Source: Pseudobutyrivibrio xylanivorans DSM 14809 (lineage in GTDB: Bacteria > Bacillota > Clostridia > Lachnospirales > Lachnospiraceae). From it: a DNA stretch of 64,000 nt. The stretch spans positions 62,001-126,000 of the forward strand of contig NZ_FQYQ01000001.1 in assembly GCF_900141825.1 (NCBI RefSeq), in the 5' to 3' direction. Below are positions 1-64,000 of the stretch, one piece after another. The notes below the pieces were generated by a model, which was not told where the DNA came from, did not search any database, and saw only the letters and a list, made by a program, of their open reading frames with translations. How positions within the stretch are numbered: position 1 is the first letter of the stretch; each line of letters begins with the position of its first letter. Both the position numbers and the translations under genes were made by a program.

Positions 1-1
1 C

Positions 2-1726
2 GGCGTATTTAACGAAGATGGTGTTGCAAGCTGGGAGATTAATCTTACTAACAATGGTTCAGAGCTGACAGACGTTGTTCTTTACGATTTCTTTAGCACA
101 GACAAGAGAACAGATTATGATCTTCTTACTGACACTGTTGTGGTTAAGGATGAGAATGGAAATACACTTACAGAAGGTGTAGATTATAAGCTTATCTACG
201 AGAAGGGAAAGACAGGCAAATCTACAGGAAATCAGCAGTACAGCTGGAAGTTTGATTTTGGCATTGTTCCTGCGGATAAGAAATATTCGGTTTCATATGA
301 CACAAAGATAAATGATTTTGAGAACTATGTTTTAAATAATCATAATGCACCTGTAAACACTGCATGGGCAGAATACAATTATGTTAAGGCTGATGGTGAT
401 GAGCCTCAGTTTGTTCAGGGGATTGGTGTAAAGAAGCAGGGTACAGGTAAGGATATTAAAACAAATGCTGTTATAGAGAAGTACGTTTTTTCAGTTGATC
501 CTACAAAGCATCAGATTAGATGGAAAGTAGATGTTAATAAAAACTGGAAAGAAATTACAAATGCATCTATAACTGAGAGAATCTGTGACGGTCAGAAGCT
601 AGTTTCCATTAATGGTCTCCAAATCTATGATAAAAAGTGGAAAACTGTTGTAGCTGATGTCCAGCCAGTAAAGCTTTCAGACAACGAATATCGTCTTGAT
701 TTTGGCGATTTATTAAATGGTAATAGAGCTAATTTTTATGTAATCACTGAGTTTACTGAGGAAGAAATTCCTGTTTGGGAGCAGGATAATAACAAGCTTT
801 ATCAGAACAAAGTTATTCTTAACTGTGACCGGCACGATAATTTAGCATTTACTGCATATGCAAGATGCAAGTGGTCTAGCTCAATTCTTGTAAAGAATGG
901 AAAGGTTGATAAAGCCACAAAGAGAATTGATTATACAGTAGAAATCAATGGTGGCAAGCAGACTCTTCCAGAAAAGATGGAGATAAAGGATACTTTAGGC
1001 AAAAATCTAAGCTTTGATCCAGAGTCAGTAAGGCTTTATATTGGGCAGCTTGATGATACTAAGCGTGTTGTTTCCACTGGAATACTTGAGGAGGGCTATT
1101 CTGTAGTTATTTCCAAGGATGGTGATAATGAAGTTCTTACCATTAAGTTACCAGAGAAACAGGATAATAAGAGTGCTTATGTTCTCACATACTCAGCAAC
1201 TCCTACAGAGATAATTGCTGATGGTGATTATTCAAACGAGGTGCAGCTTTTAGGATATGGCAGTGAGGAAATTGAGACTGCCAAGACAGAATTATCATTT
1301 AGGAATTTTTACGGTGGATGGGCAGAGGATCCTACAAAACCTAATAAGCCAGGCGAGGAGGTGCCAACACCTACTCCAGAGCCAACACCTACTCCAGAGC
1401 CAACAGTTACTCCTACACCTTCACCAACATCAGAACCATCATCTAGTTCATCATCTTCATCTAACCCTTCATCAGGTTCAGGTTCGAACTCAGGTTATAG
1501 CCCAGATGTAGTTGGTTATGGCGAAACAGTGATTTCTATTGGTTCAAGCAACCTTGATGGCACTACTATAGCAGATGATAATGTACCGCTTGCTGGTAGT
1601 CCTGTGCTTGCGAAGACAGGTGGTTTCATAGGTACACTTAGGAGCTATGGCGCAGGAATAATTTGTTTGATTGTCGGACTTGTGATTGTTTTTGGTGGAA
1701 GAAAAAAGTCAGATGATGATGAATAA
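2..1726 (+). CDS. Sortase-anchored surface protein, 5' end cut by window
   Basis: The reading frame is open from the window edge, so the N-terminus and signal peptide are missing; an internal GTG at 140 is not a believable start. About 575 residues are visible. The bulk looks like repeated beta-sandwich domains of the kind found in Gram-positive adhesins, with paired phrases such as KDENGNTLTEGVDYKL and TLGKNLSFDPESVRLY typical of collagen-binding-B-like modules. A Pro/Thr/Glu then Ser-rich stalk follows (about 1360-1490, including a repeated PTPTPEP). The C-terminus has VPLAG, a sorting-like LAKTGG, a hydrophobic helix and a charged tail GGRKKSDDDE. LAKTG departs from canonical LPxTG. The next gene is a sortase, which supports covalent wall attachment. 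The ligand is unknown. Confidence 0.8.
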   Translation, partial: GVFNEDGVASWEINLTNNGSELTDVVLYDFFSTDKRTDYDLLTDTVVVKDENGNTLTEGVDYKLIYEKGKTGKSTGNQQYSWKFDFGIVPADKKYSVSYDTKINDFENYVLNNHNAPVNTAWAEYNYVKADGDEPQFVQGIGVKKQGTGKDIKTNAVIEKYVFSVDPTKHQIRWKVDVNKNWKEITNASITERICDGQKLVSINGLQIYDKKWKTVVADVQPVKLSDNEYRLDFGDLLNGNRANFYVITEFTEEEIPVWEQDNNKLYQNKVILNCDRHDNLAFTAYARCKWSSSILVKNGKVDKATKRIDYTVEINGGKQTLPEKMEIKDTLGKNLSFDPESVRLYIGQLDDTKRVVSTGILEEGYSVVISKDGDNEVLTIKLPEKQDNKSAYVLTYSATPTEIIADGDYSNEVQLLGYGSEEIETAKTELSFRNFYGGWAEDPTKPNKPGEEVPTPTPEPTPTPEPTVTPTPSPTSEPSSSSSSSSNPSSGSGSNSGYSPDVVGYGETVISIGSSNLDGTTIADDNVPLAGSPVLAKTGGFIGTLRSYGAGIICLIVGLVIVFGGRKKSDDDE

Positions 1727-2300
1727 ATCCTTTGTAAAACTAATCACTGGAATTATATTTATTTCTATCGGATGTGGCCTTATTCTTATGTCATTATTGT
1801 TTAATGTGAGGCAGCATCTGGCTCAGGATAAATTGATTTCAGAGTTTAAAGAGAGTGTGTCTAATGAGGTATCCATTTCGGAACCTACATTGGAAAATCC
1901 GGCATTTGAGGGTGATGTTTTATACAACCTTAGAATTCCGGCGATTGATTCTGAAAATCCAGTTCGTGAAGGAGTCAGCAAGGGTGTTCTTGCTGACTCT
2001 CTTGGTCACGAGCCAGGCACTGCATATATAGGTGAGCAGGGAAATTGTGTCATAGCAGGACATAGGAACTATACCTTTGGCAAATTCTTTAACAGACTTG
2101 ATGAAGTGGCTGTTGGCGACTATATATACGTAGATACGAGAAGTGGCAGCTATACATATGTTGTTAAGGAAATTAAGATAGTGGAGCCTACGGAGAAATC
2201 GATTTTGAGTCCTACTGAAGAGACGAGATTAACTCTTTATACATGTACTCCAATTTATGTTGCGACACATCGACTTGTTATCATCGCAGAACCGATTTGA
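1719..2300 (+). CDS. Sortase (class C/D-like)
   Basis: A transpeptidase that would cleave the sorting motif of the preceding surface protein and attach it to the wall or a pilin. An N-terminal transmembrane helix (ITGIIFISIGCGLILMSLL) is followed by the sortase barrel with catalytic His in IAGHRNYTFGKF, Cys in TLYTCTP and Arg in THRLVI. The TLYTCTP..THRL signature resembles class C, and the GHR..FGKF segment also fits class D. Three consecutive ATGs (1713, 1716, 1719) overlap the end of the upstream gene; I chose the last, giving MNKSFVK. An upstream in-frame TTG at 1686 is less likely. The overlap suggests translational coupling. Confidence 0.85.
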   Translation: MNKSFVKLITGIIFISIGCGLILMSLLFNVRQHLAQDKLISEFKESVSNEVSISEPTLENPAFEGDVLYNLRIPAIDSENPVREGVSKGVLADSLGHEPGTAYIGEQGNCVIAGHRNYTFGKFFNRLDEVAVGDYIYVDTRSGSYTYVVKEIKIVEPTEKSILSPTEETRLTLYTCTPIYVATHRLVIIAEPI

Positions 2301-2370
2301 CATATTACACAGTTTTTTCATACACATATTGTATACTATTCCTATATTGAATAGATGCATTCCAAAAGAT

Positions 2371-2388
2371 AATACACACGTGTGTATT
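2371..2388. promoter_or_regulatory. Perfect 18-bp palindrome
   Basis: AATACACACGTGTGTATT is a perfect palindrome between the sortase gene and the hypB promoter. Its size and symmetry fit a dimeric regulator's operator. It lies about 50 bp upstream of the predicted hypB -35 box. The binding protein is unknown. Confidence 0.4.
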
Positions 2389-2430
2389 TATGGCGCTTTG
2401 TACTAGAATTTATACGGGATAAAAGATACA

Positions 2431-2467
2431 AACCTAATTGACAATTTTTTATCAATTAGGTTATATT
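2431..2467 (+). promoter_or_regulatory. Predicted hypB promoter overlapped by an inverted repeat
   Basis: TTGACA (2438-2443) and TATATT (2462-2467) are separated by 18 bp. An 11-bp perfect inverted repeat, AACCTAATTGA (2431-2441) and TCAATTAGGTT (2452-2462), covers the -35 box and the spacer. This is the expected position for a repressor operator. No T-tract follows, so it is not a good terminator. Confidence 0.6.
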
Positions 2468-2552
2468 TATAGTCAGAGGAAACTCTAATTACTCGCTATA
2501 GTTTACTTAAAAGTGGTTTATTACACACCAAATTGATTGCGTGGAGGAATAA

Positions 2553-3227
2553 ATGGAAGACTACAAAGTAATAGAAGTTAAGCAAAGCATCTTTGAAGAT
2601 AATGATGCTGATGCTGAGAAGCTTAGGGGCGAGCTAAAGGCTCAGAAGACATTTTTAGTTAATCTTATGTCTGCTCCTGGCTCAGGCAAGACCACCACAT
2701 TATGCCAGACGATTTCACGTCTCAAGGACGAGATGCAAATTGGTGTAATGGAGGCTGATATTGATTCTGATGTGGATGCTGCCACTATTCAAAAAGCTGG
2801 CGCTCGTGCAATTCAGATACATACAGGAGGCATGTGCCATCTCGATGCTGATATGACTCGTCAGGGACTTAGAGAGTTCGGCACAGAGGAGCTAGACCTT
2901 GTCTTCCTGGAAAACGTTGGAAATTTGGTTTGTCCTGCAGAATTCGATACCGGTTCATTGAAGAATGCAATGATTCTCTCAGTTCCAGAGGGAGACGACA
3001 AACCACTTAAGTACCCGCTGATGTTTTCAGTATGTGATGTGGTGCTTATCAACAAATGTGACACCCTTCCGGTGTTCACTGAGTTCTCAAAAGAGGCTGT
3101 AGAAGAAAGAATACACAAGTTAAATCCAAATGCAAAAGTCATATTTGTTTCGGCAAAAACTGGCGATGGCTTTGATGAATGGGTTGACTGGTTGAGGGGC
3201 CAAGTGAATTCTTTCGTTAATGAATAG
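2553..3227 (+). CDS. hypB: HypB-like GTPase (nickel insertion accessory protein)
   Basis: A SIMIBI-class GTPase that normally helps deliver nickel to [NiFe]-hydrogenase. The P-loop SAPGSGKTT lies near residues 40-48, switch-like EADIDSDVDA follows, and INKCD (guanine specificity) and FVSAKTGDGFDEW come later. At 224 residues it matches HypB without a His-rich N-terminal tail. The GMCHLDADM segment carries Cys-His residues of the metal site. GGAGG precedes the ATG. No hydrogenase structural gene or hypA is visible nearby; the next gene is a large Fe-S flavoprotein, so the client may lie elsewhere or this copy may serve that enzyme. Confidence 0.85.
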   Translation: MEDYKVIEVKQSIFEDNDADAEKLRGELKAQKTFLVNLMSAPGSGKTTTLCQTISRLKDEMQIGVMEADIDSDVDAATIQKAGARAIQIHTGGMCHLDADMTRQGLREFGTEELDLVFLENVGNLVCPAEFDTGSLKNAMILSVPEGDDKPLKYPLMFSVCDVVLINKCDTLPVFTEFSKEAVEERIHKLNPNAKVIFVSAKTGDGFDEWVDWLRGQVNSFVNE

Positions 3228-3289
3228 TCTTTTTGAGGTTGAGTATAAATAATTTTGTAAGGTTATGATTAAAGGAGGAAATAACTAAT

Positions 3290-6079
3290 ATGGGTATGGG
3301 ACCAGACCGTTTAGGAGATTTTTATCCAGATTGGGTAAATGAGTTAAAAGATGAAGACCTTCGTCCAGAGATTCTTCAGCTTGGTAAGGTAATTACAGAT
3401 CGTGCAAAAATTAAGCTTGGTCTTCAGAAGATTACAAAGTACGATCCAGAGTACTGGGCAGTTGCAAATCTTGCTCCTACAAAGGAGATTGCAGAGCTTG
3501 CACTTCAGATGGGTGGCATTAGAAAGCCTAAGACATTCCAGCAGATGCTTGAAATCACAGGTCTTGATGAGAAGACTCTTGAGGAGCGTCTTGAGCAGGC
3601 TAGCTACACAGGACTTTTAGAGTGGAACTACGAGAACGAAGCTCACGAGAAGCAGTGGGTACTTCCAATGTTCGTTCCAGGTTCTGCTGAGTTTTCTAAC
3701 ATGAATCAGGATTTCCTTGCTGAGCATCCTGAGATGGGACGCTTCTTCGAGCGTATGAGCCGTCTTCCACTTGAGGGACTTACACACATGGTACCACCAG
3801 GAGGCGCTGGTATCGGTATGCACGTTATCCCAGTTGAGGAAGCTATCGGAATGGAGCAGGAAGCAATCAACCTTGAGAAGATTTCTTACTGGCTCGATAA
3901 GTACGAAGGAAAGTATGCTAAGTCACCTTGCTCATGCCGTCTTTCTAGACAGACATATGACGAGGGCTGCGCAGATGATCCTGAAGGCTGGTGTATCGCT
4001 GTTGGTGATATGGCTGACTACGTTGTTGAGACAAATAAGGGTGGCGTTTATATCACTAAGGAAGAAGCACTTGCTATCTTCAAGCAGGCTGAGGAGAACG
4101 GTTTCGTTCACCAGATTACTAATATCGATGGCGAGAACAAGATTTTCGCTATCTGTAACTGTAATGTAAATGTATGTTATGCACTTCGTACATCACAGCT
4201 TTTCAACACACCTAATATGTCGCGTTCAGCATATGTAGCTCACGTTACAGCTGAGGACTGTGTTGCTTGTGGTAAGTGTGTTGAGTCATGTCCAGCAGGT
4301 GCTGTTAAGCTTGGTCAGAAGCTCTGCAAGGCTGATGGTTCACAGGTTCAGTATCCAAAGCACGTTCTTCCTACAGAGAAGAAGTGGTCTACAGACGAGT
4401 GGGATGACGATTACAGAGACAACAATAGAATTAACTGCTATGAGACAGGTACAGCTCCATGTAAGACAGCTTGCCCAGCTCATATTGCTATCCAGGGTTA
4501 CCTTCGTATGGCAGCTCAGGGACGCTACAAGGAAGCTCTTGCTCTTATTAAGCAGGACAATCCACTTCCAGCTATCTGCGGTCGTGTATGTAACAGACGT
4601 TGTGAGGCTGCTTGCACAAGAGGTACAGTTGATGAGGCTATCGCAATCGATGAGGTTAAGCGTTTCTTAGCAGAGATGGATCTCAAGGCAGAGACACGTT
4701 ATGTTCCTAAGAAGATTGTTCCTTCACAGAAGGGCGAATTCGAAGAGAAGATTGCTATTATAGGTGCAGGTCCTGCAGGTCTTTCATGTGCTTACTACTT
4801 AGCACTTAAGGGCTACAAGCCAACAATCTTCGAGAAGAGCAAATATCCAGGTGGTATGCTTCGCTATGGTATTCCATCATTCGTACTTGAGAACAACGTT
4901 ATCGACGCTGAAATCGAAATCATCAAGGAGCTTGGTGTAGAGATTAAGTGTGGCGTTGAGGTTGGTAAGGACATCACTCTTGATGAGTTACGTAGCCAGG
5001 GTTACAAGGCATTCTACGTTGCTATCGGTTGCCAGGGTGGTAATCGTCCAAACGTACCAGGTGATGACGCAATCGGTACAGCTACAGCTGTTGATTTCCT
5101 TCACGAGTGCTCAGAGAACGAGAAGTACGATATCAAGGGTGACCTTGTTGTTATCGGTGGTGGTAATGTTGCTATCGACGTTGCTCGTTCTGCAAGACGT
5201 GTTGGTAATGAAAAGGTTTCTATGTTCTGTCTTGAGAGCAGAGACATTATGCCAGCTTCTCCAGAGGAAATCGAAATCGTAGAGGCTGAAGGCGTTGAGC
5301 TTAACTGCGGTTGGGGTCCTAAGGAGGTTCTTGTTGATGAGGCAGGAGCTGTTAAGGGAATTGTTCTCAAGAAGTGTACACGTGTTAAGGATGAGACAGG
5401 TCGTTTCTCTCCACAGTACGATGAGAATGATACAATAACAGTAGAGTGTAAGCACGTTATCTTCTCAGTAGGACAGCGTAGTGTATACGGAGACCTCTTC
5501 AAGGGTTCTAAGGTTGTTATCGAGCGTGGTCCTAAGGCTGATGCTCTTACATACCAGACAGACGAGCCAGATATCTTTGTTGGTGGTGATATGTACACAG
5601 GACCTAAGTTCGCTATCGATGCAATTGCAGCAGGTCGCGAGGGTGCAATCTCAATCCACAGATTTGTTCAGCCACATAGCTCACTTACAATCGGACGTAA
5701 TCGTCGTGATTTCATCGAGCTTAACAAGGATGATCTTCGTATTGACGATTATGATCACAGCCCACGTCAGATTCCAGGCGTATCTAAGACTACTGTTGAC
5801 GGAGAGCTTACATTCCGTGATAAGACTGTAGAGCTTACAGAGGAGCAGATTAAGGTTGAGACAGCTAGATGTCTTAAGTGTGGTGCTTCTGTTGTTGATG
5901 AGAATAAGTGTATCGGTTGTGGTGTATGTACAACCAAGTGCGAATTCGACGCTATCAAGCTTTACAGAGAACATCCAGAGTGCTCTAAGATGACTCCTTC
6001 AGAGGATAAGCTTAAGTATGTGCTTCCATATGGATTAAAGCAGCGTATAAAAGTTACCTTCAAGGGTGGTCGTAAATAA
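3290..6079 (+). CDS. Large Fe-S/FAD NAD(P)-dependent oxidoreductase (GltD/NfnB-like core)
   Basis: A cytosolic 929-residue redox enzyme. The N-terminal ~200 residues are unassigned. Next comes a Cys-rich segment (CSCR at ~214, GWC ~233, CNCNVNVC ~288) and a ferredoxin motif CVACGKCVESCP (~324). A GltD-type Fe-S segment with ICGRVCNRRCEAAC is followed by an FAD site GAGPAGLSC (~492), a second dinucleotide site GGGNVAIDVARS (~623) and a C-terminal ferredoxin motif CIGCGVCTTKC (~874). The GltD/NfnB family passes electrons between NAD(P)H and ferredoxin or a partner subunit. No GltB or NfnA partner is seen. AAAGGAGG precedes the ATG. The codon use looks optimised, suggesting strong expression. 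The true substrate cannot be read from sequence. Confidence 0.8.
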   Translation: MGMGPDRLGDFYPDWVNELKDEDLRPEILQLGKVITDRAKIKLGLQKITKYDPEYWAVANLAPTKEIAELALQMGGIRKPKTFQQMLEITGLDEKTLEERLEQASYTGLLEWNYENEAHEKQWVLPMFVPGSAEFSNMNQDFLAEHPEMGRFFERMSRLPLEGLTHMVPPGGAGIGMHVIPVEEAIGMEQEAINLEKISYWLDKYEGKYAKSPCSCRLSRQTYDEGCADDPEGWCIAVGDMADYVVETNKGGVYITKEEALAIFKQAEENGFVHQITNIDGENKIFAICNCNVNVCYALRTSQLFNTPNMSRSAYVAHVTAEDCVACGKCVESCPAGAVKLGQKLCKADGSQVQYPKHVLPTEKKWSTDEWDDDYRDNNRINCYETGTAPCKTACPAHIAIQGYLRMAAQGRYKEALALIKQDNPLPAICGRVCNRRCEAACTRGTVDEAIAIDEVKRFLAEMDLKAETRYVPKKIVPSQKGEFEEKIAIIGAGPAGLSCAYYLALKGYKPTIFEKSKYPGGMLRYGIPSFVLENNVIDAEIEIIKELGVEIKCGVEVGKDITLDELRSQGYKAFYVAIGCQGGNRPNVPGDDAIGTATAVDFLHECSENEKYDIKGDLVVIGGGNVAIDVARSARRVGNEKVSMFCLESRDIMPASPEEIEIVEAEGVELNCGWGPKEVLVDEAGAVKGIVLKKCTRVKDETGRFSPQYDENDTITVECKHVIFSVGQRSVYGDLFKGSKVVIERGPKADALTYQTDEPDIFVGGDMYTGPKFAIDAIAAGREGAISIHRFVQPHSSLTIGRNRRDFIELNKDDLRIDDYDHSPRQIPGVSKTTVDGELTFRDKTVELTEEQIKVETARCLKCGASVVDENKCIGCGVCTTKCEFDAIKLYREHPECSKMTPSEDKLKYVLPYGLKQRIKVTFKGGRK

Positions 6080-6136
6080 AGCGTAAATAGAAATATAAAT
6101 AATACGTAACACAGCGTAGATAATTGTGGTAAAATA

Positions 6137-6239
6137 AAGCCTATCAAGTAGCTATCAGGCTCTTAGTGTTACTCAAGCGAAGCTTTCTTTAGCTGAGCGG
6201 GGTAATATCTAAGGCTTGAGAGCGTAACTTGGTAGGCTT
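6137..6239 (+). ncRNA. Candidate structured cis-regulatory RNA
   Basis: The stretch is closed by a 12-bp helix with one G-U pair: 6137-6148 (AAGCCTATCAAG) against 6228-6239 (CTTGGTAGGCTT). Inside, 6162-6166 pairs with 6209-6213. A long arm pairs 6168-6174 with 6200-6206, then GC/GC, a tandem GA/GA mismatch and AGCT/AGCT, closed by loop TTCTTT. The closing helix ends a few bases before the SD of the esterase gene. I could not match it to a riboswitch class I know. Confidence 0.45.
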
Positions 6240-6256
6240 ATTTTGGAGGAGTAATA

Positions 6257-7252
6257 ATGCATTTTTATTTATTTGCTGAAGGGTTTACGCAGGCTGTTCG
6301 TACTATAATACTGGTATATTTTATTCTTACATTCGTATTTACGGTTTACTCCGTGGCACGAATGTATTATTTTGAGCATATAGGAAACGATGTTAAGGGT
6401 GGCAGAGCTCGCATGAAGGAGCTTCAGGCAGGTGGAAGATTTATTCAGATGCCAGTATATTCCATGGAGGAAATGGCAGAGGATAAGCATAAAAGAGATG
6501 TAAGGCTTATGTATTTTCCGGCTGATGAGCCAAGGGATAAAAGGTTTGCAATGGTTCTTCCAGGAGGTGGCTATGCTCACGTATGCCTAAAGGAAGAAGG
6601 CTATCCAGTTGCAGCAGAGTTAAATAAAAAGGGAATTAATGCTTTTGTGTTAGATTATAGGGCGGGAAGAGATTGTGAGCCATTTGCTCCAATGGAGGAT
6701 TTGGGAAATGCCCTTCGTCTTATTCAGGAAAAAGCAGAGATGTTTAATGTTTCCCTTGATAATTACGCTTTAATTGGTTTTTCAGCAGGTGGCAATCTTG
6801 CTGGAATCTTTTCCAGTCATAAGTATGGCTATTTGGACTACCAGCTTCCAAAACCAGGAACTGTCATTTTAGGCTATCCTTGGACTTGTGTGAACGATTG
6901 GCTACACCATCCATATTGGAATATCTGGATTGGTCTACTTGGAATATGGCTTAGCAACAGAGGCAGCTTTTACATGTTTGGCTTACGTCACATCAGAAAA
7001 GGCCGCACTATGTTAGATGTTCAAAAATACATCGAGGCAGATTACCCACCAGTATTTATGTATTCAGGCTCCTGGGATGTTTTAGTGCCTGCTAGCCGCC
7101 ACGCAGATGTATTTGATGCTGCTCTTACCACAAACGGCGTAAAGCACGTTTATGAGAAGTATTTCGGCGTTCCACACGGCATCGGCCTTGGCATCCACAC
7201 AAAGGCTGAGGGCTGGCTAGATAGAGCAGTAGAGTTCTGGGAAAAAAACTAA
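6257..7252 (+). CDS. Membrane-linked alpha/beta hydrolase (esterase-like)
   Basis: 331 residues. A hydrophobic N-terminal segment (IILVYFILTFVFTVYSVA) is likely a membrane anchor. The oxyanion motif is LPGGGYAHV, the nucleophile Ser lies in GFSAGGN, an acid candidate in GSWDVLVP and the His in VPHGIGLG. This set resembles acetyl-xylan and feruloyl esterase-like hydrolases. A second, soluble relative lies at 57199-58128. The SD GGAGGA precedes the ATG. A folded leader immediately upstream may control it. The ester substrate is unknown. Confidence 0.75.
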   Translation: MHFYLFAEGFTQAVRTIILVYFILTFVFTVYSVARMYYFEHIGNDVKGGRARMKELQAGGRFIQMPVYSMEEMAEDKHKRDVRLMYFPADEPRDKRFAMVLPGGGYAHVCLKEEGYPVAAELNKKGINAFVLDYRAGRDCEPFAPMEDLGNALRLIQEKAEMFNVSLDNYALIGFSAGGNLAGIFSSHKYGYLDYQLPKPGTVILGYPWTCVNDWLHHPYWNIWIGLLGIWLSNRGSFYMFGLRHIRKGRTMLDVQKYIEADYPPVFMYSGSWDVLVPASRHADVFDAALTTNGVKHVYEKYFGVPHGIGLGIHTKAEGWLDRAVEFWEKN

Positions 7253-7364
7253 ATTCTATTTTTCATAGAGTCTGATTCTACATGGATTCTAGCTTACATA
7301 GGTACAATTCTTACGTTTTTTCATATAACCTTAAGGTGTAACAGTTAGAACGTCAGGAGGTCAC

Positions 7365-8120
7365 ATGTTAGATTTAACGAAGACAGGTTCATTTATTTCT
7401 GAGATGAGAAAGGACAAGGGGCTTACTCAAAAGCAGCTTGCAGATTTGGTAGGTGTTAGTGATAAAGCAGTTTCCAGATGGGAAACAGGCAAAGGCTTGC
7501 CAGATACCAGCATAATGCCTGAACTATGTAAGGCTCTTGATACTAATATAAATGAACTATTGTCTGGTGAACGCCTGAACCCTGAAGCTTATAGCGGAAA
7601 GGCGGAAGAGATTATGGTTGATTTAGTGAAAGATGTTCAGAATAACAATAAAGCTAGAAAACTAGAACTATTAGGTTTGATACTGGGATTGATGCTCTTG
7701 TTAATAGGTTTATTTGGAATAATGATAGTGGGTGGCAGTGAGGTGGTATATTTTATTGATGCACCATCTTTTGTTATGGTGCTAGCAATTCAGTTAATTA
7801 TACTTGCAGCTGGTGGCCAGATTGGAAGTTTTGTTAAGGCATTTAAGCTTGTTTTTAGAAGTAAAAGTCTTGCTGAAAGTGAGCTTATGGAAAATGTGGC
7901 TAAATGTGAATATGCAATAAAAATCGCACAAAAGGCTGCACTACTTGGCGGGGTAATTTCTAGCATTATAGGATTTGTTACAGTATTTGCCATTGTATGG
8001 CGCAAGGCATATGATGTCCTTGGCCCAAACATGGCAGTAGCAGTATTGTCACTTTTCTATGGTGTGTTAATTGCGCTACTTCTGATACCAATCCAGGGCA
8101 GGTTACATAATATGCAGTAA
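7365..8120 (+). CDS. XRE-family regulator with membrane domain
   Basis: Residues ~10-65 form a Cro/C1 helix-turn-helix (KGLTQKQLADLVGVSDKAVSRWETGKG). About four hydrophobic helices follow (LLGLILGLMLLLIGLFGIM; FVMVLAIQLIILAAGG; AALLGGVISSIIGFVTVFAI; VAVLSLFYGVLIALLLI). Such HTH-membrane proteins are common in Firmicutes and may sense membrane or envelope state, but no ligand is evident. CAGGAGG precedes the ATG. A strong terminator follows directly, so it is probably monocistronic. Confidence 0.8.
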   Translation: MLDLTKTGSFISEMRKDKGLTQKQLADLVGVSDKAVSRWETGKGLPDTSIMPELCKALDTNINELLSGERLNPEAYSGKAEEIMVDLVKDVQNNNKARKLELLGLILGLMLLLIGLFGIMIVGGSEVVYFIDAPSFVMVLAIQLIILAAGGQIGSFVKAFKLVFRSKSLAESELMENVAKCEYAIKIAQKAALLGGVISSIIGFVTVFAIVWRKAYDVLGPNMAVAVLSLFYGVLIALLLIPIQGRLHNMQ

Positions 8121-8136
8121 AATAGGGATTTAGCAT

Positions 8137-8167
8137 AGGAACTTAGTTTATTGCTAAGTTCCTTTTT
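8137..8167 (+). terminator. Rho-independent terminator
   Basis: A perfect 10-bp stem, AGGAACTTAG (8137-8146) with CTAAGTTCCT (8154-8163), has a 7-nt loop and a following T-run. It ends the XRE regulator transcript. Confidence 0.9.
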
Positions 8168-8189
8168 CTTCATCTAGCTTGTTACATTG

Positions 8190-8265
8190 TATATGGCCTT
8201 GGCTCTAGTCAAGAGCAAGCCCTGCGGGGACTCTGTCCTCTTGACTAGGTGCCCGCAGCCATATA
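8190..8265. repeat. 76-bp imperfect inverted-repeat element
   Basis: The outer arms TATATGGC (8190-8197) and GCCATATA (8258-8265) enclose perfect inner arms CTAGTCAAGAG (8205-8215) and CTCTTGACTAG (8238-8248). The tip is GC-rich. There is no T-tract or ORF. It could be a small MITE-like element or a structured RNA. Confidence 0.5.
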
Positions 8266-8296
8266 AAAAGTAATCAAGCCGGCTGAAGAAAGCGGT

Positions 8297-8313
8297 CTGT
8301 GGCGTTGCCACAG
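8297..8313. repeat. Short hairpin upstream of array A
   Basis: CTGTGGC (8297-8303) and GCCACAG (8307-8313) form a 7-bp perfect stem with a 3-nt loop. It lies between the 76-bp inverted repeat and the palindromic array. Function unknown. Confidence 0.35.
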
Positions 8314-8352
8314 TGCATATCAAAGATAAAAAAATGCACAAATATATCAACT

Positions 8353-8612
8353 ATGCATCCCTAGATAGACAAAATCATTTACGGGATGCACGGAAATTGT
8401 TTTCATTTTAGAAAAATGCATCCTAAATGAGAATTTCTAACTTTTGGGATGTATTGGTAAATTTTAAATGCATCCCCAATAAGTGAACTATACATTCAGG
8501 TTGCATTAGTAGGCATCCCAAAATCATAAAACATACTTCTGGGATGCATAATACAAAAATTATATCGAAAATTATGCATCCCAAAGGGTTGAAACTGACA
8601 TTTAGGATGCAT
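8353..8612. repeat. Array A: five 39-bp inverted-repeat units, no adjacent nuclease gene
   Basis: Five units each have a left arm like ATGCATCCC, about 21 nt of variable AT-rich sequence, and a right arm like GGGATGCAT. Units are 8353-8391, 8416-8454, 8468-8506, 8511-8549 and 8574-8612, all 39 bp long. Spacers between units vary from 4 to 24 bp. The third right arm (AGGTTGCAT) and fourth left arm (AGGCATCCC) are the most decayed. The arms match those of array B at 15484-15784. The array lies between convergent genes and no nuclease gene is next to it. Confidence 0.9.
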
Positions 8613-8663
8613 AGTTTAGTAAAATCCCTGTTTTAGTAGGATATGATATTTCTAGCAGGTTGA

Positions 8664-8699
8664 AACCAAAAAGAGACTCAGCCATAAGCTAAGTCTCTT
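8664..8699 (-). terminator. Terminator of the minus-strand gene cluster
   Basis: AAGAGACT (8671-8678) pairs with AGTCTCTT (8692-8699). On the minus strand a T-run follows (the A-run at 8667-8672 on the plus strand). It lies just downstream of the cytidylate-kinase-like gene. Confidence 0.8.
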
Positions 8700-8714
8700 C
8701 AACAAAATCAATAT

Positions 8715-9317
8715 TTATTCTGGAAATGCTCCTGCAAGTTCGCAGATTGTCTTTACACACATTTCCTCTCCAAGTGTTCCGCTGTCTAAGATAACATCAT
8801 ATTCGCGGAAGTCACCCCAGTTTTTATCAGTATAGTATTTGTAATAAGTCTTGCGCTGCTTGTCTTTTTTAGCAAGACGCTTTTCAATGCTGACATTTTC
8901 GATATTTTCATATCTATCTAGAACACGTTTCTTTCTATGTTCCATATCTGCGTGAATCATTACGTTCATGCAACGAATGCCTTCTTTTCGAAGAATATAG
9001 TCAGCACAGCGTCCTACGATTACACAAGGACCTTTGCTGGCGCAATCAAGAATGACTTTCTTCTGAGCTATAAAAATCTCATCCTGTGGGCTCTGGAAAT
9101 ACATTGTACCAGCTGCAGAAATATCAAACCACATTGCTGTTGAGGAAGTATATTCACCTTGAGTTTCGATAAGCTCTTTGGCGTAGCCGCTTTCTACAGC
9201 AACTCGATTTACAATTTCCCCATCATAGAAAGGAATATTCAATTGCTTTGCAACAGCCTCCCCAATGCTATGACCACCGCTGCCAAATTCTCTAGATATA
9301 GTAATTACTGGATACAT
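8715..9317 (-). CDS. Cytidylate-kinase-like family protein
   Basis: A P-loop nucleotide-kinase fold of about 200 residues. It begins PVITISREFGSGGHSIGEAVA (Walker A-like), followed by FYDGEIV, and a lid-like RYENIENVSIEKRLAKKD. Lachnospiraceae encode several such Cmk-like proteins, often annotated as cytidylate kinase without proof of substrate. The ATG at 9317 is preferred because GGAGGG lies 6-7 bases ahead; an in-frame TTG at 9332 falls inside that SD region. It is the last gene of a five-gene minus-strand run and is followed by a terminator. Confidence 0.8.
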   Translation of the reverse strand: MYPVITISREFGSGGHSIGEAVAKQLNIPFYDGEIVNRVAVESGYAKELIETQGEYTSSTAMWFDISAAGTMYFQSPQDEIFIAQKKVILDCASKGPCVIVGRCADYILRKEGIRCMNVMIHADMEHRKKRVLDRYENIENVSIEKRLAKKDKQRKTYYKYYTDKNWGDFREYDVILDSGTLGEEMCVKTICELAGAFPE

Positions 9318-9350
9318 AGTGGTTCCCTCCAATCAATTTTCTTATCCCTA

Positions 9351-10007
9351 TTATAAAATATTTTCGGATAAAAAGTCAAAAAGAGTTACATTTGTCAGAT
9401 TATTGATTTTTCCGCCAACTGCGGCGTTTTCTCCTGAATCTCCGCATATATCCACACCAATTATTTCATGATTTGCACACAACTGGTCAAGCATTTCCAA
9501 CATAGTGGATAGTTTCATATCACCCTGATCCCAGTCGGTGATGGCATCATCCGTACACAGAACGTCCTTATCTATGGAAATATATATAGGTAAATCCTTT
9601 GAAATCTGCTCAATAGGTACTTCTTTACCCACACCATAGGTATAAACCTGCTTGAGGTGCGGAAGGCTCTCCAGGGCCTCTAAAACCCATCCTCCGCAGG
9701 AGGTAATCATGCCAAAGCTTGGAGGTTGATTGTCTGGATGATGATCAAACAGAACCAGGTTGAAATCCTCCTGTATTTTTGTAATCCATAGTAGGCTCAG
9801 ATAGTGATAGTTTCCGGAATCAATAAAGTGAATTCCATCAGCGCCAAAAGGCACAAGCCTATCTATCAGGACTTCCTTGGCAAGGTCGTCCAGATAGCAG
9901 CGTGTGCCTTCTATTGATTTGCAATCTAAAATGCAACAATCTTCAATTTTTTCGTAGAATGACTGATAATCATAAGCTTCAGTCATCTTCATCAATACGG
10001 TGTTCAT
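9351..10007 (-). CDS. Arginase/ureohydrolase-family protein
   Basis: 218 residues, shorter than typical arginases (~300). Likely metal-binding motifs are LFDHHPDNQ and ISIDKDVL, followed by DWDQGD and late VDICGDSGEN. These correspond to the DAHxD and SxDxDxxDP signatures of the ureohydrolase fold in altered form. The substrate could be arginine, agmatine or something else. The start lies 3 bases from the end of trkH, so the two are probably co-transcribed. No strong SD is visible at the ATG, so a slightly later start is possible. Confidence 0.65.
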   Translation of the reverse strand: MNTVLMKMTEAYDYQSFYEKIEDCCILDCKSIEGTRCYLDDLAKEVLIDRLVPFGADGIHFIDSGNYHYLSLLWITKIQEDFNLVLFDHHPDNQPPSFGMITSCGGWVLEALESLPHLKQVYTYGVGKEVPIEQISKDLPIYISIDKDVLCTDDAITDWDQGDMKLSTMLEMLDQLCANHEIIGVDICGDSGENAAVGGKINNLTNVTLFDFLSENIL

Positions 10008-10010
10008 ATT

Positions 10011-11519
10011 TTATTTGAAATCGTCGTTTAGTATCTTTCCTGCATGCTTTAGTTCTTTTACTTTACGCTTTGTAAACAAATCCTGCCAGATAGTAGGATG
10101 GAAGAGCATAAGTATTGGGAAGAGCTCAAGTCGTCCTGCCAACATATCAAGGATTAATATAATCTTAGATAAATCCGTATAGAATGCGAAGTTTCTTGTA
10201 GGTCCTACCAGGCTAAGACCAGGTCCGATGTTACTAAGGCAGGCAATTACCGAAGTAAATACAGTTGAAAAATCAATATTTTCAAAGGAAAGCACAAATA
10301 CGCTGACAAAGAATACTAACATAAATGTACCGAAGAAAACGTTGTTTGAACGAACTGTATCGTGAGTAACTGGTTTGCCATCCATAAGAGTTTTTCGGAT
10401 GCTACGTGGATGAATATAGCTGATAAGCTCTTTGTGTACAGCCTTTCCCATAAGAACAAAACGGGAAACCTTAATACCTCCACCTGTTGAACCAGCACAG
10501 GCTCCAATGAACATTAGAAGCACTAAAACACAACGGCTTGTCTGTGGCCACATATCAAAGTCTGTAGTTGAAAAACCAGTAGATGACTGGATAGAGGTAA
10601 CCTGAAAGGCTGCCTTAGTAAGTGCATCGAAAAGTCCAGCACTACAGCTTAGTGTGTTTAATGTGATTATAAAAATAGAGATAGCTGTAAGGAGTGCATA
10701 CATTCTAACCTCTTCCATACGGAAGGCATCTCTTGCGTGATGGAACAATACGTAGTAGTAGAAGTTGAAATTTACACCGAATACAAACATGAAAATGGCA
10801 ACTATCCACTGACATGCCACATTAAATCCACCGATACTGCTTGAGTAAATACCAAATCCTCCAGTACCTGCTGTGGCGATACCTGTATTGATAGCCTCAA
10901 ATGGAGTCATTCCTGCGATAAGAAGAAGGATGATTTCTAAGGCACATAAACCTAAATAAATAAAGTAGAGCATCTGGGCTGTGTTTTTAAGCTTTGGTAC
11001 AAGCTTTCCAACAGATGGACCAGGTGACTCAGCCTTCATAAGATTGAACTGTGAGCCCTCACCGCCGGCAAGAGGGATGATAGTAAGAAGGAATACTAAC
11101 ACTCCCATACCACCTACAAGGTGAGTGAAGCTTCGCCAAAACAGAGAAGCATGTGAAAGTGCCTCAACATTATCTAATATTGATGCTCCAGTAGTGGTAA
11201 AACCTGAAACTGTCTCGAAGACTGCGTCAACAAAATGAGGAATCTCGTTTGTGAGCCAAAGTGGAATGGCGCCAATGACTGATAATATAACCCAGGAAGC
11301 TCCAGTGCAGAAGAATCCCTCTTTAAGGTAGAAGGAAACCTCTTTTGGTTTAATCCTACTGTTGATAATACCGAGGATGAGACAAGGTACCGCTACTACT
11401 GCGTAATCTACCCAGACACTCTCGTGATATATAAGTGCTACGAAAATTGGTAGCATCAAAAATATTCCCATGAATCCTACTACGTAAAGTAGGATAAAAC
11501 GAATGACGGAATTATTCAT
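10011..11519 (-). CDS. trkH: Potassium uptake channel subunit TrkH
   Basis: A 502-residue membrane protein with four pore-like repeats, each carrying a filter segment: SGFTTTGAS, ATAGTGGFG, SSTGFSTT and SNIGPGLS. Many hydrophobic helices surround them. TrkH/KtrB proteins conduct K+ into the cell and are gated by a cytosolic RCK protein. That partner, trkA, is immediately upstream on the same strand with 7 bases between, forming a complete Trk system. Confidence 0.93.
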   Translation of the reverse strand: MNNSVIRFILLYVVGFMGIFLMLPIFVALIYHESVWVDYAVVAVPCLILGIINSRIKPKEVSFYLKEGFFCTGASWVILSVIGAIPLWLTNEIPHFVDAVFETVSGFTTTGASILDNVEALSHASLFWRSFTHLVGGMGVLVFLLTIIPLAGGEGSQFNLMKAESPGPSVGKLVPKLKNTAQMLYFIYLGLCALEIILLLIAGMTPFEAINTGIATAGTGGFGIYSSSIGGFNVACQWIVAIFMFVFGVNFNFYYYVLFHHARDAFRMEEVRMYALLTAISIFIITLNTLSCSAGLFDALTKAAFQVTSIQSSTGFSTTDFDMWPQTSRCVLVLLMFIGACAGSTGGGIKVSRFVLMGKAVHKELISYIHPRSIRKTLMDGKPVTHDTVRSNNVFFGTFMLVFFVSVFVLSFENIDFSTVFTSVIACLSNIGPGLSLVGPTRNFAFYTDLSKIILILDMLAGRLELFPILMLFHPTIWQDLFTKRKVKELKHAGKILNDDFK

Positions 11520-11526
11520 GCATTAT

Positions 11527-12915
11527 TTACCTCAATGTATCTAATATAGTTCCAAAGCCGGTGTGTGTGGTAACAACCATGACTGTATCTCCCACCTCGA
11601 TAGTGTCGGAACCGCTTGGGATAATGATTTTACCGTTACGATTAATAAAGGCAATTAAGACATTATCTTTAAACTGTAAAACTGAGAATGGAACGCCAGT
11701 AGCATTTGATTTCTCAGTAATGTTAAACTCGATGGCCTCTACCTTTCTATCAAACATATGATAGAGTGTGAGGATATCATCACCATCGCCAGATGCACTC
11801 TTGGCACGTACATAGGCGATGATTGATTCAGCTGTAATATGGCGTGGATATACCACAGAACCAAGGTTAAGCTGAGACAATACATTATCAAAACTAATGC
11901 GGTTGACTTTTGTTACAACCTTAGCATTGCTAACCTGATTTGCATAAAGTGTAAGAAGAACGTTCTCTTCATCGATTCCTGTAAGAGGAACAAAACTCTC
12001 TACGTACTCGATGCCTTCTTCACGAAGTAAAGCTTCATCACCACCATCACCATTGATAATGGTAGCCTTTGGAAGTGCAACTGAAAGCTCCTCGCAACGC
12101 TCCTTATTTCGCTCGATAATGCGTACATTAATTCGAGCCTGAAGCAGAAGATTTGCAAGGTAATAAGAAGCCTTTCCACCGCCAACGATAAGACAGTCCT
12201 TAACCTGACGAGTCTTGAAGCCGATTTCATTTAAGAAGGTACGGGCAAAACGACGTGCACCTACGGCACTGACAATATCGTTAGCCTGAAGTGTGAAATC
12301 ACCAGTAGGGATAACTATTTCAGAACCACGCTTAACAGCAGTAACAAGTACCTTACTTGAAATGTTAGAACTTAAGTCTTTAACTTTAAGACCATCGAGA
12401 ACATTTCCTTCTTCAATTTTAAACTCAACCATTTCAGCCTGACCGTGAGCAAATGAAGAAACCTCGAGCGTAGAAGGAAGAGATAAGATTGATGAAATCT
12501 CTTTTGCAGCTTCTAACTCAGGGTTAATAATCATTACAAGACCAAGCTTTTCCTGAAGGTATGAAATTTCCTTTGAGTAGTCTGGGTTTCTAACTCTGGC
12601 GATAGAAGCGCAATCACCTACCTGCTTTGCAATTGTACAGCAGAGAAGATTAAGCTCATCAGAGTTAGTAACAGCGATGATAAGATCAGCATCCTTAATA
12701 CCTGCTTCCAACTGTGTGCTGTAGCTGGCACCGTTTCCTTGGATGCCCATGATATCGTAAAGATTTGTAAGATTATCTATTCTTTCCTGTTTCTGATCGA
12801 TAACAACAATGTCATGACCTTCTTTTGAGAGTCTATCAACTAGGGTGCGTCCAACTTTACCGCATCCTACAATAATTATTTTCAGTCCTCTTTTTTGAGA
12901 CGAACTAAATAGCAT
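11527..12915 (-). CDS. trkA: Trk potassium regulator TrkA (two RCK domains)
   Basis: A cytosolic gating ring subunit that binds NAD(H) or nucleotides and controls TrkH. Two Rossmann/RCK halves are visible: the first begins KIIIVGCGKVGRTL, the second begins CLIVGGGKASYYLA. Each is followed by an RCK-C domain, including VSAVGARRFA and VMVVTTHTGF. I chose the ATG at 12915 (MLFSSSQK) because GGAGG sits upstream; an in-frame TTG at 12933 lies within that SD sequence. The SD and start follow two small hairpins in the gap from the upstream gene. Confidence 0.92.
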   Translation of the reverse strand: MLFSSSQKRGLKIIIVGCGKVGRTLVDRLSKEGHDIVVIDQKQERIDNLTNLYDIMGIQGNGASYSTQLEAGIKDADLIIAVTNSDELNLLCCTIAKQVGDCASIARVRNPDYSKEISYLQEKLGLVMIINPELEAAKEISSILSLPSTLEVSSFAHGQAEMVEFKIEEGNVLDGLKVKDLSSNISSKVLVTAVKRGSEIVIPTGDFTLQANDIVSAVGARRFARTFLNEIGFKTRQVKDCLIVGGGKASYYLANLLLQARINVRIIERNKERCEELSVALPKATIINGDGGDEALLREEGIEYVESFVPLTGIDEENVLLTLYANQVSNAKVVTKVNRISFDNVLSQLNLGSVVYPRHITAESIIAYVRAKSASGDGDDILTLYHMFDRKVEAIEFNITEKSNATGVPFSVLQFKDNVLIAFINRNGKIIIPSGSDTIEVGDTVMVVTTHTGFGTILDTLR

Positions 12916-12943
12916 TTTAAAAATTGCCTCCAAAATAATATTA

Positions 12944-12986
12944 GGAGATTACAAAATCTCCCATATGATAATTTAATCCATATGGG
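12944..12986 (-). promoter_or_regulatory. Two intercistronic hairpins before trkA
   Basis: CCCATATG/CATATGGG (12960-12967 with 12979-12986) and GGAGAT/ATCTCC (12944-12961 region) lie between the 166-residue protein gene and trkA. On the minus strand the second is followed by a T-rich stretch. They could partly terminate transcription or protect the 5' end of trkA mRNA. Confidence 0.4.
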
Positions 12987-12999
12987 GCAAAAGTTCAAG

Positions 13000-13500
13000 T
13001 TAAATCCTTACGTCTACGCGGCGCGTAATCCTTTGTGCAGCGCTATATAAATCGTTAAGATATTTGGAATCTTTATCAAAAAACTTGGAGAACTTTTCCT
13101 TCTTATAGAGTTTTGACGCAGTTTCATATACAGAAAGAGAGCCGTCTTTACCTACAGTTATTCCTATTTTTTTCAAGTCGGAAGCATATTCTGTATTTAG
13201 ATTCTTAATCTTGGATACTGCATTTTTTACGGAAGAGCTGTTTCCTGCATAGTTTGTTCCAGAATCAAGTGTATTATTTACAGCATCGGAAAATGCCTTA
13301 AGCTTTTCCTGAATCTCCGCCGCGGTACCATCTTCGAACTTGTAGTCCTGCAGTCTTCTTACAGCATTTCGAAGGGCACTTGCATCAGCAAATGAAAGTG
13401 TGCCGGCACTGGCATCTTTTCGGGTGGAACCTTTTACAAGTGCTGAATACTGTCCATAATATATTCTTAGTGAAAGAGAGTTGGTAACGCTAATACTCAT
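13000..13500 (-). CDS. Unrecognised 166-residue protein
   Basis: No family recognised with certainty. The sequence is hydrophilic and Ala/Lys/Ser-rich with a helical pattern and no signal peptide or membrane segment. A segment KKIGITVGKDGSLSVYE resembles the GI-x(3)-DGxLS phrase seen in flagellar cap/hook-associated proteins, and ASALRNAVRRLQDY could be coiled coil. It precedes trkA by about 85 bp on the same strand. A flagellin- or FliD-related fragment is possible but no flagellar gene lies nearby. Confidence 0.6.
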   Translation of the reverse strand: MSISVTNSLSLRIYYGQYSALVKGSTRKDASAGTLSFADASALRNAVRRLQDYKFEDGTAAEIQEKLKAFSDAVNNTLDSGTNYAGNSSSVKNAVSKIKNLNTEYASDLKKIGITVGKDGSLSVYETASKLYKKEKFSKFFDKDSKYLNDLYSAAQRITRRVDVRI

Positions 13501-13581
13501 ACGAAACTCCTGAAATCTAACATAGTTACATATTTCTATATACGTTATCGGATATAAAAAATTATTTATTAATATTAACTG

Positions 13582-13610
13582 TTGAAGAAAAAGGGAAAAG
13601 CATATATTAT
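13582..13610 (+). promoter_or_regulatory. Predicted guaA promoter
   Basis: TTGAAG (13582-13587) and TATTAT (13605-13610) are separated by 17 bp, about 40 bp before the SD AAAGGAG of guaA. No purine-riboswitch-like fold was found in the short leader. Confidence 0.55.
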
Positions 13611-13653
13611 ATAGGAAATTTAAATATCAATTTTAATTTCAAAGGAGCGACTA

Positions 13654-15201
13654 ATGAACCAGGAAAAAGTCATTGTTATTGACTTTGGCGGTCAGTACAA
13701 TCAGCTTGTAGCCCGCCGTGTCAGAGAATGTAACGTCTATTGTGAAATCTATTCTTATCGTACCCCGCTTGAACAAATCAAAGAAATGAATCCTAAGGGA
13801 ATCATCCTTACAGGTGGTCCAAATTCCTGCTATGAGGAGGGTGCCCCTACTTACACTAAGGAGCTTTTCGAGTTAGGAATACCTGTGCTTGGCCTATGCT
13901 ATGGTGCACAGCTTATGATGCATGTTCTTGGAGGAAAGGTTGAAAAGGCCCCAGTTCGTGAATATGGTAAGACAGAGACCTTTATTGATGGTGCTAGTGA
14001 CACTTTATTTGCAGGCGTGGAGAAATCAACTATCGTTTGGATGAGTCATTTCGATTACATCTCAAAGGTTGCTCCTGGTTTTGAGATAATTGCCCACACG
14101 GCAGACTGCCCAGTTGCAGCATCAGCATGTGAGGCAAAAAAGCTTTATGCAATTCAGTTCCACCCAGAGGTGCTTCACACTGTTCAGGGTAAGGACATTT
14201 TATTTAATTTCGTTCGTAATATTTGCGGTACAGCAGGTACATGGCGCATGGATTCCTTTGTTGAGCAGACAATCGGTGAAATCCGTGAACGCGTTGGTTC
14301 AGGAAAGGTGCTTCTTGCACTTTCAGGTGGTGTTGATTCATCTGTACTTGCAGCACTTCTTGCTAAGGCAATTGGAAAGCAGCTTACATGCGTATTTGTA
14401 GACCATGGTCTTCTTCGTAAAAACGAAGGTGATGAGGTTGAGGGTGTATTCGGTCCAGCTGGTTCATTTGATATCAACTTCATTCGTGTTAACGCAGCAG
14501 ACCGTTATTACGCAAAGCTTGCTGGCGTAGAGGAGCCAGAGCAGAAGCGTAAGATTATCGGTGAGGAATTCATCCGTGTATTTGAGGAAGAGGCGAAGAA
14601 GATTGGTACTGTAGATTTCCTTGCTCAGGGTACTATCTACCCAGACGTTGTAGAGTCAGGACTTGGCGGTGAGTCAGTAGTTATCAAGTCTCATCACAAC
14701 GTTGGTGGTCTTCCTGATTATGTTGATTTCAAGGAAATCATCGAGCCACTTAGAAACCTTTTCAAGGACGAGGTTCGTAAGGTCGGTCTTGAGCTTGGAT
14801 TGCCTGAATACCTTGTATTCCGTCAGCCATTCCCAGGCCCAGGTCTTGGTATCCGTATCATCGGAGAGGTTACAGCAGAAAAGGTTCGCATCGTTCAGGA
14901 TGCTGATTATATTTACAGAACAGAGCTTGCAGAGGCTGGCCTTGAGAAGCTTCCAGATCAGTACTTCGCAGCACTTTCAAACATGCGCTCCGTAGGTGTT
15001 ATGGGTGACGAGCGTACATATGACTACGCAGTAGTCCTTCGTGCTGTTGAGACTGTAGACTTCATGACAGCCGAAGCTTCAGAGATTCCATTCGAGGTAC
15101 TTCAGCGTGTTATGAGTCGTATCATCAACGAGGTTAAAGGCGTTAACCGCGTAATGTACGATTTGACTTCTAAGCCACCAGGAACTGTGGAACTAGAGTA
15201 A
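13654..15201 (+). CDS. guaA: GMP synthase (glutamine-hydrolysing)
   Basis: Converts XMP, ATP and glutamine to GMP, the last step of guanine nucleotide synthesis. The N-terminal class I amidotransferase has nucleophile Cys in GLCYGAQ and His in FHPEV. The ATP-pyrophosphatase domain begins with the PP-loop [12 protein letters not shown], and the C-terminal dimerisation domain ends PPGTVELE. The 515-residue length is typical. AAAGGAG precedes the ATG. A strong terminator follows, so it appears monocistronic. Confidence 0.97.
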
Positions 15202-15230
15202 AGCCAATAAAGCACAAGCCGAGTAAAAAT

Positions 15231-15282
15231 AAGCAGTCTAGTTGCGTGGATGCTTGCATCCAAAGCAGCTAGGCTGCTTTTT
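15231..15282 (+). terminator. guaA terminator
   Basis: AAGCAGTCTAG (15231-15241) pairs with CTAGGCTGCTT (15269-15279), 11 bp with one G-U. An inner helix (TGGATGC/GCATCCA) and a T-run (15278-15282) complete it. Confidence 0.88.
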
Positions 15283-15291
15283 ATTTATTGG

Positions 15292-15333
15292 GCGCCGCTA
15301 GGCGCTGGTTAGTGTGCCACGTAGTGGTGCACT
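15292..15333. repeat. Two hairpins just upstream of the nuclease promoter
   Basis: GCGCC/GGCGC (15292-15296 with 15301-15305) is followed by AGTGTGCCAC/GTGGTGCACT (15311-15320 with 15324-15333), a 10-bp stem with two G-U pairs and a GTA loop. They end 7 bases before the -35 box of the array B promoter. They may mark the left edge of the module or bind a regulator. Confidence 0.45.
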
Positions 15334-15340
15334 AAAGGGC

Positions 15341-15369
15341 TTGACATTTTATTTCACGCACGTTATATT
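15341..15369 (+). promoter_or_regulatory. Consensus promoter reading into array B and nuclease 1
   Basis: TTGACA (15341-15346) and TATATT (15364-15369) with a 17-bp spacer. The start would be near 15376. Reading through would transcribe a ~108-nt leader, array B and the nuclease gene as one RNA. The matching promoter at 47382-47410 has the same placement at the second nuclease locus. Confidence 0.75.
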
Positions 15370-15483
15370 ACTACCTATCGTTTGAAAAGTGATATAGATT
15401 TATCACTATCATGGCAAAGCTTTTCATTTCGCCAATTATTCCAAGATGAACTTTTTAGATATATTTGAGGATTTTGATGTTTT

Positions 15484-15784
15484 ATGCATCCTGTAAAGGA
15501 TATATTGCATTTCGGGATGCATACTAAATTTTAGGTCATGCATCCCAAAGGAGCCAAACTATGTTATGGGATGCATGACTATCAGATTTGATGCATCCTA
15601 AATAGATAAAAAGACTTATGGGATGCATTTTTAAGCTGAGAAGAGGGGAATAATGATGAAATTAGGGCGAAAAGCCGTAATTTATGCATCCTAAATAGGA
15701 AGAATTGACTGCTGGGATGCATAGTCAAAAAATCAAAATTATTTTATGCATCCCAAATGTGTTAAATAACTATTTGGGATGAGT
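15484..15784 (+). repeat. Array B: five inverted-repeat units in the leader of nuclease 1
   Basis: Units with arms ATGCATCC(C/T) and GGGATGCAT lie at 15484-15522, 15538-15576, 15591-15628, 15684-15722 and 15746-15784. Four are 39 bp and one is 38 bp. The middles are about 21 nt and mostly begin with A-rich sequence (AAATAG recurs). Spacers between units are 14-61 bp. The last right arm has decayed to GGGATGAGT and ends five bases before the ATG, so it overlaps the likely SD. There is no terminator between array and gene. Confidence 0.92.
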
Positions 15785-15789
15785 TATGA

Positions 15790-16605
15790 ATGAAAATGGA
15801 GGACGAGTTGAGAAATTATAAGAATGAATTAGAGGCACAACTAAAAGAGATTGAATCATTGATAACACTTAACAATAAGAATCTGGCTAGATTAAAGAAT
15901 CTGCCGGAGTTCGGTGTAAAAGCTTCAACAGCACGGGGGTGTCATCAGTATTATTTGATAGATAAGGACACTGGCAAACGTAAATACGCTTGTAAAGAGA
16001 AGCTTAAGCTTGTAAAAAAACTAATCCAAAGAGATTATGCAGTTGCAGTGGATAAAAAGTTAATAGATTTAAGAAATAGACTCGATAGATTTATTTCAAA
16101 TTATGATATAAGTGAGGTTGAAGCTTTGTATGAAAAATTGCCTACTGCTAGAAAGAGTATGGTAATTCCTGTAATAGAGCCAGATGATGTCTTTATAAAA
16201 AGATGGTATGAAGCACATCCAGGTCAACAGAATACATATCATGAAGATGGAATATATCAAACCAATCGTGGCGATATGGTTAGATCTAAATCCGAAAAGA
16301 TAATTGCAGATGCTTTGGAGAAATTTAAGATACCATACCAGTATGAACCAATGCTAGAGTTAGGGCACAACACAGTATATCCTGATTTCGTGGCTTTAAA
16401 TGTCAGAACAAGAAAGACACTATACTGGGAGCATTTGGGTATTGTTTCTGACATAGAATATGCAGCAAAGAATTTTATAAAGATACAGAATTACGAGAAG
16501 CATGGATACCTTTTAGGCAAAAACTTGATTACTACAATGGAATCAGAGGATATTCCTATTGATGTAAAGCTTGTAGAACGGAAAATAAAGGAATTTTTAC
16601 TTTAG
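15790..16605 (+). CDS. PD-(D/E)XK-like nuclease, copy 1 (array B-associated)
   Basis: 271 residues, no signal peptide. Residues ~5-35 look like a coiled coil (LEAQLKEIESLITLNNKNLARL). The middle is helical and holds PVIEPDDVF. The C-terminal ~110 residues carry RSKSEKIIA (E169), VYPDF (D199) and YWEHLG (E214), followed by KNFIK and a Y..HGYLLGKNLI segment. Glu, PD and E-x-H in this order suggest a PD-(D/E)XK-type core like those at helicase C-termini; the canonical Lys is not in the E-x-K place, so activity is inferred. It is a clear homologue of 47801-48619, most similar in the C-terminal half. GGGATGAG from the last repeat arm probably serves as SD. Function unknown. Confidence 0.8.
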   Translation: MKMEDELRNYKNELEAQLKEIESLITLNNKNLARLKNLPEFGVKASTARGCHQYYLIDKDTGKRKYACKEKLKLVKKLIQRDYAVAVDKKLIDLRNRLDRFISNYDISEVEALYEKLPTARKSMVIPVIEPDDVFIKRWYEAHPGQQNTYHEDGIYQTNRGDMVRSKSEKIIADALEKFKIPYQYEPMLELGHNTVYPDFVALNVRTRKTLYWEHLGIVSDIEYAAKNFIKIQNYEKHGYLLGKNLITTMESEDIPIDVKLVERKIKEFLL

Positions 16606-16696
16606 GTTGCCTATGCAACAAATTTAAGATTTAGTATACTAATTTAAAATGCGAACTTAGAAGAATGCATTGTATTAGATGCGTTTGGAGGGAAAA

Positions 16697-17179
16697 ATGC
16701 TAAGACTTGAGAAAATTAACGGAAAAAATGTTTGGGATATATTAAAACTATCAGTAGATGATTCTCAAAAGACTTTTGTAGCAAGTAATGAGATAAGTAT
16801 CATTGAAGCATACACAGCTATAACAGCGCATGGGTATGCCTATCCATTTGGAATCTATGAGGGGGATACCCCAATAGGATTTTTGATGATTGGATTTGAT
16901 AAGGATGATTATTGGGAAGATGCACCTGATATTGCCATAGGAAATTACAATTTGTGGCGACTGATGATAGATAAAAAATATCAGCATAAAGGATATGGCA
17001 GGCAAGCAGTAAAGCTCGCATTGGATTTCATTAAGACTTGTCCATGTGGACCAGCCGAATATTGTTGGTTATCCTATGAACCAGAGAATCAAATCGCAAA
17101 AGAGCTGTATGCATCCTATGGATTTGTTGAGACTGGGGATATGGATGGGGAAGAGCTTATAGCAGTTTTAAAAATATAG
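16697..17179 (+). CDS. GNAT-family N-acetyltransferase
   Basis: About 160 residues with the acetyl-CoA site in YNLWRLMIDKKYQHKGYGRQAV (R/QxxGxG/A type) and a late ENQIAKELYASYGFVETG segment. It resembles spermine/spermidine or diamine acetyltransferases (PaiA/BltD group). I chose the ATG at 16697 because GGAGGG lies just ahead; an in-frame ATG at 16679 would place that SD inside the gene. It follows nuclease 1 by about 90 bp in a patch of small accessory genes. The substrate is unproven. Confidence 0.82.
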   Translation: MLRLEKINGKNVWDILKLSVDDSQKTFVASNEISIIEAYTAITAHGYAYPFGIYEGDTPIGFLMIGFDKDDYWEDAPDIAIGNYNLWRLMIDKKYQHKGYGRQAVKLALDFIKTCPCGPAEYCWLSYEPENQIAKELYASYGFVETGDMDGEELIAVLKI

Positions 17180-17222
17180 AGGGAAGAATATTCCGTCAAA
17201 GGTTTGCAAAAATAAGGTGCGG

Positions 17223-17265
17223 TGGATGATTGGAGAAGTGTGAGAAGAACATGAACCGCTGGTAG
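17223..17265 (+). pseudogene. Internally deleted remnant of a mazG gene
   Basis: TGGATGATTGGAGAAGTG (17223-17240) matches codons WMIGEV of the intact mazG-like gene at 18562. GAGAAGAACATGAACCGC and TGGTAG (17242-17265) match its last codons, EKNMNRW-stop. The whole middle is missing. It is a scar of an extra mazG copy between the GNAT and methyltransferase genes. Confidence 0.75.
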
Positions 17266-17294
17266 AAGGAATAAACCGCAGGAGGAAGGTCGTT

Positions 17295-18077
17295 TTGAAC
17301 GAATATAGTCTACAACATAAAAAGGCGTGGGAGTTTGATGCATATGATTTTTGGGTAAGAACCGCCGGGACTCCGGAGGAAAGAGCATCAAAGGATAAAG
17401 AAAACCCCAGGAAGATGCTAAAGCAGTATGCGAACTACTTTGATTCTTTTGAAGGCGTCAAGGTAGCTAATATCTGCGGATCCTGTGGCAAGAAAGCAAT
17501 TCCGCTGGCTCTTTTGGGAGCAGAGGTTACAGTATTTGATATATCCGAAGCCAATAAGAAATATGCTATGGAAACAGCTGAGGCTGCAGGCGTAAACATT
17601 GGCTATGAAGTTTGTGATATCATGGAAATCGATATGGACAAGTATGCCGGCTTTTTTGATGTTGTCTTTATGGAGGGTGGAATCCTTCATTATTTCCACG
17701 ATATAGATGTTTTTATGAATGTTATGAACGGATTGCTTAAAACCGGTGGAAAGATGATCTGTAGTGACTTCCATCCATTTACTAAGATTTCCGATATACT
17801 TGAGCTGCAGCAGCCAACCATGAGTTATTTCTCAACAGATATATTTGAAGGTGAGATGGCGCACGCAAGATTTTACGATGAGGAGATCCGTAAGCAGATC
17901 CCTAAATGCCATTACAGGAAGTACACAATCAGCGAGATTATCAATTCTATCATCGGGAACGGATTTACTTTGGAGCGTTTTGATGAGCATCCTTCATGGG
18001 AGAACGAGAAACTTCCGGGAGAGTTTACTGCAATTGCAAAAAAAGATATGAAAGGCGCAGATAAATGGTTGGCTTAA
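17295..18077 (+). CDS. Class I SAM-dependent methyltransferase
   Basis: 260 residues. The SAM-binding strand/loop is VANICGSCGKKAIPLALLGAEVTVFDIS, shifted from the usual GxGxG to GSCGKK. EVCDIMEID and DVVFMEGGILHYF follow as the second acidic and post-motif strands. The substrate is unknown; small-molecule or ubiE-like methylation is possible. A TTG start at 17295 follows AGGAGGAAGG. The gene overlaps folA by 13 bases, so the two are likely translated together. Confidence 0.8.
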   Translation: MNEYSLQHKKAWEFDAYDFWVRTAGTPEERASKDKENPRKMLKQYANYFDSFEGVKVANICGSCGKKAIPLALLGAEVTVFDISEANKKYAMETAEAAGVNIGYEVCDIMEIDMDKYAGFFDVVFMEGGILHYFHDIDVFMNVMNGLLKTGGKMICSDFHPFTKISDILELQQPTMSYFSTDIFEGEMAHARFYDEEIRKQIPKCHYRKYTISEIINSIIGNGFTLERFDEHPSWENEKLPGEFTAIAKKDMKGADKWLA

Positions 18078-18538
18078 TTGTAGCACGGTCAAGAAATAAT
18101 GTTATTGGAAAAGACGGCGCCATTCCTTGGAAAATAAAGGGTGAGCAGATGCAGTTTAAGGAGCTTACTACAGGAAATGTTGTTGTAATGGGGAGGCGTT
18201 CTTATGAAGAGATAGGTTGTCCTCTACCAAATCGAGAGACCATAGTTGTGTCTAGGACAAAAAAGTTTGATGGCGATAATGTTCTAACAGCAAATTCTGT
18301 AAAAGAGGCAATAAAGCTGGCAAAGGGAAAGGATGTTTATATTGCCGGTGGTTATGGATTATACAAAGACGCCATGGCTCTTGTAGATATTATGTATATC
18401 ACTGAAGTAGAATTGGAAGTGGAAAATGGAGATGTGTTTTTTCCTATATTTAATGAAATGGAATTTGATAAGGAAATAGGTGAAACTCTTGGCGATGACA
18501 TCAAATATACTAGAACGGTTTATCGAAGAAAGAAATAA
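18065..18538 (+). CDS. folA: Dihydrofolate reductase
   Basis: Reduces dihydrofolate to tetrahydrofolate with NADPH. The sequence has LIVARSRNNVIGKDGAIPW (substrate/NADPH loop), VVMGRRSYEEIG, TIVVSRTKKF and VYIAGGYGLYKDAM. Length 157 matches bacterial DHFR. No thymidylate synthase gene is next to it; its neighbours are a methyltransferase and a MazG-like pyrophosphohydrolase, suggesting a salvage or accessory copy. Confidence 0.9.
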   Translation: MVGLIVARSRNNVIGKDGAIPWKIKGEQMQFKELTTGNVVVMGRRSYEEIGCPLPNRETIVVSRTKKFDGDNVLTANSVKEAIKLAKGKDVYIAGGYGLYKDAMALVDIMYITEVELEVENGDVFFPIFNEMEFDKEIGETLGDDIKYTRTVYRRKK

Positions 18539-18561
18539 TAAGGTTTTCTGGAGGGAGATTA

Positions 18562-18888
18562 ATGTCAGATTTTGGGATTAACGAAATGCTTGAAATGCAG
18601 AAAGCGCTTCAAGAGAAGTACAAAGATAAATGGGAGCATATTTCTCCAGAAGTTGGTAAAAACAAGCTACTTTGGATGATTGGAGAAGTTGGAGAGGTTA
18701 TTGATATAGTTAAGAAGCATGGTCCTCAGGCAGCAGATATAGACAATCCTGAGCGTAATCATCTTATTGAAGAAATGGCTGATGTGCTTATGTATTACAA
18801 TGATGTTTTGCTTTGCTATGGGATAACTGCGGAAGAACTAAAGGAATCTTATACCATCAAGTTTGAGAAGAATATGAACCGTTGGTAG
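18562..18888 (+). CDS. MazG-like nucleotide pyrophosphohydrolase
   Basis: 108 residues of the all-alpha NTP pyrophosphatase fold. The metal-binding helices show WMIGEVGEVIDIVKKHG (ExxE type) and HLIEEMADVLMYYNDVL (ExxD). Such proteins hydrolyse (d)NTPs, for example dUTP or damaged nucleotides. GGAGGGAG precedes the ATG. A deleted second copy is present at 17223-17265. Confidence 0.85.
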   Translation: MSDFGINEMLEMQKALQEKYKDKWEHISPEVGKNKLLWMIGEVGEVIDIVKKHGPQAADIDNPERNHLIEEMADVLMYYNDVLLCYGITAEELKESYTIKFEKNMNRW

Positions 18889-18925
18889 AAACAAAAATTA
18901 TTATGGTTATGGAGGTATGGGTAAG

Positions 18926-19015
18926 TTGACAGAGGTATTTTCAAAACCGGCGGCAGGCGGAATAATAGAAAAAATTGTTGATGGAGAAGTGTTTGTTATG
19001 TCAAATGTAGAATAA
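18926..19015 (+). pseudogene. NUDIX hydrolase N-terminal remnant
   Basis: A 29-codon ORF from TTG with GGAGG ahead, encoding an N-terminus TEVFSKPAAGGIIEKIVDGE followed by VFVMSNVE and a stop. It matches the start of the NUDIX pseudogene at 48621. 44 bases (18953-18996) are identical to 48648-48691. No NUDIX box remains. Confidence 0.7.
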
Positions 19016-19116
19016 TGCTATTTGAATAGTAGTCACACCATGATACAATCCTAATGTCAGCGTGACAATAGAATGACAATAAAAACTTGTGAAAAGGTAT
19101 TGGATTGATTCAAACC

Positions 19117-19240
19117 GTTCAGAAGTGAACTGATTTTAAACGCAAAATCGCCATTTTTCAGTTGGTAGCAATCTGAAATTTGCGAGCTGGAATAGATTTT
19201 ATATCACTGAGAACATTGATTATTCAATGTTCTCTTTTTT
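19117..19240 (+). ncRNA. Candidate small RNA ending in a strong terminator
   Basis: There is no intact CDS directly upstream. Three folded parts are visible: GTTCA/TGAAC (19117-19130), a stem CGCAAA/TTTGCG (19141-19146 with 19179-19184) stacked on TTTCAG/CTGAAA (19156-19161 with 19173-19178), and a perfect 11-bp terminator (19209-19219 with 19224-19234) with T6. The 5' end and promoter are not clear. It could also be the 3' end of the decayed NUDIX transcript. Confidence 0.45.
19209..19240 (+). terminator. Rho-independent terminator
   Basis: GAGAACATTGA pairs with TCAATGTTCTC around a 4-nt loop, followed by TTTTTT. It ends the mazG/NUDIX-remnant transcript or a small RNA. Confidence 0.92.
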
Positions 19241-19355
19241 ATTTGGTGACAATATTGGGATATACCTTAGATTTTTGACGAGTTTGAAAAAAATGTAAGG
19301 GTGAAAATGTAATGTAAAAGATACACGGATTTCAAAAAAGAATACCTGTTTTTAA

Positions 19356-19384
19356 TTGTTATACAAATATAATATGAGTATAAT
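19356..19384 (+). promoter_or_regulatory. Predicted promoter of the SGNH-MATE pair
   Basis: TTGTTA (19356-19361) and TATAAT (19379-19384) with 17 bp between, about 40 bp before the SD AAGGGGG. Confidence 0.6.
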
Positions 19385-19431
19385 TCAGGTGAAATATTAG
19401 GCTTAAAATATACTATAAGGGGGAAGCAAAA

Positions 19432-20097
19432 ATGAATAAAGAAGATATACTTGATAAATATTTTAAAGAAGAGAAAATTGGCAAGGTAAAGCTTTTTGCA
19501 CATTTAAATATAAATTCAAAAAAGGGACAGATTTTATTTGTGGGATCTTCATTGATGGAGCAGTTTCCTGTAAATGAGATTCAGCAAAAATACAACCTGG
19601 GGAAGATTATTTATAACAGAGGAATAGGAGGCTTTACAATTCCTGAAATGCTAGATGCTATAGAAGAGCAGATTTTTGAATTAGAACCAGCAGTGATATT
19701 TCTAAATATTGGCACCAACGATATAAGCGCCCCTGAGTGGAGTAAAGCAAAATTTGAGGAAGATTATGGAAAATTGTTGAGATTAATTAAAGAACGTCTT
19801 CCTAAAACGAGGGTTTTTCTGATGAAGTATTACCCTGTGAATGAAGAAGTGGCTGAAAGCATGCCTGGGGATGGTTATATCAAGGCAGTAAGAAATAGAA
19901 TTGAAAGAATGGATACCGCAAATAATGTGGTGCGTGATTTGGCTCTGAATTATGGATATAGATATATAGATGTAAATGCCGGAATTATGAATGAAAATGG
20001 TCAGGTAAAAAAAGAACTGTCTAAAGATGGAATTCATATGTGGCCAGAGGCATATGAGATTATTTTTGAAAATATGAAGAGCTATATTTTGGAGTAA
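19432..20097 (+). CDS. SGNH/GDSL-family hydrolase
   Basis: 221 residues without a signal peptide. Block I is FVGSSLMEQFP (Ser), block II NRGIGGFT (Gly), block III IGTNDIS (Asn) and block V DGIHMWPEAY (Asp/His). This is the complete SGNH set, as in intracellular acyl or acetyl esterases. It lies 3 bases before a MATE transporter gene, so the pair may handle one compound. The substrate is unknown. Confidence 0.85.
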   Translation: MNKEDILDKYFKEEKIGKVKLFAHLNINSKKGQILFVGSSLMEQFPVNEIQQKYNLGKIIYNRGIGGFTIPEMLDAIEEQIFELEPAVIFLNIGTNDISAPEWSKAKFEEDYGKLLRLIKERLPKTRVFLMKYYPVNEEVAESMPGDGYIKAVRNRIERMDTANNVVRDLALNYGYRYIDVNAGIMNENGQVKKELSKDGIHMWPEAYEIIFENMKSYILE

Positions 20098-20100
20098 GTA

Positions 20101-21477
20101 ATGAAACAGATCGATTTTGAAAATGGAGGAACTCTCAATAATATTCTAGCTACGGCATTGCCTATGATGGTGGCTCAGATATTAAACCTCTTATATAACA
20201 TAGTTGACAGAATTTATATTGCTCGTATTCCTGATATTGGAACGACGGCACTTGGGGCTGTGGGCCTGTGTTTCCCAGTTGTAATTATGGTCGGAGCCTT
20301 TACAAATATGTTTGGTAGTGGAGGTGCTCCATTATTTTCTATATCCAAGGGACAGGGAGATAAAGAAGCCGCAGGAGATTATCAAAACACTTCTTTTTTT
20401 CTGCTAGTGTCGACGGGGATTGTCCTGACTGTGGTGGGTGAGATTTTCGGAAAATATATATTATCGTTATTTGGAACATCTGATTTATCCATGATGTATG
20501 CATTGCCTTATCTTAGGATATTTCTTGTAGGAACAATATTTTCTATGATTTCAACTGGGATGAATCCCTTTATAAATGCTCAGGGCTTTTCTCTTGTTGG
20601 GATGACTACTGTGGTTGTGGGAGCTGTTGCAAATATCATTTTGGATCCACTTTTCATATTTGTATTTGGATTTGGAATTGAAGGGGCAGCTATAGCCACT
20701 GTTATATCTCAGGCACTATCTGCTCTCTATGTTATGCATTTTCTCTTTGGAGTTAAGTGTGATTATAGAGTGAGGTTGTTATCTTTTACGGAAGCAAAGA
20801 AAAATATTGAAAAGGCAAAAAAAATAGCAGGACTTGGCACAGCAGCTTTTATTATGCAATTTACCAATGCTGCAGTACAGGTTTCTTGTAACAATGTGCT
20901 TTCAGATGTGGGCGGAGATATTTATATATCCATAATGACAATAGTTAACAGCGCCAGACAGATGATGGAAACTCCTATTTTGGCCTTTTCCGAAGGCGCA
21001 TCACCTATGATTAGTTTCAACTATGGAGCTAGAAGATATGATCGTATAAAAAAATCTATCTTTATAATGTTTGTGCTTAACTTCGTATATACGCTATTAG
21101 TATGGTTGGTAATAAGATTTTTCCCAGCAGCATTAATTGGGATATTCAGCGATGACAAAACTATATTGGCCGATGCCATACCAGCATTCAATATTTATTT
21201 TTCCACATTTGTATTTATGACTTTTCAGCACTGTGGTCAGGTTACATTCAAATCCTTGGGAAGGAAGAACCAGGCTATTTTCTTTTCCTTATTTAGAAAA
21301 ATAATAATTGTAGTACCTCTTACCTATCTGCTTCCTTATACGTTTTCAAAGGGAACAGATGGAGTATTTATGGCAGAGCCTATAAGTAATGTGGTAGGTG
21401 GATTGGCGTGTTTCATCACTATGCTAATCACAGTAGGGTATATGTTTAGGACAGAAAAAAACACGCTGCATAATTAA
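20101..21477 (+). CDS. MATE-family efflux transporter
   Basis: A 458-residue membrane protein with about 12 hydrophobic helices in two similar halves, starting TLNNILATALPMMVAQI. MATE proteins export drugs or metabolites using Na+ or H+ gradients; this one resembles the NorM/DinF-like cluster common in Clostridia. It is cotranscribed with the SGNH hydrolase. Confidence 0.9.
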   Translation: MKQIDFENGGTLNNILATALPMMVAQILNLLYNIVDRIYIARIPDIGTTALGAVGLCFPVVIMVGAFTNMFGSGGAPLFSISKGQGDKEAAGDYQNTSFFLLVSTGIVLTVVGEIFGKYILSLFGTSDLSMMYALPYLRIFLVGTIFSMISTGMNPFINAQGFSLVGMTTVVVGAVANIILDPLFIFVFGFGIEGAAIATVISQALSALYVMHFLFGVKCDYRVRLLSFTEAKKNIEKAKKIAGLGTAAFIMQFTNAAVQVSCNNVLSDVGGDIYISIMTIVNSARQMMETPILAFSEGASPMISFNYGARRYDRIKKSIFIMFVLNFVYTLLVWLVIRFFPAALIGIFSDDKTILADAIPAFNIYFSTFVFMTFQHCGQVTFKSLGRKNQAIFFSLFRKIIIVVPLTYLLPYTFSKGTDGVFMAEPISNVVGGLACFITMLITVGYMFRTEKNTLHN

Positions 21478-21556
21478 AATATGGTACAATGCAAATGTAA
21501 CCGTGCAAATGTAAAGTAAAAAGTGACAAAAACTGTGCAAAACCCCTTTATATTTG

Positions 21557-21585
21557 TTGTCAATAAAAAATAGTGTTTGTATAAT
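21557..21585 (+). promoter_or_regulatory. Predicted lacI1 promoter, with direct repeats upstream
   Basis: TTGTCA (21557-21562) and TATAAT (21580-21585) with 17 bp between. Two direct copies of TGCAAATGTAA (21490-21500 and 21504-21514) lie about 45 bp upstream at a 14-bp pitch and may bind an activator. Confidence 0.6.
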
Positions 21586-21657
21586 TCCCTTAAGACGTCT
21601 GAAAATCAACGAAAAGGAGATATGAAGATAGTATTAGAAGGGTGAAAGGAAAACATA

Positions 21658-22695
21658 ATGGCTAAGAAGGCAGTCACTCAAGGCAGGATAGCAGAGGCTT
21701 TGGGAATCTCCAGAAACACTGTATCAAAAGCATTGAACAATGATGTTGGTGTTTCTGAAGAGATGCGAAAAAAGATAAGAGATACAGCTATTGAGATGGG
21801 CTATAACAAGCTGGTTGTTATAGATGAAAAGGGCGGTATTTACAAGCAAAATATTGCACTTGTTTGTATAGGAAATGCTCTTATTGACAGTTATTGGAAT
21901 ACATTCATAGTTGCCCTTGATAAACGCTTAAGAAGCCTTAATTACAACATGACATTATGTTTTTTGGATGAGGAAGAGGAATCGGGGCTCAAAATACCAG
22001 ACACTCTTTCTCCAAGTTATGTAGCTGGCATAGTATTTATAGGAGTTTGCACTAAAGCATTTGCCAAGAAACTGATGGAGCTTCACATTCCTACAGTGTT
22101 TATAGATACCTTTTGGGATGTTGATATAAACAATCTGTTTTCTGATACATTAATGATCGATAATTATCATGCTGTTTATGATATTACCACTCGATTGATT
22201 AAGGACGGGCATAAACATATAGGCTTTTTAGGAGATATATATACCTGTAAAAGCTACTATGAACGTTGGAAGGGATATAGGAATGCTCTCATAGATAATA
22301 AAAGAGAGTATGAAGAAAAGTATTGTGCTATAGGAAAAAATATAGATGGCACATATACCGATGAGGAATACATTTTTAAGCAGTATAAAAATATGGATAT
22401 AAAACCTACAGCAATGGTTTGTTGTAATGACAGATATGCTATTCAATTCATGCTTGGGCTTAAATCATTGGGCTACGAAGTACCTCAGGATATTGCTGTT
22501 AGCGGGTTTGACAACCTGAAGGAAGCCTCATATTTTTATCCAGCACTTACAACAGTTGAAGGCAACAGGAGTCAGTTGGGAAGCAGAGCTGCAGATCAAA
22601 TAGTCAAAAGAATCAACGCTCCTAACGAGCAGTATGAATTAGTTAGACTTCAAACTACTCCTATATACAGAGACAGTACTAAACGAAAATCATAA
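21658..22695 (+). CDS. LacI-family regulator 1 of the mannan locus
   Basis: 345 residues: an N-terminal helix-turn-helix (RIAEALGISRNTVSKALNN) and a periplasmic-binding-protein-like sensor with VSGFDNL near the end. LacI-type repressors of this group respond to sugars or sugar phosphates. It heads a run of GH130, GH5, GH26 and GH36 genes on the same strand, so mannooligosaccharide control is likely. A second LacI gene lies at 32037. Confidence 0.88.
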   Translation: MAKKAVTQGRIAEALGISRNTVSKALNNDVGVSEEMRKKIRDTAIEMGYNKLVVIDEKGGIYKQNIALVCIGNALIDSYWNTFIVALDKRLRSLNYNMTLCFLDEEEESGLKIPDTLSPSYVAGIVFIGVCTKAFAKKLMELHIPTVFIDTFWDVDINNLFSDTLMIDNYHAVYDITTRLIKDGHKHIGFLGDIYTCKSYYERWKGYRNALIDNKREYEEKYCAIGKNIDGTYTDEEYIFKQYKNMDIKPTAMVCCNDRYAIQFMLGLKSLGYEVPQDIAVSGFDNLKEASYFYPALTTVEGNRSQLGSRAADQIVKRINAPNEQYELVRLQTTPIYRDSTKRKS

Positions 22696-22727
22696 TCACT
22701 TCTTTTTATCTATCTAAAAGAAATTCA

Positions 22728-23933
22728 ATGAAAAAACCAGAAATTTTATACTCACCTGTACCAGTCGTAGAACCTAAAGAGGGCTGCGACTGGGCAGATA
22801 CTATGGTTCTGAATCCAGCTCTTATTTTGGATGAGGATGGCAAAACTATTCATATGCTTTTTAGAGCAACTGGACCATGGCCAAAGAAAAATCTTAAAGG
22901 ATTATCAGATCCATACCCTATTTTTTTAGGTTACGCAAAAAGTGAAGATATGGGAGAAAGCTTCAACTGCGATTTTTCCAGACCAGCATTGGCACCAAAT
23001 GTGGCATATGAAAAGGATGATATGTACATAAGAGATGCCAATGGTAGAAGGGTTTTGAATTATGCTAACGGTTGCGTTGAAGACCCTCGTATTTTTAATA
23101 TTGGCGATAAGCTGTATCTTACCGTGGCTTCAAGACTTTTTCCACCAGGCCCTTATTGGGAGAAGGATGCCAGAAGAGATAATCTTCCAGATTGGGTTTT
23201 CGAGGATGGTAGCGAGGCAGGTAGATGCGCCCTGGCAAATGATACTGTTACAGTTCTTTACGAGTTGAATCTAGAGGAATTGAAAAACCGTAGATATGAA
23301 AACGCATTTACGTATGTATGTCCGCTGACAGATGGGGAACTAACAGACAATAGGGATGTATTTTTCTTTCCAAAGAAATTTATGATTAATGGAAAGGAGC
23401 AGCTTTTGATGCTGCATAGGCCTGATGATCCTAGCAAATTTGAAGGAGTAACAGACGTAAAAACTCCATCCATAATGCTTGCGGCAGCAGAGTCATTTGA
23501 AGATTTTACTACAAAAAAAGCTACCAATAAGCTACTTGCCACAAGTGAATTTAATTGGGAAAAGGAACGAGTAGGGGCAAGCTTTCCTCCTATCGATTTA
23601 GGAGAGGGACAGTGGCTGGTTTCGTATCATGGAAAACAGTTGCCTGATTATGGCTACACACAGTCTTTTATGATTTTGCAGGAGAGGGAAAATGATTTTC
23701 CGAAAATCATTCATAGGATGTCAGAGCGATTAATTTATGCAAAGCAGGATTGGGAGTTACCAGATAAATTTCCTTGTCCATGTATATTTACAACAGGTGC
23801 AGTTGTAGTGGAGGACACGCTTATTATGGGGTATGGGGCTGCTGACCAGAAGATTGGAATTGCTAAAACAAGCCTCTCAGAATTAGTTGAATATGTTAGA
23901 CGTTTTGATTCTAAAGGTAATTTAAAAAATTAG
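22728..23933 (+). CDS. GH130-family phosphorylase or mannosidase-like enzyme
   Basis: 401 residues with the five-bladed propeller pattern of GH130: MVLNPALI, MLFRATGP, CVEDPRIF (catalytic Asp candidate), VSYHGKQ and MGYGAADQKIGIA near the end. GH130 enzymes phosphorolyse beta-mannosyl linkages to mannose-1-phosphate; some members hydrolyse instead. It is clearly distinct from the two GH130 genes at 38885 and 40069, and it lacks a signal peptide. It lies between LacI regulator 1 and the secreted mannanase GH5. Confidence 0.8.
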   Translation: MKKPEILYSPVPVVEPKEGCDWADTMVLNPALILDEDGKTIHMLFRATGPWPKKNLKGLSDPYPIFLGYAKSEDMGESFNCDFSRPALAPNVAYEKDDMYIRDANGRRVLNYANGCVEDPRIFNIGDKLYLTVASRLFPPGPYWEKDARRDNLPDWVFEDGSEAGRCALANDTVTVLYELNLEELKNRRYENAFTYVCPLTDGELTDNRDVFFFPKKFMINGKEQLLMLHRPDDPSKFEGVTDVKTPSIMLAAAESFEDFTTKKATNKLLATSEFNWEKERVGASFPPIDLGEGQWLVSYHGKQLPDYGYTQSFMILQERENDFPKIIHRMSERLIYAKQDWELPDKFPCPCIFTTGAVVVEDTLIMGYGAADQKIGIAKTSLSELVEYVRRFDSKGNLKN

Positions 23934-23954
23934 ATAATGTAAAAGGGATGAAAA

Positions 23955-26900
23955 ATGAAAAAGAGAATAATAAGTTTTGCCTTGGCAGCACTTCTTTTAT
24001 TAGGTCAGAGGCCTGTGGAAGTAGAGGCAGCAACTAAGAGTGACAGTATGTTTGAAAATTTTATAACAACAGATGGAACTAAGCTTATGGATGGTGATAA
24101 GGAACTGAAATTTATTTCCTTAAATTATCCACAAGCTACCAGCGATAATTCATGGGAACATGCTAATGCCATGAAGACTATCAAGGCAATGGGTGGAAAT
24201 GTAACAAGAACATACACTATCCCTGTGAATAATGGGTTAAATGGTTCTAAAGCTTATGTTACAGGTGTAGATGAAAATGGGGTACTCACCTTTAATGAGG
24301 ATGCTTTAAATGAGCTGGATGATGTTTTGGCAAAGGCTAATAAATATGGTGTTAGAGTAATCATTCCACTTGTGGATCACTGGCATTGGATTGGTGGAAT
24401 GGATGGTTATGTTTGGCTGGCAGAAGAATCAGAAGGAAATGCGCCAAGCAATAGCGGCTTCCAGAGCTGGGCGTGGAAATTTTATTCAAGTGAAACCTGC
24501 AGAGATTACTTCAAGCAGATGATAGAGCATTTGCTTGAAAGAAAAAATACTGTTACAGGAATAAAGTATAAGGATGACAAGGCTATTCTTTGCTGGGAGA
24601 CAGCCAATGAGGCCGGTGGTAATCCTACAAACCAGAAAAACTATGATGATGTTTTGTCAGACTGGAATATTGATATTACCAGTTTTATAAAGAAACATGA
24701 TAAGAATCATTTGGTGCTGGATGGAAGAATGTCCACTACCGAACAGTCTAGAAAAAAAGATAATCCGGCAGATATTTTAGGCGCACATTACTATGAAGGA
24801 AATTATGCAACTAGATGTGCCGATGAAACAGTAGCTGTTCATAATGAGGCAAACAAGCCATTTATCCTTGGAGAGTTTGGTGGAAAGGTAGAAGCAAAGC
24901 CTTGTATTGATGTATTCCAAAAGGGTGTAGAAAACGATACTAATGGAATTATGATGTGGAGTCTTAGAGCACATAAGGATGGGTATGGCTATTACTTCCA
25001 CGACGAGGATGGATATTGGGCTTCATATCACTGGCCTGGATTTGTGGCTGGAAGCTATTACGGTGAGACAGAGATATTAAGGGCCATTTATGCATATGCT
25101 CAGATTGTAAATGGTGAAGCTGATGACTATGAAGAGGCTAAGACTATTGCAATTCCTGCGCCAGAATCAGACGAGGCACCTCTTTTATATTCAGCAGATT
25201 CTAAAGATGCCCACGACAAGTCATTTCTTAATGGTTCGGTAGGCGATATTAAATGGCGTGGTGTTGTAGGCGGCGCATGGTATGAAATCGAACGAGCTGA
25301 AGGCAAAGTAACTGAGGCAAATGCAGACAAGACAAATTGGACACTAATTGCCGACGAAGATGACTATGTATATGATTCCGGCAGAAACTGGGAAGATAAA
25401 AAGCATGATTGTATAGCAGGATATCATGACAAGACGGCTATTGATGGACAAACATATTCATATAGACTTAGAGCCTGCAATGAATCAGGAAAGGGCTTGT
25501 GGTCAAATATTGTTACAGTAGAAGATGTGAATCATGTGGTTGTTGATGATTTGGATTTGATTGCAGTATCCTCAAAGGATCAAAATCCTACAGAAATCAG
25601 AAATACATACAGCTTTGCACATTCTGCAAATATCACTCAGTCAGGTGGAACCATCACAAACAACAGTGATGAGGAGGGCTATATTGAGTACAAGTCCATC
25701 ATCCCTGTAAAAAAATTGGATATGGTTGCTGTAAGTGAAGTGTCTGAGGAAAATATGCCAAAGGTATATGTATCTTCAAATGGTATTACTTATGACCCAG
25801 TTGAAGTGAGCCATGAAAATGATACTAAGGAATATAAGGTATCAGTTGAGGAAGAGGGTTATTACTATACTCGCATTTATTTACCTGCAAAGGGAAGATG
25901 CAAGCTTGAATCAGTGACTCTTACATATACTAATGATGGAAATCACTATCTGTCAGATGATATTACATTTGATACAAATGTGATGATTCAGGACAGAGTA
26001 TTTGATGATGAAAATGCTCACTATGCTCTGAAGGACGACACATCACTTATCTACAAGACAGGTGATGATATCAATGCCATCAGAGTGAATGCTGCCTCTG
26101 ACAGTGATGTAACAGTGGAATATTCATATGATGGTATTTCATTTACAGAAATGAGTGCCAAGGAAAGCGCAGGCAAGAATGTATATTCAAACTTTAACCT
26201 TGGCGATTCTATCAGAGTGGTAAGGGTTGGCTATAGTGATTTAGCGGATGTGAAGTCTGTAGAGATTTCTTCCGGAACAAAGTCTATCCCTGCATCAGAT
26301 GCGGCTCCAGCCAACATTATTGAAGATGGAGAGTACTATTTTGGAGATGATGAGGCTTTAAATGGCACATATGACCTTGAGATTTCAGGCAATAAAGTGA
26401 CTATTTCAAAGGCTTTAGATGCTGGGGATTACTCAGGCTACGATAGCATCTTTGGATGGTTTAAATCAGCTGATAATTTCAAGGGTGCTAAAATCTCATT
26501 TGAGGATAATGCGGGTGCCAAGTGGATTAGTGATGCTTTTAATGTAACGGCAGACGGTGAAATGTCAAAAGCTACTATTGATTCTGAGAGTATTGATCTT
26601 GGTGCTATGGAAAAAGTGTCATTTATATTAGAGCACAAGGATGATATTAAGGATGCAAAACTAAAGCTTACATCAGAAAAATACACAGGAAACTATGCTG
26701 TGTCTGTAGAGCTTACAACAGAATCTGGCGCTAAGGAGACTCTTGTTTTTGACAGTGTTTATGTAAATTCTTCTACCAAGGTAGATGATTTCGAGGGCTA
26801 CAGCGGTTCTAACAGCTTACTTAATGCCGCATACAATAGAAACACTAATGGTGGCGCATTTGAAATGTCCCTTGATTCAGAGCATGCATACGAAGGTGGC

Positions 26901-28334
26901 TATGCCATGAGAATTGATTACGATTATCAGGGCAAGGGCTACGCTGGTTCAGCTAAAACTATGGATCTGTTAAATCTAGATGGATACGATGGCTTCTATA
27001 TGTATCTATATGGAGATGGTTCTGACAACGATTTGAAGATCCAAGTAGAGACCGATGTATCGACATTTGCATACACAGGCTACCTTTCTTTCGAGGGTGG
27101 AAGAGAGTGCTTCCTTCCATTCAGTGGTTTTGCTGAGTGTGATTGGGCAGGAAGTGGACATAAGCTTGATTCATCAAACAATCTAAAATCAGTGGCCATT
27201 TACACAGACCAGACTGGTAAGGTTGATAAGGGAACCTTTTATATTGATGATTTAAGAGGCTCTCATGTGGTAGAGGGTGCCGATGACCTGCTTAGCAGAA
27301 AGGAAATTGAAAAGCCTGATACAGGAGAAAATCTGGATAATGTAGTATTCTCATGGAATTTTGGTGAGGATGGTACAGATGGCTGGAAATTCGAAGGCTT
27401 CAGCCCATGGATTGAAAATGGAAATCTCTGTGCATGGTCACAAAGTGGATACCAGGCAGTATTCAGCTATACAGTAGAGGATGTGCCAAATGGAAGATAT
27501 GCTCTTATGGAGGATATCAAAGTAAAGAGCAACATGAGAAATGTGCAGGTGGAAATTTCATCTGGCGACAACAAGGTTAAATCAGATACTATTGATACAG
27601 CGGATGTGCTTTTAGATGATGAACTTCTTGAGGGGAGACTTGAGGTAGAAAATAATACTGTAACTATTACTTATTATTTGGATTCACCTACAGATTCTAA
27701 CGGAACCACATTTATGGTGGGTGACATAAAGCTTATCTGTGTGGAAGAAGCTGAAGAATCAGATGATTCAGAAGAATCAACAGAGCCAAGCGAGCCAGTA
27801 GGGCCGAGTGAACCAGCAGAGCCAAGTGAGCCAACAGAGCCAACAGAGCCAACAGAGCCAACAGAGCCAAGCACGCCTGCTAAACCAAGTGAGCCAACAA
27901 AGCCAAGTGTACCATCAACTCCAAGTGTCCCATCAAATCCAAGTGCGCCTGATGTTGTTGTGCCTTCTGGTACAACAACTATTACAGATACGGAGACTCC
28001 ACTAGCAGGCCAGACTGTTCAAGATGAAGCAAAAAATGTAAATGATAATAAGGTGACCAAGGAAATAGATAATACAATCACTTCAGAGGAAGCTAAAGAA
28101 ATAACTGATGAAGCTATACCTGCAGCAGGTGAAACCATAGAGGATACTGAAAAGGAAGCCAAAGAGGAAATTGATGTTGAACTTGAGGATGATACAGAGG
28201 ATGAATCATCTGTATCAAATGAGCAGGAAGCAAATGCAGGAAATGGTAGTGTAGTTGCAATCGTATTAGGACTATTAATTGTAGTAATATCTGTGGGGGC
28301 AGGAATAATACTATGGAGAAGAAAAAATATCTAG
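23955..28334 (+). CDS. Secreted, membrane-anchored GH5-type mannanase, multidomain
   Basis: 1459 residues. A signal peptide (about residues 1-26) precedes a GH5-like TIM barrel (~30-390) with acid/base Glu in WETANEAGG (E219) and nucleophile Glu in LGEFGGK (E307). A fibronectin-like stretch and several beta-sandwich modules follow; one (YEGGYAMRIDYDYQGKGY) resembles CBM families that bind beta-glucan or mannan. A Pro/Glu/Ser/Thr linker, PLAG and IPAAG motifs, an acidic stretch and a C-terminal helix with WRRKNI tail suggest membrane anchoring without an LPXTG. The likely role is cutting mannan at the cell surface. It overlaps the next gene by 22 bases. Confidence 0.85.
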   Translation: MKKRIISFALAALLLLGQRPVEVEAATKSDSMFENFITTDGTKLMDGDKELKFISLNYPQATSDNSWEHANAMKTIKAMGGNVTRTYTIPVNNGLNGSKAYVTGVDENGVLTFNEDALNELDDVLAKANKYGVRVIIPLVDHWHWIGGMDGYVWLAEESEGNAPSNSGFQSWAWKFYSSETCRDYFKQMIEHLLERKNTVTGIKYKDDKAILCWETANEAGGNPTNQKNYDDVLSDWNIDITSFIKKHDKNHLVLDGRMSTTEQSRKKDNPADILGAHYYEGNYATRCADETVAVHNEANKPFILGEFGGKVEAKPCIDVFQKGVENDTNGIMMWSLRAHKDGYGYYFHDEDGYWASYHWPGFVAGSYYGETEILRAIYAYAQIVNGEADDYEEAKTIAIPAPESDEAPLLYSADSKDAHDKSFLNGSVGDIKWRGVVGGAWYEIERAEGKVTEANADKTNWTLIADEDDYVYDSGRNWEDKKHDCIAGYHDKTAIDGQTYSYRLRACNESGKGLWSNIVTVEDVNHVVVDDLDLIAVSSKDQNPTEIRNTYSFAHSANITQSGGTITNNSDEEGYIEYKSIIPVKKLDMVAVSEVSEENMPKVYVSSNGITYDPVEVSHENDTKEYKVSVEEEGYYYTRIYLPAKGRCKLESVTLTYTNDGNHYLSDDITFDTNVMIQDRVFDDENAHYALKDDTSLIYKTGDDINAIRVNAASDSDVTVEYSYDGISFTEMSAKESAGKNVYSNFNLGDSIRVVRVGYSDLADVKSVEISSGTKSIPASDAAPANIIEDGEYYFGDDEALNGTYDLEISGNKVTISKALDAGDYSGYDSIFGWFKSADNFKGAKISFEDNAGAKWISDAFNVTADGEMSKATIDSESIDLGAMEKVSFILEHKDDIKDAKLKLTSEKYTGNYAVSVELTTESGAKETLVFDSVYVNSSTKVDDFEGYSGSNSLLNAAYNRNTNGGAFEMSLDSEHAYEGGYAMRIDYDYQGKGYAGSAKTMDLLNLDGYDGFYMYLYGDGSDNDLKIQVETDVSTFAYTGYLSFEGGRECFLPFSGFAECDWAGSGHKLDSSNNLKSVAIYTDQTGKVDKGTFYIDDLRGSHVVEGADDLLSRKEIEKPDTGENLDNVVFSWNFGEDGTDGWKFEGFSPWIENGNLCAWSQSGYQAVFSYTVEDVPNGRYALMEDIKVKSNMRNVQVEISSGDNKVKSDTIDTADVLLDDELLEGRLEVENNTVTITYYLDSPTDSNGTTFMVGDIKLICVEEAEESDDSEESTEPSEPVGPSEPAEPSEPTEPTEPTEPTEPSTPAKPSEPTKPSVPSTPSVPSNPSAPDVVVPSGTTTITDTETPLAGQTVQDEAKNVNDNKVTKEIDNTITSEEAKEITDEAIPAAGETIEDTEKEAKEEIDVELEDDTEDESSVSNEQEANAGNGSVVAIVLGLLIVVISVGAGIILWRRKNI
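27781..27950 (+). repeat. In-frame short repeats coding the Pro-Glu/Thr linker
   Basis: Nine-base units such as GAGCCAACA and GAGCCAAGT recur in tandem, coding EPT/EPS repeats of the mannanase stalk. Such tracts can change length by slippage while staying in frame. Confidence 0.8.
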
Positions 28335-29746
28335 TTTTAGGAATGATATGTGCAAGTGTAATGTTTGGTGGGAATAAAACAAATGTAATGGCTGCTGGAA
28401 ATGAAAATATAGCATACAACAGACCTGTTACAGTCAGTTCTGTGGAAGGCGCTGGACTTGAGGGTTCAAAGCTTGTAGATGCTGATGGAAATACAAGGTG
28501 GTCATCACAATATCAGGATAATCAATATGTTATTGTGGATTTGGGACAGTCAAAGTCTATCTCCAAGGTGAGAATAGACTGGGAGGCAGCATATGCCTCC
28601 CAATACCAAATCCAGATTTCAAATGATAACAGTTCATGGACAACAGTTTATGAAAATTACAATGCAAATGGCTCTGATGCTGTGATTGATTTTAATCCGG
28701 TCAATGCCAGATATGTAAAGATTTACTGTATTAAAAGGGCAACCAGCTATGGATTTTCTATCTATGAGTTTGAAATCTATGAAAATAGTTCATCTCAGAA
28801 TACCAGCACTAACAATGGCACTGCAAATGTGTCAAAGGCTAAGGAATCCAAGGAGAAAGTTATAAACTTTCTCTATCAGCAGAAGGGTAAAAAGACAGTA
28901 ATAGGCATTCACAATAGGGAGCCTAATTCACAGCCTTCAAAGCAGACTAATCAGGCATATAATATAACAGGCCAGTATGCTGGGTTATGGAGTGGAGATT
29001 TTCTGTTTTCACAGGATGATGTAAATAACAGATGGAACATGATTTATGAATGCGAGAGACAGTGGAATCAAGGAAGTATAGTGCAGCTGATGTTGCATGT
29101 TACCCCACCAACTAAGGGGCATGTAGGTAGCTGGGATGGAGATGTTTGTAGCCATTTATCAGATCAACAGTGGAATGATTTAATTACTGATGGTGGATAT
29201 CTGAATGGGCAATGGAAGAAACGTCTGGATGACTATGCTGTGTATTTCCAATATCTAAAGGATAAGGGGATTCCTGTACTGTTCAGGCCATTTCATGAAA
29301 TGAATCAGGGAATGTTTTGGTGGGCTGGTAGAACAGGCGATAGAGGTAGTGCCGAATTATTTAGATTGACCAGATATTATTTGGAGCATGAAAAAGGTCT
29401 GGATAATATTATTTGGGTTTGGGATATGCAGGATTTATCATATGATTGGAGTGCCTACAATCCAGGAAATAACAATTGGGATATTTTTGCTGTAGATATT
29501 TATAATAATGATAGATTTACTTCATATAAATATAATTTAGCTAAACAAATTGCAAATGGTAAACTGTTTGCAGTGGGGGAGTGCGACAAAATTCCTACAG
29601 CAAATGAGCTTAGAAACCAGCCAGAATGGTCATTTGTAATGAGCTGGGCTGAGCTTACCTTTTCCTATAATTCAAATCAGGAGATACAGAACCTATATTG
29701 GGCTGATAATGTTTTAATCAGAAGTGAGTTGCCTAGTTTTAAGTAA
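28313..29746 (+). CDS. Secreted CBM32-GH26 endo-beta-mannanase
   Basis: 477 residues. A signal peptide ends near VMAAG. An F5/8-type C (CBM32-like) domain covers ~30-155 (YNRPVTVSS, TRWSSQYQDNQYVIVDLG). A Ser/Thr/Asn linker leads to a GH26 barrel with acid/base Glu in FRPFHEMN (E329) and nucleophile Glu in VGECDK (E423). GH26 enzymes are mainly beta-1,4-mannanases. No C-terminal anchor is visible, so the product may be released. It is translationally coupled to the GH5 gene by a 22-base overlap. Confidence 0.9.
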   Translation: MEKKKYLVLGMICASVMFGGNKTNVMAAGNENIAYNRPVTVSSVEGAGLEGSKLVDADGNTRWSSQYQDNQYVIVDLGQSKSISKVRIDWEAAYASQYQIQISNDNSSWTTVYENYNANGSDAVIDFNPVNARYVKIYCIKRATSYGFSIYEFEIYENSSSQNTSTNNGTANVSKAKESKEKVINFLYQQKGKKTVIGIHNREPNSQPSKQTNQAYNITGQYAGLWSGDFLFSQDDVNNRWNMIYECERQWNQGSIVQLMLHVTPPTKGHVGSWDGDVCSHLSDQQWNDLITDGGYLNGQWKKRLDDYAVYFQYLKDKGIPVLFRPFHEMNQGMFWWAGRTGDRGSAELFRLTRYYLEHEKGLDNIIWVWDMQDLSYDWSAYNPGNNNWDIFAVDIYNNDRFTSYKYNLAKQIANGKLFAVGECDKIPTANELRNQPEWSFVMSWAELTFSYNSNQEIQNLYWADNVLIRSELPSFK

Positions 29747-29803
29747 AAATTAATTAATATTAATGTAATTGAGATTTAAATTAAGTTAAAATGATGTTAT
29801 ACT

Positions 29804-29831
29804 TCTCCTGTAGATATTTTAAAACAGGAGA
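29804..29831 (+). promoter_or_regulatory. Hairpin covering the SD of the GH36 gene
   Basis: TCTCCTGT (29804-29811) pairs with ACAGGAGA (29824-29831). The second arm contains the SD AGGAGAGG for the ATG at 29840. It could limit translation initiation or act as an operator. Confidence 0.5.
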
Positions 29832-29839
29832 GGTATGGC

Positions 29840-32032
29840 ATGAATATAACTTACAATAATGACAAAAGAATTTTCAAAATAGATACTGATAATTCAAGTT
29901 ATATTATAGCTATAGTAGACGACGAGGAGTTCGTTGGTCATGTTTACTATGGTCCTTTTGTACAGGATGATGATTTGTCCTATTTGATGCGTATAAATGA
30001 AAATCCAAGAGTTCCATCTGTAAATAATAGAGATAGAAGCTCTTTTTTAGATTCTTTTCCTTCTGAGTACTCGGGGAATAATGTGGGAGACTATAGGGAA
30101 AGTGCTATAGCCGTAACAGATAAAAAGGGTCATAGTGGTATTCAGCTTTTGTATAAAAATCATAGGATTTTTCAGGGTAAACCAGCACTAAGGGGGCTGC
30201 CGGCTACATTTGCAAAAGACTCTGAAGCAATGACACTTGAAATAGAGGTAGAGGATAGAGTCCTAAATGTGGAGGCTGTATTGCGCTACAGCATTTTTGA
30301 GGGCAGTGATGCTATTGTTAGAAGTGTAAGCTTTATAAATAGTTCCTACGAGGAAATCTATCTGGAAAAGATAATGTCCATGTGTTTAGACATGGATGAT
30401 GATAATTATAAAATGCTTGTGCTCCACGGCTCCTGGGCCAGAGAGAGACACATTCAGTACAGACAGATAGGTTATGGCAAACAAAGTGTTAGCTCAGTGC
30501 GAGGAGAGTCGTCCCATCAGGAGCATCCATTTATTGCCCTTGTTGGAGAAAATATATCCCAGACTACAGGTGATGTTTATGGCTTCAATTTTGTGTATTC
30601 TGGAAATTTCATCGCCCAGGTAGAGAAAAATCAGTTTGATAGTCTAAGAATCGTAATGGGAATTCACCCAGACAATTTTAGATTTAAGCTTGGCCCAAAG
30701 GAGTCCTTTGTTTGTCCTGAGGTCGTGATGGTGTATTCAAATGAAGGACTGGGACACATGACCAGAACCTACCATGATTTGTATAGAAAACATCTTATTA
30801 GAAGCCCCTATGTGGATAAACCAAGACCAATTCTCATTAACAATTGGGAGGCGACCTATTTTGATTTCGATGATGAAAAATTAATAGATATTGCCAAAGA
30901 CGCAAAGGAATGCGGCATAGAGATGCTTGTTATGGATGATGGGTGGTTTGGCAGAAGAAATGATGACAACAGTAGCCTGGGAGATTGGAAGGTAAACGAA
31001 AATAAACTTAAAGGCGGCCTTAAGAAGCTGGTAGATCGAGTAAACGATATTGGATTGAAGTTTGGAATATGGTTTGAACCGGAGATGATTTCACCGGATT
31101 CTGATTTATATAGAAAGCATCCTGATTGGGCTATTTGTATTCCGGGGCGAGAGGCATGCCGAAGCCGCAATCAATATGTACTTGACTTAACCAGAGAAGA
31201 GGTTCGTAAATACGTATATGAGGCGGTGGCTTCTATTTTAAGAAGTGCCAATATCCAGTATGTAAAATGGGATATGAATCGACAGCTCACAGATATTGGA
31301 AGCGCGGCAATAGACTCTGATAGACAGGGTGAGCTTATGCACAGATATGTGTTGGCGGTTTATGAATTGCAGGAGCGACTCACAAATGAGTTTCCAGATT
31401 TATTGCTTGAGAATTGTTCAGGTGGCGGAGCCAGATTTGATCCAGGCATGCTTTATTATAGCCCTCAGATATGGTGCTCTGATGATACAGATGCTATAGA
31501 AAGACTGTTGATTCAAGAGGGTACAGCGCTTATATATCCATTGTCTTCTATGGGAGCCCATGTTTCTGTATGCCCAAATCATACGGTGGGGCGAGTGACT
31601 CCTTTTGAAACAAGGGGAAATGTTGCATTAGCCGGAACATTCGGCTATGAGCTGGATATTACAAAATTGTCGGCGCCTGAAAAAACTATGGTGAATGAAC
31701 AGGTCAAGATGTATCATAGATACAGTGGGCTCGTAAGAAATGGAGATTACTATCGTATTGCTTCATATTCCAACGGAGGCCAGATAGATTGCTACATGGT
31801 TGTCAGCAAGGATAAATCAGAGGCAATTATCACATTTGTTCAAGTGCTAAACCAGCCAAATAGGCATAGCATAAAAATCAAAATAGATGGCTTGGATGAC
31901 AATAAAAAATATCAGATTGAAGGATATGATAAGGCTTACTATGGTTCTATATTAAGACATGCAGGATTATTGATAGAGAGGCCTTTCGGTGATTTCGAGT
32001 CAAAGATTATTCATTTGGTAGAGGAGTATTAA
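29840..32032 (+). CDS. GH36 alpha-galactosidase
   Basis: 730 residues, typical for GH36, with no signal peptide. Motifs are NNWEATYFDF, VMDDGWFGRRND, the nucleophile Asp in YVKWDMNR (D478) and the acid/base region CSDDTDA (~548). It removes alpha-1,6-galactose from imported galactomannan or raffinose-type oligosaccharides. In the mannan locus it would trim side chains before the GH130 phosphorylases act. It is followed 4 bases later by LacI regulator 2. Confidence 0.93.
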   Translation: MNITYNNDKRIFKIDTDNSSYIIAIVDDEEFVGHVYYGPFVQDDDLSYLMRINENPRVPSVNNRDRSSFLDSFPSEYSGNNVGDYRESAIAVTDKKGHSGIQLLYKNHRIFQGKPALRGLPATFAKDSEAMTLEIEVEDRVLNVEAVLRYSIFEGSDAIVRSVSFINSSYEEIYLEKIMSMCLDMDDDNYKMLVLHGSWARERHIQYRQIGYGKQSVSSVRGESSHQEHPFIALVGENISQTTGDVYGFNFVYSGNFIAQVEKNQFDSLRIVMGIHPDNFRFKLGPKESFVCPEVVMVYSNEGLGHMTRTYHDLYRKHLIRSPYVDKPRPILINNWEATYFDFDDEKLIDIAKDAKECGIEMLVMDDGWFGRRNDDNSSLGDWKVNENKLKGGLKKLVDRVNDIGLKFGIWFEPEMISPDSDLYRKHPDWAICIPGREACRSRNQYVLDLTREEVRKYVYEAVASILRSANIQYVKWDMNRQLTDIGSAAIDSDRQGELMHRYVLAVYELQERLTNEFPDLLLENCSGGGARFDPGMLYYSPQIWCSDDTDAIERLLIQEGTALIYPLSSMGAHVSVCPNHTVGRVTPFETRGNVALAGTFGYELDITKLSAPEKTMVNEQVKMYHRYSGLVRNGDYYRIASYSNGGQIDCYMVVSKDKSEAIITFVQVLNQPNRHSIKIKIDGLDDNKKYQIEGYDKAYYGSILRHAGLLIERPFGDFESKIIHLVEEY

Positions 32033-32036
32033 TATA

Positions 32037-33065
32037 ATGGCGAAAAGTGTTAAATTATCTGACATTGCCGGGCAGCTTGGCGTCAGTGCAGTTACGGTGT
32101 CTAAGGCACTTTCAGGGCAGAAGGGCGTAAGCGACGAGATGCGAGAAAAGATTGTTAAGCTGGCTAATGAACTGGGATATAAGCAGCCATCTGCCAACAA
32201 ACAGTCCTCTGTTGCTTCAAAAAGCTACAATATTGCAGTGCTTATTCATGAAAGATATTTGGATAAATACGATTCATTCTATCTGCGTTTGTATCAAAGC
32301 ATAGCGGCTAATGCTGCTACAGTGGGCAGTTTTACACTTATGGAAGTTATTTCCTACGAAGCTGAGAAGAATTGCTCTATGCCTCTTGTGGTGCAGGAGA
32401 ATAAGGCCGACGGAATTATTGTGCTTGGAAAGTATTCTAAGAATTACATAAAAGAGCTAAACGGATACTTTGGGCAGCTGCCATATGTTTATCTGGATAA
32501 TAGTGATGTTAGCATAGATGTAGATTGCGTTATTTCTGACAGCTTTTATGGAGCTTATTACCTTACAAATTATCTGTTTGAAATGGGTCATACCCAAATC
32601 GGATTTATGGGAAATATTATGGGCACCAGTTCTATAACTGATAGATATCTGGGCTTTTTAAAGTCTATGATGGAACACGAACAGAAGCTTATAGATGAAT
32701 GGATTATAGATGATAGAAAGATGGATACTGGAATCATGTATTCATCTGAGGAGCTAAAGCTGCCTAGAGTGTTGCCAACTGCATTCGTATGTAACTGCGA
32801 TCTGGCGGCCAGCACTCTAATCAGGAGATTGGAGGATGACGGCTATAAAGTTCCTGAGGATTTTTCTGTAGTTGGTTATGATAATTTCCTTTATCCGGGG
32901 CTTTGCGATGTTCCTCTCACCACTTATGAGGTTGATATTCAGGAGATGGCGAGAGAAAGCATACAAATATTGACAAAAAAGCTGTCTGGCGAAGAATATA
33001 AAGAGGGAACTCACATTATCGAAGGACGAATAGTCATTCGTGATAGTGTAAAGAAGATTAAATAA
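32037..33065 (+). CDS. LacI-family regulator 2 of the mannan locus
   Basis: 342 residues with HTH SDIAGQLGVSAVTVSKALSG and a sugar-sensing domain ending with VVGYDNFLYP. It is a paralogue of the regulator at 21658, and differs enough to bind another operator. Placed after the GH36 gene, it may control that gene, or the main operon through the AAAAGCG-type operator at 34260. Its 3' end meets the convergent AraC gene one base away. Confidence 0.88.
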   Translation: MAKSVKLSDIAGQLGVSAVTVSKALSGQKGVSDEMREKIVKLANELGYKQPSANKQSSVASKSYNIAVLIHERYLDKYDSFYLRLYQSIAANAATVGSFTLMEVISYEAEKNCSMPLVVQENKADGIIVLGKYSKNYIKELNGYFGQLPYVYLDNSDVSIDVDCVISDSFYGAYYLTNYLFEMGHTQIGFMGNIMGTSSITDRYLGFLKSMMEHEQKLIDEWIIDDRKMDTGIMYSSEELKLPRVLPTAFVCNCDLAASTLIRRLEDDGYKVPEDFSVVGYDNFLYPGLCDVPLTTYEVDIQEMARESIQILTKKLSGEEYKEGTHIIEGRIVIRDSVKKIK

Positions 33066-33066
33066 T

Positions 33067-34026
33067 CTAAAACAAAAAGGAATCTGGAATAGAATCTCCT
33101 AATTGTATATGGTGCTGGCGATACTTCAATGGAGTATCGCCAGTTTCTTTTTTGAACTGATTTATAAAGTGGGTCGTGTTTGGTATGCCCACAGCATTTC
33201 CTATTTCTACTATCGTATTTTCGGTATCTAAAAGCAGTTCTTTGGCTTTTGACATTCTAACGGTGTTTAGATATTTTAATGGGGCTATATTATAGGTATT
33301 GGAAAAATCTCTACATAGTCTGTATTTGTTAAGCCCCAGCTCTTCCTGAAGAGAATCAAGAGTGTGAGCCTCCTGATATCTGGTGTCCAGGATTTTTTTT
33401 AGTCTGGTTACATGGTTGCTGGCGTTATGAACACCGGTGATGGTGGTGTCTTGTACATTTAAAAGACGTACAAATACATATTGAAATAACAGAGATTGTC
33501 TAAAAAGTCCCATCCTGGTTTCTTCTGTCAGTAGATAGTCTATCTTTGAAAGTGAATTGATAATAAATGAATGCATATCGAAATCCTTGTGAAAAGAATG
33601 GATATTTTCGGGATTCTTCATCAGAGATTGCATATAGGAATCCACTGCTAGGCCAGAAACAAAATAGGTGTGTATGGTGGTGTCCTTACTGAAGGATTTA
33701 ATATTATAAATAGAATCTTTGTAACAAATAAAAACCAGATGTGTTTCTCCGATATAGCTTTCTGCTTCGGTCTCTATCTGAATACGACCTTCGCTAATAT
33801 AACCGCACATATAATAATCCCCTGTCTGGATGTCGGCATCTATATTACGATCAAAATGGAGCACTCCGCCATAAGATATATAAGGTAACACATCATTTTC
33901 ATAGGGTTGTTGGTTTTCAAAGAAATTATTAATATCCAGGCAGGAAGGCAGACTATCATTTAAAGATAGAGGCTTATTAAAATGAAAATGTTCTGAAATA
34001 AAATCTGATTTACTCAAGGTATTCAT
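33067..34026 (-). CDS. AraC-family transcription regulator
   Basis: About 319 residues. A cupin-like N-terminal sensor is followed by two helix-turn-helix motifs at the end (TLDSLQEELGLNKYRLCRDF and TIVEIGNAVGIPNTTHFINQFKKETG). AraC sugar activators bind direct repeats upstream of promoters. I chose the ATG at 34026 because AAGGAGAA is just ahead; an in-frame alternative at 34050 lies before that SD. It is divergent from the transporter operon at 34300, so that operon is its most likely target. Confidence 0.88.
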   Translation of the reverse strand: MNTLSKSDFISEHFHFNKPLSLNDSLPSCLDINNFFENQQPYENDVLPYISYGGVLHFDRNIDADIQTGDYYMCGYISEGRIQIETEAESYIGETHLVFICYKDSIYNIKSFSKDTTIHTYFVSGLAVDSYMQSLMKNPENIHSFHKDFDMHSFIINSLSKIDYLLTEETRMGLFRQSLLFQYVFVRLLNVQDTTITGVHNASNHVTRLKKILDTRYQEAHTLDSLQEELGLNKYRLCRDFSNTYNIAPLKYLNTVRMSKAKELLLDTENTIVEIGNAVGIPNTTHFINQFKKETGDTPLKYRQHHIQLGDSIPDSFLF

Positions 34027-34214
34027 AGTATTCTCCTTAAAATTAATCAAACTAAAAGGTAAAAATTAAGTAAATTAATTACTTAGAACTTAAATTAATC
34101 TCTAAAATTAGGTTTCCATGTGGTTAATATTAACAAATAAAGCAAAATAAAACCATCAAATGTTACAAAAAAGTCCTATGTATCAAAAATGAATGATTTA
34201 TAGCAATAATAATA

Positions 34215-34276
34215 GATGACTAAAATATAAATGTCAATATAATTAAATTAAACCAATTGAAAAGCGAAACGCTTTT
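34215..34276 (+). promoter_or_regulatory. Main mannan operon promoter and LacI-type operator
   Basis: The -10 box TATAAT (34238-34243) has a weak -35 candidate GATGAC (34215-34220) at 17 bp, as in activator-dependent promoters. Downstream, AAAAGCG-AAA-CGCTTTT (34260-34276) is a perfect 7-bp inverted repeat, in a roadblock position just after the expected start. The weak -35 fits the divergent AraC activator. Confidence 0.6.
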
Positions 34277-34299
34277 AGGAACAAGGAGGTAAGAAGAAA

Positions 34300-35694
34300 T
34301 TGAAAAGGAAAAAAGTATTGGCACTTGCTCTTGCATCAACGATGCTTGTAGCGATGATGGGGTGCGGAAACACATCTGAAAGCAACAATTCAGGTGCTTC
34401 AGAAAACGAAGGGGCAGCAGATCTAACATCATATGAAGATATCATCCTCGGCGAGGATTTTACAGATCTAGAAGCTACAATCACAATGTTCAACAACAGA
34501 ACAGACTTAGACTCAGACGATTACGGCGGAGTTACATGGAAGGAATACCTTGCAGCATTTAACGAGGTATATCCAAACATCACAGTAAAAATTACAACAG
34601 ATACAAACTACGCAGATGATGCACTTACACATTTGCAGTCTGGTGATTACGAGACAATCATGGGTATCCCAGCAATTGATAGCGCAGACTTTAGCACATA
34701 TTTCATCTCATACGGTGATTTAGAGACTATGTCAAAGCAAATCAATTATGCAGATGAGAAGATGTATCAGCAGGAAGTATACGGTGTACCTTTCACAGCA
34801 ACTACACAGGGTATTGTTTATAACAAGAAAGTATTTGCAGATGCAGGAATCACTGAAACACCAAAGACTCCAGATGAGTTTATCGATGCATTAAAGCAGA
34901 TTAAAGAAAACACAGATGCTATTCCTCTTTATACAAACTACGCAGCAGGATGGACAATGGGTGTTTGGGATATGTACACAGGTGTTAGTGCTACAGGTGA
35001 TGAGGAATATGCAAATCAGAAGCTTCTTCACACAAAGGATCCTTTTAAGGATTATGGCGACAACACTCATCCATACTCAGTTTACAAGATTCTCTACGAT
35101 GCAGTAGCTGAAGGTCTTACAGAGGACGATTATACCACTACAGATTGGGAAGGCTGCAAGGGTATGATGAACAACGGCGAAATCGCTTGTATGGTACTTG
35201 GTTCTTGGGCAGTACCTCAGATGAAGGCAGCTGGTCCAAATGTTGATGATATTGGATACATGGCATTTCCAATCACAATTGATGGAAAGCAGTACGCAAA
35301 GGCAGGCGCTGACTATTGCTTCGGTATCAATGTAAATGCACCAACAGATGAGCAGCAGGCAGCTTTAGTATTTGTTAAGTGGATGGCTGAGGAATCAGGA
35401 TATTCATACAACGAGGATGGACTTCCAGTTGCAACAAAGAATACTGAGACAAAGCTTTCTTTCGATGGTGTAGATTTCATCGACGATGCTCCTTCAATTG
35501 ATGGCGAAGAGGATTTATTAAACGAGCTTAATGCAGAATCAGAGCTTAACGTTAACAACGGCGGTGACAGAAAAATTCAGGAGCTTATCGAGCATGCATC
35601 AATCGGTGATATGACATTTGATGAGATTATGGATTCATGGAATCAGCTTTGGACAGATGCACAGGATGTTTGTGGTGCAGAAATTCAGTATTAA
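34300..35694 (+). CDS. Mannooligosaccharide ABC transporter substrate-binding lipoprotein
   Basis: 464 residues. A signal peptide with lipobox VAMMGC leads to a Ser/Asn/Glu-rich linker and a family 1-type extracellular binding fold (WKEYLAAFNEVYPNITVKI; VYGVPFTATTQGIVYNKKVF). A TTG start follows AAGGAGG. As first gene of the main operon it should be the most abundant product; a hairpin after it may keep its mRNA level above the permease genes. The ligand is inferred from the operon, likely mannan oligosaccharides. Confidence 0.88.
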   Translation: MKRKKVLALALASTMLVAMMGCGNTSESNNSGASENEGAADLTSYEDIILGEDFTDLEATITMFNNRTDLDSDDYGGVTWKEYLAAFNEVYPNITVKITTDTNYADDALTHLQSGDYETIMGIPAIDSADFSTYFISYGDLETMSKQINYADEKMYQQEVYGVPFTATTQGIVYNKKVFADAGITETPKTPDEFIDALKQIKENTDAIPLYTNYAAGWTMGVWDMYTGVSATGDEEYANQKLLHTKDPFKDYGDNTHPYSVYKILYDAVAEGLTEDDYTTTDWEGCKGMMNNGEIACMVLGSWAVPQMKAAGPNVDDIGYMAFPITIDGKQYAKAGADYCFGINVNAPTDEQQAALVFVKWMAEESGYSYNEDGLPVATKNTETKLSFDGVDFIDDAPSIDGEEDLLNELNAESELNVNNGGDRKIQELIEHASIGDMTFDEIMDSWNQLWTDAQDVCGAEIQY

Positions 35695-35751
35695 TCAGTA
35701 TCTATAAACAGTTTAACAGTCAAAAAACAGTATTTTAAGCAGTTTTTACTC

Positions 35752-35780
35752 GGGAGAGCTTAAGCTTCATGGGCTCTCCC
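35752..35780 (+). promoter_or_regulatory. Intercistronic hairpin after the binding-protein gene
   Basis: GGGAGAGC (35752-35759) pairs perfectly with GCTCTCCC (35773-35780). Only a weak T-run follows, so partial read-through is expected. Such elements often stabilise the upstream mRNA. Confidence 0.65.
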
Positions 35781-35813
35781 AAGTTTATCTAAAAGAGTTG
35801 GGAGGAACTATTT

Positions 35814-36833
35814 ATGGCGACCGCGCTGGAAAATTCGAAAAAGTGGATAAGAAGTAGGAAGGGGCAACAGGTGTTAATTTGTGTTGGCTTTACGGTCATT
35901 CCTCTGTTATTGCTCTTCGTATTTACGTATTTGCCTTTTGGACAAATGGTAAAATTCAGTTTTTATAAAATGAAGTATTCCACTCCAGTCGATAAAAGAG
36001 TTTTCGTTGGATGGAAGAACTATATTGATGTATTTAACAGAAAAGACTGTTTCGGAGCATTAAAGCTTAGCCTTTATTACTGCTTTGGTGCAATTATGCA
36101 GCTTGTTCTATCACTTTATTTAGCAACAGTTCTTTCATTTAAGGTAAAGGGCGGCAATATCTTTAAGGGACTTATGTTTTTCCCTTATCTGATTAGTGGT
36201 ATTGCTATCGGTTTTATTTTCAAATTTTTCTACACCAGAGGTTTTGTGTTAGACACATTACTTGCTGGCCTTGGTATTAATTTAGAAAGTCTTCCATATT
36301 GGTTGAAGGATCAGAAAGTAAACAACTGGTCGTTGGTTGCAACATCAGTATGGCGTTATTTCGGACAGAATATGGTCCTCTTTATTGGAGCTATTATGTC
36401 TGTAGATGCAGAACTTTATGAGGCAGCTCAGCTAGATGGTGCAAATAGATTTCAGCAGTTTAAAAATATTATTCTGCCAAGTATTAAAACAATTGTTACA
36501 TTAAACATTATTCTTTCTATTACCGGTTCATTATCAGCATTTGAGCAGCCATATGTTATTACAAATGGTGCAAATGGAACTGGAACATATTTCGTAGTAA
36601 TGAATGAAATTGCTCACACAAGCCAGAAGGTAGGACTTGCAAGTGCAATGGCGGTAGTACTTCTGATGATCATTTTTGGATGTACGATTCTGCAGAAGCT
36701 GTTCTTTAAGTACATATTCAGAGATGCGAACAGCGAGGATGAGTCTTATGCAGCAAAGAGAGCAAAGCAGAAGGCTGAGAAGAAGGCTGACAAAGAATCG
36801 AAAAAGGCTCTTAGAGCTGTAAAGGCAGCGTAA
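35814..36833 (+). CDS. ABC sugar transporter permease 1 (MalF type)
   Basis: 339 residues, about six membrane helices, with the EAA loop ELYEAAQLDGANRFQQFKNIILP that contacts the ATPase. The Lys/Ala-rich C-terminal tail (AKQKAEKKADKESKKALRAVKAA) is unusual and cytosolic. It pairs with permease 2. No ATPase gene is in the operon, so a shared MsmX-like ATPase is expected, as common in Firmicutes. Confidence 0.9.
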   Translation: MATALENSKKWIRSRKGQQVLICVGFTVIPLLLLFVFTYLPFGQMVKFSFYKMKYSTPVDKRVFVGWKNYIDVFNRKDCFGALKLSLYYCFGAIMQLVLSLYLATVLSFKVKGGNIFKGLMFFPYLISGIAIGFIFKFFYTRGFVLDTLLAGLGINLESLPYWLKDQKVNNWSLVATSVWRYFGQNMVLFIGAIMSVDAELYEAAQLDGANRFQQFKNIILPSIKTIVTLNIILSITGSLSAFEQPYVITNGANGTGTYFVVMNEIAHTSQKVGLASAMAVVLLMIIFGCTILQKLFFKYIFRDANSEDESYAAKRAKQKAEKKADKESKKALRAVKAA

Positions 36834-36849
36834 TAGAGGTGAATAAATA

Positions 36850-37698
36850 ATGAAAAGAAAACAAATTAATCTATCTACATTAGTTATTAACATAATCAAA
36901 TATTTTTCATTGGTATTATTTGGTTTTGTGGCTGTTGTACCGGTAATTTCCTGTGTTATAACCGCTTTCAAAACATCAGAGGAATATCAGAATACAAATG
37001 TTATGACATTGCCAGAAAACTGGCTGAATTTTGATAACTTTATAAAAGCTTTTACGACAGCAAACATGGGCAGAGCATTCATAAACTCCCTCATTGTAAT
37101 GATGTGTGTGTTATTCGTATCAATTATCGTGGGAACACAGCTTGCTTATGTACTGAATAGATTTAAGTTTCCAGGAAATACTCTCATCAGAAATCTGTTC
37201 TTGTTTGCTTCACTTCTCCCCGGTGTAGCTATGCAGGTGACGGTTTACAACATCATGTCGTCACTTGGATTTATCAATCACCTGTATGGTTACATAATTA
37301 TGATGTGCGGTACAGATGTAATATCTATCTACATTTTCATACAGTTTATGGAAAACATACCAGTTTCCCTTGATGAGTCGGCAATCATTGATGGAGCAAA
37401 CTACTGGACTATCTACTGGAAAATAATGCTTCCACTATTAAAGCCAGCTATCATCACATCCTGCATCCTAAAGGGTGTTGGTGTTTACAACGAATACTAC
37501 GCAGCTAACCTTTATCTTCAGGATAAGGATTTGCACACAATAGCAACATCCCTTTACACCTTCGTAGGTCCTATGGGAAGCCAGTACAATCTTATTTGTG
37601 CCGGTGTGTTAATTTCCTTACTGCCAGCTCTTATTGTATTCATCATTTTCCAGAAGCAGATATATAGTGGTATCACAGCAGGTGCTGTAAAGGGGTAG
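36850..37698 (+). CDS. ABC sugar transporter permease 2 (MalG type)
   Basis: 282 residues with about six helices and the EAA loop VSLDESAIIDGANYWTIYWKI. The C-terminus ITAGAVKG is typical of the MalG/LacG group. It starts 17 bases after permease 1 and forms the channel with it. Confidence 0.9.
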   Translation: MKRKQINLSTLVINIIKYFSLVLFGFVAVVPVISCVITAFKTSEEYQNTNVMTLPENWLNFDNFIKAFTTANMGRAFINSLIVMMCVLFVSIIVGTQLAYVLNRFKFPGNTLIRNLFLFASLLPGVAMQVTVYNIMSSLGFINHLYGYIIMMCGTDVISIYIFIQFMENIPVSLDESAIIDGANYWTIYWKIMLPLLKPAIITSCILKGVGVYNEYYAANLYLQDKDLHTIATSLYTFVGPMGSQYNLICAGVLISLLPALIVFIIFQKQIYSGITAGAVKG

Positions 37699-37703
37699 TA
37701 GTA

Positions 37704-38873
37704 ATGTTTGTAGAAGAAATAAAAAAGGAATTATTAGAGAATATTATTCCCTTTTGGAAAGGGATGGAAGACAAAAGCCACGGAGGCTTTTATGGATACT
37801 TAGATTATGATTTAAAGTTAGATAAGCAAGCGGAAAAAGGATGCATTTTAAATAGTAGAATTACCTGGTTTTTTGCAAATGCTTATCTAATTACAAAGGA
37901 TGAAAGCCTTCTTTTATATGCGAAGCAGGGATACACTTTCATGAAGGAAAAATGCTTTGATAAGAAATATCCAGGTGTGTTTTGGTCGGTGGATTATCAG
38001 GGAAATCCTGTGGATACCACAAAACATACCTACAATCAGGCATTTGCTATTTACGCACTTTGTGCATATTTTGAAGCTTCAAATGATGTGGAAGCATTGG
38101 AGCTTGCCTATGAATTATTCCATGTGATCGAGGATTATTGTACAGATGATTACGGATATTTAGAGGCATTCAAGAGGGATTTTTCGCCTGAATCAAATGA
38201 AAAGCTTTCTGAAAATGGTGTCATAGCAGAAAAGACTATGAACACACTGTTACATGTACTTGAGGCGTACACCCAGCTTTACAAGGTTTCAAAAGACGAT
38301 AAGGTACGTCAAAAGCTGTATCGCATTTGCGATATTATCAAAAATAAGGTTTACAACCCTAGCCTGAAAAGGCAGGACGTATTTTTTGATAAGAAGTACA
38401 ACAGTATTTTAGATTTACATTCCTATGGTCATGATATAGAGACTGCATGGCTGGTGGATAGAGCACTTGAGGTTTTGGATGATGATGAACTTAGCAATTC
38501 GATTAGTCCTATCACTGAGGCACTTACAGAGCAGACTTTCAAGGTGGCTTTTGATGGTCACTCGTTTGCTAACGAATGTGAAAAGGGTGTTGTCAATAAT
38601 CATCGTGTGTGGTGGGTACAGGCTGAAGCAATCGTTGGATTCATCAATGGTTGGCAAAAAAATAAATCAGACGAGAAATACCTTTTGGCAGCTAAATCCA
38701 TATGGGAATTTATAAAAACATATGTGGTAGATAAACGAGAAGGCTCAGAGTGGTATTGGGAAGTGGATGAAAATGGAAAGCCATATGAAGGCAGACCGAT
38801 AGTGGAGCCATGGAAGTGCCCATATCACAACGGCCGCATGTGTTTTGAAGTAATAAATAGATTAAGCGAGTAG
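37704..38873 (+). CDS. Mannobiose/cellobiose 2-epimerase (AGE family)
   Basis: 389 residues of the (alpha/alpha)6-barrel N-acylglucosamine/cellobiose epimerase family. Catalytic His candidates lie in [14 protein letters not shown] and in the C-terminal [11 protein letters not shown]; aromatic [12 protein letters not shown] fits the substrate pocket. It turns beta-1,4-mannobiose into mannosyl-glucose, the substrate of the next gene's GH130_1 enzyme. The gene order epimerase-GH130_1-GH130_2 is that of known mannan pathways. Confidence 0.9.
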
Positions 38874-38884
38874 GAGATATATCA

Positions 38885-40054
38885 ATGTTACATGAGCGCT
38901 ATTTTGTAGAAAAGGAAAAGCAGGACAAGCTACTTTCAACAAAGAATGTAAAGTCAGATTTTTATAATGGTATTTATGATCGCTACGTATATCCAGTATT
39001 AACCAGAGAACATATTCCTCTTACCTGGAGATACGATTTGAATCCAGATACAAATCCATATTTTATGGAGAGACTGGGCATCAATGCAGTGATGAATTCG
39101 GGAGCCATTTATTTAAACGGAAAATATTATCTGGTTGCCCGTATTGAAGGAAATGACAGAAAGTCATTTTTCGGAGTAGCCGAAAGCGATAACGGCATAG
39201 ATGGGTTCAAATTCTGGGATTACCCAATTCTTTTAGATGATGTGTGCCCTGAGGAGACTAATGTGTACGATATGCGTCTCACTCAGCACGAGGATGGATA
39301 TATTTACGGTGTGTTCTGCTCTGAGAGCAAGGATACTTCAGTTAATGATTTATCTGCAGCTGTTGCTGCGGCAGGAATTGTCCGCACTAAGGATTTGAAG
39401 AACTGGGAGCGACTTGACAATCTTACAACACTTAGAAGCCCACAGCAGAGAAATGTAGTGCTTCACCCTGAGTTTGTAGATGGAAAGTATGCATTCTATA
39501 CACGTCCAATGGACGATTTCATCGAGACAGGAAGCGGTGGCGGAGTTGGTTTTGGTTTATGTGAGGATATCACACATGCTGTTATCGATGAGGAAAAGAT
39601 GACCAGCCTTAGAAAATATCACACTATTACAGAGGCTAAAAATGGTGCCGGAGCTACTCCTATTAAGACAGATAAGGGCTGGATTCATATTGCTCACGGT
39701 GTTAGAAACACTGCAGCTGGACTTCGCTATGTTATATATGCATTTGCCACAGATTTAAATGATCCTTCAAAGGTTATTGCTGAGCCATCTGGTTTATTAA
39801 TCGGACCTAGAGGGGAAGAGCGTGTAGGAGATGTATCAAATGTAGTATTTACAAATGGTGCAATCGTCAATGAAAACAATGAAGTATTTATTTATTACGC
39901 ATCCAGCGACACAAGAATGCATGTAGCTACTACTACAATTGATAAATTAAAGGATTATGTGTTTAACACACCATCTGATCCGGGTCGCTCAGTGGAGTGT
40001 GTCGCACAAAGATGTGAATTAATCAGAAAAAATCTTGAGTTTTTAAATAGATAA
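38885..40054 (+). CDS. GH130 mannosylglucose phosphorylase
   Basis: 389 residues. [35 protein letters not shown] and the HGVRNT segment resemble GH130 subfamily 1 (4-O-beta-mannosyl-glucose phosphorylase). It would split mannosyl-glucose with phosphate into mannose-1-phosphate and glucose. It is preceded by the 2-epimerase that makes its substrate. No signal peptide, so cytosolic. Confidence 0.88.
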
Positions 40055-40068
40055 CGGAGGAAACACAA

Positions 40069-41091
40069 ATGTCAAAGTACACAATGATCAGCCCTGAGGT
40101 ACCAAATGTTCCATGGCAGGACAAGCCAGCTAATTTAGTTGGTGCGCCAATCTGGAGATATGATGAAAATCCTATTATCGGACGTAATCCACTTGAGGGT
40201 GTTGCTAGAATATTCAACAGTGCAGTAATGCCATATGGTGATGAGTTTATCGGTGTGTTCAGAGGTGAGCAGACAAATGGTATTCCATACATTTATCTTG
40301 GCCATAGCAAGGATGGTATTAATTGGACTTTCGAGACTGAAAAGATTCCATTTGTGGATGAAGAAGGAAATTCTTTCATGCCAAAGTATGCTTATGACCC
40401 TCGTCTTGTAAAGGTAGAGGATGCATACTATATCATTTGGTGCCAGGATTTTTATGGAGCATCTATTGGTATTGCAAAGACAACAGATTTCAAGACCTTT
40501 GTGAGACTTGAAAACCCATTTATCCCATTTAACAGAAATGCTGTTTTATTCCCAAGAAAGATTAATGGCAATTATGTAATGCTTTCACGTCCATCTGACA
40601 GCGGACACACACCATTCGGTGATATTTTCCTTAGCGAAAGCCCAGACCTTGTATATTGGGGAAAGCATAGACATGTAATGGGTAGAAATGATAAGTGGTG
40701 GCAGTCATTAAAGATTGGTGGCGGTGCAGCTCCAATCGAAACATCTGAAGGCTGGTTGCTTTTCTATCATGGTGTTACAGGAACCTGTAATGGATATGTA
40801 TATTCAATCGGTGGAGCTATTCTTGATATTGATAATCCTTCAAAGGTTAAGTATCGTTGTGAGAATTTCCTTCTCACTCCAGAAGAGTGGTATGAAGAGC
40901 GCGGATTTGTTCCAAATGTTTGTTTCCCATGTGCAACAATACATGATTCAAAGACAGGCAAGATTGCTCTTTACTATGGAGCTGCAGATAGCTATGTAGG
41001 TCTCGCATTTACAAATCTTGATGAGATTATTGATTACATCAAGGACCACAGCGTTGTAACAGAAGAAGATACCGAAATCGGTATAAGATAG
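40069..41091 (+). CDS. GH130 mannooligosaccharide phosphorylase
   Basis: 340 residues with WRYDENPIIGRNP, YDPRLVKVED (catalytic Asp region), FYHGVTGTCNGYVYSIGGA and LYYGAADSYVGLA. This fits GH130 subfamily 2, which shortens beta-1,4-mannooligosaccharides by phosphorolysis from the non-reducing end. It saves ATP by making mannose-1-phosphate directly. It works with the neighbouring GH130 and the mutase at 45636. Confidence 0.88.
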   Translation: MSKYTMISPEVPNVPWQDKPANLVGAPIWRYDENPIIGRNPLEGVARIFNSAVMPYGDEFIGVFRGEQTNGIPYIYLGHSKDGINWTFETEKIPFVDEEGNSFMPKYAYDPRLVKVEDAYYIIWCQDFYGASIGIAKTTDFKTFVRLENPFIPFNRNAVLFPRKINGNYVMLSRPSDSGHTPFGDIFLSESPDLVYWGKHRHVMGRNDKWWQSLKIGGGAAPIETSEGWLLFYHGVTGTCNGYVYSIGGAILDIDNPSKVKYRCENFLLTPEEWYEERGFVPNVCFPCATIHDSKTGKIALYYGAADSYVGLAFTNLDEIIDYIKDHSVVTEEDTEIGIR

Positions 41092-41121
41092 TTGAATGAT
41101 ATACAAGGGAAGGTAAATGTT

Positions 41122-42177
41122 ATGTTTATTAAGTTTGATGATGAGTTCTTGGATTATAGCGGAAGGGTTGATTATGAAACTGATAAAACAATATTTATCT
41201 TCCCTTGTTCTTATGTAAGGGTGAAATTTAAAGGAAGTAGTCTGAATGCGATAGTAGATAACAAAAATGTCTACTGGGATAACTATCTTGGAATTATTGT
41301 CGATGGCAAACAGTCCAAGGTAAAGCTTTCGAATGATGAGGGCAAGCAGACAGTAACCCTGGTCGAGGATGAAGAGGCAAATCTCCATGAGGTGATGCTC
41401 TTTAAGAGGCAGGATAGCTGTCATCAGGTTGGATTTTATGGTTTTGAGTTGGATGATGATGGAATTCTATTGGAACCACCTGAGAAGCCTCAAGGGAAAA
41501 TAGAGGTGTATGGAGATAGTGTTTCAGCAGGAGAGGTATCTGAGGCCTATGATTTTGTGGGAAAACCTGATCCAGACTGGCATCAGGGGGAGCTTTCAAA
41601 CAGTTATTATTCCTATGCCTGGCTTACTGCCAGAAAGCTAAATGCTCAGATACATGATATTGCTCAGGGAGGAATAGCACTTATAGATGATACCGGATGG
41701 TTTAACGAACCAAATTACATAGGTATGGAGTCTGTATACGATAAAGTGCGATATAATCCCGCCATTGGAGAGTCTTCTAAATGGGATTTTAGTAAATATA
41801 CACCTGATGTCGTCATAGTGGCTATAGGTCAAAACGACAGTCATCCAGATGATTATATGGCAAAGGATTACCACTGTAGTCAGGCTAAAAACTGGAGAGA
41901 ACATTATCGTAAATTCGTATTAAATTTGAAAACAATTTATCCCGATGTCCATATAGTTTTGTGCACAACTATTTTGGAGCATCATAAAAACTGGGATATT
42001 TCTATAGATGAAGTCTGTAATGAGATTGCAGACGACAAGATACATCATTTTCTTTTTGAAAATAACGGCTCAGGTACATCGGGGCATATCAGAAAGCAGG
42101 AGGCTGAAAAAATGTCAGATCAGCTTGCGGCATATATTGAAAGCCTTGGTATACCAAGCTTAAGAAGAGGCAAATAA
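41122..42177 (+). CDS. CE2-type acetylesterase
   Basis: About 350 residues: an N-terminal jelly-roll (~1-115) then an SGNH domain with nucleophile Ser in VYGDSVSAGE, Gly-rich AQGGIALI, GQND and His in SGHIRKQEA. CE2 enzymes remove acetyl groups from mannan or xylan oligosaccharides. No signal peptide, so it acts on imported sugars. I chose the ATG at 41122, preceded by GGGAAGG; the in-frame TTG at 41092 has no good SD. Confidence 0.85.
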   Translation: MFIKFDDEFLDYSGRVDYETDKTIFIFPCSYVRVKFKGSSLNAIVDNKNVYWDNYLGIIVDGKQSKVKLSNDEGKQTVTLVEDEEANLHEVMLFKRQDSCHQVGFYGFELDDDGILLEPPEKPQGKIEVYGDSVSAGEVSEAYDFVGKPDPDWHQGELSNSYYSYAWLTARKLNAQIHDIAQGGIALIDDTGWFNEPNYIGMESVYDKVRYNPAIGESSKWDFSKYTPDVVIVAIGQNDSHPDDYMAKDYHCSQAKNWREHYRKFVLNLKTIYPDVHIVLCTTILEHHKNWDISIDEVCNEIADDKIHHFLFENNGSGTSGHIRKQEAEKMSDQLAAYIESLGIPSLRRGK

Positions 42178-42179
42178 AG

Positions 42180-43295
42180 ATGAAAGAATACATTAATTAC
42201 AAAGAAAGTATATGTAATAAAGGCAATCTTTTCAGATTAAAGCGTGTGATGAAGAAAGCTAACGCAAAGGAAGAGATTACTATTGGTTTTATTGGTGGTT
42301 CTATCACACAGGGCTCATTAGCTTCAGCAGATGATAAATGCTATGCATGGAAGGTTTTTGAGTGGTGGAAGGAGATTTTTAAAGATACCAGCTTCAAATA
42401 TGTAAATGCAGGAATTGGAGGGACAACCTCTCATTTTGGGGCAGCAAGAGTTGAGGCCGATTTGCTTAATGCTAAGCCTGATTTAGTATTTGTGGAGTTT
42501 TCAGTAAATGATGATAGTAATGAGCATTTTCTAGAAACCTACGAAGGTCTTGTGAGACATATTTATAGAAGCGAGAGTGCTCCGGCTGTATTGCTTATAA
42601 GCAATGTTTTTTATGATACAGGAGCAAATGCTCAGCTTCAGCATTCAAAGGTGGCCCGTTTCTATGAACTTCCACTTATCAGTATGCAAAGTGCCATTTA
42701 TCCTGCTGTCAGAGATGGGAAAATCGCAGTAAGAGATATTACTCCTGATGATTTGCATCCAAATGATATGGGGCACGAGCTTGTTGCATCGGTGGTTAGA
42801 TTTTTCCTGGATAGAACATTACAGGAGGTTCTTATAGGAGAGCAGCCAGCTTTTGAGAACGATAGTCTGCCGGCTCCTATAACAGAAAATACCTACGAAA
42901 ATGCAATCAGAGTGGACAATAGAACATATGAGGCCAGCTGTCAGGGCTTTATTAAAGATGAAAGTGAACAGCAGGATATTACAGATTGCTTTAAGAATGG
43001 ATGGCTTCTCAGCGAAGGTGAGGGAAGGATAGCATTTGAAGTGGAATGTACTGGTGCAGCTATTCAATACCGCAAATACGTATCGAAGAATGCACCTGTA
43101 GCTGAAGTTTTTATTGATGGCAAGCCTGTTACAGAACTTGATGCAAATTTTGATGAAAGCTGGGGTGACAAGCTGGAGCTTGAGACACTGTTTGAGCATT
43201 GTGAATACAGTAATTACAAGATAGAAGTAGTTATAAAAGACGGTAATAAAGTGAAGAATCCATTTAATTTGGTTTCGGTAATTTTGGCTAGATAG
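42180..43295 (+). CDS. CE17-like mannan acetylesterase
   Basis: 371 residues. An SGNH catalytic part has IGGSITQGSLA (Ser), NAGIGGTTS, VNDDSNEHF and DDLHPNDMGHE (Asp/His). A C-terminal beta-sandwich (~230-371) resembles the CBM35-like module of the Roseburia CE17 mannan esterase. Known CE17 enzymes remove 2-O-acetyls, complementing CE2. It starts 2 bases after the CE2 gene, so the two are coupled. Confidence 0.85.
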   Translation: MKEYINYKESICNKGNLFRLKRVMKKANAKEEITIGFIGGSITQGSLASADDKCYAWKVFEWWKEIFKDTSFKYVNAGIGGTTSHFGAARVEADLLNAKPDLVFVEFSVNDDSNEHFLETYEGLVRHIYRSESAPAVLLISNVFYDTGANAQLQHSKVARFYELPLISMQSAIYPAVRDGKIAVRDITPDDLHPNDMGHELVASVVRFFLDRTLQEVLIGEQPAFENDSLPAPITENTYENAIRVDNRTYEASCQGFIKDESEQQDITDCFKNGWLLSEGEGRIAFEVECTGAAIQYRKYVSKNAPVAEVFIDGKPVTELDANFDESWGDKLELETLFEHCEYSNYKIEVVIKDGNKVKNPFNLVSVILAR

Positions 43296-43306
43296 GAAGT
43301 GAAAGT

Positions 43307-45670
43307 ATGTTTAAAAAGGATTTTGTGTGGGGTGTTGCCAGCAGTGCATACCAGATTGAAGGTACAGACCCTAATGATGGCAGAGGTGAAATGATATGGG
43401 ATGATTTTCTTGCAGAAGGAAAGGGATATGCCAACCAGACTGCAGAGATTTCCTGTGATCATATGCATCGTTACAAGGATGATTATGCTCTTATGAAAAA
43501 TATGGGTATTAAGGCATATCGATTTTCTCTTAACTGGTCTAGAATCCTACCAGAGGGGACTGGAGTAGTAAACCAGAAGGCAATTGATATGTACCGAGAT
43601 ATGATTCTCACCATGAAAACTAATGGCATAGAGCCATATATCACATTGTTTCACTGGGAATTTCCAAAAGCGCTTTACCACAAAGGCGGATGGCTGAATT
43701 CTGATGTGGTTGAATGGTTTGGAGAATATGCAAAGGTTGTCGCTGAAAATTTTTCAGACATTTGCTCTAACTTTATAACTTTCAACGAACCACAGTGCGT
43801 TGTTTTGCTAGGTCATATGACTGGGGAGCATGCTCCGGGAATAAAGGTTTCTATCAAGGATTCTTTCTTAATAGCCCATAATCTTTTAAAAGCTCATGGT
43901 CAGGGCGTAATCAATCTCAGGAAATATGCAAAGCAGAAGATTAATATAGGATTTGCTCCTACAGGAGGGGTAGCCTATCCATACACAGATTCAAACGAAG
44001 ATATTGAAGCAGCTAAAAAAGTTTATTTTGGCTTTGAAAATCCTATTGAAAGATGGGCCTGGAATGTTTCTTGGTTTTCTGATCCTGTTTTCTTAGGCCA
44101 CTATCCTGCAGAGGGACTTAAAAAATATGCAAAATATCTTCCAGAAATCACTGATGAGGATATGGCATTGATTCACCAGCCTATAGATTTTATGGGTCAA
44201 AATATTTACAACGGCTATTACATTAGATGTGGTGAAGATGGAAATCCTGAATATGTGGAGCGTGAAGTGGGAAGCCCGGTAACAGCAGTGGATTGGCCTA
44301 TTACACCAAAGGCTTTTTATTATGGAATCAAATTTTTGACAGAGCGATATCCATATCCTTTGTATATTACTGAAAATGGAATGGCATGCCATGATAATAT
44401 TTCTATTGATGGAAGAGTACATGATTACGATAGAATTACATTTTTGGATGAATATATCAGTGAAATGCAACGTGCTATAGATGAAGGAGCCAATGTAAAG
44501 GGATACTTCTGCTGGACTTTTCTTGATAATCTTGAATGGAACAAGGGATATAAGGAACGCTTTGGTCTAGTTTACGTGGATTACCACAATCAGCGTAGGA
44601 TTGTAAAGGATTCAGGCTATTGGTACAAGCGTCTTATTGAGACAAACGGTATGAGTCTATCCGTAAATACGATAAATAAAGAAATTATCTTTTTAGAGCC
44701 TGTATGTACACATAATATTTGGGGTGGCACAAAGCTTCATGATGATTTTGGATATAAGGAAGAAGGCTCTGATGTAGGTGAATGCTGGGGTATTTCAGCT
44801 CATCCTAACGGAGATGGCGAAAATAAATATGGAGCCTTTGAGGGATGGAAATTATCGGAATTGTGGAAAAAGCACCCAGAAGTGTTTGGAAATCTGGATT
44901 TAGATAGATTTCCACTTTTAGTAAAGCTGATCGATGCCAGAGATGACCTTAGTATTCAGGTGCATCCTGATGATAGCTATGCAAAGACACATGAAAATGG
45001 AAGCTTTGGAAAAACTGAGTGTTGGTATGTCCTAGACTGTCCAGAGAATGCAAGTCTTGTAATTGGACATAATGCTACATCAAAAGATGAACTTATCCAT
45101 ATGATTGATGAGGGCAAGTGGAATGATTTGATAAGAGAAATTCCTGTGAAAAAAGGTGATTTTATTCAAATTGATCCAGGTACAGTTCATGCAATCAAAG
45201 GCGGTCTTCTTATTCTAGAGACACAGCAGAATAGTGATATTACATATCGTGTATACGATTATGATAGGCTTTCAAATGGTAAACCTCGTGAGCTTCATAT
45301 AAAGCAGAGTGAGGATGTTATTAAAGTGCCTGCCAAGGACCCGGAAAAATCCGTGATTCATACAGGAAATTCTATTAAAAATGAACTTGTTCCATTGTAC
45401 AGCTGTGAATTTTATAGTGTGTTTCATCTCAATCTGGATGGGGATATTTCTTTTAGGCAGAAATACCCGTTTTTGAATATGACTGTTACAGATGGAAGTG
45501 GAATTATAAACGGCCAGCCCATCAAAAAGGGAGATAATTTTATTATTCCTAATGATTTTGGCAGAGTGGAGATTACTGGAAAACTACAGGCAGTATTTTC
45601 TACTGCAGATAAAATAAAGGAAAAGGGTGCGGAAGATGAGTTATATTTCGATTTACGAAGAGTGGTGTAA
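43307..45670 (+). CDS. GH1 glycosidase fused to class I phosphomannose isomerase
   Basis: 787 residues in one continuous frame. Residues ~1-440 are a complete GH1 barrel with acid/base Glu in TFNEPQ (E161) and nucleophile Glu in YITENGM (E356), plus WTFLDNLEW. From ~455 a class I mannose-6-phosphate isomerase begins (IIFLEPVCTHNIWGGTKL), with metal ligands in QVHPDD (Q551, H553), FGKTECW and PGTVHAIKGG. GH1 would hydrolyse a beta-glucoside or mannoside end; the isomerase converts mannose-6-phosphate to fructose-6-phosphate. The two activities are normally separate proteins. The linker is short and no internal start with SD was seen. The 3' end overlaps the mutase gene. Confidence 0.9.
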   Translation: MFKKDFVWGVASSAYQIEGTDPNDGRGEMIWDDFLAEGKGYANQTAEISCDHMHRYKDDYALMKNMGIKAYRFSLNWSRILPEGTGVVNQKAIDMYRDMILTMKTNGIEPYITLFHWEFPKALYHKGGWLNSDVVEWFGEYAKVVAENFSDICSNFITFNEPQCVVLLGHMTGEHAPGIKVSIKDSFLIAHNLLKAHGQGVINLRKYAKQKINIGFAPTGGVAYPYTDSNEDIEAAKKVYFGFENPIERWAWNVSWFSDPVFLGHYPAEGLKKYAKYLPEITDEDMALIHQPIDFMGQNIYNGYYIRCGEDGNPEYVEREVGSPVTAVDWPITPKAFYYGIKFLTERYPYPLYITENGMACHDNISIDGRVHDYDRITFLDEYISEMQRAIDEGANVKGYFCWTFLDNLEWNKGYKERFGLVYVDYHNQRRIVKDSGYWYKRLIETNGMSLSVNTINKEIIFLEPVCTHNIWGGTKLHDDFGYKEEGSDVGECWGISAHPNGDGENKYGAFEGWKLSELWKKHPEVFGNLDLDRFPLLVKLIDARDDLSIQVHPDDSYAKTHENGSFGKTECWYVLDCPENASLVIGHNATSKDELIHMIDEGKWNDLIREIPVKKGDFIQIDPGTVHAIKGGLLILETQQNSDITYRVYDYDRLSNGKPRELHIKQSEDVIKVPAKDPEKSVIHTGNSIKNELVPLYSCEFYSVFHLNLDGDISFRQKYPFLNMTVTDGSGIINGQPIKKGDNFIIPNDFGRVEITGKLQAVFSTADKIKEKGAEDELYFDLRRVV

Positions 45671-47318
45671 GAAAGCTACAGAGGATGCTGATGTAGCAGG
45701 CGAGTTAAAGGCAATTGAAGGTGATGATGTAAAAATCGAGGATGCTTTTTACAGAAATCTCGCTTTTGGTACAGGTGGTCTTAGAGGAGTCATTGGCGCA
45801 GGAACTAACAGAATGAATATTTACACTGTTGCCAAGGCTTCTCAGGGACTTGCAAATTATGTATGCGGCAATTTTGCTGAAGATGCAAGAAGAATAGCAG
45901 TAAGCTATGATTCCAGAATAAAGGCAGATTTATTTGCAAAAACTGCTGCTTCAGTATTTGCGGCAAATGGAATTAAAGTATTTATATATTCACAGTTAAT
46001 GCCTACACCTTGTCTTTCTTATGCAGTTAGAGCACTTGACTGTGCAGCTGGAATAATGGTGACAGCATCTCATAATCCATCTAAATACAATGGATACAAG
46101 GTATACGGACCTGACGGATGTCAGATTACTACAGAGGCAGCTGCAGAAATCTTAGCTGATATAGAAAAAGTAGATGCCTTTGAGGATGTAAAAAAGGTTG
46201 ATTTTGAAGCTGCACTTGAAAATGGTGCCGTTGAATATATCAAGGAAAACGTATATACGGACTTTACTAATGAAGTGTTAGGTCAAAGCCTTGTTGGTGA
46301 TGAAGAAATTGATAAGAATGTTGCTATTGTATATTCGCCTTTAAATGGTACTGGCTTAAAGCCTGTTACAAGAGCATTAAAGGAGGCTGGTTACACTAAC
46401 ATTTCATTAGTTGAGGAGCAGAAAAATCCTGATGGCAATTTCCCAACATGCCCATATCCAAATCCTGAAATAAAAGAAGCAATGGCCCTTGGAGTTGAAT
46501 ACGCAAAAAAGAATAATGCAGATCTTCTTTTAGCCACTGATCCAGATTGTGATAGAGTAGGTATCGCTGTTAAAAATGCTGCTGGAGAGTATGTACTTTT
46601 ATCTGGAAATCAGATAGGCTGTCTATTGCTTGACTATGTATGTTCAATGCGCGTTAAAAATGGAACAATGCCAGCTGACCCAGAGGTAGTTAAGACAATC
46701 GTTACTACAGATTTAGGCGAACAAATTGCTAGAAACTATGGTGTTAAAACTGTAAATGTGCTTACAGGCTTCAAGTTTATAGGTGAAGAAATCGGCCGTC
46801 TTGAAAAGCAGGGGAAGGATGCTTCGTATATATTCGGCTTTGAGGAGAGTTATGGATATCTGAGTGGTTCCTATGTAAGGGATAAGGATGCTGTTGATGG
46901 CGCATTCCTTATATGTGAAATGTTTGCTTATTATAAAACTCGTGGTATCAGCTTGCTTGATAAGTTGGATGAGCTTTATGCAAAATATGGTTATTGTCTT
47001 AATACACTTCATTCATACGAGTTTGAAGGTTCTGCCGGCCTTGAAAAAATGCAAGGCATAATGGCAACAATGAGAAATGACATTCCACAAATCGGAGGAA
47101 TAAAGGTGGTTAAGGTAAATGACTATCTTAAGGGCATAGATGGTCTGCCAAAATCTGATGTAATCAAGTTTTTCCTTGAAGGAAATAGTTCTGTAGTTGT
47201 ACGCCCATCCGGAACAGAACCAAAGATGAAGGTATACGTATCTGTTAGTGCCGAAAATGAAACAGCTTCAACTGCGATAGAAAAGGAAGTCTTAGCTTTT
47301 ATGGAACAGCTGATGTAA
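45636..47318 (+). CDS. Phosphoglucomutase/phosphomannomutase
   Basis: About 560 residues of the alpha-D-phosphohexomutase family. The phosphoserine loop is MVTASHNPSKYNGYK (S145), the Mg site TDPDCDRVG, the sugar loop GFEESYGYL and the phosphate site VVRPSGTEPKMK. In this operon it links mannose-1-phosphate from the GH130 enzymes to mannose-6-phosphate, used by the isomerase half of the preceding protein. The start at 45636 overlaps that gene by 35 bases; GTG at 45627 is an alternative. It ends the operon before a strong terminator. Confidence 0.92.
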   Translation: MSYISIYEEWCKKATEDADVAGELKAIEGDDVKIEDAFYRNLAFGTGGLRGVIGAGTNRMNIYTVAKASQGLANYVCGNFAEDARRIAVSYDSRIKADLFAKTAASVFAANGIKVFIYSQLMPTPCLSYAVRALDCAAGIMVTASHNPSKYNGYKVYGPDGCQITTEAAAEILADIEKVDAFEDVKKVDFEAALENGAVEYIKENVYTDFTNEVLGQSLVGDEEIDKNVAIVYSPLNGTGLKPVTRALKEAGYTNISLVEEQKNPDGNFPTCPYPNPEIKEAMALGVEYAKKNNADLLLATDPDCDRVGIAVKNAAGEYVLLSGNQIGCLLLDYVCSMRVKNGTMPADPEVVKTIVTTDLGEQIARNYGVKTVNVLTGFKFIGEEIGRLEKQGKDASYIFGFEESYGYLSGSYVRDKDAVDGAFLICEMFAYYKTRGISLLDKLDELYAKYGYCLNTLHSYEFEGSAGLEKMQGIMATMRNDIPQIGGIKVVKVNDYLKGIDGLPKSDVIKFFLEGNSSVVVRPSGTEPKMKVYVSVSAENETASTAIEKEVLAFMEQLM

Positions 47319-47337
47319 TAGCTGATAATTTAGGAGT

Positions 47338-47380
47338 AAGCCGTAGTGAATGTGGTCAACACATTTGCTACGGCTTTTTT
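47338..47380 (+). terminator. Terminator of the mannan operon
   Basis: AAGCCGTAG (47338-47346) pairs with CTACGGCTT (47368-47376), with an inner AATGTG/CACATT helix and T6. It insulates the operon from the promoter at 47382. Confidence 0.93.
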
Positions 47381-47381
47381 G

Positions 47382-47410
47382 TTGACGAACTTGAAATTCA
47401 GTGTTATATT
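47382..47410 (+). promoter_or_regulatory. Consensus promoter reading into array C and nuclease 2
   Basis: TTGACG (47382-47387) and TATATT (47405-47410) with a 17-bp spacer. The start would lie near 47417, giving a leader of about 97 nt before array C. It mirrors the array B promoter; both leaders carry TTCGC-AA-TATTCC-like sequence about 60 nt after the -10 box. Confidence 0.75.
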
Positions 47411-47513
47411 ATCGAATGAGTTTTCAAAAGAGAATTCTTTTTATAATTTCTGATGCGGCATATGATTTTAATTCGCTGCAATATTCCTTTTTTTATTATT
47501 GGATTTCATTATT

Positions 47514-47765
47514 TACGCTCATGGAGCACAAAATAGCGTTTATGCGCGTAGGTATTGCAAGCCTGGACATGCCTTACTACGCGCGTAGCGCTGGAAATTG
47601 AGCTGGTGAGCGTAGTCGGAGGGATGGCTATAGGTAAGAAAGTTGCTTTATTAATGAATGGCTACGCTTACGAACATAGAAAAATTTATGCATGAGCGTA
47701 AGCAGGTTGATTCACAATGTAGATTACTACGCTTATAGATAGTAAAAAGCATGCTTATGCGCGTA
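47514..47765 (+). repeat. Array C: four inverted-repeat units in the leader of nuclease 2
   Basis: Units with arms like TACGC(T/G)(C/T)AT and ATG(A/C)GCGTA lie at 47514-47550, 47578-47614, 47663-47700 and 47728-47765, lengths 37, 37, 38 and 38 bp. Middles are 19-20 nt and variable; spacers are 27, 48 and 27 bp. The arms differ fully from ATGCATCCC of arrays A/B, but unit length, arm length and position are alike. A short frame open across this stretch is not believed to be a gene. Confidence 0.88.
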
Positions 47766-47800
47766 TCAGGAGAAATAATTGATTTAGAAGGAGATTATAT

Positions 47801-48619
47801 TTGGTAGAACAGAAGGAAATATTGGAAGATTATAGGGAAAAATTGGAAAGACAATTGCTTCTTATCAAAAGTTTGATAGCCAAGGTGAGAAAGAATCTCT
47901 CTAGAATGGAGGATGTGCCGGATTGTTGGATTAGGATTGGCAAGAGCAATGGTAGTACGCAGTATCGTTTGGTGGACAAGCAGACTAATGAGAGCAAGTA
48001 TGTGAAATCGAATGATGTCCCAAAGCTTAGGAAGATAGCTCAAAAGCAATATAATCAGGAGGTTTACAAGGAATTAATAAAAAATCAAAGTGTCATTGAG
48101 AAGTTCCTGAAGAACTACGATGTTCATAAAATACATCAAACCTATAACAAAATGGCAGAGGGCCGAAAGATACTTGTAACTCCAATTATAGAGACGGATG
48201 ATTTGTATAGAGAGAATTGGTTGGATGATGACTATGCATCGATGCCATTTTTTGACGAAACAGAGTTTTATACAAATAATGGTGTGCGCGTCAGGTCTAA
48301 ATCCGAACTGATTATAGCCAACCTTTTGGAACAGTACGATATTCCCTATAAGTATGAAAAAACATTGGAATTGGAAGGAATGGGGAAGGTGCGTCCTGAT
48401 TTTATTTGTTTAAACACAAGGACACATCAGGAATATGTATGGGAACATTTTGGTATGATGGACAATGCTGATTATGCTAATAAGAACGTGGCAAAGTTGA
48501 ATTGTTACCAGCAGAATGGGTTTTATCCTGGGGGTAATATGATTGTTTCTTTTGAGACATCAACACAGCCAATTAGTTCTAAGAATATCCAAAATGTAAT
48601 AGAACAATATTTAAATTGA
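47801..48619 (+). CDS. PD-(D/E)XK-like nuclease, copy 2 (array C-associated)
   Basis: 272 residues, a homologue of 15790-16605. It has the same coiled-coil start (LERQLLLIKSLIAKVRKNLSRM), TPIIETDDLY in the middle, and RSKSELIIA (E169), VRPDF (D200) and VWEHFG (E215) in the C-terminal half. Identity is concentrated around those motifs; the N-terminal third is much more divergent, which would fit different DNA or RNA specificities. TTG start with AAGGAG 7 bases upstream. The stop is one base from the NUDIX pseudogene start. Function unknown. Confidence 0.8.
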   Translation: MVEQKEILEDYREKLERQLLLIKSLIAKVRKNLSRMEDVPDCWIRIGKSNGSTQYRLVDKQTNESKYVKSNDVPKLRKIAQKQYNQEVYKELIKNQSVIEKFLKNYDVHKIHQTYNKMAEGRKILVTPIIETDDLYRENWLDDDYASMPFFDETEFYTNNGVRVRSKSELIIANLLEQYDIPYKYEKTLELEGMGKVRPDFICLNTRTHQEYVWEHFGMMDNADYANKNVAKLNCYQQNGFYPGGNMIVSFETSTQPISSKNIQNVIEQYLN

Positions 48620-48620
48620 T

Positions 48621-48916
48621 TTGAAAGAGCTATTTTCTAAACCTGCTGCAGGCGGAATAATAGAAAAAATTGTTGATGGAGAAGTGTTTGTCCTTATACA
48701 AGAGAGATGTAAAGGAAATGTTCATGAAGATGGATTAATTGAAATACCTGCAGGTAAAATTAGAGAATTCGAAAACATTTATGACTGCCTTAGAAGAGAA
48801 ATCTTAGGTGGGTTTCACTAAATGATCTGAGGGATATGTTGAAAGCCGAAGAGTCTTTCTATCCTATGCATGTATCAACTTTAAAAAAGTACTTAAAAAC
48901 TAAAGAGCTTGATTAA
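48621..48916 (+). pseudogene. NUDIX hydrolase pseudogene (internal deletion and frameshift)
   Basis: The first frame (48621-48821) gives KELFSKPAAGGIIEKIVDGE, then a degraded NUDIX box region IPAGKIREFENIYDCLRREI and a premature stop. The C-terminal end survives in another frame (48818-48916): LNDLRDMLKAEESFYPMHV then STLKKYLKTKELD-stop. The centre of the domain is missing. 44 bases are identical to the remnant at 18953-18996. Confidence 0.8.
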
Positions 48917-48995
48917 CTACACTCCCATCATACTTTTTTAACAATATAAAAATAACTAAATGATAGAATTAATCTGTGTTAGTTTATGTAGATTC

Positions 48996-49024
48996 CTGCT
49001 GGCAATTCGTTGTTCTGCCAGCAG
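48996..49024 (+). promoter_or_regulatory. Hairpin upstream of the hybrid kinase gene
   Basis: CTGCTGGCA (48996-49004) and TGCCAGCAG (49016-49024) form a 9-bp perfect inverted repeat with an 11-nt loop, 20-38 bases before the possible starts of the kinase gene. It could be an operator or a leader hairpin. Confidence 0.45.
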
Positions 49025-49043
49025 AAAGTCATAACGATTTGGA

Positions 49044-51473
49044 GTGTACAGAGGACGCAGATTGAAGAAACGATATATTTTCATCATTAATATATTGATA
49101 GTGGGTTTGATTCTTTTCATAATCCTGAAGTATGCCAACGATAGGGCAGAAGAGTCAAACCGTGCTTCAATTGCGTCTTTTGAGAAAATGACAACCACCA
49201 CAGAGCAAATCATCGCCAACTATCTGGAGGATGAGCAGCATCTGTGCGACATATGGTCAAATTATATCAATAGGTCTGCGGAGGCTGGCACTCCTATGAC
49301 TGTTGAAGAGGCTATTTCCTATATTAGAAAAGCAAAAACATCTCCTGAAATCTCAGGACATCTTATCTATATTGATGACGGGTCAATGGCGGGCATTTCT
49401 ACCACCGCCAGCTCTACAGACTCGTCTGATTACTCTGTAAAATATTCCCATATTAATATTTTTGAAAATCTGGAAATAAGTAATGTGGATGGTGTTGTTA
49501 ACCTGACCAGGGCATATACAAACCCTTTAAATGGCGTTCAGTCTATCGCATTTTTGAATAATGTGAAGGTTGTGGATGAGGAAACAGGCGACATGCGAGA
49601 GGGACTGCTTCTTCGTGTTGTACCTGTAAGTCGTCTGGAGCAGAAGCTTGTGTTTTTGAAGGGTGAATATGAAAACGTGGAGATATCTCTTATCGATTGG
49701 GATGGAGATTATATGATTCACGGAAAATCCTTGAAAAACAGTAATTTATTTGAATATTTTAAATCCTACAACCCTATGACAACTCAGGAATATAACGGGG
49801 TGGTGGATTCCATTCGTACTGAGACTGGCTCTATGCATATTCGTAACTCAAAGGATGAAGATAGTGTCATTGCATATGCTCCTTTAAGTAATCTGGATTA
49901 CTGGTTCATTGTGGCTTATATTCCTGCAAAAGAGCTGACAGCAAACAGGTCTATTGATTGGATTCTTTTAGGAATTGTATCTTTTGGATTGGTAGTTCTC
50001 TTGCACTTTAACCTGGCAATACTCCTTAAATTCAATCGAAAGTTGTCAGTAGTTGCAGAGGCTGCAAATCAGGCGAATGAAGCAAAATCATACTTCCTTT
50101 CAACAATGTCTCACGATATCAGGACACCTATGAACGCAATTCTGGGCATGAATGAAATGATTCTGAGGGATAGCAGAGAGGATAAGATACTTTCTTATTC
50201 AGAGAATATTAGGGCGGCAGGTAATACCCTCCTTGGAATAATCAATGATATTCTGGACTTTTCAAAGATTGAAGCAGGAAAGATGGAAATTATTAATGTG
50301 GAGTACAATTTCGCTTCTCTTTTGAATGATCTTGTAAATATGGTCCAAAGAAAGGCTGATGAAAAGGGACTTAGCTTTAGGCTTGAGGTGGACCCCAATA
50401 TACCAACACTCCTGCAGGGGGATGAGATAAGAATCAAGCAGGTTATCACAAATATCCTTTCAAATGCTGTTAAATACACCAAAAAAGGGGAGGTTATCTT
50501 TTCTATATCCAGCAGTAAATGCGAAGACGACTTAGAAACAGTAAATCTCCATGTCAGCGTGAAGGATACTGGCATAGGAATTAAGCCGGAGGACCTCGGC
50601 AGGTTGTTTGAAGCCTTTGAGAGAATTGAGGAAAAGAAGAATCGAAATATAGAAGGTACCGGACTTGGAATGGCAATTGCTCAAAGCTTCCTTAATATGA
50701 TGGGAAGTAAGCTGCAGGTGGAAAGCGAGTATGGAAAGGGATCAGAATTCTCTTTTGACTTGAAGCAAAAGGTAATAAAGTGGGAGCCAATTGGCGAGTT
50801 TAATACAGCTTTAGAGCAATTCCTTAGTCAGAGAAAACTTTATCAGGTTCAGTTTGCAGCACCTAAGGCCAGAATATTGGTGGTGGATGACAATGAGATT
50901 AATCTGAAGGTATTTGCAAATTTGCTTGGCGAGACAAAGATGCAGATAGACACTGCAGATAGTGGGGATGCCTGCATTGCCCTATTTAAGCGGAATTTCT
51001 ATGATGTGATTTTCCTGGATCACATGATGCCAGACAAAGATGGAATCGAAACCATAAGGGAAATGAAAGAGTGTAACGACACACCTAATCAGAAGACTCC
51101 AGTGATTTGTCTTACCGCAAATGCCATATCAGGCATGCGTGAAACCTATATAAATGCTGGCTTTGACGACTATCTGACAAAGCCAATTGATACAAATAAA
51201 CTTGAAAGCATGTTGCTTACATATCTGCCGCAGGACTTGGTAACTAAGGCAGAAGACATATTTACAGAAGAAAAACAAGAAAAGACCAACTCTAAGACCC
51301 TGCATAGCATACTTGTAGTAAGTGAAGATGTGGGATTTTTAAAGAAGATAAGAGCGCGTCTAACAGATAAATATAACGTGGTGTTAGTTAAATCAGAAGA
51401 GCAGGCAATGTCCTATCTACAGAAGCAGGAAGCCATTGAAGCTACAGATACAGAAAGGAGAGAGCATGAATAG
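49044..51473 (+). CDS. Hybrid sensor histidine kinase
   Basis: 809 residues if the GTG is used; TTG at 49062 with AGAGGA ahead (KKRYIFIINILIVG) is an equally good start. Two membrane helices (~10-28, ~305-325) bracket an extracellular Cache-like sensor. Then come HisKA (STMSHDIRTPMNAILGMNE), HATPase (NAVKYTKKG, DTGIGIKPEDLG, GTGLGMAIA) and a receiver (ILVVDDNEIN, FLDHMMPDKDG). After it, SILVVSEDVGFLKK starts a second receiver that breaks off after ~50 residues, where the binding-protein gene begins. Likely partners are that lipoprotein and the HPt protein at 52831. Confidence 0.92.
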   Translation: MYRGRRLKKRYIFIINILIVGLILFIILKYANDRAEESNRASIASFEKMTTTTEQIIANYLEDEQHLCDIWSNYINRSAEAGTPMTVEEAISYIRKAKTSPEISGHLIYIDDGSMAGISTTASSTDSSDYSVKYSHINIFENLEISNVDGVVNLTRAYTNPLNGVQSIAFLNNVKVVDEETGDMREGLLLRVVPVSRLEQKLVFLKGEYENVEISLIDWDGDYMIHGKSLKNSNLFEYFKSYNPMTTQEYNGVVDSIRTETGSMHIRNSKDEDSVIAYAPLSNLDYWFIVAYIPAKELTANRSIDWILLGIVSFGLVVLLHFNLAILLKFNRKLSVVAEAANQANEAKSYFLSTMSHDIRTPMNAILGMNEMILRDSREDKILSYSENIRAAGNTLLGIINDILDFSKIEAGKMEIINVEYNFASLLNDLVNMVQRKADEKGLSFRLEVDPNIPTLLQGDEIRIKQVITNILSNAVKYTKKGEVIFSISSSKCEDDLETVNLHVSVKDTGIGIKPEDLGRLFEAFERIEEKKNRNIEGTGLGMAIAQSFLNMMGSKLQVESEYGKGSEFSFDLKQKVIKWEPIGEFNTALEQFLSQRKLYQVQFAAPKARILVVDDNEINLKVFANLLGETKMQIDTADSGDACIALFKRNFYDVIFLDHMMPDKDGIETIREMKECNDTPNQKTPVICLTANAISGMRETYINAGFDDYLTKPIDTNKLESMLLTYLPQDLVTKAEDIFTEEKQEKTNSKTLHSILVVSEDVGFLKKIRARLTDKYNVVLVKSEEQAMSYLQKQEAIEATDTERREHE

Positions 51474-52824
51474 ACGAAATAAAACAATTACTTCACTAAT
51501 CCTTATGACGGCATTGGTTCTTAGTACCGTCGGCTGTGGCCAGACTCAGGAGCCAAAACAGAATGAAAGCCAAAGCACAGAGCAAAGCCAAGGTCAACAA
51601 GAGGGAGCAAACAAAGAGTTTTCTCCTAAATACCAGTCAGACACTGAGTTTAAGCTTTCGGTGGTGGGAACTTATTCTAATTTTGAATCCCTGGAAAGTG
51701 AATTTGAAAGATTCTATGCTTACTATCCTAATGGCGAGCTAGAGTACACCTACCTTGATGATTACATCAATACTATAACAAAGGCCTTGGCTGGACAGGA
51801 GACACCTGATATCTATGTGGTACAGCCATGGATGTATGGAGATGAACGATTTGACTCCTTGTTTGAAGGTGCAGAGGTTCTCTCGAATCCAGAACTTGAG
51901 GTTAATCTGGATTGTATCCGTACTGGGCTCAGATGGGAAATGGAAAATGACAAAATACTGACACTCCCAGTATTTGCAACCTCTTACGGTATGCTTGTAA
52001 ACGTGGATATCTTTGAAAAAGAGGGGCTTGAGGTACCTAAGACCTTTGATGAGCTAAAGGAAATCTGTGACAAGCTCAAGGCAGCTGGATACGAGTCTCC
52101 GATAATGGGCAGCAATACCTCAACTACTCCAGGTATAGGCTATGCTTTTGCATACCCAATGTTTGCTAAGACCATAAAAGATGACAGAAGCATTGAGGAA
52201 GACCTTAATAATTTGGTACCTTCAGCAGGCGAAACTATGCGTGCATCCCTAACCCGGCTTAAAGAGCTGGTGGATTACGGGTGCATAGATATTGATAAAT
52301 GTACAGCGGAAATAGAAGATGATTATAATGCGGTAATTATGAGATTTTTCGAAGGAGATGTTCCGATGATGCTCTGTTCTGGAGATGTTGTTTCCGGAAC
52401 CAAGAAACGCGAGAGCAAATCAGAAGCCTTCGAGGCAAATCCTTTTGAGTACGACTTTTATGTAGCACCTTCAGGAGATGATGGTGGCTATTATATGGAT
52501 TCTATGAATTTATTATTCTGTGTAAATAAAAGTAGTGCAAACCTTGATATGACCAATGAATTTATTCGTTTCTTAGCAAATGAAAAGGAGCTTGGTATAA
52601 TGGCTCAGGAGAAGAGACTTATAACTCCAACAAAGGATTACTCACTTGATGAAGTGTATGCTTCGCTATCAGATTTTCCAGAGGACAGAACTGTTAATTT
52701 TAGAGATATAGAAATCATGGATACAGCAGTAAAACAGTTCAGAGCAGCAGCTTATGCTGTAATAAATGGCAAAATGACAGTGGATGAAGCGGTGGAAGGC
52801 TATGGCACAATACCAACTGACTAG
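51466..52824 (+). CDS. Sugar-binding lipoprotein linked to the kinase
   Basis: 452 residues with signal peptide and lipobox LSTVGC, a Gln/Ser/Glu-rich linker and a family 1 binding-protein fold (FSPKYQSDTEFKLSVVG; LPVFATSYGMLVNVDIF). The ATG at 51466 follows AAAGGAGAG and overlaps the kinase end by 8 bases. No permease genes lie next to it, so a sensory role with the kinase is more likely than transport. The ligand is unknown. Confidence 0.85.
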   Translation: MNRRNKTITSLILMTALVLSTVGCGQTQEPKQNESQSTEQSQGQQEGANKEFSPKYQSDTEFKLSVVGTYSNFESLESEFERFYAYYPNGELEYTYLDDYINTITKALAGQETPDIYVVQPWMYGDERFDSLFEGAEVLSNPELEVNLDCIRTGLRWEMENDKILTLPVFATSYGMLVNVDIFEKEGLEVPKTFDELKEICDKLKAAGYESPIMGSNTSTTPGIGYAFAYPMFAKTIKDDRSIEEDLNNLVPSAGETMRASLTRLKELVDYGCIDIDKCTAEIEDDYNAVIMRFFEGDVPMMLCSGDVVSGTKKRESKSEAFEANPFEYDFYVAPSGDDGGYYMDSMNLLFCVNKSSANLDMTNEFIRFLANEKELGIMAQEKRLITPTKDYSLDEVYASLSDFPEDRTVNFRDIEIMDTAVKQFRAAAYAVINGKMTVDEAVEGYGTIPTD

Positions 52825-52830
52825 AACGCA

Positions 52831-53412
52831 TTAGAGACTATCAAGCATCCGCTTTGCAAGCGATACTGCATCCTCATAGTCAAGATTGGTAACAAGCCTA
52901 TCCAAAGTATCAAGTTTACCTGAAAACTCATCATTGCAGTCATAGGAAAAAAGCTGTTTTACAGCATCTTCGGCGGTGCTAAGGTCAAAATCATCTATCG
53001 CTGTGATGAGTTTATTTAGAACAGCAGAAATTGCAACCTTGTCAAAACTGATTTTTGCACCGTTATCGTTAGATGCAAATGGTTCAAGATAAGGCTTTAA
53101 CGCCCTAAGAGAATTTAAAACATCTGGGGTGAGCCTTTCGATTTCTGCAAGATTGTTTTCTTTCCCAAGCTTTTCAAGGGCGAAGAATTCTTCCCCAAGA
53201 TCTATGGCGCCAATCATGCGGCATGTAGTCTTGAGAGAATGAACTTCTACGGTGTAATTTTGGATGTTTTTTTGCGATAGATAGGATTCTACTGAATTAA
53301 TTTTTGAATCCATGAGTTTGTAGACATCACCGAGAAGCTCTAAAAAAAGCTCCTCAGAGCCAGAATTTTTAATACCTTTTTCAACATCGATACCAGGAAT
53401 ATTAATACTCAT
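52831..53412 (-). CDS. HPt phosphotransfer protein
   Basis: 193 residues, all-helical. The phospho-accepting His is in EVHSLKTTCRMIGA, matching the HPt consensus HxLKG/T..iGA. A C-terminal ~80-residue helical extension (LITAIDDFDLSTAEDAVKQL) is common in HPt modules of hybrid-kinase relays. It is convergent with the lipoprotein gene and divergent from the REC-HD-GYP gene, and would pass phosphate from the hybrid kinase to that response regulator. Confidence 0.85.
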   Translation of the reverse strand: MSINIPGIDVEKGIKNSGSEELFLELLGDVYKLMDSKINSVESYLSQKNIQNYTVEVHSLKTTCRMIGAIDLGEEFFALEKLGKENNLAEIERLTPDVLNSLRALKPYLEPFASNDNGAKISFDKVAISAVLNKLITAIDDFDLSTAEDAVKQLFSYDCNDEFSGKLDTLDRLVTNLDYEDAVSLAKRMLDSL

Positions 53413-53534
53413 TATAAAGAATCCTCCGTGGACTGCTTTAATGTCTTGTTCAGTTTGAGTATATCACTATAAAGTTGATGTATAAACGGGTTTAATATAT
53501 CATAAATGGAAGGAATTGCCTTCTGGAGGTGAAA

Positions 53535-54557
53535 ATGATTCCACAGATTATAGTTGTTGATGATGACCCTATAATTCTAAAAGGAGCCTGGAACACCCTT
53601 ACAGGTGCTGGGCTTAAGGTGGTTGCGCTAAAATCTGGAAAAGCTCTTTTTGAATATATTAAGGATAATTCTGCGCCTGACCTTATCCTGATGGATATAA
53701 GTATGCCAGAGATGGATGGCTTCGAAGTTGTCAAGGAGCTGAAAAAGAGTGAGGCAGTGTGGAGAGACACACCAGTAATCTTTTTGACTGCCAATGAGGA
53801 CGAGGATGCAGAGACAACGGGACTATCCCTTGGAGCTATGGATTTTATCAGAAAGCCATTTGTCGCCAATGTCCTTGTGCTCAGAGTTAAACATGCAGTG
53901 GAACTTATCAGGCTACAAAAGGATCTCGAGGGTATGGTAGCCGAGAAGACTAAGGAAAACGAGAATCTTTTCATCCACGTGGTAGCAAGCCTCGCAGATG
54001 CCATCGATGCCAAGGATAACTATACAAATGGTCATTCGGGACGAGTGGCGGATTATTCAAAAGAGATAGCCAAAAGATATGGCTATGACGAGAAGAGGCA
54101 GGAGAAAATCTTCATGATGGGACTTCTTCATGATGTTGGAAAAATAGGAGTTCCTGATGAAGTTATTAATAAACCGGGCATGCTTACAGATGAGGAGTTT
54201 GCCTGCATAAAGAAGCATCCTGGAATTGGTGCAAAGATACTAGACAATATCAAGGAAATGCCAGAGCTTGCAGCAGGAGCCAAATGGCACCATGAAAGAT
54301 ATGATGGCAAAGGCTATCCACAAGGGCTTTCTGGGGAAGATATTCCTGAAGAAGCCAGAATGATTGCTGTGGCAGATGCTTATGATGCCATGACCAGCAA
54401 CCGAAGCTATAGAGGAGCACTTCCTCAGGAAATAGTCCGAGGCGAGATAGAAAAGGGCAAAGGTAGCCAGTTTGACCCAAAGTTTGCGGATATCATGCTT
54501 AAGATGATAGATGATGACAAAGAATACCTCATGAGGGACAGACCGAGTGATGGATAA
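53535..54557 (+). CDS. Response regulator with HD-GYP c-di-GMP phosphodiesterase
   Basis: 340 residues. The receiver (~1-120) has IIVVDDDPI, LILMDISMPEMDG (phospho-Asp) and the Lys of FIRKPF. A coiled-coil linker leads to HD-GYP with HSGRVADYSKEIA, LLHDVGKIGVPD and YDGKGYPQGLSG, the intact HD and GYP motifs for c-di-GMP hydrolysis. GGAGG precedes the ATG at 53535; GTG at 53529 is less likely. A phosphorelay from the kinase at 49044 is inferred. Confidence 0.92.
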   Translation: MIPQIIVVDDDPIILKGAWNTLTGAGLKVVALKSGKALFEYIKDNSAPDLILMDISMPEMDGFEVVKELKKSEAVWRDTPVIFLTANEDEDAETTGLSLGAMDFIRKPFVANVLVLRVKHAVELIRLQKDLEGMVAEKTKENENLFIHVVASLADAIDAKDNYTNGHSGRVADYSKEIAKRYGYDEKRQEKIFMMGLLHDVGKIGVPDEVINKPGMLTDEEFACIKKHPGIGAKILDNIKEMPELAAGAKWHHERYDGKGYPQGLSGEDIPEEARMIAVADAYDAMTSNRSYRGALPQEIVRGEIEKGKGSQFDPKFADIMLKMIDDDKEYLMRDRPSDG

Positions 54558-54572
54558 AGAAAGGACATAGAA

Positions 54573-55448
54573 ATGAATTACACAATTGAGAACGACAAAA
54601 TCAAACTTACAGTTTCAGAACACGGAGCTGAGATTAAATCACTTATCAGAAAGTCAGATAACAGCGAGATAATGTGGCAGGCTGACAGTGCTTTCTGGGG
54701 ACGTACATCACCAGTACTCTTCCCACTTGTTGGAAATTACTATGATAAGAAGTCAGTTTATAATGGAAAGACATATGAAATGGGACAGCATGGCTTTGCC
54801 AGAGATATGGATTTTGAGTTGGTAAAAGAATCAACTGACGAACTGGAATTCCAGTTAAAGGACTCGGAAGCCAGCAAAATCAAGTATCCATTTGCATTTG
54901 TTCTTACTCTTAGCTATAAAATTACAGGTTCCACAGTAAAAGTTGGCTGGAAGGTAGAAAACACAAATGATGAGACTATGTACTTCTCGATTGGCGGCCA
55001 TCCAGCATTCAACTGTGACCTTGACACATACACACTTAGATTTGAGAAAAGCGGAAATACGAATTCCAAGATTACAGCAAACATTATCTCGGGCGATGGC
55101 AGCGGTTGCCTAGGAAGCGAGCAGAGTACATTCGACCTCGATAATGGAATTTTAAAAATGTCAGATGAGCTTTTCAGCAGAGATGCTCTCATTATTGAAA
55201 ATCAGCAGTCTGATACAGTAACACTTGTAAATCCAGAAGGCAAGGATGTTCTTACTGTAGCCTTCACAGCACCTCTCTTTGGAGTATGGTCACCAGTAGG
55301 CAAGCATGCACCATTTGTCTGCATCGAGCCTTGGTATGGTCGTTGCGACAGAGTAGGATTTAACCAGAAGCTTGAGGAAAGAGAATACGGAAATACGTTA
55401 TCAGCTGGCGAGACATTCGCAGTAAGTTACGATATTATCCTTAAATAA
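54573..55448 (+). CDS. Aldose 1-epimerase-like protein
   Basis: 291 residues of the galactose mutarotase fold, LacX-like subgroup: WQADSAFWGRTSPVLFPLVG near the start, GQHGFARDM (His candidate), GGHPAFNC and CIEPWYGRCD (Glu). It would interconvert anomers of a hexose or a sugar phosphate. It sits between c-di-GMP genes and could serve the same sugar response, or be merely nearby. Confidence 0.85.
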   Translation: MNYTIENDKIKLTVSEHGAEIKSLIRKSDNSEIMWQADSAFWGRTSPVLFPLVGNYYDKKSVYNGKTYEMGQHGFARDMDFELVKESTDELEFQLKDSEASKIKYPFAFVLTLSYKITGSTVKVGWKVENTNDETMYFSIGGHPAFNCDLDTYTLRFEKSGNTNSKITANIISGDGSGCLGSEQSTFDLDNGILKMSDELFSRDALIIENQQSDTVTLVNPEGKDVLTVAFTAPLFGVWSPVGKHAPFVCIEPWYGRCDRVGFNQKLEEREYGNTLSAGETFAVSYDIILK

Positions 55449-55530
55449 GTCACAATTTTATAAAAATATGGTGTTAGAATCAGAACGAAACAATGGGAAA
55501 CTAGCAGTACTATAACCACGTGAGGTAAAG

Positions 55531-56673
55531 ATGATTGAAGTACCTGGTTGGGTAATACTTAATTTTTTTACATCGTTTCTTTTGATTCTTCTTTTGATTT
55601 TTCAGAACAAAACTTCTAGGTTGCAGAAAGGAAAAAGCTATTCTGCAATTCTTATTTGTACGCTTGTTTTACTAATTTCAGAGTCTGTTGGTCGTGTTGG
55701 AGAAAGCAATCCGGATTCCCTTTTGGTTCTTGCAAGAATTGGATATTTCATAATTTTTATATTAGATCCGGTAGATATATTATTCGCAGTAAACTATGTG
55801 GATTGCTGGATGGATAGAGAGAGCAACGATGCCAGGACCTGCTTTAGAACAGCATTTCAGGCGTTTGCTATTATAAATATAGTTTTGGTAACTGTGTCAT
55901 CAGTGCTTCAGCTGGGATGGTTTTTCTATTTTAAAGACGGATTATACTATCGAGGTCCGTTTTTCATGATAAGAGCTATTCTGGTTATGGTCTTTATTGT
56001 GTTGCTATTGGTATACACAGTTGTATTCAGAAATGATTTTATGAGTGAGTATAAGAATATGATTCTGTTTCTTCCTATATTTTCACTTATAGGTGCACTG
56101 TCGCAAGTTTTCCTTGCAAGCATGGATACAACCTATGCGGGTATTTCATTGGGCTGTCTGATTTTGTTTTTCTTCTTCCAAAGTAATGATGTTAACGTCG
56201 ATTATCTTACAGGTGTTTTGAATCGACGTGGTCTTGATATTAAGATGGATGAGAGAATCCGCATAAGTCTGCAAAGCAAGAAGAATTTTGCAGCGATTAT
56301 GATGGATATAGATAATTTTAAAACTATAAATGATACCTTTGGACATGATGAAGGAGACAAGGCAATCAAGCTAACAACGGATATATTGGCAGATTTGTTT
56401 GGACGAGAGGCAGCTATTGGTAGATTCGGTGGAGACGAGTTTTGCGTAATTACAGATAATGTTTCTAACATTGAGCTGGAAGAGTTAATCCTTCAGGCCA
56501 GAGAAAAGCTGGCTAATATCAGGGATAAACGTAAGTGGCATCCAGATGTTGATTTGAGCTGTGGATATGCGATTTATAATTACACTAGCGGTATGAGTAG
56601 AGGTGAATTTGCAGAAAATATTGACAATCTGATGTATGCGCAAAAACAATTACACCATAATGGCAAAAGTTAA
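55531..56673 (+). CDS. Membrane diguanylate cyclase (GGDEF)
   Basis: 380 residues. About seven membrane helices fill residues 1-215. The GGDEF domain follows, starting DYLTGVLNRRGLD, with the active site RFGGDEFCVI (~300-304). DNFKTINDTFGHDEGD supplies substrate contacts. No RxxD inhibitory site is seen before GGDEF (REAAIG is in its place). It makes c-di-GMP; the HD-GYP protein encoded at 53535 could oppose it. Confidence 0.92.
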   Translation: MIEVPGWVILNFFTSFLLILLLIFQNKTSRLQKGKSYSAILICTLVLLISESVGRVGESNPDSLLVLARIGYFIIFILDPVDILFAVNYVDCWMDRESNDARTCFRTAFQAFAIINIVLVTVSSVLQLGWFFYFKDGLYYRGPFFMIRAILVMVFIVLLLVYTVVFRNDFMSEYKNMILFLPIFSLIGALSQVFLASMDTTYAGISLGCLILFFFFQSNDVNVDYLTGVLNRRGLDIKMDERIRISLQSKKNFAAIMMDIDNFKTINDTFGHDEGDKAIKLTTDILADLFGREAAIGRFGGDEFCVITDNVSNIELEELILQAREKLANIRDKRKWHPDVDLSCGYAIYNYTSGMSRGEFAENIDNLMYAQKQLHHNGKS

Positions 56674-56759
56674 CAGATTTCTTATTGTGAGTATTATTGC
56701 AATAGAGTATAATTATCGTATAAACGATATTGTGGATAATGTGGTGGGAGGTACCAAAG

Positions 56760-57104
56760 ATGATAATTAGCGAAAGAATTTTCAAAATTATGGAAGAGAA
56801 GGGTATGACTCAGCTTGAGTTTTCTGCTGGCACAGGAATCGCCCAGAGCACAATTAGTGATTGGAAAAGAAAGAAAACCAATCCATCTGCTGATAAGATT
56901 ATGACTATCTGCGACGTGCTTGATGTTTCACCATTTGACGTCCTGCAGGACACTATCCCTGGCAAAGGTGCCGGAGATGTTGATTTTGTCATCGCCAGCA
57001 AGGGTACCGGTGAGTATGATGTCGTTAAAAAGCTTGAAAAGCTTAATAAGAAAACTAAGGAAGAAGTTGTAGACTATGTTAAGAAAGTAAAGAATAAAAA
57101 GTAA
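56760..57104 (+). CDS. Small XRE-family regulator
   Basis: 114 residues. A Cro/C1 HTH covers ~1-65 (KGMTQLEFSAGTGIAQSTISDWKR), followed by a short Lys-rich C-terminus. GGGAGG lies before the ATG at 56760, which I prefer over an upstream in-frame start at 56730. It precedes a hairpin and the esterase gene. It could be a phage-type or housekeeping repressor; the target is unknown. Confidence 0.8.
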   Translation: MIISERIFKIMEEKGMTQLEFSAGTGIAQSTISDWKRKKTNPSADKIMTICDVLDVSPFDVLQDTIPGKGAGDVDFVIASKGTGEYDVVKKLEKLNKKTKEEVVDYVKKVKNKK

Positions 57105-57141
57105 AAAAAATCCAGTGAAAAGCTCAAATAATTCGGTTTTC

Positions 57142-57194
57142 AACCTCCCAAGATTCTAGTATAGTATTCTAAGAACGCTAGAAATTGGGAGGTT
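57142..57194 (+). promoter_or_regulatory. Long hairpin covering the esterase SD
   Basis: AACCTCCCAA (57142-57151) pairs with TTGGGAGGTT (57185-57194), and TTCTAG (57154-57159) with CTAGAA (57178-57183), around an 18-nt loop. The right arm holds the only SD (GGGAGG) for the ATG at 57199. T's follow the stem directly, so it can act as terminator, attenuator or translational switch. Confidence 0.65.
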
Positions 57195-57198
57195 TTTT

Positions 57199-58128
57199 AT
57201 GAGAAGCGAAGTAATTAAGCTTATTGAGGGTAGAGATGATGTAACCCTCACTACTTATATTTTAGATGATTCCCCAGAGATGACACAGGGAAAGGCAAGA
57301 CCAGCAGTTCTTATTTGCCCAGGTGGCGCATATCTTTGCTGCAGTGATCGTGAAGGTGAGCCTATTGCTATGGCATTCCTTCGTCAGGGGTACAACGCAT
57401 TTGTTCTCAGATATTCAATTGCATATGATGGCTCAAAGCCATACTGGGAGACTGATTTCGCACATCAGGAAATCAATCCGGATAAGCTTCATCCACAGCC
57501 AATGCGCGAAATTGGTTTGGCATTTGCTTATATTAATGAGCACAAAGGAGAGTGGCAGGTAGATGCCAAGAGAATTGCAATCTGCGGATTTTCAGCAGGT
57601 GCCCACAACTGCGCTATGTATTCTACACACTGGTCAAAGCCTGTAATCACTGATTTCGTAGGAGTAGATAAAGAGGTTCTTCGTCCAGCAGCCTGCATTT
57701 TAGGATATCCACTTACAGATTACATATACATGTACGAGGCTACTAAGAAGGATAGTGCAGGTGCATTTGAATTCTTCTCTGTATCGAATCGCCTTATGAT
57801 GGGTGAAGGTTGGGAAGACAATGAAAAGCTTCTTGATATGAGCCCAGCACGACTTGTTGATGAGGATGTTCCACCAACATTTATCTGGTCAACATCAAAG
57901 GATGAATTAGTTCCAGTTGTTCATTCTACATTGTACGCAACATCACTTGCTGAGAAAGGCATTCCTTTTGAGATTCATATCTTCCAGGATGGAGGTCACG
58001 GAATGGCTCTTTGCGATCAGAGCACATCATGCGAAGATGCCTTTGATATTCAGACAAATAAGGATGCAAAGGTGTGGATTGACCTTGCAGCAGCGTGGCT
58101 TGAAAAGTATTTTGCCATCTATAAATAA
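57199..58128 (+). CDS. Alpha/beta hydrolase, acetylesterase-like
   Basis: 309 residues with oxyanion motif CPGGAYLCCSDREGE, nucleophile Ser in CGFSAGAHN, acid candidate in WSTSKDELVPV and His in DGGHGMAL. No signal peptide. The family includes esterases acting on acetylated xylooligosaccharides (BD-FAE/CE-like). Neighbouring GntR, sugar ABC and GH3 genes support a carbohydrate role. A strong SD-masking hairpin precedes it. It is related to the membrane-linked hydrolase at 6257. Confidence 0.8.
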   Translation: MRSEVIKLIEGRDDVTLTTYILDDSPEMTQGKARPAVLICPGGAYLCCSDREGEPIAMAFLRQGYNAFVLRYSIAYDGSKPYWETDFAHQEINPDKLHPQPMREIGLAFAYINEHKGEWQVDAKRIAICGFSAGAHNCAMYSTHWSKPVITDFVGVDKEVLRPAACILGYPLTDYIYMYEATKKDSAGAFEFFSVSNRLMMGEGWEDNEKLLDMSPARLVDEDVPPTFIWSTSKDELVPVVHSTLYATSLAEKGIPFEIHIFQDGGHGMALCDQSTSCEDAFDIQTNKDAKVWIDLAAAWLEKYFAIYK

Positions 58129-58182
58129 AATAAGTGACAATTTAAATGAACTTAAACTAAACAGTTTTAACAAAAAGGGTTT

Positions 58183-58198
58183 GACTTGTATACAAGTC
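58183..58198. promoter_or_regulatory. GntR operator 1
   Basis: GACTTGTATACAAGTC is a perfect 16-bp palindrome of the TTGTATACAA type used by FCD-GntR regulators. It lies about 60 bp before the gntR start and recurs before the ABC operon (59044-59057). Autoregulation is inferred. Confidence 0.75.
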
Positions 58199-58257
58199 GA
58201 ATCCTTTTTGTTAGAATAATAACAAACTTTCATTCTAACCTTACAATGAGGAGAACT

Positions 58258-58944
58258 ATGAAAAAAATTGAGAGGATGAACTCAGAGACTGCAAGGGAAT
58301 ATGCCCTTAGAGCAATTACTGAGAACATAAAGTCTGCTGATCTGGAGCCAGGTCAGGCAATTAGTGAAAATGAAATATCTGCATTCTTAGGTGTCAGTCG
58401 TACTCCTGTCAGAGAATCCATCCAAGAACTACATAAGGCAGCTCTTATCGAAATATACCCTCAAAAGGGAAGTTATGTTTCTCTTATTAATTCACAGTAT
58501 GTGGAGGAGGCTGTATTTCTTCGAAAGGTTTTGGATATAGCTGTTATTGAGGAAGCCTGTGATATGGCTACTGAAGAGGATATTAAGCTTCTTGAGGAAA
58601 ATGTAGCACTGCAGGAGTTTTATCTTGAAAAGGATAATACAGAAAAAATCTTTGAACTTGATAATGAATTTCATCGTATGATTTATGTGGCAGCAAAGAA
58701 AGAAACCATTCATCATATGAGTCAGATGATTATGATTCATTTTGACAGAGTAAGAACTCTTTCAATGCTTACTGTAAAGGATAAAAAAATCGTGAATGAT
58801 CATAGAGTGATGCTTGATGCCATCACTACAAAGGACAAGGAGAAGGCCAAGGAAATCGTTGAGAAGCATTTGAACCGATACAGACTGGATCAGGAGGAAC
58901 TCATAAAGACTTTCCCGCAATATTTCGAAACAACACAGCAATAA
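58258..58944 (+). CDS. GntR-family regulator, FCD subgroup
   Basis: 228 residues. The winged-helix N-terminus has ENEISAFLGVSRTPVRESIQELHKAALI; the C-terminal all-helical FCD domain shows metal-ligand residues in FELDNEFHRMIY and DHRVMLDAI. FadR/UxuR-type regulators sense acids or sugar acids. GAGGAG precedes the ATG at 58258, chosen over an upstream in-frame start at 58186. Palindromes at 58183 and 59044 are probable targets. Confidence 0.9.
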   Translation: MKKIERMNSETAREYALRAITENIKSADLEPGQAISENEISAFLGVSRTPVRESIQELHKAALIEIYPQKGSYVSLINSQYVEEAVFLRKVLDIAVIEEACDMATEEDIKLLEENVALQEFYLEKDNTEKIFELDNEFHRMIYVAAKKETIHHMSQMIMIHFDRVRTLSMLTVKDKKIVNDHRVMLDAITTKDKEKAKEIVEKHLNRYRLDQEELIKTFPQYFETTQQ

Positions 58945-58972
58945 TTCGCAACAATTTTATAAATTAGTGTAA

Positions 58973-59010
58973 AACAACCAAAATGCATATGCCATTTTGG
59001 TTGTTTTTTT
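58973..59010 (+). terminator. gntR terminator
   Basis: AACAACCAAAATG (58973-58985) pairs with CATTTTGGTTGTT (58993-59005), a 13-bp perfect stem, followed by a T-run to 59010. Confidence 0.93.
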
Positions 59011-59043
59011 AATATAGACTTATGGAAACTAAAACACTAATAT

Positions 59044-59057
59044 ACTTGTATACAAGT
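59044..59057. promoter_or_regulatory. GntR operator 2 at the ABC operon
   Basis: ACTTGTATACAAGT, a 14-bp perfect palindrome, shares the core of operator 1. It overlaps a -10-like TATACT (59041-59046), where a bound repressor would block the promoter of the permease operon. Confidence 0.75.
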
Positions 59058-59083
59058 TATTAAAAAAGAAGTGGAGGATAGAA

Positions 59084-60043
59084 ATGAAAGTTATGACAGC
59101 GGGAAACTCAGCAGTAGCAGTGGCTGAGAAAACAAACTGGAAAGCCTATCTAAAGAGATATTGGCAGCTATATGTTTTATTACTTTTGCCAATGCTTTAT
59201 TTACTGGTTTTCAAGTATGTTCCAATGAAGTACGTATTAATTGCTTTTAAGAAGTACAGTATCGTACAAAAAGTTGGGGAAATGCCTTGGGCAGATAATC
59301 ACGGATTTCAGTATTTTATTCAGGCTTTTCACAACAGAGATTTCTTAAATGCTTTGAGAAATACAGTTGGATTGAATCTTTTGGATTTGGTTATTGGTTT
59401 CCCAATTCCAATCATCTTCGCATTAATTCTTAACGAGCTTAATGTTAAGTGGTTTAAGAAGACAGTACAGACAATTGCTTACATGCCACATTTCCTTTCA
59501 TGGGTAATTATCTATGGTTTGGCAATTCAGCTGTTTGCTCCAAGTAATGGTCTTGTAAATATGTTTATTTCAAATTTTGGTGGTGAGCCAGTTCCATTCT
59601 TAAATGATCCACATAAGTGGGTAGGAACTTATATCTTTCTTGGTATTTGGCAGAGCTTTGGTTGGAATTCAATCATTTATCTTGCAGCGATTGCAGGCAT
59701 TTCACCTGAGCTTTATGAGGCAGCTTCAGTTGATGGAGCAGGAAGATTCCGTAAGATGTGGCACATCACACTTCCAGGAATCAAGAGCACTATCGTAGTA
59801 CTTTTGATTATGGCGCTTGGTAACATCTTAGGTTCAGCCTTCGATAGACCATTCGCTTTACAGAACAACCTGGTTATGCAGAACGCTGAGGTTATTTCGA
59901 CATTCGTATATAAGAACGGTATTAAGGGACTTCAGTTCTCACTTACAACTGCAGTTGGTTTGTTCCAGTCGGTTGTAGGAGTTATATTCCTACTCTTTGC
60001 AAACTGGCTTTCACGTAAGCTTGGCGAGCGCGGTATTTGGTAG
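59084..60043 (+). CDS. ABC transporter permease, LplB type
   Basis: 319 residues with about six membrane helices and EAA loop ELYEAASVDGAGRFRKMWHITLP. LplB/YteP permeases import complex oligosaccharides in Firmicutes. GGAGG precedes the ATG. It heads a four-gene importer cluster controlled by the GntR palindrome; no ATPase gene is present. Confidence 0.9.
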   Translation: MKVMTAGNSAVAVAEKTNWKAYLKRYWQLYVLLLLPMLYLLVFKYVPMKYVLIAFKKYSIVQKVGEMPWADNHGFQYFIQAFHNRDFLNALRNTVGLNLLDLVIGFPIPIIFALILNELNVKWFKKTVQTIAYMPHFLSWVIIYGLAIQLFAPSNGLVNMFISNFGGEPVPFLNDPHKWVGTYIFLGIWQSFGWNSIIYLAAIAGISPELYEAASVDGAGRFRKMWHITLPGIKSTIVVLLIMALGNILGSAFDRPFALQNNLVMQNAEVISTFVYKNGIKGLQFSLTTAVGLFQSVVGVIFLLFANWLSRKLGERGIW

Positions 60044-60055
60044 GAGGTGTGAAGT

Positions 60056-61021
60056 ATGGCAAAAGAATTAGTAATGACAGGAAAAATTAATACAAAAGGC
60101 TTTGCACGTTCTAAAAGAAGAGACAAAGATGATGAGACAGAAACAAGCCGTATGGTTAAATCGGACAGCACAAAAGCAGGTGACATTGTATTCATAACAA
60201 TCTGCGTAATCATCAGTTTGATTTGCATCATCCCTATGATTAACCTTTTAGCTCGTTCGCTTTCAGCTTCTGACTTTTTGGTAAGAAGAGAGGTTTACCT
60301 TATTCCAAAGGGACTTAATATTTCGGCTTATTCAACAGTACTTGGAGATCCAAAGTACATTAAGTCATTTGTTTGGACCGTAATTTTAACAGTGATTTGT
60401 ACTTTTATTTCACTGACAATGACAGTGCTTTGTGCTTATCCACTTATTTTTAATAAGCTTAAGGGTCGTTCAATTTTTAATATCGTAATTACGATAACAA
60501 TGTTCTTCAACGCAGGTACAATTCCAAACTACTTACTCATGAAGGAGTTAAACCTTCTTGACAACCCATTGGTACTTATTGTTCCTGGATGCTTAAGTGT
60601 TTACAACATGATTATCATGCGAAGCTTCTTCTATGGAATTCCAGATTCCCTTAGAGAGTCAGCTGAAATCGATGGTGCAAGCTTCTTTAGAATACTTTGG
60701 AGCATCTACCTTCCACTTTCAAAGCCAGTTATTGCAACGCTTGCACTATTTTATGCGGTAGGTAGATGGAATGGTTATTCAGATGCTTTGATGTATATGA
60801 AGAATAAGGATTTCTATCCTCTTCAGTTATTGCTTTACAACATTTTGAACAACATGAATTCGGTAGAGGTAGCAACACAGGAGGGCTTCTCAACACCTGG
60901 TCTTTCTGAATCACTTAAGGCTGCAATCGTTATGTTCTCAACGATTCCAATCCTTTGCATCTACCCATTCTTACAGAAGTATTTCATCCATGGTGTAACA
61001 CTTGGTGCGGTGAAAGAGTAG
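60056..61021 (+). CDS. ABC transporter permease, YtcP/LplC type
   Basis: 321 residues. A basic cytosolic N-terminus (~45 residues, GFARSKRRDKDDE) is followed by about six helices and EAA loop SLRESAEIDGASFFRILWSI; it ends VTLGAVKE. It partners the preceding permease. GGAGGTG precedes the start. Confidence 0.9.
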   Translation: MAKELVMTGKINTKGFARSKRRDKDDETETSRMVKSDSTKAGDIVFITICVIISLICIIPMINLLARSLSASDFLVRREVYLIPKGLNISAYSTVLGDPKYIKSFVWTVILTVICTFISLTMTVLCAYPLIFNKLKGRSIFNIVITITMFFNAGTIPNYLLMKELNLLDNPLVLIVPGCLSVYNMIIMRSFFYGIPDSLRESAEIDGASFFRILWSIYLPLSKPVIATLALFYAVGRWNGYSDALMYMKNKDFYPLQLLLYNILNNMNSVEVATQEGFSTPGLSESLKAAIVMFSTIPILCIYPFLQKYFIHGVTLGAVKE

Positions 61022-61158
61022 AAATGAGTTTTTATCAAAAAAACTCATTTCGTAAACGGCAGTAATTTTGAATGAATGTAATTCATTTAAAATTGCTGTC
61101 TGCTGAAAGCAGATTAAACTGCAGTTTCCTTGACTGCAGTTTAACCCCTTATTAAGGG
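61022..61158 (+). promoter_or_regulatory. Cluster of consecutive hairpins between permease and binding-protein genes
   Basis: Five stems in about 137 nt: 61022-61033/61039-61050 (12 bp), 61058-61076/61082-61100 (19 bp with G-U pairs), 61099-61104/61108-61113 (6 bp), 61114-61125/61133-61144 (12 bp perfect) and 61146-61150/61154-61158 (5 bp). None has a long T-tract. They may stabilise the 3' or 5' mRNA end so that the binding protein exceeds the permeases. Confidence 0.7.
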
Positions 61159-61196
61159 AATAAAAATAAATTAAAAACATTATTGGGAGGATTACG

Positions 61197-62873
61197 ATGA
61201 AAAGAAAAATCGTAGCATTTGTGCTTGCATGCACAATGGGTCTTAGCATGGTAGCGTGCGGTTCAAGCGATAGCGCTTCTGATGTCACAAAGACAGGTAC
61301 AGATTCAATCGAAAGCGGAAGCGCTTCAGAGCTTGTTGACGGTAAGTTCGCTGAGACAAAACACATCACAGTTGAGGTATACGACAGAGGAAACGATGGC
61401 GGTACAGACCCAACAGACAACATGTACACAGAGTACATTAAGAAGGGAATGCTTGAGGACCATAACGTAGAGGTTGAGTTCGTAGCAGTTCCACGTTGGA
61501 CAGAGACAGAAGAAATTAACAACCTTCTTGCATCAGGCGGAGCTCCAGATATCTGCCTTACATACTCATATCCAACAATTCAGACATACGCTAACATGGG
61601 TGGTGTTACAGACTTAAAGCCACTTATGGATCAGTATGGTAGCGAGCTTACAAACCTTCAGGATTGGCTTGGCGACACAAACATCTACTGGGATTTAGAT
61701 GATGAGAAGGGTACACTTTGGGCAATCGAAGGAAAGCGTGCTAACAACAGACGTATCAATACATTTATCAGAAAAGACTGGTTAGACAAGCTCGGTCTTG
61801 AGGAGCCAACAACAAAGGCTGAGTTCTATGATGTAATTTGTGCATTCCGCGACAACGCTAAGGAGCTCCTTGGCAAGGACGCAGACAAGATGGTTCCATT
61901 CTCAGTTTCATTCGATGTAGGCTGGAGAGCAGCACTTCTTATTGAGTCAGAGATGGATCCAAAGATTACAGATAAGGAATTCTACATCAACGGATTTGAT
62001 GATAGAAAGCTTACACAGAACGGTACAAAGACTGCTATGAAGACACTTAACAAGTGGTATAACGAAGGTCTTCTTTGGAAGGATTTCGCTCTTTACACAG
62101 CAGGTGATTCTACAGAGGATGATATGATGAAGGCTGGTTATGTTGGTGCATTCCAGCACAACTGGGATTATCCTTTCCGTGGCGGTGATGATTCAATCCA
62201 GGCTAACCTTAAGAGAATCGTTGGCGATGATGCTAAGTATGTAGCAGTTGATTGCTTCGAGAACTCAGAGGGCAAGCACCTTAAGTATGTTGACTCAACA
62301 GCTGGTGATAGAAAGATCTTCTTCCCAACTACAAATGATGAGCCACTTGCATCACTTCTTTACCTTGATTGGATTTCAGCTCCAGAACACATCAAGTACT
62401 TACAGATTGGTGATGAGGGTGTGACACACAACGTTCTTGAGGATGGCGCTATCGAGCTTATCCCAGCTACAGGCGACCCAATCATGAACTCTGGTAACAA
62501 CATTGACTACACAATTACATGTAACGGTCTTAACCTTGGTGATGAGGATCTTACACTTCTTTCTATGGCACACAGCTACCCAGCATGTGACCCAGAGGAT
62601 GTTCAGAAGGCACTTGATATCGCAGCTACAGACAACAAGATTGCAAAGAACGTAAAGGTTCCAGAAATCATAGCTGAGAACGGTATGGGCGAGGCTCTTG
62701 GTTCAAAGAGAGATGTTGTTTATGATACAGCTCTTGCAGCTAAGGAAGCTGATTTTGATAAGGTTTGGGATGACGCAATCGCTGATTACCTTGCATCAGG
62801 TTGCCAGGCTATCATGGATGAGAGAACAGAGAAGTTTGAAGCTAAGTATGGCTCTTCAACATCTGTTGATTAA
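61197..62873 (+). CDS. Oligosaccharide-binding lipoprotein, LipO-like
   Basis: 558 residues: signal peptide with lipobox LSMVAC, Ser/Asp linker and a large family 1-type binding fold (NNLLASGGAPDICLTYS; FIRKDWLDKLGLEEPTTKAEF). Size and partners fit the LplA/LipO group that serves LplB/YtcP permeases. The codon use looks highly biased, suggesting strong expression. The following GH3 gene suggests xylo- or gluco-oligosaccharides, unproven. Confidence 0.9.
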   Translation: MKRKIVAFVLACTMGLSMVACGSSDSASDVTKTGTDSIESGSASELVDGKFAETKHITVEVYDRGNDGGTDPTDNMYTEYIKKGMLEDHNVEVEFVAVPRWTETEEINNLLASGGAPDICLTYSYPTIQTYANMGGVTDLKPLMDQYGSELTNLQDWLGDTNIYWDLDDEKGTLWAIEGKRANNRRINTFIRKDWLDKLGLEEPTTKAEFYDVICAFRDNAKELLGKDADKMVPFSVSFDVGWRAALLIESEMDPKITDKEFYINGFDDRKLTQNGTKTAMKTLNKWYNEGLLWKDFALYTAGDSTEDDMMKAGYVGAFQHNWDYPFRGGDDSIQANLKRIVGDDAKYVAVDCFENSEGKHLKYVDSTAGDRKIFFPTTNDEPLASLLYLDWISAPEHIKYLQIGDEGVTHNVLEDGAIELIPATGDPIMNSGNNIDYTITCNGLNLGDEDLTLLSMAHSYPACDPEDVQKALDIAATDNKIAKNVKVPEIIAENGMGEALGSKRDVVYDTALAAKEADFDKVWDDAIADYLASGCQAIMDERTEKFEAKYGSSTSVD

Positions 62874-62892
62874 TTAAATAATTAAAACTTTT

Positions 62893-62940
62893 CCCCACTA
62901 ACATCTGAACTTTGTCAGTAGATGTTGGTGGGGATTTTTT
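62893..62940 (+). terminator. Terminator after the binding-protein gene
   Basis: CCCCACTAACATCT (62893-62906) pairs with AGATGTTGGTGGGG (62920-62933), 14 bp with one G-U, followed by T6. Some read-through to the DUF624 gene is possible. Confidence 0.93.
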
Positions 62941-62985
62941 AATACAATATTATCATCCAAGATAGTATCCGGAGGTAGTAATGTT

Positions 62986-63636
62986 ATGCAAATATTTAGT
63001 CCAGACAGCGAAGTAATGGAGTTTCTTAGTAAGGTTACAGATTATATCATCTTAAATCTTCTTACACTTCTTTGCTCTATTCCAATTATCACTATAGGTG
63101 CAGCTCATACTGCAAAATATTATACATCTATGAAAATCGTTAGAGGTGAGGAACCAAGCGTAACTAAAAGCTATTTTAAATCCTTTAGAGAAAATTTCTC
63201 ACAGGTTACGATAGCATGGCTCATCATCCTTTTGGTAGGACTTGTGCTTGCCTTTGACTGGTACAACGTACTTTACGGCAGAGCAGCCAGCATGCCAATT
63301 ATTCTAAAGGCAGTTTTGGGTGTACTTTCATTTGTCGTTTGGTCAGTTGCATACTGCATGTTCCCATTTGAAGCAAGATATAAGGTGACATTAAAGGAGC
63401 TTTTTAAGGCATCCATGGTAATGGCGCTCCTTAATTTTCCAAGAATGATTTTGATTTTTATCGTGACTTTTTTACCTTACATAATCTGTGCATGGTACAT
63501 CGAATGGGGCCTGGCAATCTGGCTTCTTTGCACCACAGTCACACTTTATTACATAAGTAGGGAATTCAATAAACAGTTAGAAATGTTAAACAAGGAGGAA
63601 GAGATAGTTGAATCAGGAAACAATGAAGCGTGCTAA
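62986..63636 (+). CDS. DUF624/YesL-family membrane protein
   Basis: 216 residues with about five membrane helices (YIILNLLTLLCSIPIITIGA; VTIAWLIILLVGLVLAF). YesL-like proteins regularly accompany LplB/YtcP importers, with unknown mechanism. GGAGG lies 10 bases before the ATG. It overlaps the next gene by 29 bases. Confidence 0.85.
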   Translation: MQIFSPDSEVMEFLSKVTDYIILNLLTLLCSIPIITIGAAHTAKYYTSMKIVRGEEPSVTKSYFKSFRENFSQVTIAWLIILLVGLVLAFDWYNVLYGRAASMPIILKAVLGVLSFVVWSVAYCMFPFEARYKVTLKELFKASMVMALLNFPRMILIFIVTFLPYIICAWYIEWGLAIWLLCTTVTLYYISREFNKQLEMLNKEEEIVESGNNEAC

Positions 63637-64000
63637 GGAATTAGTATCGCAGATGACAATAGAGGAGAAGTGTTCGCAGATGCTTCACCACGCAGAGGCC
63701 ATCGACAGACTTGGTATTCCAAAGTACTGCTGGTGGAACGAGGCACTTCACGGAGTGGCAAGAGCTGGAGATGCCACAGTTTTCCCTCAGGCAATCGGCC
63801 TTGGTGCCACATTTGATGAGGAGCTTGTTCAGAAGGTGGCAGATGTTACATCAACAGAAGGACGAGCAAAGTATAATGAGTTTTCAAAGCATGGCGACAG
63901 AGATATCTACAAGGGTCTTACTTACTGGGCTCCAAACGTAAATATCTTCCGTGACCCTAGATGGGGCCGTGGCCATGAGACATACGGTGAGGATCCATAT
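63608..64000 (+). CDS. GH3 glycosidase (beta-xylosidase-like), 3' end beyond window
   Basis: 131 codons visible, open to the edge. TTG start at 63608 with AAGGAGG 9 bases ahead; ATG at 63623 is an alternative. The sequence YCWWNEALHGVARAG, TVFPQAIGLGATFD, LTYWAPNVNIFRDPRWGRG and HETYGEDPY is the N-terminal GH3 barrel, of the plant/fungal-like beta-xylosidase/arabinosidase branch. The nucleophile Asp lies outside the window. It would act on sugars imported by the preceding ABC system. Confidence 0.9.
   Translation, partial: MNQETMKRAKELVSQMTIEEKCSQMLHHAEAIDRLGIPKYCWWNEALHGVARAGDATVFPQAIGLGATFDEELVQKVADVTSTEGRAKYNEFSKHGDRDIYKGLTYWAPNVNIFRDPRWGRGHETYGEDPY

Follow-up and report, generated by a model that had tools for sequence, protein, structure and literature searches.

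Helically phased inverted-repeat arrays, probable DNA docking sites, upstream of a family of predicted two-domain nucleases in Pseudobutyrivibrio and its relatives

Introduction

Why should the gene for a predicted nuclease lie directly behind a row of five inverted-repeat units? This question is raised by positions 15341-16605 of the window, a term used here for the whole 64,000-nucleotide stretch of Pseudobutyrivibrio xylanivorans DNA that was analyzed. The initial annotation had suggested that units and gene form a possibly undescribed module, with the units serving either as paired DNA sites for a dimeric protein or as RNA hairpins resembling those of type III toxin-antitoxin loci. As described below, that interpretation as a whole is partly supported. 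The explanation that we favor, with a probability of roughly 60%, is that the gene encodes a site-specific dimeric nuclease that docks on its own phased array and probably represses itself through it. In the portions of the open-licence literature that were available, no description of a nuclease combined with an array of its own was found for this unnamed family, in keeping with the earlier suggestion of novelty.

Results and Discussion

The locus and the arrays of the window

Listed here are the features of the nuclease locus and of the two other arrays in the window, neither of which had been noted in the initial annotation.

15341..15369, + strand: sigma-70-type promoter of the nuclease locus, TTGACA-17-TATATT (11 of 12 consensus matches)
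15412..15434, + strand: putative leader hairpin TGGC...GCCA, followed by TATTCC (sequence reading)
15484-15784, no strand: gene-linked array of five inverted-repeat units (reading of the sequence and pattern scan)
15484-15522 and 15538-15576: units 1 and 2 of the gene-linked array
15591-15628: unit 3 of the gene-linked array, 38 bp
15684-15722 and 15746-15784: units 4 and 5 of the gene-linked array
15790..16605, + strand: two-domain predicted nuclease gene, open reading frame from ATG 15790, 271 codons
15798..15802, + strand: Shine-Dalgarno sequence GGAGG, serving the probable start codon TTG 15808
8353..8612, no strand: orphan array with the same arms as the gene-linked array and no adjoining nuclease gene (pattern scan)
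8353-8391, 8416-8454, 8468-8506, 8511-8549 and 8574-8612: units of the orphan array
47514..47765, no strand: third array, arms TACGC..GCGTA, upstream of a paralog (motif-guided, by eye)
47514-47550, 47578-47614, 47663-47700 and 47728-47765: units of the third array
47813..48613, + strand: paralogous two-domain nuclease gene, 37% identical to the query

A scan of the window with a 39-bp pattern, allowing up to three mismatches, yielded 10 matches versus 0.46 expected from shuffled sequences, and the row of five units reported previously in front of the gene is confirmed. Four of the matches are gene-linked units (the 38-bp unit at 15591-15628 falls outside the pattern and was not counted), five belong to the array at 8353-8612, and one is a weak stray at 40388. 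The last arm of the unit at 15746-15784 is imperfect (GGGATGAGT). Dyad-to-dyad spacings are 54, 52.5, 93.5, and 62 bp in the gene-linked array, 63, 52, 43, and 63 bp in the orphan array, and 64, 85.5, and 65 bp in the third array, which is degenerate and was missed by the automatic unit scores.

The consensus promoter recognized earlier is indeed present, and its hexamers and spacing also occur 5' of many genus members, a conservation that is convincing by eye only. Likewise, it was correctly stated that no terminator separates array and gene: the sole terminator-like site within 15200-15830, at 15262-15280, lies upstream of the promoter. Leaders containing TGGC..TCGCCA and then TATTCC or TTTTCC (window 15412-15439; L020-L049, L218, and others) are shared by a subset of paralogs with different arms, and this hairpin is a possible RNA control element.

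The predicted protein

The open reading frame does comprise 271 codons, as originally given, but the protein itself is probably ~265 residues long because the Shine-Dalgarno sequence points to TTG 15808 as the true start. This TTG is kept in a 94% identical ortholog (L019). Among 70 loci with an assignable Shine-Dalgarno sequence the starts are 43 ATG, 20 TTG, 1 GTG, 5 ATA (L010, L034, L039, L046, and L119), and 1 ATT (L047); the rare start codons may hold the nuclease level down.

The AlphaFold model has a pLDDT of 94 (93 for the arm alone). Helices 11-34 and 69-104 form a coiled-coil arm, at the end of which lie the strands 41-48, 51-58, and 64-66. The C-terminal half following the arm is modeled as a restriction-endonuclease-like domain of the PD-(D/E)XK type. 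The motifs first noted as E169, PD199, and E214-H hold up well: Arg 165-Ser 166-Lys 167, Glu 169, Pro 198-Asp 199, and Glu 214-His 215 are invariant in 45 of 45 aligned family members, the query included, all of which had been picked as intact frames. Note that the third motif is E-H rather than E-x-K. A conserved acidic active site on a restriction-endonuclease-like core, as characterizes the PD-(D/E)XK superfamily, was thus found in the model.

Structural matches of the nuclease half include TnsA (Z 8.2 over 112 residues, 3.3 Å), Bax1 (7.5), and Can2 (7.0). A Z-score near 8 is middling, yet several independent nucleases of the restriction-endonuclease-like fold are among the matches, and the nuclease-like C-terminal fold expected from the initial annotation is supported by the model. 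T7 endonuclease I gave a weak sequence match to the same half (E 0.016). The protein thus resembles TnsA, Bax1, Can2/Card1, and T7 endonuclease I in its C-terminal half, but to our knowledge none of these carries a coiled-coil arm, a reading tip, or an array of its own sites. Neither the whole model nor the arm had PDB matches at E 0.001 or better. The arm is without a clear solved relative (Foldseek best E 0.13), and what it matches structurally are for the most part generic coiled coils, Rad50 and prefoldin among them. On the basis of topology, the tip sheet was considered to be possibly of the arm type or of the dsRNA-binding type. The query is left unnamed by Pfam, NCBIfam, and PHROGs.

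Distribution of the family and of its arrays

The two-domain family is present in many rumen bacteria, and among the genomes examined here the two-domain form was observed in Lachnospiraceae only. The window genome, hereafter G000, contains nine family loci (10 matches, one locus being split). The split paralog, G000:C56:104874-105643, has a frame break and is a decaying copy. Matches were found in at least 28 of 29 genomes of the genus, which is taken to be Pseudobutyrivibrio because named relatives are as much as 94% identical, with up to 11 in each among the matches listed; most, not all, of the listed genus matches were examined (80, plus others as search loci). At E 1e-10, matches are present in 64 of 200 Lachnospiraceae genomes, and in no fewer than two of these (G054 and G101) only the nuclease half occurs, in proteins of more than 1,100 residues. 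From a phylum sample, 13 of 398 genomes match, five of them Lachnospiraceae and the eight others with the nuclease half only. One scan gave at least 562 relatives, the best 80 of which were kept. Plasmid records provided nine partial matches, eight inside annotated AAA ATPases or helicases and none covering 80% of the protein. Three matches came from phage records, one of which covers 83% of the query and lies on an unannotated faecal contig. Nine matches to viral contigs are limited to the nuclease half, and arrays are absent from them.

With a mismatch-tolerant score, at least four units were detected upstream of 115 of 156 non-redundant members, versus 1/156 shuffled sequences and 0/156 coding controls; the homologs do, for the most part, carry the upstream arrays that had been anticipated. 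At least three units precede 137 of the 156 members (shuffles 13, coding 14), and fewer than four were detected in 41. For this count, 47 of 257 loci were dropped, having less than 450 bp upstream or no near full-length two-domain frame, and then 54 near-duplicates were removed at 90% identity. A stricter, exact method required a 6-mer and its reverse complement to recur ~30-50 bp apart within 600-700 bp upstream. It yielded at least three units in 80 of 118 loci of the first set (shuffles 0/118, coding 0/118) and in 47 of 88 loci of the second set (shuffles 0, coding 0, downstream 3/88), a set that includes the nine viral nuclease-only matches and from which L197 was dropped for having less than 150 bp upstream. 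Family-wide, the exact method detected at least three units at 20 of 34 two-domain loci (shuffles 0, downstream 3/34), after removal of L226 and L229 (short upstream regions), of eight loci with the nuclease half alone, and of six that duplicated loci of G000. In all four counts the shuffles were single per locus. Some members score zero units; among these, inspection by eye shows a degenerate array at L012 and none at L016.

The arrays contain from 3 to 13 units. Their arm sequences differ between subfamilies, the types being ATGCATCC, TACAGT, TACGGA, TACGTG, TACTAC, TTACCAC, GACACG, TTAAGT, CATATAATTTT, and others. The last dyad is no more than 200 bp from the start codon in 142 of 148 arrays. 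When the 300 bp next to unit 1 were scanned, a consensus promoter was found in 35 of 101 clusters versus 16 of 53 controls, which is no family-wide enrichment, and thus the placement of the array between promoter and gene is demonstrated for part of the family only. At L013, L078, and L083 the arrays begin just after the upstream gene and, by eye, without a good promoter match; there the nuclease may be read from the upstream operon.

Spacing of the units

The initial annotation described a fixed unit length and variable spacers. The former stands; the spacing does vary, but in steps of one helical turn. Dyad-to-dyad distances fall at multiples of 10.5 bp (42, 52.5, 63, 73.5, 84, 94, and 105), with rare exceptions. 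Indeed, in 81 arrays the 427 spacings shorter than 120 bp, longer ones having been left out, occupy the classes 42-43, 49-54, 61-65, 72-74, 83-86, 93-97, and 104-105, and the gaps between these classes are empty. Array detection imposed no condition on spacing.

For a Rayleigh test, 142 arrays from both sets and the family-wide search were grouped at 90, 60, and 50% identity into 101, 71, and 42 clusters with 150, 104, and 66 spacing classes, respectively. One value was taken per spacing class per cluster, spacings of 125 bp or more were omitted, and 6 of 148 arrays were left out for lack of an intact protein. The maximum occurs at 10.5 bp with a phase near zero (0.1 at 50%), and the values of nR2 are 111.9, 75.0, and 47.2. 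Without the modal 48-57 class they are still 48.9, 34.2, and 22.2 (36 classes at 50%). Off-phase spacings are represented by the classes of 89 and 124 bp in the wider set and by single ones such as 55 bp. The degenerate arrays of two other paralogs of the window genome display spacings of 63/84.5/64.5 and 61.5/62.5/84/62. Orphan arrays have the same spacing classes and, in addition, an eleventh-turn class of 114-115 bp; their long pairs outside the classes measure 138.5, 156.5, 165, 165.5, and 167 bp.

Judged from the sequences, the spacing is the helical phasing of B-DNA, as sites on one face of the DNA would need. We know of no reason for RNA elements to be spaced by helical turns. Since the units lie whole turns apart, the array most likely consists of DNA docking sites rather than RNA.

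Conservation within the arrays

In 17 orthologous array pairs the arms had changed at 23 of 1499 positions (1.5%), versus 360 of 1924 (18.7%) in the unit middles, 449 of 2764 (16.2%) in the spacers, and 39 of 430 for the two bases inside the arms. Pairs that were poorly aligned or outside 2-35% array divergence had been left out and the arms labeled from one member; arm conservation is somewhat favored in this comparison because both members of each pair were pre-selected as array-bearing. From this pattern of change, selection is seen to keep only the arms and the distances. With respect to guide arrays of the CRISPR/TIGR type, the middles of orthologs diverge through point changes, and no faster or slower than the spacers do.

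These data bear upon the RNA branch of the original interpretation, in which the units of a module like type III toxin-antitoxin would form hairpins with 9-bp stems and 21-nucleotide loops that bind and inhibit the nuclease. In ToxIN loci, as in the present one, a nuclease-type gene is preceded by repeats of ~36-39 bp. The array is downstream of the promoter with no terminator before the gene, its strand is purine-rich while the 150 bp upstream are not, and a hairpin is common to some of the leaders. Furthermore, mismatches in the arms are more often G-U (147) than A-C (80), and in the core the numbers are 78 versus 40, with 73 transversions. This excess counts modestly against pure DNA reading unless mutation of the transcribed leader is strand-biased. 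Against the RNA branch are the helical-turn spacing, middles that drift as fast as the spacers, and the existence of gene-less arrays that are phased too, one of them inverted between sister species. Unlike in ToxIN, the spacing is helix-linked, the middles are unconserved, orphan arrays exist, and no toxin family was matched: neither the query (Pfam, NCBIfam) nor the 45 members (Pfam at E 0.01) gave a ToxN/CptN/TenpN-type match. A search of window 8200-16700 against Rfam, with E-values up to 1 allowed, gave no match. Phasing and middle drift were judged to outweigh the unexplained G-U excess, which points the other way, and RNA structure was rejected as the main reading; the RNA module is very unlikely.

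The tip of the arm tracks the half-site among close relatives

Shared half-sites were compared with sequence identity for 97 representatives (4656 pairs). At a nuclease identity of at least 80%, none of 23 pairs with tips less than 50% identical share a half-site, versus 25 of 25 pairs with tips at least 50% identical. The 25 pairs come from seven groups. All 23 trace to a single group of ten proteins, whose arms are ATGCATCC, TACAGT, and TACGGA, and two or three exchanges may therefore lie behind them. Because the pairs of this test are not independent, our confidence in the best explanation is slightly lowered. AUC values of 0.90 (tip), 0.74 (helix 2), 0.63 (nuclease domain), and 0.60 (helix 1) were obtained from the 247 pairs with a nuclease identity of at least 60%, and in a sliding window half-site tracking peaks at residues 35-57. 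A rank correlation across all 4656 pairs yielded next to nothing, and over all distant pairs tip similarity was no useful predictor of half-site similarity, which is a crude score (partial Mantel 0.039, a value reached in 43 of 500 permutations). Thus it is among close relatives that the β-sheet tip (residues ~35-57) is, by sequence comparison, the part that tracks the arms. A comparison of L022 and L032 reveals 33-50% identity up to about residue 140 and 90-100% thereafter, with arms of ATGCATCC versus TACAGT, and on these alignments the pair is one example of a tip/nuclease swap.

In 79 array-bearing genus loci, a half-site is shared in 1 of 121 within-genome pairs versus 194 of 2960 between-genome pairs, and none of the 121 within-genome pairs are 60% identical or more. 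The low-identity bins are by themselves no proof that shared half-sites are avoided within a genome.

A model for the nuclease and its array

Taken together, the phasing, the conservation of the arms, and the tracking by the tip argue for the branch of the initial annotation in which the units are paired dimer sites recognized as DNA. In the model that we favor, the N-terminal coiled-coil arm would carry the three-stranded sheet, which would read a half-site of ~6-8 bp, often starting with TAC or TGC. Two subunits would sit on a unit, one on each of its convergent half-sites, which are separated by ~31 bp (three helical turns), placing the nuclease domains over the unconserved middle of the unit. 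As neighboring units are whole turns apart, the dimers would lie on one face of the DNA and could pack cooperatively. The array is located between promoter and start codon here and near the start codon almost everywhere, and self-repression is thus the most likely consequence. We infer that in the resting state bound protein would be kept on the array, in effect stored, and that the nuclease would attack other DNA, invading DNA for example, once levels or conditions change. Autorepression leaves the orphan arrays unexplained, such as those of the TACAGT type in G000, for which no matching nuclease was found in that genome.

A precedent for part of this arrangement is provided by the controller (C) proteins, which have a self-control role in restriction-modification systems; self-control would be expected here as well. 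As is predicted for the units of the present array, their sites are paired, bound by dimers, and located 5' of a nuclease gene. C.Csp231I (PMC4321490) is one such protein. Here, in contrast, the nuclease itself is the predicted binder, there are 3 to 13 units per array, and no DNA methylase was recognized beside the gene, none of the ten neighboring open reading frames matching a DNA-methylase family at E 0.001.

A wider proposal, which we offer tentatively, is that these proteins constitute a new nuclease class with an exchangeable DNA-reading tip. They would be natural dimeric FokI-like cutters whose specificity is altered when a single small sheet domain is exchanged, and the phased array next to each gene would spell out that specificity. 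On the arrays, orphans included, the enzymes would assemble into a packed filament that is inactive or self-repressing, and the several specificities per genome would serve as a diversified defense or element-control system. A putative DNA-reading domain without a clear solved relative is found beside its likely sites in 101 non-redundant array-bearing members, and since these are from many genomes a recognition code could be derived directly. Also raised are the questions of what a nuclease gains from an array of sites for itself and how its own genome escapes cutting.

A possible role in defense

The favored model is compatible with, and not opposed by, a more specific reading in which the array stores or represses an enzyme directed against phage or plasmid DNA, the paralogs being a diversified arsenal. 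A match with an E-value of 5e-30 links the C-terminal 130 residues to the end of the PADLOC profile PDC-S68, a candidate phage-defense protein. The homology extends over positions 1089-1218 of 1221, the final part of the profile alone, and there was no full-length match. Whereas PDC-S68 is large (a profile of ~1,220 positions, matched at its end only), the family under study is two-domain and ~265 residues long, and so the match amounts to one shared domain. The invariant catalytic residues, the occurrence of matches in nearly every genome of the genus, and the absence of closely similar paralog pairs within a genome (the 0 of 121 given above) also speak for defense. The surroundings of the locus do not: the ten neighboring open reading frames are mostly of ordinary metabolic, transport, and regulatory families, namely TrkA, TrkH, cytidylate kinase-like, GNAT acetyltransferase, generic methyltransferase, DHFR, MazG, GDSL hydrolase, MatE, and LacI regulator. 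PADLOC reported only the methyltransferase (mad2 domain, partial match, E 3e-16) and a weak E1-E2 match. The former corresponds to the following feature.

17295-18077: generic class-I SAM methyltransferase open reading frame (Pfam Methyltransf_25, Methyltransf_11, and weak UbiE)

By Pfam and PADLOC scans the surroundings are no defense island. From the PDC-S68 match and the spread of specificities a role in defense is plausible, and the reading built upon it is a tentative possibility.

Arrays without a gene

Twenty of 29 genus genomes contain the motif TGCATCC-N(21-27)-GGATGCA (reversed control 0). Two or more units are present in 17 of the 20 regions examined around these matches and a single unit in the other three, one of these inside a large open reading frame. 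Orphan arrays are mostly intergenic. TACAGT-type units gave 12 matches in G000 versus 1 in the control, one of the 12 being a stray that recurs in all six genomes searched, and no nuclease with TACAGT arms was found among those of G000. The TACAGT-type arrays in G000 are as follows.

C28:147356: TACAGT-type array
C56:182489-182762: TACAGT-type array
C56:187412-187634: TACAGT-type array

In L335 (G003), one of 13 further orphan regions, a TACAGT array at 2317-2584 is accompanied by a distant family member at 4326-5054; with that gene ~1.7 kb from the array, the term orphan is loose in this case. The notion that orphan arrays are relics of lost nucleases was rejected, as a tblastn search of 45 proteins against 21 regions, the window's included, produced one match at E 0.006.

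Two further readings are affected by these arrays. The first casts the nuclease as an enzyme that cuts or mobilizes its arrays in the manner of REP elements and their RAYT transposases, the orphans being offspring of the gene-linked array. Pairs of REP elements and RAYT genes are known as REPtrons (PMC2817692). In both cases a palindromic repeat private to the gene accompanies it, and additional copies are dispersed in the genome. Arrays with the same arms occur at several loci per genome, some of them adjoin a shared dispersed repeat, and the counterpart intergenic site in G001 lacks the orphan array of the window, which G020 carries inverted with the same spacings. TnsA, moreover, the top-scoring fold match of the nuclease half, is a transposition nuclease. 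The orphan arrays hint at mobility, which the initial annotation had raised together with homing. On the other hand, the protein has no Y1 (HUH) transposase match in Pfam at E up to 10 and has the residues and fold of a PD-(D/E)XK-type nuclease instead of the Y1 transposase of REP/RAYT systems; the units, unlike REP elements, lie in helically phased arrays with a half-site tracked by a swappable tip. Two TACAGT-type arrays of G000 have counterparts at matching positions in G028, with similar spacings, which indicates stable inheritance; the window locus and its ortholog both follow guaA; and 80% coverage of the protein was reached by no plasmid record and by one unannotated faecal phage contig. 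A REP/RAYT-like role is quite unlikely.

The second is that the arrays are chromosome-organizing or regulatory sites, bound so as to regulate neighboring genes or fold the chromosome, with nuclease activity being secondary. The phasing of the orphan arrays, their mostly intergenic location, and the two at corresponding places in G000 and G028 are in its favor. No conserved cargo next to orphan arrays was evident by eye, however, the neighboring open reading frames differing from array to array, and none of the 45 aligned members, picked as intact frames, departs from the invariant catalytic site. This reading is doubtful, and docking of the nuclease on its own array remains the preferred explanation.

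The block at 8305-8654, which holds the orphan array of the window, is as a whole missing in G001 and inverted in G020, with flanks otherwise conserved, and is possibly an invertible or mobile segment. A dispersed repeat of ~170 bp (window 8163-8333; L333 2235-2405) adjoins orphan arrays of both the ATGCATCC and the TACAGT type.
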